Positions 1 through 32,631 are shown, counted from the stretch's first letter. The stretch is DNA of 32,631 bases from Synechococcales cyanobacterium S06 (GCA_011391125.1 JAABRE010000055.1:1-32631); one strand, 5' to 3'. Translations and numbers: made by a program. Notes: generated by a model not told the origin, from the letters alone.

Positions 1-1
1 T

Positions 2-2929
2 AAATTGTACGATTTAGACACAGATAAAACCACGGAATTTGAGTTAAAAGATTTTATTAACAATGTCCATTTATTTGACTTTATTGCGGGGTATGAAAAA
101 CGCATTTATCAAGATGGAGATCCTGTTAATATAAAAGCAGCGGAATTAATGGGAGAACTGCACGATCGCCTCAAAAAAGTAGGCTATACTGGCCATGAAT
201 TAGAAGTGTATTTAGTGCGTTTATTATTCTGTTTATTTGCTGACGATACAGGTATATTTAATAAGGGAATTTTTCAAGAATATATTGATTTACACACTAG
301 ATATGATGGCAGTGATTTAGCGATGCACTTGGGCTATATTTTCCATATTTTAAATCAGCCAGAAGACAAAAGATTAACCAATTTAGACGAAAATTTAGCG
401 CAATTTCCTTACGTAAATGGCAAATTATTTGAGGAAGTTTTACCTCCAGCATCCTTTGATCGAGAAATGCGGGAAATGCTATTAAAAGCTTGTGGATTAG
501 ATTGGGGTAAAATTTCACCTGCCATATTTGGCTCAATGTTTCAAGCAGTCATGAATCCGAATCAACGACGTAATTTGGGAGCGCATTATACCTCGGAAAA
601 AAACATTTTAAAATTAATTAAACCCCTGTTTTTAGATGATCTATATACAGAATTCAATAAGATTAAAAATAATCGTAATAAATTACAGGAATTTCATAAC
701 AAAATTGCCTCCTTAAAATTTCTAGATCCTGCTTGTGGATGTGGTAACTTTTTAATTATTACCTATCGAGAATTACGGGAATTAGAATTACAAATTTTAC
801 AGGAATTATATAAACAAGAAAAGTTTATTGACGTAAAATTGTTTATTAAAGTGGATGTCGATCAATTTTTCGGCATTGAATACGATGAATTTGCCGTCAG
901 AGTCGCCGAAGTTGCTGTATGGTTAATTGATCACCAAATGAATTTGAAAGTAAGTAACGAATTTGGTCAATATTTTGTCAGATTACCTTTGAAAAAATCA
1001 GCGACAATTATCCATGGCAATGCTTTGCGACTTGATTGGGTAGATGCTCTCCTAACCCCCCCTAACCCCCCCTTGAAAGGGGGGGAACTAAGTGATGTCT
1101 ATAAAAGTGTTAGTAATCTTAAAGATAAAAAAGAATTAAGACAAAAGTTGCGAAATAATCCTACACCAGCAGAACAGGTTTTATGGAAAGCTTTGCAAAA
1201 TAAACAATTAGACGGTTTTAAATTCAGAAGACAACATTCCATTGACCGTTATATCTTAGACTTTTTTTGTCCCAGTGCTAACTTAGCCATTGAGTTAGAT
1301 GGTCAACCTCATTATACTTCAGAAGGAATAGAATATGATCGCCTTAGAGATGATTTTCTCAGAAGTGTGGGAATTACCGTTATTCGTTATTCTAATGATG
1401 AAGTATTCGATAATTTAGAACGTGTTTTAGAAGACATCAGACAACATTTACAAACCGTCCAGACTCCCCCCTTTCCAAGGGGGGTTGGGGGGGTTCAATC
1501 TTCAAACCTTGACAGGGGGGTTGGGGGGGTTCAATCTTCAAACCTTGACAGGGGGGTTGGGGGGGTTCAATCTTCAAACCTTGACAGGGGGGATAAAGGA
1601 ATCCATTTCATATTCGGAAATCCTCCTTTTGTGGGGAAAAAAGAGCAAAATAAAGAGCAAAAAATTGATCTGCAAAATATTTTAGGAAAAGTAAAAGGTG
1701 CAGGAGTTTTAGATTATGTAACTGCATGGTATATTAAAAGTGCACAATTTATTCAAAATACGAAAATTCGCTGTGCTTTTGTTAGTACAAATTCCATTTC
1801 TCAAGGTGAACAAGTGGGGATTTTATGGCAGGAATTATACACAAAATATCACGTTAAAATTCATTTTGCCCATCGTACTTTTAGCTGGTCAAATGAAGCG
1901 AAAGGTAACGCTGCTGTTCATTGCGTAATTATTGGTTTTGGGTTGCAAGATATAGAAAATAAGCGTCTTTTTGATTATATTAATATCAAAGGAGAATCCA
2001 CAAAAAGGAAAGTAACTAACATTAATCCCTATTTAACAGAGGGGAATGATTTAGTAATTTTAAAACGAAGTAAACCAATTTCAAATATACCAGAAATAAA
2101 TTACGGAAGTATGCCAATTGATAATGGAATCCTCATTTTTTCCGATGAAGAAAAACAGGAGTTGTTAAGAAAAGAACCTTTAGCCAATCAATATATGAAA
2201 CAATATTCAGGAGGAAAAGAATTTATTAATAATCTTAAACGTTGGTGTTTATGGCTAGTTGATGTGGAACCTAGGGAATTGAAAAAAATGCCTTTAGTTT
2301 TAGATAAAATTCAGCAAGTTAAAACCTATCGACAAAGTAGCGGTAGAACAACAACGATTAAACTTGCTGAAACTCCCTATTTATTTGGGGAAATTAGACA
2401 ACCAACCACAGATTATATTATTATCCCGAAAGTCTCATCTGAAAATAGGAAATATATCCCCATTGGTATTAATAATAAAGAAATTATTGCCAGTGGAAGT
2501 GCGTTAATTATTCCTAATGGTAATTTCTTCATGTTTGGAATAATGACCTCCCAAATGCACATAACTTGGGTAAAATATGTGTGTGGAAGAATGAAAAGTG
2601 ATTATCAATATTCAAGTTCAATTGTTTATAATAATTATCCCTTTCCCGATAATATTACTGATAAACAAAAGCAAAAAGTCGAAACTTGCGCGCAAATTGT
2701 GCTTGATACAAGGGCAAAATATCCTAACAGTAGTTTAGCGGATTTATATGACCCTTTAACTATGCCACCCGACCTAATAAAAGCACATCAAAACCTTGAC
2801 AAAGCCGTAGATTTATGCTATAGATCGCAACCATTTGTCAACGAATTAAACCGCATTGAGTTTTTGTTTAACCTGTATGAAAGTTTAAAAGAGAAAAAAC
2901 AGGTTTGTTGTTGCGCTTTAGCGCATTAG
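2..2929 (+). CDS. MmeI-like N6-adenine DNA methyltransferase, 5' partial, with an in-frame DUF559 nuclease insertion
   Basis: Probable adenine-specific DNA methyltransferase or type IIL-like restriction-modification protein. Residue numbers count from a TTG at 5. The frame is open to the window edge, and the first residues (KLYDLDT) look like the middle of an MmeI-type protein, so the true start and any N-terminal nuclease lie upstream. An MmeI-like helical region holds LLFCLFADDTGIF near residue 75. SAM-binding motif I is LDPACGCGNF (240-249) and catalytic motif IV is NPPF (539-542). A target-recognition-like C-terminal half follows. Between motifs I and IV, residues about 350-529 are foreign: PPNPPLKGG, then a DUF559/Vsr-like domain, then three copies of RGVGGVQSSNLD. 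Removing them would rejoin NALRLDW to IHFIFGNPPF. The last residues (about 967-974, QVCCCALAH) come from a palindromic repeat that also supplies the stop. Whether the enzyme is active is unknown; the family call is firm. Confidence 0.85.
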   Translation, partial: KLYDLDTDKTTEFELKDFINNVHLFDFIAGYEKRIYQDGDPVNIKAAELMGELHDRLKKVGYTGHELEVYLVRLLFCLFADDTGIFNKGIFQEYIDLHTRYDGSDLAMHLGYIFHILNQPEDKRLTNLDENLAQFPYVNGKLFEEVLPPASFDREMREMLLKACGLDWGKISPAIFGSMFQAVMNPNQRRNLGAHYTSEKNILKLIKPLFLDDLYTEFNKIKNNRNKLQEFHNKIASLKFLDPACGCGNFLIITYRELRELELQILQELYKQEKFIDVKLFIKVDVDQFFGIEYDEFAVRVAEVAVWLIDHQMNLKVSNEFGQYFVRLPLKKSATIIHGNALRLDWVDALLTPPNPPLKGGELSDVYKSVSNLKDKKELRQKLRNNPTPAEQVLWKALQNKQLDGFKFRRQHSIDRYILDFFCPSANLAIELDGQPHYTSEGIEYDRLRDDFLRSVGITVIRYSNDEVFDNLERVLEDIRQHLQTVQTPPFPRGVGGVQSSNLDRGVGGVQSSNLDRGVGGVQSSNLDRGDKGIHFIFGNPPFVGKKEQNKEQKIDLQNILGKVKGAGVLDYVTAWYIKSAQFIQNTKIRCAFVSTNSISQGEQVGILWQELYTKYHVKIHFAHRTFSWSNEAKGNAAVHCVIIGFGLQDIENKRLFDYINIKGESTKRKVTNINPYLTEGNDLVILKRSKPISNIPEINYGSMPIDNGILIFSDEEKQELLRKEPLANQYMKQYSGGKEFINNLKRWCLWLVDVEPRELKKMPLVLDKIQQVKTYRQSSGRTTTIKLAETPYLFGEIRQPTTDYIIIPKVSSENRKYIPIGINNKEIIASGSALIIPNGNFFMFGIMTSQMHITWVKYVCGRMKSDYQYSSSIVYNNYPFPDNITDKQKQKVETCAQIVLDTRAKYPNSSLADLYDPLTMPPDLIKAHQNLDKAVDLCYRSQPFVNELNRIEFLFNLYESLKEKKQVCCCALAH
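1052..1592 (+). mobile_element. In-frame DUF559 (Vsr-like) nuclease cassette bounded by G/C-run repeats
   Basis: This segment encodes residues about 350-529 of the methyltransferase and does not belong to its fold. It opens with a C/G-run palindrome (1052-1086), continues with a DUF559 domain (about 1095-1460) and closes with a second palindrome (1463-1494) that runs into three 36-bp tandem units. The nuclease part has LRNNPTPAEQVLWKAL, then FRRQHSIDRYILDFFCP, then IELDGQPH. E430, D432, H436 and D445 or D449 fit the EDxHD pattern of Vsr-like endonucleases. No stop or frameshift interrupts it, so it is translated as part of the host protein. I infer a mobile or homing-like origin from the flanking repeats and the site. 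I see no intein splice motifs and no separate start with an obvious ribosome binding site. Confidence 0.75.
1479..1592 (+). repeat. Three tandem 36-bp repeats (in-frame 12-residue repeats)
   Basis: Three identical 36-bp units start at 1479, 1515 and 1551, followed by a partial six-G copy. Each unit is a G6-TT-G7 block followed by TTCAATCTTCAAACCTTGACA. Because 36 is a multiple of three, each unit adds RGVGGVQSSNLD and copy number can change without a frameshift. The repeated G6/G7 runs on the plus strand could form G-quadruplexes. Confidence 0.95.
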
Positions 2930-2956
2930 ATAGCGCTAAAGCGCAACAACGGACCT
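2901..2956. terminator. 24-bp inverted repeat between convergent genes, containing a stop codon
   Basis: The left arm 2901-2924 and right arm 2933-2956 pair at 22 of 24 positions around an 8-base loop; the core is GCGCTTTAGCGC. The loop contains the TAG that ends the methyltransferase, and the left arm encodes its last residues. The hairpin lies between convergent genes and could terminate both. Related arms occur at 14032-14058 and 18944-18969, so it is a dispersed repeat and not a gene-specific terminator. Confidence 0.75.
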
Positions 2957-2974
2957 ATTTTAGTATTTTAATAA

Positions 2975-4408
2975 TTAAGTATTTTCAGCCCAATTTTTCG
3001 CCCAAAGTAGCACTTTTTGCACTTTTTCCACGGTAGCTGCTTCACAATATAACCGCAAAACTGGTTCAGTACCACTAAATCTAATAATTAACCAACTGCC
3101 ATCTTCTAAACGGAATTTGTAACCGTCAATGCTGGTTAAGTTAACGACCGCTTTATGGGCAATATTTTGGGGTGCAGCCGTCTGTAAACGTTGTACCAGC
3201 TTGTCTCGTACGCTCATATTTGCCAATTCAAGGTCGATTCGGTCATAACTTGAGGTAAAACCGGTTTTTGCCTGTAATTCTGCGTAAATTTCGCTGAGGT
3301 CTTTGCCCGTGTCCACCATGGTTTCGAGCACATAAAGCGCGGACAGGAGTGCGTCTCGTTCGGGGATATGATGGCCATAGCCAATGCCGCCGGATTCTTC
3401 ACCACCCAGTAAAACTTGGGTGGAAATCATGCGATCGGCGATGTATTTATAACCAATGGGCGTTTCAAATAGTTCTAATCCGTAAAGTTGAGCTAAACGG
3501 GGGATTAAGTCCGAACCGCTAATGGTTTTGACGATTTCCCCTTGATAACCGCGACGATGTGCCAAATGTTCAATCAAAATGGGGATTAAAACTTGGGAAC
3601 TGAGATAGTTGCCTTGACTGTCTATGGCTGCAATGCGATCGCTGTCTCCGTCAAAGACTAAACCGACGAGTAGGTTTTTCTTGTCAGCTTGTTTGATGGT
3701 TTCAATTGTGTTGCCTAAATAACGGGCGATGGGTTCGGGAGCGCCATTGGCGAATAAAGGATCACGAGCGCCATTTAATTCGATAATTTCACAGTCGAGT
3801 AAACGTTGAAGACCAGAAGCGGCTGCACCGTGCATGACATCGGCATAAACTGTCAACTTACCGGCTTTGATTGCTGAGGCGATCGCCCCAATATTGACTT
3901 TGGAGCGAAGGCCTTTACAATAACCGGTCCAAGGGTCAAATAAGTCCAGTTTCCCTTTGCTGGTGGTAACAGGTTGCCAATTGGGCAATAAAGCTTCAAT
4001 TTGTTTAGTAATTTCTGGGGAAACCGAACCACCAAAAGCACCTTTTACCTTTAAACCGAGATATTTGGCGGGATTGTGGCTGGCGGTCAACACCAAAGCG
4101 CCCAAGGCCTGATGTTCAACGGCGGCCCAACTAAAAGCAGGGGTAGGAGCGTAACCTTGGGCTAAGAGTACGTCAAAACCGGCTTCTTGGACACTTTCGG
4201 CCACAAGTTGGGCAAAATCTTCGGCCATGAAACGGCGATCATAACCAACAATAATTAAGCGAGAATTGGTAGATTGACCATAATTATCAGCTAAAACTTG
4301 AGCCGAAACGGGAGCTAATTGGGCCACTCGTTCAAAAGTAAAATCAGCAGCGATCACACCGCGCCAACCATCTGTACCAAATTTGATCGGATTTAAGGTA
4401 AAAGCCAT
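2975..4408 (-). CDS. Phosphoglucomutase/phosphomannomutase family protein
   Basis: Alpha-D-phosphohexomutase that interconverts hexose 1- and 6-phosphates for glycogen and sugar-nucleotide synthesis in the cytoplasm. All four family landmarks are present in order: FGTDGWRG at residues 10-17, the phosphoserine loop TASHNPA with Ser110, the metal-binding loop DGDSDR, the sugar loop GGEESGG, and the C-terminal phosphate-binding RFSGTEPVLR. The 477-residue length is normal for the family. The ATG at 4408 directly precedes the conserved N-terminus. It converges with the upstream methyltransferase, with a palindrome between them, and lies 45 bp downstream of the small gene at 4454-4786 on the same strand, so the two may be co-transcribed. 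Substrate preference (glucose, mannose or glucosamine) cannot be read from the sequence, so no gene symbol is given. Confidence 0.93.
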   Translation of the reverse strand: MAFTLNPIKFGTDGWRGVIAADFTFERVAQLAPVSAQVLADNYGQSTNSRLIIVGYDRRFMAEDFAQLVAESVQEAGFDVLLAQGYAPTPAFSWAAVEHQALGALVLTASHNPAKYLGLKVKGAFGGSVSPEITKQIEALLPNWQPVTTSKGKLDLFDPWTGYCKGLRSKVNIGAIASAIKAGKLTVYADVMHGAAASGLQRLLDCEIIELNGARDPLFANGAPEPIARYLGNTIETIKQADKKNLLVGLVFDGDSDRIAAIDSQGNYLSSQVLIPILIEHLAHRRGYQGEIVKTISGSDLIPRLAQLYGLELFETPIGYKYIADRMISTQVLLGGEESGGIGYGHHIPERDALLSALYVLETMVDTGKDLSEIYAELQAKTGFTSSYDRIDLELANMSVRDKLVQRLQTAAPQNIAHKAVVNLTSIDGYKFRLEDGSWLIIRFSGTEPVLRLYCEAATVEKVQKVLLWAKNWAENT

Positions 4409-4453
4409 GGAAAAATTTTATTTATTTTGGTGATTAGGTGATCGTACCATAAA

Positions 4454-4786
4454 TTACTCGGCTTCAGACGCAGATTTGGCCTCCGTGACGGCTTCATCAG
4501 ATAGATTAGCCAACAATTCATAAAGTTTCATTCTTTCAATATAAGGCCAACCTCCCTCTTCCTCGATTTCCTTGAGTAAAAAATATAATTTCTGACGATT
4601 ATTGGGCAAGGAATTTTGAAATAACCCTTCGCGAATTTCTCGATGTAAAAATTCCAATTTACGCAGAATAAACAACAGCAATTGATCATCTCCTTCACAT
4701 TGGTTGGCTAAGGCGATTATTTGTCGGTTATATTGATCTATTTGTTCAGTTAAGTGTGTCTGGTCAAAGGGTGGCTTGCAAGTCAT
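4454..4786 (-). CDS. Small conserved cyanobacterial-type hypothetical protein
   Basis: A 110-residue protein that I cannot assign to a function. It is predicted mostly helical and rich in Leu, Glu and Arg, with no membrane segment or signal peptide and an acidic C-terminus (EAKSASEAE). The middle part (LLLFILRKLEFLHREIREGL) looks like an amphipathic helix, suggesting a soluble protein that binds a partner. It has an ATG start and lies 45 bp upstream of the phosphohexomutase on the same strand, the likely first gene of a two-gene unit. Codon use and AT content resemble its neighbours, so I take it as real. Confidence 0.7.
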   Translation of the reverse strand: MTCKPPFDQTHLTEQIDQYNRQIIALANQCEGDDQLLLFILRKLEFLHREIREGLFQNSLPNNRQKLYFLLKEIEEEGGWPYIERMKLYELLANLSDEAVTEAKSASEAE

Positions 4787-5122
4787 AGATTTGTTGAAAA
4801 GTGATCTGAACTTATCATAGTATGAGGCCTGAAAGCTTTAACCATGACTAATTAACCAGAAACAAGATTAAGAATTGTCAAGGATTAATTGTTAAGAGCA
4901 AGACCGATTGCAGTAAAATGATCCCAATTAAAATACAATCATTTAGTAAGCTCGGTAGCTTTTGCGTAGCTAACCAGTTTGATACTAAAAAAAGCCCAGA
5001 GGGAGTGTCAATGGTAAAGTATATTGCAAGGGAATCAGTAAAAAATTTTACCAAAATACTTTTGATTGATTCTTGATTAAGATCTAAAATTCTGTAAAGA
5101 TTGATTGTTTAAGAGGTTGTCC
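4787..5122. other. Intergenic region between the divergent 4454-4786 gene and psbO
   Basis: A 336-base gap that must hold the promoters of two divergent units. It is AT-rich. It contains an imperfect inverted repeat near 4951-4974 (GGTAGCTTTTGCGTAGCTAACC), which resembles dispersed cyanobacterial repeats, and a psbO promoter candidate at 5062-5090. I found no credible open reading frame or tRNA. Confidence 0.6.
5062..5090 (+). promoter_or_regulatory. Candidate psbO promoter
   Basis: TTGATT at 5062-5067 and TAAAAT at 5085-5090 are separated by 17 bases, a fair match to a group 1 sigma promoter. It lies 33 bases upstream of the chosen psbO start. An AAGAGG ribosome binding site follows at 5111-5116. 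The prediction comes from sequence only. Confidence 0.45.
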
Positions 5123-5956
5123 ATGAGGTATCGCACATTAATAGTCGCTTTTTTAGCTTTATGTTTGGGTGTTTTGACAGCTTGTAGTCAAGGCCCGGCC
5201 AATGCTACCAGCAAAGAACAGTTAACCTATGATCAAATTGTAAATACAGGTTTAGCTAATAGTTGTCCTGAAATTTCCGAAACCCGACGTGGTTCTCTTC
5301 CCATTGAACCAGGCCAAAGCTATGCTCTCTCTAGTCTCTGTGTTGAACCAAGAGAATATTTTGTTAAAGAAGAACCTATTAACAAACGTCAAGCAGCTGA
5401 ATTTATTCAAGGCAGATTGTTGACCAGATACACATCTAGCTTGGAACAGATTACTGGTACAATTTCCGCTGCTGAAGATGGTACTTTAACTTTGGTGGAA
5501 GAAGATGGTATTGACTTCCAACCCGTAACTGTCCAACTCCCCGGTGGAGAACAAGTACCCTTCATGTTTACCATTAAGAATTTAGTTGCTACCTCTGAAC
5601 CTGGTCAGACAAGCATTAATACTTCTACTGATTTTGAAGGTTCTTTTAAAGTTCCTTCCTATCGTGGTGCAGTATTCCTTGATCCTAAATCCCGTGGTGT
5701 AGCTAGTGGTTATGATAACGCTGTTGCTTTACCTTCCCAAGCTGATGAAAAAGGACTCACCAGAGCGAATCTGAAACAACTTGTCGGTGGTAAAGGAACT
5801 ATGTCTTTACAAATTACCAAAATTGATGCTTCTACTGGCGAAATTGGCGGTACTTTTGAAAGTGAACAACCTTCTGCTACTGATTTAGGTGCTGAAGATC
5901 CCGAAGATGTGAAAATTCGTGGCACTTTCTACGGCCGTTTAACTCCAAAAGCTTAA
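5123..5956 (+). CDS. psbO: Photosystem II manganese-stabilizing protein PsbO
   Basis: Extrinsic 33-kDa lumenal protein that stabilizes the Mn4CaO5 oxygen-evolving cluster of photosystem II. Hallmark segments are LTYDQIVNTGLANSCPE, YFVKEEPINKRQAAEFI, DGIDFQPVTVQLPGG, VPSYRGAVFLDPKSRG, GYDNAVALP and the C-terminal FYGRL. The frame also runs from a TTG at 5105, but ATG 5123 has AAGAGG seven bases upstream and gives the usual N-terminus MRYRTL, making 277 residues. The signal peptide (residues about 4-20) ends in LTAC, so Cys21 could be lipidated instead of cleaved at an AxA site as in Synechocystis-type PsbO. Disulfide cysteines Cys48 and Cys73 (approximate) are present. It appears to be monocistronic. 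Confidence 0.97.
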   Translation: MRYRTLIVAFLALCLGVLTACSQGPANATSKEQLTYDQIVNTGLANSCPEISETRRGSLPIEPGQSYALSSLCVEPREYFVKEEPINKRQAAEFIQGRLLTRYTSSLEQITGTISAAEDGTLTLVEEDGIDFQPVTVQLPGGEQVPFMFTIKNLVATSEPGQTSINTSTDFEGSFKVPSYRGAVFLDPKSRGVASGYDNAVALPSQADEKGLTRANLKQLVGGKGTMSLQITKIDASTGEIGGTFESEQPSATDLGAEDPEDVKIRGTFYGRLTPKA

Positions 5957-6623
5957 TTCTTGAGCGAACGATTAATTTCCCTTGGGAGTCTCTTTTTTCT
6001 TTCTTTATGTTTGGGAAAATTTCTCTGGTTAAATTAGGTTACAATCTGTAGTTAGATGAATTTCTAATTTCGGGACTAACTTAGTTAGAAAAAACTTGAG
6101 TTGATTTTTTTGAATGGCTATTCAGCGGAGGAAAAAATATCAGAGTATCTCCTTTTTTTTGTGACCAAAAAAAGCGGTCTAAGGGCTCATCTTTTCCGAG
6201 GAAAAAATAAGGAGAATAAGTCGTTTTTTCAGTTGTCCTCCGAGCCTACTGACGAAGAGGATAACTGATAACTGATAACTGAAATGCTCCCCTTAAATAT
6301 TAAGCTTCCCAGAGTAGAAAACTCGTTCTTCTCTTGTTTTCAGTCGAGATCAGCGATACTAATTACTTACTGATATTTTAAGTATTATTAACTCAGTAAA
6401 TTTATCTAGTTTTTTTTAATCAGTAACTTAGACAAAAATACCGTAAAAATACGGTTGTCTTCCATGCAACTTGGTAATAACCTATAGTAAAGAATCATTT
6501 TTAATTAAAAAATATTTAACAGCAGAACAGTTGATTAATTTAAGTCAATTTTCTGAACCAATTGTATCTCAAAACACCCTCTTATTTTTAAATTTTTCTA
6601 AACCTATAGCGAGCAATAAAACC
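5957..6623. other. Long non-coding stretch between psbO and the sigF-like gene
   Basis: No convincing gene is present. The stretch has several T-runs after weak stems near 5980-6005 and 6132-6160 that could end the psbO transcript, and three copies of the heptamer TAACTGA at 6261-6282. The sigF frame is open upstream from 6471, but that part is AT-rich and unlike the sigma-factor family, so it is more likely leader sequence. A leader this long leaves room for promoter or RNA-level control of sigF. Confidence 0.5.
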
Positions 6624-7397
6624 ATGTCTGTAACTATCACTGAAGATGTAAAAATAATAAGCCAACGGTTGTTTCAAACCTACCAAAAAAACCCCACGAT
6701 TGACATCCGCAATCAGCTTTTAGAATTGAATTTTGGGTTAATTAGAAAAGAAGCTCATTACTGGACTAATCAATGTCCTGAATCTTTTGATGATTTATTG
6801 CAGGTTGGTAGTATCGGCCTATTAAGGGCGATCGAAAGATTTGAAGTAAATAAGGGCCCTGCTTTTAGCTCTTTTGCCATTCCCTACATTCGTGGCGAAA
6901 TACAGCATTATTTACGGGATAAAGTTAATACTGTCCGCATTCCTCGACGTTGGTTACAAATTAGACAACAAGCACTGACCATTATCGAAGAATTCCAAAA
7001 AGAATATAAACGTCAACCCACTGATCAGGAATTAGTGCTTAAATTAGGTATTTGCGAAACACAATGGCAAGAAATTAAACTAGCTTATCAAAATCGTGAA
7101 CCGATCAGTTTAGATATGTCTGTCAATGATGAAAATGACGGAAAAACAAGCTTAGGTGACTTAGTTCCTGATACTAATTATCGCAGTTTTGAGCTGGTTC
7201 AAGAAGATCAATTTCGCTTAAATCAAGCTTTAAATCAGTTAGAAGATCAAACTAGAAAAGTATTAGAATTTGTCTTTTTGCAAGATTTAACTCAAAAACA
7301 AACGGCAGAAGTTTTAGGAATTAGTGTGGTGACAGTGGCTCGTCGAGTGAAAAAAGGAGTTACAACTTTAAAGGAATTAATGTTAACAGAAATCTAA
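6624..7397 (+). CDS. sigF: Group 3 RNA polymerase sigma factor, SigF-like
   Basis: Alternative sigma-70 family factor of the SigF/SigB type, which in cyanobacteria is linked to motility, pili and stress genes. Region 2 is visible as RNQLLELNFGLIRKEAHYW, then DDLLQVGSIGLLRAIERF and AFSSFAIPYIRGEIQHYLRD. Region 3 follows as VRIPRRWLQIRQQ, and region 4 has the helix-turn-helix TQKQTAEVLGISVVTVARRVKKG. ATG 6624 gives 257 residues, matching SigF length. The alternative TTG at 6471 would add 51 poorly conserved residues. There is no strong Shine-Dalgarno sequence before either start. No anti-sigma gene lies next to it, so a partner would be elsewhere. Group 3 membership is clear; SigF as the subtype is likely. 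Confidence 0.88.
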   Translation: MSVTITEDVKIISQRLFQTYQKNPTIDIRNQLLELNFGLIRKEAHYWTNQCPESFDDLLQVGSIGLLRAIERFEVNKGPAFSSFAIPYIRGEIQHYLRDKVNTVRIPRRWLQIRQQALTIIEEFQKEYKRQPTDQELVLKLGICETQWQEIKLAYQNREPISLDMSVNDENDGKTSLGDLVPDTNYRSFELVQEDQFRLNQALNQLEDQTRKVLEFVFLQDLTQKQTAEVLGISVVTVARRVKKGVTTLKELMLTEI

Positions 7398-7473
7398 TTA
7401 ACAGTTAATAATTAACAATTTCCTCCTCTTGACCAGAAAAAAAGTTTCAGGTTTCCTCCCCTTGAAAGGGAAT

Positions 7474-7599
7474 TAATAGACTTCTTGCACCAAGTCGCGG
7501 TAATAGGTAATAGGTAATAGGTAATAGGTTTTTAGGTAATAGGTTTTTAGGTAATAGGTAATAGGTAATAGGTAATAGGTAATAGGTTTTTAGGTAATT
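7474..7599. repeat. CTTGCACCAAGTC leader followed by a GGTAATA heptamer array
   Basis: A short imperfect hairpin (GACTTCTTGCACCAAGTC, 7474-7491) is followed by a long array of the heptamer GGTAATA, broken by three GGTTTTTA variants, from 7499 to 7599. The same leader and heptamer recur at 12209-12268, so leader and array form one repeat unit. Frames translated through it give only low-complexity peptide. Confidence 0.9.
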
Positions 7600-7602
7600 A
7601 AG

Positions 7603-7825
7603 AATAACTAGGGTTTGCTGAATAAATGGCTGGTGAGGGCGAGTTGATAGTTGATAGTTGATAGTTTGACCGGGTCTTTTGACGAGCAAAAATCTTGATT
7701 AATCCCCGTAAATGTAAGGTTTTTTACTATTATTTGTTGAAATCCTTGCACTTAATTCAAGTCCCACCAACTTGAAATTCTTGATCGACATGGCTTTGTG
7801 CTTTTTTCAGTAAACCCTAACTATT
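7603..7825. mobile_element. MITE-like element or IS remnant with TAGGGTTTgCTGAA termini
   Basis: Left end 7603-7625 (AATAACTAGGGTTTGCTGAA then TAA) is an imperfect inverted copy of the right end 7805-7825 (TTCAGTAAACCCTAACTATT), about 17 of 20 matching. The 223-bp element encodes no plausible protein and contains three to four copies of TTGATAG at 7641-7664. Identical core termini suggest mobilization in trans by a related insertion sequence. No clean target duplication is evident because the left flank is repeat sequence. Confidence 0.6.
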
Positions 7826-7852
7826 AACTCACCCGCTTAAAATTTGTTAACT

Positions 7853-7922
7853 GATAACTGATAACTGATAACTGTTAACTGATAACTGATAACAGTTAAC
7901 TGGTAACTGTTAACTGATAACT
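7853..7922. repeat. TAACTGA heptamer array abutting the topA stop codon
   Basis: An imperfect array of TAACTGA and its variants (TAACTGT, TAACTGG) runs from 7853 and reaches the last codons of topA at 7921-7923. The array may have replaced the original downstream sequence of the gene. Confidence 0.85.
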
Positions 7923-10521
7923 ATTTAGTTGTGCTTTTTTTAGCCGTAGTTTTCTTGGTGGTGGTTTTCTTGGTGGTAGTTTTGGCAGTCGTCGCTTTAG
8001 CCGACAAGGCCGTTAAAGCCATGGCCAAGGTGACACTTTCCAGGGTTTCTCCTTCGGGAATTTTGGCGTTAACCTTACCATGTTTGATGTAATTTCCATA
8101 AGGACCAGCATAAATATTAACTGGTTCATTGTCATCGGGATGAAGGCCTAATTCCCGTAAAGGAGTTTTACTACTACCTCGACTTCCCCGAGTAGCTTTT
8201 GGTTGAGCAAGCAAATATAAAGCCCGTTCTAAGTCAATGGTCAAGACATCATCTTCTTTTTTCAGGGAGCGATAATCTTTGCCCTCCTTCCCTTGATCAT
8301 GTACCACATAAGGACCAAAACGACCTAAAGCGGCTTTGATTTTTGCGCCTGTGTCCGGATGATTCCCCAACAGACGGGGTAAAGACAACAACCCGACAGC
8401 AACGTCGAGGGTAACATCTTCGGGTTTCACACCCTTGGGTAAAGATGAACGTTTAGGCTTTTTATTTTCCTCAGTGACTTCCCCTAATTGAACGTAAGGG
8501 CCATAATTCCCCGTGAGAATGTAAATATCCTCCTCCGTTTCCGGGTGTTTACCGATGGTTTCGGGACCTTCTAATTTTTGTTTCAGTAAAACCTGTATCT
8601 GTTCATTATTCAAGTCAGCCGGAGTTAAATCAGGGGGGAGAGAAGCATTGGCGCTTTCGGTTTCAATATATGGGCCGAATTTCCCAATTTTAACATTAGC
8701 GTCTAAACCGTCAAGAATGATTTTTTTGGCTTCCATGGCATCGATGGAAGTTTCACCCAATTTTACCTGATTAGCTAGTCCCTGTTCTCCTTGGTAAAAT
8801 TTCTTTAAATAGGGCAACCATTGCACTTCTCCCGTGGCAATTTCGTCTAAACTCTGTTCCATTTTGGAAGTAAAAGAAGTATCGACTAATTCGCTGAAAT
8901 GGTTTTCGAGTAGATTGGTAACTGCAAATGCGGTAAAAGTGGGAATCAGGGTTTTGTTGCGCATTTGGCCATAACCCCGATCAATAATTGTCCCAATAAT
9001 ACTCGCATAGGTGCTAGGCCGTCCAATTCCCTCACTTTCGAGCATCTTGACTAAAGATGCTTCGCTATAACGGGCGGGAGGTTGGGTTTCGTGACTAACA
9101 GCGTCAACCTGCTTACATTTGGGGGTGTCTCCTGGTTTCAAGGCCGGTAAAATCACTTCTTGGTTTTCTAAAGCCGCTTCTGGGTCGTCTGAACCTTCTA
9201 CATAGGCGCGAAAGAAGCCCGGAAAGTCAATGCGTTTGCCACTGGAGCGAAAGAGGGCTTTTTCTACTTGAATACTGACTGCAATTTGGGTTAATCTAGC
9301 ATCAGCCATTTGACTCGCTACCGTACGCTTCCAAATTAGGTCATAGAGTGCCAATTCTAAGCCAGATAAAGGGGTTTCTCGGGGAATACGGAAGGTACTT
9401 CCCGCTGGACGAATGGCTTCGTGTGCTTCCTGTGCGCCCTTGCTTTTTGTAGCATACTGCCGGGGTTGGGGGCTTAAATATTCTGCACCATACATTTGCT
9501 CAACACAACTACGGGCAGCGGCGATCGCCTCGGCGGATAAATGGACCGAATCTGTCCGCATATAGGTAATATAGCCGTTTTCATAGAGACTTTGGGCGAT
9601 TTTCATCGTTTCCCTCGCTGACAGCCCTAATTTCCGGTTTGCTTCCTGTTGTAAGGTGGAAGTGGTGAAAGGAGGAGCGGGTTTGCGGATCGTGGCTTTT
9701 TCCTCCAAGTCCGTGACCGTCCAAGTTTTCTTGGCTATTTGTTCCTTGAGGGCGATCGCCTCAGCTTCGTTGAGAATAACAACTTTTTTGCCCTTAGCCA
9801 ATTTGCCGGTAGTGGGATCAAAATCTGCCCCCGTGGCAATTTTCTGATTATCTAAGGCAATTAATTTGGCTTCAAAGGGACTTTTTTCCTGTATTAAAAG
9901 TGCTTTTAAATCCCAATATTTTGCGCTTTTGTGTTGGCGACGTTCCTTTTCTCTGATTACTAATAACCTGACTGCAACGGATTGAACTCGACCAGCGGAA
10001 AGTCCTCGGGAGATTTTTTTCCAAAGTAAAGGAGAGACAGTATAACCGACTAATCTATCTAAAATTCTCCTAGTTTCTTGGGCATGGACTAGATTTTCAT
10101 CAATAGCCCGACAATTTTTCAAGGCTTTTTGGATCGCCTCTTTGGTAATCTCATGAAATACCATCCTTTTGACGGGAACTTTGGGTTTTAATAATTGTAA
10201 TAAATGCCAGCTGATGCTCTCCCCTTCTCGATCTTCGTCAGTCGCTAATATTAATTCATCAGCATTTTTTAAGGCAGTTTTTAAATCTTGAACTAGCTTT
10301 TTTTTGCCCTTGGGAATAACATAAATAGGCTCAAAATTTGCCTCTACATTTACGCCTAAATTCGCCCATTTTTGCTCCTTAAATTCTGCAGGAATTTCCT
10401 CAGCACTGGATGGTAAATCCCGGACATGACCCATGGAAGCTTCAACTCGATAGTTGCTACTTAAATAATTACGAATAGTTTTTGCTTTAGTTGGTGATTC
10501 TACAATTACTAGAGTTGTCAT
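7921..10521 (-). CDS. topA: DNA topoisomerase I (type IA)
   Basis: Relaxes negatively supercoiled DNA through a transient 5'-phosphotyrosine link. The chosen ATG at 10521 gives [16 protein letters not shown], the canonical N-terminus; a TTG four codons upstream is less likely. The Toprim domain carries E8 and the acidic triad D95-D97-E99 ([11 protein letters not shown]), and the active site is YITYMRTDS with catalytic Tyr320. After the core there are repeated C-terminal topo_C modules ([37 protein letters not shown]) instead of cysteine zinc ribbons. The protein ends in a Lys/Thr-rich tail ([16 protein letters not shown]), which probably helps DNA binding. This is the usual cyanobacterial architecture. 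It is a single gene, with psbI upstream on the same strand 233 bases away. Confidence 0.96.
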
Positions 10522-10694
10522 ATAAATTATCAATTATTATTTATCAATTGTATTTTTTCGGTAAATTAATCAGTTTAATATAGTATTCCTAAATTTTACT
10601 AAAATTATAGTTGTTGATCTATAATTAGTATTGAGATCGTCAGTTTTAACTTTACTAATTTTTTAATTATAAAGGAGTATTCTTGACTTGGTAA

Positions 10695-10737
10695 GCTTTC
10701 TAGTGAGCTTATTTCAAAAATCAACAAACTAGAAAGC
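10695..10737 (-). terminator. Hairpin downstream of psbI
   Basis: GCTTTCTAGT (10695-10704) and ACTAGAAAGC (10728-10737) form a perfect 10-bp stem with a 23-base loop, beginning 17 bases after the psbI stop on the minus strand. There is no clear T-run, so it may end transcription weakly or protect the 3' end of the short psbI mRNA. Confidence 0.45.
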
Positions 10738-10753
10738 AGAACCAGAAATGCTA

Positions 10754-10870
10754 TTATTCTAAATCTTTGCGGCCAGGATTCCGGGAAGGATCGCTGGAGA
10801 GAAAGCCAAAGGTGAATAAACCGATAAAGAAAAACACGGTTATATAAACTACAATTTTCAGGGTTAACAT
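10754..10870 (-). CDS. psbI: Photosystem II reaction center protein PsbI
   Basis: A 38-residue single-span thylakoid protein of the photosystem II reaction centre that binds near D1 and helps early assembly. The translation starts [19 protein letters not shown] and ends [16 protein letters not shown], matching the nearly invariant PsbI pattern (MLTLKI then [14 protein letters not shown]). One membrane helix spans about residues 5-24. A GGAGAT ribosome binding site lies upstream on the minus strand (10876-10881). The gene is easy to miss because a longer meaningless frame (10605-10946) covers it on the same strand. It is divergent from natC. Confidence 0.97.
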
Positions 10871-11054
10871 TTTTATCTCCTAGATTAATTAATCGCTGTT
10901 TATCATAAGTGAAAACATTTTCAGAGGATTTCACCGTAATTGACATTACTTTAACCTAAAAAGGGTCATCTTCAGTGAGTGATTTTTCCAAAACTAACAA
11001 ATTGCGATACAATCAGCACGGTTCTAATCTAAATTTAGTTGAGTCAATTTTACA

Positions 11055-12140
11055 ATGGTCGGATACATAGTTTTTTTGACAATTTCTGCTGGTCTTTACG
11101 CCATTTTCGGTTTAGGACTAAATCTGCAATGGGGATTCACGGGATTGATCAATTTTGGTCATGTTGCTTTTATGACCGTGGGTGCTTATACTACGGTTTT
11201 ACTAACCAATCAAGGAGTGCCAGTTATTTTGGCAGTTTTGATTGGTGCAATTTTAGCTTCTTTATTAGGTTTATTAATTGGCACTTCAACTTTAAGATTG
11301 CGGGAAGATTATTTAGCAATTGTTACCATTGGAGTTTCAGAATTATTACGTTTAATTGCTTTAAATGAGGAATGGTTAACAAAAGGAGCGTTTGGTGTTC
11401 AAGGTTTTCCTTTACCTTTGGGAAAATTTGATCCCAATTTTTTCGGCAAATTTATTATGATTGCCATTCTAACAATAATTGCTATTTTTACCGCTTATAA
11501 ATTATGGATTGGGTTAAGTAAAATTTGGCGTAAAGGTAACAGAATTGGTCCATTGATTTGGGCTGTTATTTCAGGAATTATACTGTTATTAGTTTATATT
11601 TGTGGAGTAATTGCTCTGAATGATTACAATTATAAAGCTGGTTTAATGTTATTGGTTTTAGTAACTTTGGCTTTAGTTTATTCTGGTTTAGAAATATTAG
11701 TTAATTCTCCTTGGGGGCGCATTTTAAAAGCGATTCGAGAAGACGAAGAAATTCCCAGAGCTTTAGGAAAAAATGTTTTTTGGTATAAGTTACAATCCTT
11801 TATGTTAGGAGGAGGAATTGCGGGAGTTGCTGGTTCATTTTATGCTTGGCAATTAACGACAGTTTATCCCAGTAATTTTGAACCTTTATTAACTTTTAAT
11901 GCTTGGACAATTGTAGTTTTAGGAGGAGCAGGTAGCAATCAGGGAACTATTTTAGGGGCAATTATTTTCTGGGGTTATGATTCCTTAACTCGGTTTGTTT
12001 TACCCCAATTAGGAATCTTAGATAATGCTCGTTTAGGTGCTTTTAGAGTGATGATTATTGGCTTAATTTTGATAGTTTTAATGATTTGGAGACCCCAAGG
12101 AATTTTAGGCAATAAAGATGAATTAACCCTCGGAAAATAG
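11055..12140 (+). CDS. natC: Branched-chain/neutral amino-acid ABC transporter permease (LivM/NatC-like)
   Basis: Inner-membrane permease of a hydrophobic amino-acid uptake transporter. LivM-family features are the N-terminal GLNLQWGFTGLINFGHVAFM, the region LREDYLAIVTIGVSELLR, the coupling segment SPWGRILKAIREDEEIPRALG, GGGIAGVAGSFYAW, LGGAGSNQGTILGA and the C-terminal WRPQGILG. About nine to ten hydrophobic segments are visible. An insert-like hydrophobic stretch (about residues 140-215), longer than in E. coli LivM, is typical of cyanobacterial NatC. The matching ATPase lies 1 kb downstream on the same strand, separated by repeats, a pseudogene and a DUF29 gene. The binding protein and second permease are not here, which fits the scattered Nat genes of cyanobacteria. 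The family is certain; NatC as the subtype is likely. Confidence 0.88.
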   Translation: MVGYIVFLTISAGLYAIFGLGLNLQWGFTGLINFGHVAFMTVGAYTTVLLTNQGVPVILAVLIGAILASLLGLLIGTSTLRLREDYLAIVTIGVSELLRLIALNEEWLTKGAFGVQGFPLPLGKFDPNFFGKFIMIAILTIIAIFTAYKLWIGLSKIWRKGNRIGPLIWAVISGIILLLVYICGVIALNDYNYKAGLMLLVLVTLALVYSGLEILVNSPWGRILKAIREDEEIPRALGKNVFWYKLQSFMLGGGIAGVAGSFYAWQLTTVYPSNFEPLLTFNAWTIVVLGGAGSNQGTILGAIIFWGYDSLTRFVLPQLGILDNARLGAFRVMIIGLILIVLMIWRPQGILGNKDELTLGK

Positions 12141-12208
12141 TTATAATATTAACAATCTTTACTTTTTGGGAGTGTCTAAATATGACTACAACTATCGACA
12201 TTGGAATT

Positions 12209-12268
12209 CTTGCACCAAGTCAGGTAATAGGTAATAGGTAATAGGTAATAGGTAATAGGTAATAGGTA
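12209..12268. repeat. Second copy of the CTTGCACCAAGTC plus GGTAATA array unit
   Basis: TTCTTGCACCAAGTC (12209-12223) is followed by about six GGTAATA heptamers to 12268. Both parts match the unit at 7474-7599. It sits inside the coding sequence of the DUF433 pseudogene, directly after codon 10. Confidence 0.9.
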
Positions 12269-12430
12269 AAGAAATTGACGCTTATGAGAGGAAAATTGAT
12301 TTTATTCTTAGTTTCGCAAGAGGTCTAATCTGGTATTAGCGTAGAAGAACTTGCTCAAGAAAGAAGTCATCTCAATTTAGCTCAAATTTACGCTGCTTTA
12401 GCCTATTATTATGCTAATCAAGCGGTCATT

Positions 12431-12489
12431 TCAGTTACCAGTTATCAGTTATCAGTTAACAGTAGGGGTTAACGGCCGTTAACCCCTAC
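12431..12489. repeat. Heptamer array joined to a 28-bp perfect palindrome
   Basis: TCAGTTA-type heptamers (12431-12461) run directly into a perfect palindrome at 12462-12489 whose half is GTAGGGGTTAACGG. A relative of the palindrome lies at 13996-14025. The compound insertion separates two fragments of the DUF433 pseudogene. Confidence 0.9.
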
Positions 12490-12646
12490 ACTAACTAAAG
12501 GCGGTAGCTTAAAATAAGGAATATTTTTATTTTCATCCCCTTTTCAAGATTGATGCCGATATTCAATCTGCTCAAGAAGAATATGAATTGTTAAAATCTC
12601 AAGGGATGAAAAATCAAGATAAAATAGGTAAATAAAGGGTGAAATT

Positions 12647-13093
12647 ATGCCAACATTAATTAACACTAATTTAAGAGATTTATATGAAATTGACGAACAT
12701 CTCTGGCTAGAAGAAACGATTAATTTACTAAAAACAAATCGTTTAAATGAGTTAGATATTGATAATTTAATTGAGGAATTAGAAAGTGTGAGTCGTCGAG
12801 ATAAAGCTAGAGTTGAAAGTTTAGTTGAACAGATTATTATTCATCTTTTATTACTGCAATATTGGTCAGCAGAATCTGACAGAAATAAAAAACATTGGCA
12901 ACTAGAAATAGATACTTTTCGACATCAATTAGAAAAATTATTAACCACTAATTTGACTAATCATTTAGAAATAAAATTAGAAACAATGTATCAGTATGCT
13001 GTAAAAATGGTTAGTAAAAAGACTGAGCTTAATCTGAATACCTTTCCTAAAAATTGTCCCTATACTTTAAGAGAATTGTTGGACAATGATTAA
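12647..13093 (+). CDS. DUF29 family protein
   Basis: A 148-residue DUF29 protein, a family that is abundant and paralogous in cyanobacteria and has no agreed function. Recognisable parts are the N-terminal region with DEHLWLEETINLLK, the segment LNELDIDNLIEELESVSRRDKARVESLVEQIIIHLLLLQY, and the C-terminal FPKNCPYTLRELLD. It is predicted all-helical and cytoplasmic with no catalytic motif. ATG 12647 is preceded by AGGGTGA. The DUF433 relic immediately upstream (11 bases) suggests these two were once a gene pair of toxin-antitoxin type, but that is inference. It also lies between natC and natA and may travel on their transcript. Confidence 0.85.
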   Translation: MPTLINTNLRDLYEIDEHLWLEETINLLKTNRLNELDIDNLIEELESVSRRDKARVESLVEQIIIHLLLLQYWSAESDRNKKHWQLEIDTFRHQLEKLLTTNLTNHLEIKLETMYQYAVKMVSKKTELNLNTFPKNCPYTLRELLDND

Positions 13094-13193
13094 TTATTTT
13101 CCCCTCACTCCCTACTCCTACGGAGAGGGGAGATAAGAGGAGAAAAATACATTTTCAGAAAGAAAAAAGTATATTAACAATAATAAATTAAAA

Positions 13194-13979
13194 ATGCAAG
13201 AGCAACAAATAATTTCAACAGAAAATATCCTACTTTCTGCTCAAGGATTACATAAAAGTTTCGGTGGTTTAAAAGCAGTAAATAACGCCAAAATTGAGGT
13301 GAAAAAAGGTAGCATTACTGGTTTAATTGGTCCGAATGGTGCAGGAAAAACGACTTTATTTAATTTACTTTCTAATTTTATTAAATCTGACAAGGGAGAA
13401 ATTATTTTTGATGGTCAACCAATTAATAATTTACCCTCCCATAAAATCGCTAATTTAGGTTTTGTAAGAACATTTCAAGTGGCGCGGGTTTTATCCCGTT
13501 TATCGGTGTTGGAAAATATGCTTTTAGCTTCCCAACAACAAACAGGAGAAAACTTTTTAAATGTCTGGTTTCAACGCAAACAAATCAGAAAAGAGGAGTT
13601 AGAAAATCGCGATAAAGCCATGGCAATTTTAGAATCGGTGGGGTTAATTAAAAAGGTTAATGATTACGCAGGAGGGTTATCAGGAGGGCAAAGAAAACTG
13701 TTAGAAATGGGGCGTGCTTTAATGACCAATCCCCAATTAATCTTATTAGATGAACCAGCAGCCGGTGTTAATCCCACTTTGATTGGTGAAATATGCGAAC
13801 ATATTTTAAATTGGAATAAACAGGGGATAACTTTCTTAATTATTGAGCATAATATGGATGTAATTATGTCACTTTCTCACCATGTTTGGGTATTAGCTGA
13901 AGGGACAAATTTAGCGGATGGAACACCTGAACAAATCCAATCAAATTCCCAAGTTTTAGAAGCATATTTAGGGGAATAA
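13194..13979 (+). CDS. natA: Branched-chain/neutral amino-acid ABC transporter ATP-binding protein (LivG/NatA-like)
   Basis: Cytoplasmic ATPase that powers the hydrophobic amino-acid importer with the permease at 11055-12140. All motifs are intact: Walker A GPNGAGKT (46-53), Q-loop in RTFQVARV, signature LSGGQ (162-166), Walker B LILLDEP (182-188) and switch His219 in IEHNMD. The LivG-type C-terminus ends LADGTPEQIQSNSQVLEAYLGE. The length of 261 residues is normal. The ATG at 13194 lacks a strong ribosome binding site. About 100 bases separate it from the DUF29 gene, and a nested repeat element begins at its stop codon. LivG family membership is certain; assignment to the Nat system rests on cyanobacterial context. 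Confidence 0.9.
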   Translation: MQEQQIISTENILLSAQGLHKSFGGLKAVNNAKIEVKKGSITGLIGPNGAGKTTLFNLLSNFIKSDKGEIIFDGQPINNLPSHKIANLGFVRTFQVARVLSRLSVLENMLLASQQQTGENFLNVWFQRKQIRKEELENRDKAMAILESVGLIKKVNDYAGGLSGGQRKLLEMGRALMTNPQLILLDEPAAGVNPTLIGEICEHILNWNKQGITFLIIEHNMDVIMSLSHHVWVLAEGTNLADGTPEQIQSNSQVLEAYLGE

Positions 13980-14058
13980 GGTTCGTTGTTGGGGGTGTAG
14001 GGGTCAACGGCCGTTGACCCCTACAGAATTAATAGCGCTAAAGCGCAACAACGAACCT
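13979..14058. repeat. Nested palindromic element
   Basis: The outer arms AGGTTCGTTGTT (13979-13990) and AACAACGAACCT (14047-14058) are perfect inverted copies. Inside lies a 30-bp perfect palindrome (13996-14025, half TGTAGGGGTCAACGG), then a TAGCGCTAAAGCGC segment (14032-14046) related to the hairpin at 2901-2956. The element overlaps the natA stop and reaches the end of the convergent kinase gene, so it could also serve as a bidirectional terminator. Confidence 0.88.
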
Positions 14059-15556
14059 ATAAAGTAAAGTAAAATGTCGCACCTTGATCGACTTGAGCTT
14101 CACACCAAATTTGACCACCATGAAGTTCAATTATTCGTTGCACAATGGATAAACCAATGCCTGTACCTTCAAATTCATTTTGATCATGAAAACGCTGAAA
14201 AGGAGTAAAGATTTTATCTGCTTTTTCCAGCTCAAAACCGACTCCATTATCTTTAATAAAGAAAATATTTTGCTTATCTTTGGTTGGTAAAAGTCCAAAT
14301 TCTATTCTAGTTTCTGTCTCTTTACTGGTATATTTCCAAGCATTATTAAGTAAATTTTCCAAAACAATTGTTAATAAATTTTTATCTCCTTTAACAATTA
14401 AATTAGGTGCAAAAATAAACTTCGCTTTTCGGTTTAAATTTTGTTTTTGTAATTGTTCAGAAATAAATTCGATAATTGCACTTAAATTAACCTCTATAAT
14501 ATCTAATTTACGTTTTTTTACCTGAGCTAATACCAATAAATCATCTATTAATTGATCCATCCTCAAACTAGCTTGATAAATATGGTTAATAAAATCTTTT
14601 GCTTTGTCATCTAACTTATCCGTGTCATCAAAAATTAATATTTGGCTAAAACCATTAATCTGAGTAATATAATTGCGTAAATCATGGGAAACAGTATAAC
14701 TAAAAGCCTCTAAATCTTGATTGGTTTTTTGTAAATTTAACTCCATTTCTTTCCGTAAAGTTATATCGCGAATACTAAGAGCAAAACCATCACCTAATTT
14801 AACAGCAATTAAATGAGACCAACTATTTTTCTTGCCTGATTTATAACAAATATCTTGTTCTAAAGGTTGTCCAGTTTCCACTACTTTAATTAAATTATCA
14901 AACAAATTAGAATCAATTTTTTGTAATAATTTTTTCAAGAATAATTTACCCCTTAAATCTTCAGTTTCTCGACCTAAAAATTGAGCTAAAATTGGATTAA
15001 CTACTGTACAACGAAAATCCCCGATTTCACCTGTTTGAGGTTTTCTAACCGCTTCCATCGCTGCAATACCATCTAAAGAACAATTTAAAATACTGGATAA
15101 AAGTGCCCGAGATTGATATAAAATTTGTTCCGTTTCTTTGCGTTTTGTAATCTCATTTTTTAGCTGTATTTTTTGCCTTTGAATTGTTAATTGACTTTCA
15201 ATCCTGGCAATAACTTCTTCCACCTGAAATGGCTTTGTAATATAATCTATTCCCCCCACTTCAAAAGCTTTAACTTTATCAAAAACATCATTTAAAGCAC
15301 TAATAAAAATAACAGGAATTTCAGAAGTTTTACGATTAGCTTTTAATTTTTCACAGACTTGATAACCATTCATTTCTGGCATTTTTATATCCAATAAAAT
15401 TAAATCTGGAGGTGTAGATTGACAAGCCATTAAAGCCATTGGGCCATTAATTGCTTTTCTGACTTTATATCCTTTACCTGTTAACATTTGTGCTAAAACT
15501 TTTAAGTTTTCTGGTAGATCATCAACGATTAAAATATTATTTGTTATTTCTGTCAT
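14057..15556 (-). CDS. Response regulator receiver-PAS-histidine kinase hybrid
   Basis: Soluble two-component protein of 499 residues with no membrane segment. It has an N-terminal receiver domain (about 7-122; D12, D13, phospho-acceptor D56, K108), a short coiled coil (125-150), a PAS-like domain (about 150-268), a HisKA dimerization helix with His291 in SYTVSHDLRNYITQINGF, and an HATPase_c domain with N405, DNGVG (436-440) and GTGIGLS (464-470). The HisKA type resembles those of cyanobacterial phytochrome-class kinases. An N-terminal receiver suggests that it is phosphorylated by another kinase, and the neighbouring hybrid kinase upstream on the same strand is the natural candidate. It is separated from that gene by about 120 bases containing a C/G-run repeat fragment (15619-15650). 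The signal is unknown. Confidence 0.92.
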   Translation of the reverse strand: MTEITNNILIVDDLPENLKVLAQMLTGKGYKVRKAINGPMALMACQSTPPDLILLDIKMPEMNGYQVCEKLKANRKTSEIPVIFISALNDVFDKVKAFEVGGIDYITKPFQVEEVIARIESQLTIQRQKIQLKNEITKRKETEQILYQSRALLSSILNCSLDGIAAMEAVRKPQTGEIGDFRCTVVNPILAQFLGRETEDLRGKLFLKKLLQKIDSNLFDNLIKVVETGQPLEQDICYKSGKKNSWSHLIAVKLGDGFALSIRDITLRKEMELNLQKTNQDLEAFSYTVSHDLRNYITQINGFSQILIFDDTDKLDDKAKDFINHIYQASLRMDQLIDDLLVLAQVKKRKLDIIEVNLSAIIEFISEQLQKQNLNRKAKFIFAPNLIVKGDKNLLTIVLENLLNNAWKYTSKETETRIEFGLLPTKDKQNIFFIKDNGVGFELEKADKIFTPFQRFHDQNEFEGTGIGLSIVQRIIELHGGQIWCEAQVDQGATFYFTL

Positions 15557-15678
15557 TCTAGTTGCCTTTTGTTAATAAATTTTCTACTATTTTAAAAAAA
15601 TATTGTTACTTTTGTTCCCTCCAACTCCCCTTACCAAGGGGGAAAAGTTATTACCAAAATAAAGGAAATTGGTATTAA

Positions 15679-18600
15679 TTATAAAAGTGGTTCAATTAAA
15701 TTTCTAATTTTATCAAGGCGAAATTCATCTACTAAATCAGTTAAACTATTAATTAAACCGGTTTCAGTATTAGGAATTTCTGTAATTAATTCTAAAATTA
15801 ACTGGTCATCTAAGTCAATTGATGCCTGATACATTTTTTCTAACCATTCTGTTGACATAATTTGTAAACAGTTAGTTGTTAAGTTAAAAATTGCGGTTTT
15901 TTCAGTTATTTTTTCCTCATTTTCATAAAGATAACGCACACCTAAATGTTTCGTCATTGTTTCAAAAATCGTACTTTCTTTAAAGGGTTTTCTGACAAAA
16001 TCATCGCAACCTGCTGATAAAGTAATTGCTTTTTCTTCTTCTAAAACACTGGCAGTTAAAGCGATAATTGCGGTGGCATTTCCTTTAATTGTACCCTTAA
16101 TATATTGGGTAGCTTCGTAACCATCCATAATGGGCATTCTCATATCCATCCAAATTAAATTAGGCTGCCATTTTTCCCAAATTTCTATTGCTTCTTCGCC
16201 ATTAAAAGCGGTTTTCAATTCAAAACCCAAAGGCTGCAATAATTTAACCAATAACTGACAGTTAACCTCCTTATCATCGACGACTAAAATTTTATACTGA
16301 GGTTGATTGGCTTCTAAGCCGATAATACGATGTTGGTTTTTTTCTGTTTGCAACTCAGTGGATTTTATCTCGGTAATATTAATATTAAAAGTGAAAGTAG
16401 TGCCTTGATTTAAGGTACTTTTAACTGTTATTTCTCCTCCCATTAATTGGACAAATTTTTGGCTAATTGCTAATCCCAACCCTGTGCCTTCTTGGGAATA
16501 TTTGCCACTTTCTGTCTGCGCAAAAGCTTGAAATAAATTATTAATTTCATCCGGAGCAATTCCTACTCCCGTATCAGTAATTGTAAAGGTGATTTGATCC
16601 CCCCCACCCCCATTATCAAGGGGGAAATTAAGGGGAAATTCGCCCCCCTTAGCAAGGGGGGTAGGGGGGGTGATCAGGGGATTAAAAGAGGAAATATTAA
16701 CCGAAATTCCGCCGGAATTAGTAAATTTAATCGCATTATTGATCAGATTAATTAAGACTTGGCGCAATTTTACCGAATCGGTGCAGACGTATCTAGGAAG
16801 GTTCTCAGACCGCTCAAAAATTAACTGTAGGGACTTTGATTCAGCTTTTAGGCAAAAAATATCCTCAACCTCGTCTAAAAGCTGATACAGGTCAAAATTT
16901 TGAGGGTTTAAAATGGTTTTACCAGCTTCAATTTTTGCGAGGTCAAGAACATTATTAATTAATGTTAGCAAATATTCGCCACTACGATTAATAATACTCA
17001 CATTTTCTTGGTCTTCTTTTTGTAATTTTTGCGAGCGTAACATTAATTGAGAAAATCCTAAAATCGCATTTAAAGGCGATCTTAATTCGTGACTCATGTT
17101 TGCTAAAAAGGTACTTTTAGCCTTATTAGCAACCTCTGCTTTTTCCTTCGCTTCCAATAATTCTGCTGTTCTTTCTTTTACTTGTAATGCCAAATTTTCG
17201 TTATAATTTTTCATTAATTTTTCTGCTTCTTTTCGATCAGTAATATCTTGAAAAACGGCGAGGGCATAAATAATATTACCATGTTCATCATAAATAGGAG
17301 TAGCCCAAACTTCTCCCGCTAATTTATCATTATTTTGCCTAAATTCTATGTCATCTAAATAAACAGTTTTACCCTGTAAAGCTTGGACAACGGGTAAAGA
17401 TTCTGTCGGATATAATTGGTTAGTTTCTGCTTGATAAAGTTGATAAGTTTCACTTAAACCTGAACTTTTTGCCTCAAGAATTGAGTCAATTTTTAATAGT
17501 TTTTTACCATTTTTATTAACATAATGCATTTGACCACTGGTTTCATGAACCGCTACACCAAGGGGAATTGCTTCTAAAAATTGTCTTAAACGGTTTTCAT
17601 TTTGCTGTAATTGAGCAAAGGATTTTTGTAATTCCTCAGCCATTTTCTGAAAAGCTAGAGATAATTGGCCAATTTCATCTTGACGATTATATTTAATATT
17701 TTGTTGCCAATTTCCAGCCGCTAAATCCTGGGCAGATTGATTTAATTTCAAAATGGGTTTTGTGATCCCATTAGCAGTTAAAATACCAATAATAATGGCA
17801 ATAATTAAAGCGAAAATTGATAAGAAAATGGTTACTTTAGTATTCTCATTAATCTGAGCCATAAAATCAGATTTAGGAATTACAATAACCGTTAACCAAT
17901 GTAAATCTTTTTCCTGTTGTGTGGGAGTAACTCTCAAAAAATATTGCTGATTTTTAATCGGAAAGTGTAAATTTTGCGACTGATTAATTTTGCTAAAATC
18001 ACCGAAATTAGTTAGTAAAAATTCAGTGGTTTTTTGGGTTAAAAAATCCTCACTATTAAGAGCTTTTTTGCGTCTTTTATTGGGATTAAGATTTTGAGCA
18101 GTAGTAAGTTCAACTTGTTTGGTAAATGGTGTTTCTCCCGTGGAAGTAGCAATTAATAAACCTTTGGTATCAATAATAAAAGCTTTACCAGTTTTACCGA
18201 TATGTAACGTTTCTAAAAATTTACCCATTTGGGACAGATGAAAAGCGGAAGAAACCACACCTTTAAATTCACCTTTTTGATTATAAAAAGGCATAAAATT
18301 AGCAAGAATTAGAATGGGGTAGTTTTTCCCTTTTGGAGTAGAAACTGTATGTATCCAGAGCGATTTTTGTTCTTTTTTTACTCTTTGATACCAAGGATTT
18401 CCGGGAGGATCATTATGGGGATCATAAGGATATTGGGCCAACAATCTACTAGGCTTTCTTTGACTATCAAGTAGATAACTAAATTGTTTTCCCTGAGTTT
18501 CTTTATTATGAGTTCTAAAAATCAGGTCATTTTCGAATCTTTCAATTATTAAAAAATCCTTTTTATCATTAGCAATTAAAACAGCACTGGCCTTATCAAA

Positions 18601-18897
18601 TATTTGCATTTGTTGTAAAAAGTGTGCTTTAATTTGTGACAAATTATAGGGATTAAGCAGACCTAATTTTAAAGCTGCTGCATTACTGTAATCAAGATTT
18701 TCAGGAATACTTAAATAATGTGACAAATTTTCCTCGATTCTTTCTCCGGTTTCATCTATTAATTGAAAAGCCAAATTTTCGACAGATTCTTGACCATTTT
18801 TAAAGGAAAGATAACCAACTAAACCAACAGTAACACAAATTTGTAAGACAAAAGGAACGATAAAAATAAATTTGAGAGAAAGTTTATTAAAGAACAT
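15679..18897 (-). CDS. Membrane hybrid sensor histidine kinase (Cache-HAMP-PAS-HisKA-HATPase-REC) with an in-frame repeat peptide
   Basis: Membrane sensor of 1072 residues. TM1 (about 8-31) and TM2 (355-377) bracket an extracytoplasmic dCache-like sensing domain (about 35-350; NPWYQRV, GKTGKAFIIDTKGLLIATS). HAMP (376-430), PAS (435-560), a coiled coil (560-597) and HisKA with His603 (MSHELRSPLNAILGFSQL) follow. HATPase_c has N721, DTGVG (775-779) and GTGLGLA, then a receiver domain (about 868-985) with D918 and K970. The last 75 residues are helical and may be an HPt remnant, but no clear phospho-accepting His is visible. Residues about 741-768 (TPPTPLAKGGEF then DNGGGGDQ) are encoded by a C/G-run palindrome inserted between two HATPase strands. 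It is probably the partner of the kinase downstream. Confidence 0.92.
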   Translation of the reverse strand: MFFNKLSLKFIFIVPFVLQICVTVGLVGYLSFKNGQESVENLAFQLIDETGERIEENLSHYLSIPENLDYSNAAALKLGLLNPYNLSQIKAHFLQQMQIFDKASAVLIANDKKDFLIIERFENDLIFRTHNKETQGKQFSYLLDSQRKPSRLLAQYPYDPHNDPPGNPWYQRVKKEQKSLWIHTVSTPKGKNYPILILANFMPFYNQKGEFKGVVSSAFHLSQMGKFLETLHIGKTGKAFIIDTKGLLIATSTGETPFTKQVELTTAQNLNPNKRRKKALNSEDFLTQKTTEFLLTNFGDFSKINQSQNLHFPIKNQQYFLRVTPTQQEKDLHWLTVIVIPKSDFMAQINENTKVTIFLSIFALIIAIIIGILTANGITKPILKLNQSAQDLAAGNWQQNIKYNRQDEIGQLSLAFQKMAEELQKSFAQLQQNENRLRQFLEAIPLGVAVHETSGQMHYVNKNGKKLLKIDSILEAKSSGLSETYQLYQAETNQLYPTESLPVVQALQGKTVYLDDIEFRQNNDKLAGEVWATPIYDEHGNIIYALAVFQDITDRKEAEKLMKNYNENLALQVKERTAELLEAKEKAEVANKAKSTFLANMSHELRSPLNAILGFSQLMLRSQKLQKEDQENVSIINRSGEYLLTLINNVLDLAKIEAGKTILNPQNFDLYQLLDEVEDIFCLKAESKSLQLIFERSENLPRYVCTDSVKLRQVLINLINNAIKFTNSGGISVNISSFNPLITPPTPLAKGGEFPLNFPLDNGGGGDQITFTITDTGVGIAPDEINNLFQAFAQTESGKYSQEGTGLGLAISQKFVQLMGGEITVKSTLNQGTTFTFNINITEIKSTELQTEKNQHRIIGLEANQPQYKILVVDDKEVNCQLLVKLLQPLGFELKTAFNGEEAIEIWEKWQPNLIWMDMRMPIMDGYEATQYIKGTIKGNATAIIALTASVLEEEKAITLSAGCDDFVRKPFKESTIFETMTKHLGVRYLYENEEKITEKTAIFNLTTNCLQIMSTEWLEKMYQASIDLDDQLILELITEIPNTETGLINSLTDLVDEFRLDKIRNLIEPLL
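16595..16676 (-). repeat. C/G-run palindromic repeat inserted in frame in the kinase ATPase domain
   Basis: The 82-bp element is bounded by TGATCC-C5 on the left and G7-TGATCA on the right. Inside are two further runs facing each other (ATCAAGGGGGAA and CCCCCCTTAGCAAGGG), so it is a palindrome with a smaller palindrome within. It belongs to the same family as the repeats at 1052, 1463, 32047 and 32418. The host frame is kept open. Confidence 0.85.
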
Positions 18898-18907
18898 ATT
18901 ATTACCA

Positions 18908-18969
18908 TTTTGTTAAGCGCAACCCGCGCAACTACTAACCTAATTAAGAGCGCTAAAGCGCAATAACTA
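18908..18969. repeat. Direct copies of the GCGCAA-AACTAACCT repeat
   Basis: Two half-related units lie between the sugar permease and the kinase genes: AAGCGCAACCCGCGCAACTACTAACCT (about 18914-18940) and AGCGCTAAAGCGCAATAACTAACCT (about 18946-18972). The second resembles the right arm of the hairpins at 2933-2956 and 14032-14058. They are probably degraded members of that family. Confidence 0.7.
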
Positions 18970-18977
18970 ACCTTAAC

Positions 18978-19832
18978 TTAATCGGTTTGATTCCATGTTT
19001 TTAATTGGAGAGCGACTAATAATAAGGTAATAATTAATAATACCGTACTCGCCGCAGCAGCATAACCAAAATCGAAGCGAGCAAAAGCTTCTTGATAAAT
19101 ATAATAAACGAGAATATTCGTAGTATTAAGTGGACCTCCTCCCGTAATAATATAAACTTGTTCAAAACTGCGCAAAGTAAAGATAACAGTAGTAACAGTA
19201 GCAAAGATTAAAGTAGGTTGTAAACCGGGCAAAGTAATATAGAAAAATTTGGCCCAACTATTCGCACCATCTAACTCCGCTGCTTCATATCTTGACAGGG
19301 GAATAGTTTGTAATCCGGCTAAAAAAACCACCATATTAAAACCTAATTGTTTCCAACTAGAAAGTAATATTAAAACGGGCATTGCCCAAACTGTACTACT
19401 AAGCCAATTAACAGGCTCAAAACCCAAATTAAGTAATAAAGAATTGACCGGACCTTGATTTTGAAAAAGCCAGCGAAACCCCAAACCAACAGCAACCAAA
19501 GAAGTAATGGAAGGGATAAAAAAAGCAGCTCTTAATAGTCCCCGAAAAGGGATATTTTCATTTAACAAAACGGCTAAAATCAAAGGAATAATCAAACTAG
19601 GAATAACTGTGGCAAATGTAAAATAAATAGTATTATTAATTACCTGCCAAAAATCAGAATTGGTAAAAATATGAACATAATTACTAAATCCCACAAATTG
19701 TAAACCACTAAAAGTAAAACTACCATTAGTAAAACTTAAAAAAGCCAAATAACCAATGGGAAAAATAACAAAAATGCCCAATAAAAATAGAGCAGGAGCT
19801 AAAAAAAACCAAGGAGAAAAAATAGATTTCAT
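18978..19832 (-). CDS. Carbohydrate ABC transporter permease, MalF/UgpA type
   Basis: Inner-membrane permease of a CUT1-type sugar or glycerol-phosphate importer, 284 residues with six predicted membrane helices. The N-terminus FSPWFFLAPALFLLGIFVIFPIGYLAFLSF is typical of the first permease of the pair. The EAA coupling loop is EAAELDGANSWAKFFYITLPGLQP, and GGGPLNTTNILVYYIYQEAF follows as in UgpA/MalF relatives. No second permease, binding protein or ATPase lies nearby, so partners must be encoded elsewhere and the substrate cannot be told. The ATG at 19832 gives a normal-length protein. It lies downstream of no other minus-strand gene, so it has its own promoter in the 186-base gap shared with purN. 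Confidence 0.9.
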   Translation of the reverse strand: MKSIFSPWFFLAPALFLLGIFVIFPIGYLAFLSFTNGSFTFSGLQFVGFSNYVHIFTNSDFWQVINNTIYFTFATVIPSLIIPLILAVLLNENIPFRGLLRAAFFIPSITSLVAVGLGFRWLFQNQGPVNSLLLNLGFEPVNWLSSTVWAMPVLILLSSWKQLGFNMVVFLAGLQTIPLSRYEAAELDGANSWAKFFYITLPGLQPTLIFATVTTVIFTLRSFEQVYIITGGGPLNTTNILVYYIYQEAFARFDFGYAAAASTVLLIITLLLVALQLKTWNQTD

Positions 19833-20018
19833 AAAATTCTTTGCGTCTCTTCTTTGCGTATAAAAAACCCAAGACTAGGATACCAATAGATAACCCCCTT
19901 TGCGCTTTGGCGACGAGTGCGTGATCAAAAAACCCAAAATTAGAATAATAAGCAAAAAACCATTGACTTAGAGTTAATTATTGTTATAAAGTAAGAGGTT
20001 GTATATTAACTAATAATT

Positions 20019-20651
20019 ATGTCATTTATTTCACCCTTATTAACTCCCGAACAATTAAAACTAGAAAAAACCGTAAAATTAGGTGTTATGGCCTCCGGTA
20101 GTGGTAGCAATTTTGAGGTAATTTGTGAAGCGATCGCCAATCAGCAATTAAATGGGGAAGTCCCGATTTTAATTTACAACAATCCAGACGCAAAAGTAAA
20201 AGAGAGAGGGGAGCGTTGGGGAGTAAAAACAATATTATTAAATCACCGCAACTACAAAAAAAGAGAGGATTTAGATCAAGCAATTGTCGAGGTATTTCAG
20301 GCGCACAATATTGATTTGATTATCATGGCAGGTTGGATGAGGATAGTCACCAAGGTGTTACTGGAGGCTTTTCCCAACAAAGTAATCAACATACACCCGA
20401 GTTTATTGCCGAGTTTTCGGGGAATTCATGCGGTGGAGCAGGCATTGGCAGCTAAAGTCAAGGTAACTGGTTGTACTGTTCATTTAGCTGAATTAGAGGT
20501 CGATCACGGGCCGATTTTGATGCAGGCCGCGGTCCCGATTTTCGAGGATGACACCTCAGAGACGCTCCACGCAAGGATTCAGGAGCAAGAACATTTAATC
20601 TTTCCCCAGGCGATCGCCCTCAGAGCGCAACAAATCTTCACAGAAAAGTAA
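20019..20651 (+). CDS. purN: Phosphoribosylglycinamide formyltransferase
   Basis: Transfers the formyl group of 10-formyl-tetrahydrofolate to GAR, the third step of purine synthesis. The GAR-binding ASGSGSNF (residues 25-32) is intact, as are the catalytic triad N124, H126 (INIHPSLLPSFRG) and D162 (VDHGPILMQ). The length is 210 residues. The N-terminus has about 18 extra residues before the first strand, common in cyanobacterial homologues. A HIP1 octamer lies within the gene at 20130. It is followed after 88 bases by the small gene at 20739, which may be co-transcribed. Confidence 0.95.
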   Translation: MSFISPLLTPEQLKLEKTVKLGVMASGSGSNFEVICEAIANQQLNGEVPILIYNNPDAKVKERGERWGVKTILLNHRNYKKREDLDQAIVEVFQAHNIDLIIMAGWMRIVTKVLLEAFPNKVINIHPSLLPSFRGIHAVEQALAAKVKVTGCTVHLAELEVDHGPILMQAAVPIFEDDTSETLHARIQEQEHLIFPQAIALRAQQIFTEK

Positions 20652-20738
20652 AGATTTTCTGCAAATTAGACAAGGAAGCAAAAATTTAGCTTACCTTAAA
20701 AATAGAGGTTTATCAGAAATTAACAAGGAACTCGGATC

Positions 20739-21026
20739 ATGGCCAACTCAAATTATTTTGCTAATCATACCAGCGCTCATTTAGAAAGCATCGCAATTGA
20801 TCGTTATCGCCGTTTAATAGACTGTATCCCGTCCAAATGTCGAGTATTTCGGGAAATTTGGGGCAATTCCACCATTTTGTGTCTGGATTTTGTGGATTGT
20901 CAAGAAGATTTAGAATCAACTTTACAACAATCTTGGTTATTATTAGCGGGTTTACAGTCTTTAGGTTTAGGTAGTAGCATCATTGTCCGCATTAAACAAA
21001 AAATGATTAAAATAATCAATAACTAA
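20739..21026 (+). CDS. Small hypothetical protein downstream of purN
   Basis: A 95-residue protein that I do not recognise. It has a plausible ATG with AAGGAA upstream (20725-20730), a mixed alpha/beta pattern (LCLDFVDCQ as a strand, LQQSWLLLAGLQSLGLG as a helix, SSIIVRIKQK as a strand) and two to three cysteines. There is no signal peptide and no clear membrane span. It lies 88 bases after purN in the same direction and converges with the large gene at 21073. Codon use is like its neighbours, so it is probably real. Confidence 0.6.
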   Translation: MANSNYFANHTSAHLESIAIDRYRRLIDCIPSKCRVFREIWGNSTILCLDFVDCQEDLESTLQQSWLLLAGLQSLGLGSSIIVRIKQKMIKIINN

Positions 21027-21072
21027 ACTGTGATTTTGTATCAAAATATACAGATTTTTCTGGATAAATCTG

Positions 21073-23223
21073 CTAGTTGCCTGTTTGGATGATGGGAGAA
21101 TCCGTGGCTAGGGGTTGTAGAAGTTGTTGCCAAGTTGCCATTTGATTGCGGGCTGAGGAATAGGCCGAAGTTCCCGATGGTACTTGTTTGGCAATGGCGA
21201 TCGCATCGGACAGGGAATAACTGGACTGAAGTTCAGCAATTCTCAAAATTTGGTCACTCCAATTATTAATGGCGGAAATACTTTCTTTTCTCACCGATGT
21301 GCCGGAGGGTACTTGGCGAGCTAATCGAATTGCTTTCACCAGAGCGTCGGGAGTGCCCATGTTAGCGATGTTAGCGGCTTCTTTGAGAGTATTGCGGCCT
21401 CGGTTTTCTTGTTGCAAATTTTCCCAAGTCCTAATTTTTTGTCTAGCTTCGTCATAAGCGGCACTACTGGGGGGAATCTGATTAGCAATGGAGATGGCTT
21501 TACTGACACTGGTATTAGACTGATTGTTGGCCCATGTTAACACCTCATAACTCCAATTATTGATGGCGGAGATCGCCTCATTTTTAGCCATAGTCTGATC
21601 AGGTATTCTTGAAGCGAGGCGGATTCCCTCTAATAAAGCATCAAGTCCACCTTGGTTGGCCGTGTTTTGAGCCGATTGTAAGATTTGGCGGCCTTTTATT
21701 TCCTGTTGCCAACTATTAATCTTATTTTGTGCTTCCTGATAAAGAGCTCTTCCGGATTGAATTTGTTGAGCGGTTTGGATGGCGGCATTTAAATTGTCAA
21801 TATTCGCCAAACTATCGGCTTCCGCTAAAATGGGCTGGTCCTGTTGTGTTTGAATAGTTTTGCGCCATTGGCCAATATATTTTTGGGCTTCGGGATACAA
21901 TGCCCGACCTTGGGGAATTAAACTAGCTTGGGCGATGGCCTGTTGCAAAACTTGAGCATCATTACTAATTCCCAACTGTTTAGCTCTATCCAACAAAGGC
22001 TGATCTTCCTTGACTTGAATTTCTTTTGTCCAGGAGCGGATTGATCTTTGAGCTTGTTGATAGCGGGGGTTATAATTGGGTATTAATTCCGCTTCGGCGA
22101 TGGCCGAAGCTAAACTAGCCACAGTGCCAACGGCGGCCAATTCTTCAGCTTTGCTAATATGGGTAAGATCATCTTTTTCCTGTTGCCAAATAGCAACTAA
22201 AGATTTAGCCTTCTCGTAAAGAGGGCTAGTTTCAGGAATATCTTGAGCTTGAATTAAAGCCGTTTGTAAGCCATCCATCGTACCGGAAGCGGCGGCAATT
22301 GAAGCTTTTGCCAATTGACTCCAAAGATTAACTTCTCCTTGAATGTTCAAATTGAGCGGAATTTGATTCGCTAAATCTAACAAATTTTGCCAACGTTCTC
22401 GTTCAATTAAACCTTCCGCTACTTCTGTCAATTCATCTTCGACTTTGGTAATTAATTTTTGTGCTTCGCTGTAAGCATAACTTGTCTGAGGAATTTGTTG
22501 TGCGCTCTCGGCTGCTTTGAGCAAATTCTCTAAACCGCCTCGACGTACTAAAAGATAAGCCTGATCTAACTTGCCGCTTTCTTCTCTGGCTATGGCAATT
22601 TTCTCAACTGCTTCTTGATATTTCGTGGTAGCCCAATATTGATTATCTAAATAGGTTAACTTAACTGCTTCTCGAAACGCTTGATTCCAGTTACTTTTTC
22701 TTAATTCTTGTTCCATCAACTCAAAATTAGCTTCTGCTCCCGACCAAATTGTTTCCCAATCCTCAATTTTGGCTGCCACTAATTGATAAGCTTGTAAATG
22801 ATTCGGGATTTTTTTGGCAACGGCGATCGCTTGTTTTAACTCACCAGCTTGAAACTTTTCATCAGCTAAGTTTAAAATTTCGGCGGCCCATTCTTCCACC
22901 GAATCATCAATTTGAGCCCGTAAAGGATGGTCACTGGGTAAATCTGAGACGAGGGCGATGGCGGCCAAAAGACTATCTGCGGTTCTTTGATCGGCTTTTA
23001 ATTCAGCACAATATAAACGGCCTGAAGCGGAGGTAAAGGGTAAAAATACCTTCTGGCAATTTGCCATTTTTGGCAATCCCAATAACATGGACGTAGCGGT
23101 AAAACCAATACCACTAGACAATAGCACCAAGACTAAGCCCCAAACAGGCCAAGGTAGGAGCGGGAGCTTATTTTGGTTAGTTTTTTCGACAGGCATTTTT
23201 ACGAGGGATTCTTCAGTGTGCAT
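21073..23223 (-). CDS. Large membrane-anchored helical repeat protein
   Basis: A protein of 716 residues. One N-terminal membrane helix (about 24-50, WPVWGLVLVLLSSGIGFTATSMLLGL) is followed by a long helical region built of roughly 50-residue repeats. The recurring pattern is a helix with DALLxAIxLAxQIP, a gap, then SxAYxEAxxxIxxW; clear copies carry ALYPEAQKYIGQW, ALYQEAQNKINSW, AAYDEARQKIRTW and SAYSSARNQMATW. This suggests a TPR/SEL-like solenoid outside or along the inner membrane. Cyanobacteria have such proteins, often annotated only as chromosome-segregation ATPase-like, but no ATPase motif is visible here. A second start at MPVEKTN (residue 10) is possible. Function is unknown. Confidence 0.8.
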   Translation of the reverse strand: MHTEESLVKMPVEKTNQNKLPLLPWPVWGLVLVLLSSGIGFTATSMLLGLPKMANCQKVFLPFTSASGRLYCAELKADQRTADSLLAAIALVSDLPSDHPLRAQIDDSVEEWAAEILNLADEKFQAGELKQAIAVAKKIPNHLQAYQLVAAKIEDWETIWSGAEANFELMEQELRKSNWNQAFREAVKLTYLDNQYWATTKYQEAVEKIAIAREESGKLDQAYLLVRRGGLENLLKAAESAQQIPQTSYAYSEAQKLITKVEDELTEVAEGLIERERWQNLLDLANQIPLNLNIQGEVNLWSQLAKASIAAASGTMDGLQTALIQAQDIPETSPLYEKAKSLVAIWQQEKDDLTHISKAEELAAVGTVASLASAIAEAELIPNYNPRYQQAQRSIRSWTKEIQVKEDQPLLDRAKQLGISNDAQVLQQAIAQASLIPQGRALYPEAQKYIGQWRKTIQTQQDQPILAEADSLANIDNLNAAIQTAQQIQSGRALYQEAQNKINSWQQEIKGRQILQSAQNTANQGGLDALLEGIRLASRIPDQTMAKNEAISAINNWSYEVLTWANNQSNTSVSKAISIANQIPPSSAAYDEARQKIRTWENLQQENRGRNTLKEAANIANMGTPDALVKAIRLARQVPSGTSVRKESISAINNWSDQILRIAELQSSYSLSDAIAIAKQVPSGTSAYSSARNQMATWQQLLQPLATDSPIIQTGN

Positions 23224-23367
23224 AGAATTTTCAAAAAAATTTAGTTAATTATGAAAGGAAAATAAAAGGGTGAATTAAATATGGTCAAGCTTAATTTGAT
23301 TAAATTTTATTATTAACATCTATCTATCTATCTATATATTATTCTAAATTTAACCTTGTCGATCGCC

Positions 23368-23406
23368 TTGCCTTTTTTCTGAATTTTAAATTCAGAAAAA
23401 AGGCAA
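23368..23406 (-). terminator. 39-base near-perfect palindrome after hslO
   Basis: A 19-bp arm TTGCCTTTTTTCTGAATTT (23368-23386) is mirrored perfectly at 23388-23406 around one base. It lies 29 bases past the hslO stop on the minus strand and 145 bases upstream of the next gene. It fits a strong terminator hairpin for hslO, with internal A and T runs. Confidence 0.6.
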
Positions 23407-23434
23407 CGGGGGTGGCCTCCTCTTAATAATTTGA

Positions 23435-24331
23435 TTAACTCGATTGGGCTTGTAACTCAATAATCAATTGTCGCAGATGATCACTATCGGCCTGATAAAT
23501 TTCACCACAGAAATGACAAATAGCTTCCGCTCCCTCGTCAGAGTCAATCATGTCCAGAAGTTCAGTTTCTCCTAGCATTTTCAGCGCGCCCAAAACTCGG
23601 TTAAAGGAACAACCGCAATCGAAACGCACCAATTGAACCTCGGGGAAAATTTCCAGACCTAAGTCGCCTAATACGCCTCGTAGCATATCTGGTAAACTTC
23701 GTCCGGCTCGTAACATCGTGGTAAAACTCTGCAAAGAAGAGACTCGCTCCTCTAAAAGTTGGACTAGGCTTTCATCACGAGCCGCTTTCGGTAAAACTTG
23801 CAATAACAAGCCACCGGAAGCAATTACACCGGTTTGATCGACAAAAACTCCCACCAATAAGGCCGAGGGAGTTTGTTCTGAAGTAACCAAGTAATGGGCC
23901 ACATCTTCACCCACTTCCCCCGAGATTAACTCAACGGTACTAGAATAAGGGTAGCCATAACCCACATCTCGCAGCACATAGAGGTAACCTTCACCGATCG
24001 CCCCGCCAACATCTAATTTGCCCTTACTATTGGGTGGTAACTCAACGGCGGGATGATCCACATAGCCTCTGACTGTACCATCTAAGCCCGCATCGACGAA
24101 TAAACCTCCTAGGGGACCTTGACCCTTGATTCGTAGGTTAACTCGTGACCCTTCCTTCTTCATACTGGAAACCAGTAATAAACCAGAAGACATGGCGCGA
24201 CCTAAAGCGGCTGTGGCCACGTAAGATAGTTGATGGCGTTGTCTGGCGATTTCCGTTAAACGAGTAGTAATTACGCCAACTGCTCTAATTCCTCCGTTGG
24301 CTGCGGTGGCCCTAATCAATTGGTCAGCCAT
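23435..24331 (-). CDS. hslO: Hsp33 redox-regulated chaperone
   Basis: Cytoplasmic holdase activated by oxidation through a zinc-cysteine switch. The 298-residue protein has the N-terminal dimer core (MADQLIRATAANGGIRAVGV, GQGPLGGLFVDAG, VRGYV, GEVGEDVAHYLVTSEQTPS) and all four switch cysteines: C239 and C241 (FDCGCS) and C272 and C275 (ICHFCG). In E. coli Hsp33 the first pair is CxC and the second CxxC, as here. It probably protects proteins from photosynthetic oxidants. It has its own upstream region and a palindromic terminator downstream. Confidence 0.96.
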   Translation of the reverse strand: MADQLIRATAANGGIRAVGVITTRLTEIARQRHQLSYVATAALGRAMSSGLLLVSSMKKEGSRVNLRIKGQGPLGGLFVDAGLDGTVRGYVDHPAVELPPNSKGKLDVGGAIGEGYLYVLRDVGYGYPYSSTVELISGEVGEDVAHYLVTSEQTPSALLVGVFVDQTGVIASGGLLLQVLPKAARDESLVQLLEERVSSLQSFTTMLRAGRSLPDMLRGVLGDLGLEIFPEVQLVRFDCGCSFNRVLGALKMLGETELLDMIDSDEGAEAICHFCGEIYQADSDHLRQLIIELQAQSS

Positions 24332-24575
24332 GACTCTCCTTTTGACTCTGTTTCTATAGGTTAAATTATATTAATTTTTGCTAGCTTTGACTTAATCAGG
24401 GCAAATTATGAGCAAATAATAGTGAGGGGTGGTATCTTTTGAGTTTTCTCAACATCCTGTATTCTATGGTAGGGGGGAAATTTGTTTAGGCTTAAAACTA
24501 AACTTAGTTTAAGATTTATTTAAACAAGAAATCTTTCCCAACTAAGGTAATCACAAAGCAAAGGTTGATTTATAT

Positions 24576-25490
24576 ATGAATAATTTTGATAAATTAATAA
24601 AAAATAAAGGACTGATCAATAGTGAAAATATCTTTTATTTCGGTTTAGGTTGGTCAGTTTTATCTTTATTATTTTTCCTCTTATATAGTATTACCGAACC
24701 TGGAAAAGAAACGTCTTTTTCCTATTTAATTGGTACATATATTTGGGAAATGATCGCATTTTTAGCTGCTGGTTTACTCTGTTTCAGAAATTGGTTAGCA
24801 CCCAATATTGCCAGTGGGAAACAAGTTTGGCAACTGATGGGAATCGGAATGAGCTTATTTTTTATTGGTGACATATTTTTTGGTATTTGGGAATTATTTT
24901 TAAAACTTGAACCTGATGTTTCACCGGCGGATTTTTTCTATTTAGGATTTTATATTTTTGTGACTTTGGGTATTCTTCTGGCCGTGTTACCCCGTCGTTT
25001 AAATCTCTCTTTAATTCAGTGGGGAATTATCGCTGGTATTGGGATTTTTGGTATTATTTTGGCGGTTTGGATTGCCATATTGTTACCCCAAAGTTTACCG
25101 GAAGTAGCTGAAAAAGCAAATGGTGCAGCATCGCAAATACCACAATGGCTCAAGGGTTTAGATAAGTTTTTGAGTAATTTTAGTGGTATTGTTAACTTTT
25201 TATACGTTATTTTTGATATTATTTTACTCATTTTGGCTTCCACTTTGTTGTTAGCTTTTTGGGGCGGAAAATTGTCCCAACCTTGGCGTATGATTGCTGG
25301 AGCTAGTTTCTTTTTGTATATTGCCGATATGTCCGTTCAATATACCTCGGCGACAGCTAAAATTTATGAAAGTGGTAATTTACTAGAAGTATGTTTTGTG
25401 TTTAGTGGGGTTTTATTTGCTCTTGGTGCAGCAAGGGAATACGATTTATCTTTAAGTAGTCGTTCAAGTCGAAGTAGAAGAAGGAGATGA
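24576..25490 (+). CDS. Multi-pass membrane protein of unknown function
   Basis: A 304-residue integral membrane protein with about eight hydrophobic segments (for example FYFGLGWSVLSLLFFLLYSI, GIFGIILAVWIAILLPQ, IVNFLYVIFDIILLILAS). Conserved-looking small motifs are FFIGDIFFGIWE, PSPADFFYLGFY-like (SPADFFYLGFY) and YIADMSVQY. The C-terminus is an Arg/Ser-rich cytoplasmic tail (SRSSRSRRRR). The pattern resembles the membrane modules that precede signalling domains in some cyanobacterial kinases and GGDEF proteins, but no catalytic domain follows, so the call stays unassigned. Heptamer repeats begin 38 bases after the stop and fill much of the gap to mgtE. Confidence 0.8.
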   Translation: MNNFDKLIKNKGLINSENIFYFGLGWSVLSLLFFLLYSITEPGKETSFSYLIGTYIWEMIAFLAAGLLCFRNWLAPNIASGKQVWQLMGIGMSLFFIGDIFFGIWELFLKLEPDVSPADFFYLGFYIFVTLGILLAVLPRRLNLSLIQWGIIAGIGIFGIILAVWIAILLPQSLPEVAEKANGAASQIPQWLKGLDKFLSNFSGIVNFLYVIFDIILLILASTLLLAFWGGKLSQPWRMIAGASFFLYIADMSVQYTSATAKIYESGNLLEVCFVFSGVLFALGAAREYDLSLSSRSSRSRRRR

Positions 25491-25706
25491 TCACAATTAA
25501 TAATTGGATTTTCCGGTTGCAAATGGCTAGTTGATAGTTGATAGTTGATAGTTGATAGTTGATAGTTGACAGTTGATAGTTGACAAATTGCAACAAAATC
25601 AATTCTATTTCCCAATTATTAATTGTTTTTTAATTATCAATTATTAATTATTAATTATTAATTATCACTTATCAATTATCACTTATCACTTATCACTTAC
25701 CTAAAT
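25491..25706. repeat. Two arrays of short repeats upstream of mgtE
   Basis: Eight TTGATAG or TTGACAG heptamers at about 25531-25584 are followed by AATTATT-type repeats (about 25640-25668) and CACTTATCA repeats (25667-25700), which end nine bases before the mgtE ATG. The mgtE promoter and ribosome binding site must lie in or upstream of these repeats, and no typical Shine-Dalgarno sequence is visible. Confidence 0.85.
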
Positions 25707-27077
25707 ATGAATTCTAATGTTAAACATACTGAATTAAGACAAATTATTCGTAGTCAATTACAAATATTGCTCGAACAAGAAAATTTGCCCGGAGCTAAAG
25801 CTTTATTAGTTCCTGTTCTACCTGTGGATATTGCTGAAGCGATCGAGGGGTTGCCTGAATCGATGCAGGTTATTGCTTTTCGTCTTTTATCTAAGGGAGA
25901 GGCGATCGAGGTTTATGAGCATTTAGATTCAACTGTCCAACAAGCTTTAATTGAGGAGTTTAAACGCCAAGAAGTAATTGATATTGTCGATAAAATGTCC
26001 CCCGATGACCGAGTTAGGTTATTTGATGAGTTACCCGCTAAAGTGGTTCGTCGTTTATTGGCCGAGTTAAGTGCTGAAGAACGCACCAAAACCAATTTAC
26101 TTTTAGGTTACGAGGAAGATACGGCCGGTCGGATTATGACTCCGGAATATATCGCTCTCAAGGAAAATTTGACGGTAACAGAAACCTTGGAGCGAATTCG
26201 TAATTTAGCGAAAGTTTCAGAAATTATCTATTATTTGTATGTGATTGATGCTTCTCGTTGTTTAAAAGGTATTGTTTCTTTACGAGATTTGGTGGTTTCT
26301 TCTCCTGAGAAAACTTTAGGGGAAATTATGACTAAAGATGTGGTTTCCGTTCATACGGATACGGATCAAGAACAAGTTGCTCGCATGATTCAACGATATG
26401 ATTTATTGGCCCTTCCCGTGGTGGATCGAGAAGAACGTTTAGTCGGGGTGGTGACGGTGGATGATGTGATTGATATTTTGGAACAAGAAGCAACGGAAGA
26501 TATTTATGCTTTAGGAGGGCTACAATCCGTCGGTGATAATTATTTTCAAACTAATTTATTAACCGTAGCTCGTCGTCGAGTAACTTGGTTATTTGTATTA
26601 TTAATTACGAATACTATGACTGCTAAAATTATCGATTCTCAGCATGAATTGTTGGAAGAAGTGGTAGTTTTGGCGGCTTTTATTCCGATGTTAACTGGTA
26701 CAGGAGGTAATGTGGGAGCGCAATCTTCTACTGTGGTTATTCGTGGTTTAAATACTGACGAAATGCGGGATTTAGGCCCTGGACAAGTGGTTTTTCGCGA
26801 GGCTTTAGCTGGTCTTTTATTAGGTACTATTTTAGGTACAGTGGCTACTATTTGGGCTTTTTGGTTACAAGGTAATTTTTCGGTAGCTTTATCGGTGGGT
26901 TGTAGTTTAGTGGCGATCGCCCTCTTGGCTTCGGTTGCTGGTTCTGGACTTCCTTTTATTTTTAAATCTTTTGGTTTAGATCCGGCCTTAATGTCAGCAC
27001 CTTTTATTACTACAGCAGTGGACGTTTTAGGTGTTTTAATATACTTTTATATTGCCAGAACTGTTTTAGGATTATAA
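25707..27077 (+). CDS. mgtE: Magnesium transporter MgtE
   Basis: Mg2+ channel with cytosolic Mg2+-sensing domains. The 456-residue protein has an MgtE_N helical domain (about 20-130; LPVDIAEAIEGLPE, MSPDDRVRLFDELPAKVVRRLLAEL), two CBS domains (about 140-265; AGRIMTPEYIALKE, ITKDV-like MTKDVVSVHTDTD, LPVVDREERLVGVVTVDDVIDIL) and five C-terminal membrane helices. The pore signature is AAFIPMLTGTGGNVGAQSST, followed by FREALAGLLLGTILG. The ATG is preceded by short repeats instead of a clear ribosome binding site. The WD40 gene begins 24 bases downstream. Confidence 0.96.
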   Translation: MNSNVKHTELRQIIRSQLQILLEQENLPGAKALLVPVLPVDIAEAIEGLPESMQVIAFRLLSKGEAIEVYEHLDSTVQQALIEEFKRQEVIDIVDKMSPDDRVRLFDELPAKVVRRLLAELSAEERTKTNLLLGYEEDTAGRIMTPEYIALKENLTVTETLERIRNLAKVSEIIYYLYVIDASRCLKGIVSLRDLVVSSPEKTLGEIMTKDVVSVHTDTDQEQVARMIQRYDLLALPVVDREERLVGVVTVDDVIDILEQEATEDIYALGGLQSVGDNYFQTNLLTVARRRVTWLFVLLITNTMTAKIIDSQHELLEEVVVLAAFIPMLTGTGGNVGAQSSTVVIRGLNTDEMRDLGPGQVVFREALAGLLLGTILGTVATIWAFWLQGNFSVALSVGCSLVAIALLASVAGSGLPFIFKSFGLDPALMSAPFITTAVDVLGVLIYFYIARTVLGL

Positions 27078-27101
27078 ACAATTGACAATTATCAATTATC
27101 C

Positions 27102-28595
27102 ATGATGAATAACCAATTTTATTGGCTTAATATTGCCGAATATCTATTAATAATAATTACCTTAATTACCCTAGTAATTTCCACTGCTTCTGGCAATTTA
27201 GCTACTCCTCTTTTATGTTTAACTTTAACGGTTTTACTAAATTTAATTAATCGTTTAGTAACGGAAAAACGTCAGCGTAATAAAATAAATTTAGGTTTGA
27301 AAAAAATTACCCAACGAGTGGAACAAATAGAGGAAATTATCCCAAACAAAGAAATTATTATGCCCCATTTTCCCGTGGAGCAATCTAATTCAGTAGAATT
27401 CATTACTTCCTATCAAGAATATTTAGAAAGTTTGGAAAAATCTTTAACAAATGTCGTTCAATATCTTAACAATTCGGCCTTTCTTTCAAGAATAGAATAC
27501 TTAGAAAGAATAACCACGGATTTAAGAACAGAAATTAACCATTTAACCCCGAATAAATCCGCTAATTTTGATTCAAAAATAACCGAAAAAGTCCCCGTTC
27601 AAGAAATACCAAATAAACCCCTGCCTTCCCGTCAAAATTGGCATTGTTTTAATACTATTTTCGCTCATAGTGAATCAGTTACCAGTTTAGCTTTAACCTT
27701 AGATGGTAAATTTTTAGCTAGTGGAAGTGCTGATAACAGCTTAAAAATTTGGTCCTTAAAAGATGGTAAATTAATTGATAGTATTATCGCTCATGAACAA
27801 GCTTTATTAAGTTTAGCTTTCACCAATTCTGAGAAGGAAAATTATTATTTAGCAACCGGTAGTTATGATCAAACTATTAATTTATGGACTTTAAATAAAG
27901 ACAAAAATCAAGCTATTTTTCTCAAAAATAGTCACACTTTAACCAATCATACCGGTTCTATTCATGCTTTGGCGATCGCCCCTCAAAAAAATATTCTGAT
28001 TAGTGCTAGTTATGACCAAAGTATCAAGCAATGGGATTTAACCACGGGTAAACTTTTGTGTAGTTCCTTTGATCCTTTAGGCGCAATTTATGCCCTAGCT
28101 TTACATCAACAAAGGGAAATAATTGCCAGTGCGGGAGCAGATGGAAGTATTAGTCTATGGCAATTGGGAAGGGGAGAAATGCTAGGTTTCTTATCTGGTA
28201 ACGTTTCCTCAGTGCAATCCTTGGCCATGAGTAGGGATGGTCAAATTTTGGCAGCGGGTTGTGTGGATGGAAATATCAGAATTTGGCAATTGACAGCAGA
28301 TATTTTTCAGTCTAAAATCGAACCTTTACCCAATCATGTCATTAAAGCACATTCTGGTCAAGTTACTGGTTTAGTTTTTAGTAATGATAGCCAAAATTTA
28401 TTTAGTAGTGGTGCTGATGGTAGGGTAAAAATTTGGCATTTACCTACTTTTTATAACGTGGGAATTCTAACAATTAATGAGCACGATGATGAGCATCATA
28501 ACAGAGTTTTTGCCATCGCTCTTAGTGCTGATGGAGAATTATTAAGTGTGGGAAGTATTGACGGTAAAATTACGATTTGGTTACGGGATAATTAA
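27102..28595 (+). CDS. WD40-repeat protein with N-terminal membrane segments
   Basis: A 497-residue protein. Two hydrophobic helices (about 9-30 and 34-50) are followed by a helical, possibly coiled-coil linker to residue about 170, then a seven-bladed WD40 propeller. Blades begin HSESVTSLALTLDGKFLASGSADNSLKIWSL-like and repeat with YYLATGSYDQTINLWTL, ILISASYDQSIKQWDL, IIASAGADGSISLWQL, ILAAGCVDGNIRIWQL, NLFSSGADGRVKIWHL and LLSVGSIDGKITIWL. It lies 24 bases after mgtE in the same direction, so the two are likely co-transcribed. Anchored WD40 propellers are common cyanobacterial scaffolds; the partner is unknown. A heptamer array starts at the base after its stop. Confidence 0.9.
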   Translation: MMNNQFYWLNIAEYLLIIITLITLVISTASGNLATPLLCLTLTVLLNLINRLVTEKRQRNKINLGLKKITQRVEQIEEIIPNKEIIMPHFPVEQSNSVEFITSYQEYLESLEKSLTNVVQYLNNSAFLSRIEYLERITTDLRTEINHLTPNKSANFDSKITEKVPVQEIPNKPLPSRQNWHCFNTIFAHSESVTSLALTLDGKFLASGSADNSLKIWSLKDGKLIDSIIAHEQALLSLAFTNSEKENYYLATGSYDQTINLWTLNKDKNQAIFLKNSHTLTNHTGSIHALAIAPQKNILISASYDQSIKQWDLTTGKLLCSSFDPLGAIYALALHQQREIIASAGADGSISLWQLGRGEMLGFLSGNVSSVQSLAMSRDGQILAAGCVDGNIRIWQLTADIFQSKIEPLPNHVIKAHSGQVTGLVFSNDSQNLFSSGADGRVKIWHLPTFYNVGILTINEHDDEHHNRVFAIALSADGELLSVGSIDGKITIWLRDN

Positions 28596-28637
28596 TAGTT
28601 GATAGTTGATAGTTGATAGTTGATAGTTGATAGTTGA
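28596..28637. repeat. Six perfect TAGTTGA heptamers abutting a stop codon
   Basis: Six identical copies of TAGTTGA begin at the first base after the WD40 TAA and end one base before a MITE-like element at 28638. Confidence 0.97.
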
Positions 28638-28738
28638 TATAGCAATCATAAATTAGTTGTAAAAATTATTTTCACCAAACCCTTACTGTAGAGACGTTGC
28701 ATGCAACGTCTCTACACAACGAACATAGGACTGCTATA
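28638..28738. mobile_element. 101-bp MITE-like element with TATAGCArTC termini and a palindromic core
   Basis: The left end TATAGCAATC (28638-28647) and right end GACTGCTATA (28729-28738) are inverted with 9 of 10 matches, and weaker pairing continues to about 23 bases. It contains a 30-bp perfect palindrome at 28687-28716 with half TGTAGAGACGTTGCA. It has no coding capacity. It ends four bases before the stop of the convergent Uma2 gene. Confidence 0.7.
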
Positions 28739-28742
28739 GTTT

Positions 28743-29384
28743 TTAGTTATTATCTTTGACATATTGACGGAATTTTTTTAAAGTTGAGGTTTCGCCGATT
28801 TCTAAACTTTCCTTAATTAACTGTGGTATTAAGTCTAAATTTAACCAAGGAAAAGTAGGACTTTGGTTAACTTTTTCATAATTTTCATCCTCATCTTTTA
28901 AGATAAATACTGTTAATTTATTGCCATTATAACGCCAGATTTCTGGTATTTTCATAGCTGCATAAATGGGGAATTTATTTAATGAACCACTGGTTATATC
29001 TATTTCTAAAACTAAGTCGGGAGCAGGATCAATTTCTAAGTCAATATTGCGTTTATTTCTTACCAAAGGTTCATTTTTGAGATAATAACAGGAATCAGGT
29101 TCTACTCCTTTTTGTTTTTTGTCTAATTTCAAAGTTAGTGAACCAAGTCTTTTAACATTTATATTTAATTCATCAACTATGACAAAAATCAAACTTTCAA
29201 TAAACCGATTATTGCTTTCATGTTCCCATAATGGACTCATAATCTCTAATTCTCCTGCTAAATAAGTTAAACGACTCCCTCTTTTATTACCTAAATCTTC
29301 GAGTAACCTATTGAAAGTTTCCCAAGAAATATTATTTAATAATACTCGATTTTCCGCTGCTTCTTTTGTTAATGTTGCTGTCAT
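28743..29384 (-). CDS. Uma2 family (DUF820) putative endonuclease
   Basis: A 213-residue member of the Uma2/DUF820 family, a PD-(D/E)XK-fold group highly expanded in cyanobacteria and of mostly unknown role. Seen are SWETFNRLLEDLGNKRGSRLTYLAGELEIMSPLWEHE, the strand segment GVEPDSCYYLKN and the core PAPDLVLEIDITS, which together give the acidic residues expected in the nuclease site; the following Lys-type position is less clear. The usual length of about 190-215 fits. AAGGAGA lies just upstream of the ATG on the minus strand (about 29391-29397). It is flanked on both sides by MITE-like elements. Nuclease activity is a family-based guess. Confidence 0.9.
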   Translation of the reverse strand: MTATLTKEAAENRVLLNNISWETFNRLLEDLGNKRGSRLTYLAGELEIMSPLWEHESNNRFIESLIFVIVDELNINVKRLGSLTLKLDKKQKGVEPDSCYYLKNEPLVRNKRNIDLEIDPAPDLVLEIDITSGSLNKFPIYAAMKIPEIWRYNGNKLTVFILKDEDENYEKVNQSPTFPWLNLDLIPQLIKESLEIGETSTLKKFRQYVKDNN

Positions 29385-29419
29385 ATTGATCTCCTTATTT
29401 AGTAATATTATTTTTAATT

Positions 29420-29524
29420 ATATAGCATTTTCATTTGACATTTTACCTCTCTTTCCCCCTCTCCCTTTGGGATGAGGGGGTAGGGGGTGAGGGGTATATA
29501 ACATTTAATCGGAAAATGCTATAT
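29420..29524. mobile_element. 105-bp MITE-like element with perfect 13-bp terminal inverted repeats
   Basis: ATATAGCATTTTC (29420-29432) and GAAAATGCTATAT (29512-29524) are perfect inverted copies. The middle holds a C/G-run repeat (about 29453-29495, with CCCCTCTCCC and GAGGGGGTAGGGGG runs). There is no coding capacity. It shares the TATAGCA start with the element at 28638-28738, so both may use the same transposase. Confidence 0.8.
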
Positions 29525-29586
29525 CAAAGTAATCTATATCTAAAAATCAGATTTCTGACAGAAATCTGATTCTTGAAACAGGGCAA

Positions 29587-32454
29587 TTAAACTAGGATAA
29601 TGTCGCTTGCTTTTAGGTTAAGATCATTACTTATAATGGCGATCTCCCTTTGTTGAAAACCACTTCCTGTACCGTCTTGATCGAAAAAGAGGGTATTAGT
29701 TGCGGAATTGAAAATAAAGCGATCGCCCTCATCTTTAGCCGCAGTTCCTAACACAAAACGATCAATTTGTAAAGCACCTGCGGTTAAATTGGTTAACTTA
29801 AAACCAGTGCGATTAATGTTAATTTTATCACCTTGGGCGCGGTTAAAATCGGTAATTGTATCCTTACCTTCAGTGGGTGATAGATAAACAAATGTATCTT
29901 GACCTTTACCTCCAGTAAGAGTATCAGTTCCTAATCCACCAGTTAAAACATCATTGCCTAAACCACCGGTTAAAACATCACTACCATTACTACCCGATAA
30001 CTCATTATTGCCTGCATTGCCTGTTAGTTTATTAGCCAAATTATTGCCCATTGCGGTTAAATTATCTGTACCTAATAGGCTCAGATTTTCCACATTTACA
30101 GGTAAAGTATAGCTAACAGAAGATTTAATCAGGTCAGTACCTTGAGCCGCTTTTTCTGTTACTTTGTCACCGATATTATCGACAATGTAAATGTCATTTC
30201 CTAAACCACCAATAAGGGAATCAATACCTAAACCACCCTTGAGGATATTATTACCACTGTTACCGGTGATCAGATTATTATTGGCGTTACCAGTACCGTT
30301 AATGTTAGCTGTACCTGTGAGGGTAAGGTTTTCAACACCAATTGTTAAGGCTTTTGTAATAGCGGAAACCACCGTATCACTAATAGTAACAACTCCCTGA
30401 CCATCGCCGATAGCAACATTAACTGGATTGCTGAGATTAACCTTAAAGGTTTCATCAGGTTCTGAGATGTCATTGTTAACAATAGGGATAGTGATAGTTT
30501 TGCTGGTTTCCCCTGGTTTAAAAGTTAAAGTACCAGTTTTGCTGGTGTAGTCACTTCCTGCCAGTGCCGTGCCGTCTTCTGTGTTATAGTTGACTTTGAT
30601 GGTTTGGGAACTACTTGAATTGATAGAAACGGTCAAAATAGCACTGGTGTTTTGCCCTTCAATTAATTGGACATCATTGATAGTTAAAACGCCTCTTTCA
30701 AAGGCCCCCAAGTCAATGGTAGTATTTTGAATCCTAGGATTACCCGCTAAATCAAAGGGGATTGGTTCAGTGGTATTCCCATCCTTATCTAAATCCGCCA
30801 TATCTTGAGGTAACGCACTGTTCTTACCGACATCAATAGCCGGCGAACCGTATTTTAACCGTAAATCCCCATTAGCAGCATTGACAAATAAGGGATTGCT
30901 GTCGAGGTTATGTCCACCATTAGTACCTAATGAACTATCCCAACTACCTCCACTGAATGCGTTTTGAATGAGACTATAAGTGATATATGGATTGCAGGGA
31001 TTGTAGAAGTCATTATTATGATTGCTAATTTGTCCCCAATACCTTGTCGTATTACCCCAAATTATTGTATTGCTTATTGTTGGCGATGAGCCGTAGCTGT
31101 TGAACATCCCACCGCCCTCGGAAGCCGAATTACCAGAGAAGGTGACATTGCTTATTGTTGGCGATGACTCGGTGCTGTTGTTCATCCCCCCACCGAAAAT
31201 GTTAGCGGAATTACCAGAGAAGGTGACATTGCTTATTGTTGGCGATGAGCCGTAGCTGTTGTACATCCCACCGCCATAGTTAGCCGAATTACCAGAAAAG
31301 GTGACATTGCTTATTGTTGGCGATGAATCGGAGTTGATCATCCCACCGCCATAGCTAGCCGAATTACCAGAGAAGGTGACATTGCTTATTGTTGGCGATG
31401 ATGATAAGTTGACCATCCCACCACCATAGTAAGTTGCGGAATTACCAGAGAAGGTAACATTGCTTATTGTTGGCGATGATGATAAGTTGACCATCCCACC
31501 GCCACCATCGCTTATTGATGGCGATGAATCAGTCAAAGATAATTTTTTACCTGCCGTGATCACCACCCCATCTAAAACTGCTGTACCATCAATGTTACTG
31601 TTTTTAACAATACTTTTCGCATTACTTCCCTGAATGTCTGAAACCTGTTCAGCAATGTTATTACCATCCGTGTTGGTATCATTCTTGTCAATATCGCCAC
31701 TGAGGATAGTTGGGTTAGTTGACCAGTTTCTTTGAGTTAAACTGGTTTCTGTACCGGCAAAACCACCATAAATAGCTACACCGTGTTTCATGATGAAGAA
31801 TTGACTGGTACTATTATCAGTTCTGCCAGTCCCTTCATCAGGGTAATAGACACCTTTTGCCACCCAAATCTGCTCTCCACGAACAGAAGAAGCGATCGCA
31901 TCAGTTAAGTATGGATAGGCTGTTGCCCAACTGCTACCATCTGGATTTATGGCGATACTATTAGCGTTAACATAGACGATCCCTGCCGACATTTTGATCG
32001 CCACTTCTTGACCTGCAATAGTAATAGTAGCGGAGTCATCTTCGGGGACCCTCACCCCCCCAACCCCCCTCTCCCGCAGGGTGAGGGGGGTTGGGGGGGT
32101 GAGGGTCAAATCAGCAAATACGGCACCTTCATCCCATATAGGATCAACGGTGTTAATTTGTGCGTCAATATAATGGCCGATTTCCTCTAAGATTACGCCC
32201 TCAATGGTGTAGGGTTGGGCATTATTTACGAATTCATCCGCTAAATAAATGGTGTTAGTTTGTTGAGAATAGCCACCATTAGCGTTACCTAAAATATCAC
32301 TACTGATTACTTCAATCTCTGGTAAATTGCTGAAGTCGCCGTTATCCCAATGGGTTAGGATTGAGTCGAGGAGGGGGCGATCGTAGTTGTCCCCGAAGGC
32401 GATCGTTAGGATTTGATCCCCCCCTACCCCCCTTAGTAAGCAGGGTGTTTTCAT
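29587..32454 (-). CDS. Large beta-helix/Calx-beta/RTX calcium-binding surface protein, N-terminus rewritten by repeats and an IS
   Basis: A probable secreted or surface protein of 955 residues. After the first 14 residues comes a region with FGDNYDRPLLDSILTHWDNGDF and VILEEIGHYIDAQIN, a degenerate zinc-protease-like segment. A right-handed beta-helix follows (about 150-560) with six GGGM-SSPTISNVTFSGNSA coils. Then come a Calx-beta domain (about 580-685; DGTALAGSDYTSKTGTLTF) and RTX nonapeptides (GGLGNDVLTGGLGTDTLTGGKGQDTF), ending in a C-terminal domain like those of type I-secreted proteins. There is no N-terminal signal peptide, which fits type I export. Residues near 120-140 (PPTPLTLRERGVGG) come from an in-frame palindrome. 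MKTPCLLRGVGG comes from a truncated repeat plus the adjacent insertion sequence, so the native start is probably lost. Confidence 0.85.
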   Translation of the reverse strand: MKTPCLLRGVGGDQILTIAFGDNYDRPLLDSILTHWDNGDFSNLPEIEVISSDILGNANGGYSQQTNTIYLADEFVNNAQPYTIEGVILEEIGHYIDAQINTVDPIWDEGAVFADLTLTPPTPLTLRERGVGGVRVPEDDSATITIAGQEVAIKMSAGIVYVNANSIAINPDGSSWATAYPYLTDAIASSVRGEQIWVAKGVYYPDEGTGRTDNSTSQFFIMKHGVAIYGGFAGTETSLTQRNWSTNPTILSGDIDKNDTNTDGNNIAEQVSDIQGSNAKSIVKNSNIDGTAVLDGVVITAGKKLSLTDSSPSISDGGGGMVNLSSSPTISNVTFSGNSATYYGGGMVNLSSSPTISNVTFSGNSASYGGGMINSDSSPTISNVTFSGNSANYGGGMYNSYGSSPTISNVTFSGNSANIFGGGMNNSTESSPTISNVTFSGNSASEGGGMFNSYGSSPTISNTIIWGNTTRYWGQISNHNNDFYNPCNPYITYSLIQNAFSGGSWDSSLGTNGGHNLDSNPLFVNAANGDLRLKYGSPAIDVGKNSALPQDMADLDKDGNTTEPIPFDLAGNPRIQNTTIDLGAFERGVLTINDVQLIEGQNTSAILTVSINSSSSQTIKVNYNTEDGTALAGSDYTSKTGTLTFKPGETSKTITIPIVNNDISEPDETFKVNLSNPVNVAIGDGQGVVTISDTVVSAITKALTIGVENLTLTGTANINGTGNANNNLITGNSGNNILKGGLGIDSLIGGLGNDIYIVDNIGDKVTEKAAQGTDLIKSSVSYTLPVNVENLSLLGTDNLTAMGNNLANKLTGNAGNNELSGSNGSDVLTGGLGNDVLTGGLGTDTLTGGKGQDTFVYLSPTEGKDTITDFNRAQGDKININRTGFKLTNLTAGALQIDRFVLGTAAKDEGDRFIFNSATNTLFFDQDGTGSGFQQREIAIISNDLNLKASDIILV
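31065..31530 (-). repeat. Tandem DNA repeats encoding beta-helix coils
   Basis: A unit of about 69-83 bases centred on GAAGGTGACATTGCTTATTG (read on the plus strand) recurs at about 31071, 31148, 31228, 31306, 31380, 31460 and, degenerate, 31508. Each encodes SSPTISNVTFSGNSA followed by a short variable GGGM coil. The near-identical nucleotide core points to recent duplication or gene conversion. Confidence 0.9.
32047..32107 (-). repeat. In-frame 61-base palindrome with perfect 25-bp arms
   Basis: The arms 32047-32071 and 32083-32107 are perfect inverted copies (they begin GACCCTCACC and end GGTGAGGGTC) around an 11-base loop. The element encodes LTPPTPLTLRERGVGG in the large surface protein and belongs to the C/G-run repeat family seen at 1052 and 16595. 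Confidence 0.95.
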
Positions 32455-32476
32455 TCTCGGGGGTAAAAAAAAATAT

Positions 32477-32519
32477 AATAGTGATCTTTTCTTGATAAAA
32501 TCAAAAAGATAACACTATT
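32477..32519 (+). promoter_or_regulatory. Hairpin in the insertion-sequence leader
   Basis: AATAGTGATCTTTT (32477-32490) pairs with AAAAGAT and CACTATT (32504-32519), leaving a two-base bulge. It lies 20 bases before the transposase ATG and could block read-through transcription or translation into the transposase. Confidence 0.4.
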
Positions 32520-32538
32520 TTTTTGATTTTCAAAAAAT

Positions 32539-32631
32539 ATGTTAAACAGTTTAATTGAAAAGTTTAAATTAGTCAAGGACTTTCGTCGAAATCAGGGTAA
32601 AAGACATCAACTATGGGTAGTTTTAACTATC
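32539..32631 (+). CDS. ISAs1 family transposase, 3' partial
   Basis: Only the first 31 residues are in the window. They begin MLNSLIEKFKLVKDFRRNQG and continue KRHQLWVVLTI. The combination of KDFRRNQGKRH followed by a hydrophobic LWVVL segment matches the N-terminal DDE_Tnp_1-associated domain of cyanobacterial ISAs1/H-repeat transposases, where it precedes the DDE catalytic domain. The ATG has no strong ribosome binding site. It is divergent from the surface-protein gene, whose first codons overlap the terminus of this element. Intactness cannot be judged. Confidence 0.75.
   Translation, partial: MLNSLIEKFKLVKDFRRNQGKRHQLWVVLTI

Follow-up and report, generated by a model that had tools for sequence, protein, structure and literature searches.

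A DUF559 nuclease gene between inverted triplex-type repeats, inserted in frame in an MmeI-family gene of a cyanobacterium: a candidate homing-like element

The window analysed here, a stretch of 32,631 nucleotides from Synechococcales cyanobacterium S06, was found to be an entire contig (G000:C119) of a genome which is the sole member of its own family among the genomes searched. At its start lies an open frame of 975 aa (2..2929, plus strand) which encodes an MmeI-family type IIL/IIG restriction-modification enzyme. As this frame runs off the contig start, the 5' end of the gene is missing. A profile search of the window protein gave the Pfam order MmeI_N/hel/Mtase/TRD/C, with the helical, MTase, TRD and C-terminal domains of MmeI-family type IIL enzymes in order, and the protein matches crystallised MmeI (5hr4) with an E-value of 3e-289. 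The two proteins are colinear outside aa 351–533, with aa 2–350 corresponding to MmeI 121–470 and aa 534–962 to MmeI 475–902. The segment that interrupts this colinearity (1052..1600, plus strand) lies between the equivalents of MmeI 470 and 475 and replaces at most four MmeI residues (471–474), its junctions being set by alignment to the cassette-free MmeI. In MmeI-type relatives the corresponding loop usually has nine residues, and empty homologues read DWEEVISKEKLNFILGNPPF. Methyltransferase motif I (FLDPACGCGNF; 719..751, plus strand), recognised from the sequence and the MmeI_Mtase match, precedes the insert, motif IV (NPPF; 1619..1630, plus strand) stands immediately 3' of it, and the frame from 2 to 2929 has no stop across the entire insert. 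The initial annotation, which had proposed a Vsr-like DUF559 cassette in frame before motif IV, is thus borne out by the open frame, the Pfam matches and the 5hr4 alignment.

Within the insert lies a DUF559 domain (PF04480) of ~107 aa (1127..1450, plus strand), with a score of 113.9–119.2 bits against a curated cut-off of 20.6 (E 4e-33 to 4e-34). It is the only DUF559 gene in the source genome. Its predicted fold matches that of the DUF559 protein NGO0050 (3hrl; TMt 0.92) and that of the catalytic domain of I-Bth0305I (3r3p; TMt 0.82), and it possesses the residues of the Vsr-like EDxHD homing endonucleases, namely D420, E431, D433, H437 and D446/D450 (codons of D420 to D450 at 1259..1351, plus strand). 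The pattern was previously numbered E430-D432-H436-D445/449, which is off by one and omits D420. These residues were kept in every in-frame copy that was aligned, and a set of 30 diverse DUF559 copies showed little or no variation in them. Comparisons of MmeI genes at the window's site gave dN/dS values of 0.06–0.13 for DUF559 and of about 0.35–0.6 for the linkers, a difference which indicates that the nuclease is kept by purifying selection while the linkers are largely free.

The predicted structure of the window protein, obtained from a shallow alignment of 38 sequences, had a mean pLDDT of 60, with values of 90–96 for DUF559 and of ~25 for the linkers on either side (344–371 and 487–549). 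As the methylase part was of low confidence, the model is relied on here for two points only, that DUF559 folds autonomously and that the linkers are disordered. A model of PriA with its cassette likewise placed low-confidence linkers (213–230 and 344–357) on either side of the domain. The expectation that the insert might loop out of the methyltransferase fold agrees with this picture of a well folded domain between disordered linkers, and the models support DUF559 as a domain tethered outside the host fold, a placement which is not in itself proof of host activity. The sites often adjoin conserved motifs, such as motif IV in the window gene and Walker A in PriA and HsdR, as those of inteins do. 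On these grounds a cryptic intein or intron might be proposed, which would be excised from the transcript or the protein, but this is scarcely credible. Pfam detected no Hint or intein domain, with only MmeI, DUF559-type nuclease and Eco57I-type methylase models matching, while an Rfam ribozyme and intron search returned only sub-threshold chance matches, and the flanks vary in length and family and are under weak constraint. Splicing appears unnecessary, since an open Pro/Gly-rich repeat peptide would be tolerated.

The domain is enclosed by a pair of terminal repeats. The left arm (1057..1085, minus strand) consists of a tail and a hairpin and the right arm (1466..1492, plus strand), inverted with respect to the left, of a hairpin and a tail; in both, the G tail points outward and the triplex motif has no mismatches. 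The inverted repeat formed by 1057–1084 and 1466–1493 is 28 nt long and 89% complementary, and each arm has all the components of an intrastrand triplex, with a pyrimidine stem, a complementary purine stem, a mirrored third purine strand and short loops. Three tandem 36-nt copies of the tail region, VQSSNLDRGVGG, continue from the right arm (1478..1592, plus strand). Palindromes had been noted at these borders before; they are present, but the description understated the arms, which are tail-plus-hairpin units with perfect triplex motifs.

The palindrome core CCCCCTT-N-AAGGGGG occurs three times in the window, compared with none in 100 shuffles, and the hairpin core has 74 copies in the source genome, compared with none for a reversed control (the genome-wide repeat counts being pattern matches). 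Across the genomic copies the stems and the C-run tail are kept and the loop is variable. The source genome also contains gene-free inverted doublets with the order tail-hairpin, a spacer of 10–35 nt and hairpin-tail, so that inverted tail-plus-hairpin units occur both around the nuclease and as gene-free doublets, as in REPINs. In one of these (L272) the right half is nearly identical to the right arm of the cassette, and the cassette therefore looks like a doublet in which DUF559 has replaced the spacer. Several doublets are translated in frame within long genes. A histidine kinase gene in the window contains a repeat doublet which is read in frame. A candidate for a second TIR cassette in the source genome (C26:7424/7976) was rejected, since a tandem gene duplication lies there, marked by direct repeats.

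The association of such repeats with DUF559 extends beyond this genome, as was seen in loci gathered by DUF559 similarity only. G/C-rich palindromes are roughly 25–50 times denser within 100–150 bp of DUF559 than beyond 600 bp, and were found on both sides of 39 of 82 DUF559 genes (named loci) compared with 1 of 188 control genes from the same loci. The left and right flanks match each other in inverted orientation above the cross-locus 95th percentile at 94 of 152 loci, for example over 58/60 nt (L227) and 46/46 nt (L229). Triplex motifs stand on both sides of 86 of 150 DUF559 genes, against none of 188 control ORFs, and in 64 of these 86 the pair is inverted; about two fifths of the DUF559 genes have no detectable triplex motif on one or both sides. 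In E. coli, one triplex motif lies ~200 bp downstream of the DUF559 gene ycjD, and the region around this gene was covered at ≥80% in 3333 of 5426 E. coli genomes.

It could be argued that DUF559 is a passenger and that the repeats owe their movement to something else, for instance to a Y1 transposase or to breaks and recombination provoked by triplexes. This is the main rival to a nuclease-driven element, and several observations are in its favour: the source genome has 74 repeats and only one DUF559, gene-free doublets exist, and among 41 genomes without DUF559 some are repeat-rich, with up to 262 copies, which suggests that repeats can persist, and perhaps move, without the nuclease. In addition, Holder et al. 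2015 (PMC4666352) found triplex motifs to be abundant in cyanobacteria and E. coli and linked them to instability; those seen in E. coli were all intergenic, and no mobility genes were reported beside the motifs. Against a passenger role stand the enclosure of DUF559 by triplex motifs across phyla in the proportions given above and the retention of the catalytic residues in all aligned in-frame copies. Furthermore, none of the six Y1-transposase hits in the source genome is flanked by the cassette's repeat, on which ground a RAYT was rejected as the mover in this genome. Repeat density is also higher in genomes with DUF559 than in those without (medians of 6.1/Mb and 0.69/Mb, ~9-fold; p 0.002), which is weak support as kinship was ignored and exceptions are many. 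On balance the passive explanation is considered unlikely, though less so than any of the other alternatives.

The site in the MmeI family was found to be patchily occupied. On a tree of 29 host genes, 19 are empty, six contain repeats only and four, from four genomes, carry DUF559, all four with repeats as well. This is the opposite of the pattern which the initial annotation had associated with an old fixed domain, namely homologues that mostly carry DUF559 and lack palindromes. The repeats-only loops contain at least three sequence families of repeats. In the source genome alone, three MmeI paralogues have three different loop contents: the window copy (L001) has DUF559, L068 has one repeat unit, which belongs to the window's repeat family, and L069, at a dS of 0.3 from the window copy, has four copies of another repeat. 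An insertion of repeats in the loop of L070, from another genome, breaks the frame, which suggests that retention of the frame is a filtered outcome and not a law.

The phylogenies of the cassette and of its hosts do not agree. The DUF559 domains of the four MmeI genes form one clade (support 95), while their hosts need four changes on the host tree, each host grouping with a repeat-only copy, and a single host grouping of the four was rejected (AU p 2e-44). Between genomes G040 and G063, dS is 0.30 for DUF559 and 0.09 for the linkers but 0.91 and 0.65 for the host gene on either side, which indicates a cassette much younger than the surrounding host, and the raised identity extends ~50 codons into the upstream host. 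Read from the sequences, this is the trace that would be expected of homing with co-conversion, and plain allelic recombination could give the same. The distribution as a whole suggests that alleles without a cassette have acquired one laterally, always at this site, for which ordinary recombination is also a possible route.

A cleaner pair of filled and empty alleles was found in PriA. In a family of ~2-Mb genomes from the same phylum as the source (f47, probably the Gastranaerophilales), PriA was found in 145 of 146 genomes, with the loop before the Walker A motif mostly empty. Insertions of DUF559 and of repeats are scattered on the PriA tree, with nine changes for DUF559. Two of the genes, L243 and L144, have flanks of 1.7 kb and 1.6 kb that are 98.0% identical; between these flanks, L243 has a 443-bp cassette where L144 has 11 bp. 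As these 11 bp resemble those of the empty relative L161, L243 appears to have gained the cassette. L243 comes from a metagenome bin and could conceivably be misassembled, but its junctions are in frame, like those of L177. No target-site duplication could be assigned, even in this pair, where 11 bp were replaced.

These two families also bear on the proposal of a single ancient insertion followed by many losses, with the repeats as later decoration. DUF559 copies which share one site do usually belong to one clade, as such a history would predict. However, the host trees need four changes in MmeI and nine in PriA, the likeness of the L144 site to empty L161 makes L243 a gain, and the host gene is older than its cassette in G040 and G063. 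A domain of this age and fixity is accordingly disfavoured and very improbable.

Many phyla yielded DUF559 loci, as did at least one archaeal bin. The hosts of in-frame cassettes include HsdM, HsdR, type ISP and Eco57I-type enzymes and DUF1156 methylases, and also PriA, IspE, MetH (two sites), LeuS, UvrA, RecJ and a UvrD helicase, representatives of these host families having been confirmed by family models. At least 62 of 158 loci are in frame, which is not a population estimate as the sampling favours copies like the query alignment. The insertion points differ, lying before or after motif I or in C-terminal regions. Two different DUF559 clades occupy the two sites in IspE, and likewise the two sites in HsdM, which suggests that lineages follow sites as they do in homing elements, on a DUF559 tree of ~107 columns which is poorly resolved. 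In-frame copies are read through both repeats, while stand-alone genes mostly start after the left repeat and stop before the right one. No stand-alone DUF559 gene was found between out-of-frame halves of hosts, a search that covered the same host families.

The initial annotation had offered as its second reading the birth of a nuclease-methyltransferase fusion enzyme. In the form weighed here, the MmeI enzyme would have taken up DUF559 as an additional nuclease or mismatch-processing domain, retained for what it does in restriction or repair. The purifying selection on DUF559 inside its host agrees with this, as does the large number of restriction-modification genes among the in-frame hosts, which make up most of one DUF559 branch (support 93). 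However, a partnership of methylase and nuclease would be senseless in PriA, LeuS, MetH, IspE or UvrA, and RecJ also carries a cassette; sister alleles without DUF559 exist, and the insertion points vary. The host family moreover has a nuclease domain of its own, with the D-x9-ExK motif visible in the cassette-bearing MmeI homologues L002 and L003 (the N-terminus of the window gene is cut by the contig start). A functional fusion is thus not favoured and is regarded as quite improbable. The first reading, a homing-like cassette which is tolerated without splicing, has gained in strength from the patchy site, the conflict between trees and the inverted terminal repeats, and further from the many unrelated genes, across phyla, in which the cassette was found in frame at different sites and from the clean filled and empty pair in PriA. 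The reading supported is thus that of a mobile, apparently unspliced cassette, with the nuclease as its putative driver.

Several parts of this arrangement are already known, namely palindromes in frame in genes (Rickettsia; REPs, PMC3733652), EDxHD homing endonucleases (PMC3943268) and pairs of REPs and transposases. The EDxHD or Vsr-like homing endonucleases, including I-Bth0305I (Taylor et al. 2011), have been reviewed (PMC3943268). The cassette shares with them the catalytic fold, the E-D-H-D residues, site-specific lineages and patchy occurrence. Such endonucleases are encoded in self-splicing introns or inteins or free-standing between genes; in contrast, the window cassette has no intron or intein around the nuclease and no extended DNA-binding tail, and is placed directly in frame, translated and bounded by inverted triplex-type repeats. 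REPs inside coding regions have been described together with the REPIN/RAYT and GTAG/CGTC systems (PMC3733652), which resemble the cassette in having tail-and-hairpin units, inverted doublets and one enclosed gene. However, where those systems have a Y1/HUH transposase, the window's repeats enclose a DUF559 nuclease; their units are triplex motifs of the C-run/G-run type, and an entire nuclease gene stands in frame within its hosts. Palindromic elements of Rickettsia also insert in frame in protein genes and keep the frame (PMC10969869), but those encode no nuclease, whereas the cassette carries a conserved enzyme across many phyla. The triplex motifs of the 2015 survey (PMC4666352) belong to the same motif class as the arms and share their cyanobacterial abundance, and the ycjD motif lies ~200 bp from its gene, but the survey saw them in E. 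coli in intergenic DNA only and reported no mobility gene with them. Stand-alone DUF559 genes (3hrl NGO0050; E. coli YcjD; Caulobacter VsrA, PMC12907096) have the same domain and often repeats of this kind on both sides, but possess start and stop codons of their own, which lie mostly between the repeats. The combination seen here, of DUF559 within triplex-type inverted repeats, in frame, apparently unspliced, in conserved genes and across phyla, was not found in the literature searched, and DUF559 as a mobile cassette is absent from the titles and abstracts of the open papers found to mention DUF559.

The explanation considered probable is that of a nuclease-driven, homing-like element with triplex- or REP-like ends, tolerated through unspliced translation. 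The analysis shows the anatomy of the cassette, its inverted arms, its in-frame state and its intact catalytic residues under purifying selection, together with a patchy, laterally discordant distribution that takes in many genes and phyla. Cutting of the empty site or the repeat by DUF559, and its role as the driver of movement, we infer from how well the domain is conserved, from its fold and from its regular position between the repeats. In the proposed scheme, a gene for a DUF559 nuclease with the EDxHD fold of Vsr and I-Bth0305I, enclosed by inverted triplex-forming tail-plus-hairpin repeats, would have entered the MmeI surface loop between motifs I and IV in frame and with no stop, so that translation adds a further domain, held by flexible linkers, to the enzyme. 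It may spread by two routes. In the first, which is homing-like, the nuclease would break a cassette-free allele and repair would copy the cassette and some flank from the filled allele. In the second, which would be rarer, repeat-dependent jumps would carry it into new loops and genes. Repeat doublets left behind (repeat-spacer-repeat) would be small non-autonomous relatives.

A broader proposal may be put forward tentatively, with somewhat less assurance than is given to the homing-like element itself. DUF559 nucleases might be the autonomous mobilisers of widespread G/C-rich triplex-forming repeats in bacteria and archaea, and these would form a new class of element, neither transposon, intron nor intein, which enters conserved genes in frame and persists by unspliced translation within essential and defence proteins. 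If this is true, a function and a life cycle would be provided for a very common family of "unknown function", and a candidate mobility enzyme for triplex-type repeats, the spread of which was not explained by the 2015 survey. The common repeat peptides (PPNPPLKGG, SPLPLGEG etc.) which clutter annotated proteins would be accounted for, and caution would be needed in annotation, as a DUF559 domain in a restriction-modification gene need not belong to the chemistry of that gene. The cassettes would offer natural examples of whole-domain insertion into enzymes with the frame intact, and would mean that essential genes (PriA, LeuRS, UvrA) can house a mobile element which has no splicing device.

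The window was found to carry a second in-frame repeat insertion, a repeat doublet (NPLITPPTPLAKGGEFPLNFPLDNGGGG; two inverted tail and hairpin units around a short spacer) at positions 16618-16660, within the gene for a hybrid histidine kinase on the minus strand (15679-18897). The doublet interrupts the HATPase_c domain immediately ahead of its TDTGVGI motif. Five heptanucleotide tandem repeat arrays were also identified in the window (7499-7587, 7848-7922, 12222-12269, 25528-25699 and 28587-28639), located mostly outside, and between, the listed long open frames.

Among the other DUF559 contexts, a single 577-aa IspE frame (locus L085, genome G267) possesses two DUF559 cassettes, which belong to different clades and occupy different sites. 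The stand-alone E. coli DUF559 gene ycjD (L291) is variably present from strain to strain and is adjoined by a triplex motif, a repeat able to form an intrastrand triplex.

Some MmeI-type genes were found to carry further repeat insertions. In the MmeI cassette host G063 (L077), a second in-frame insertion consisting of repeat only (NPPQSPLGKVGGFTVNSPQSSINFPTLKEGLGVV) lies 3' of motif IV; it is missing from G040, another cassette host. The loop before motif IV, where the window cassette resides, holds a different dispersed repeat (peptide SQRRKGAKE, DNA TCTCGCAAAGGCGCAAAG) in frame in L073 (G184) and L074 (G132), which indicates that this loop tolerates unrelated repeats. At the same loop in L070 (G116), a repeat insertion ends in a stop and divides the MmeI-type gene into frames of 503 and 486 aa, showing that repeat insertions can also break the frame.
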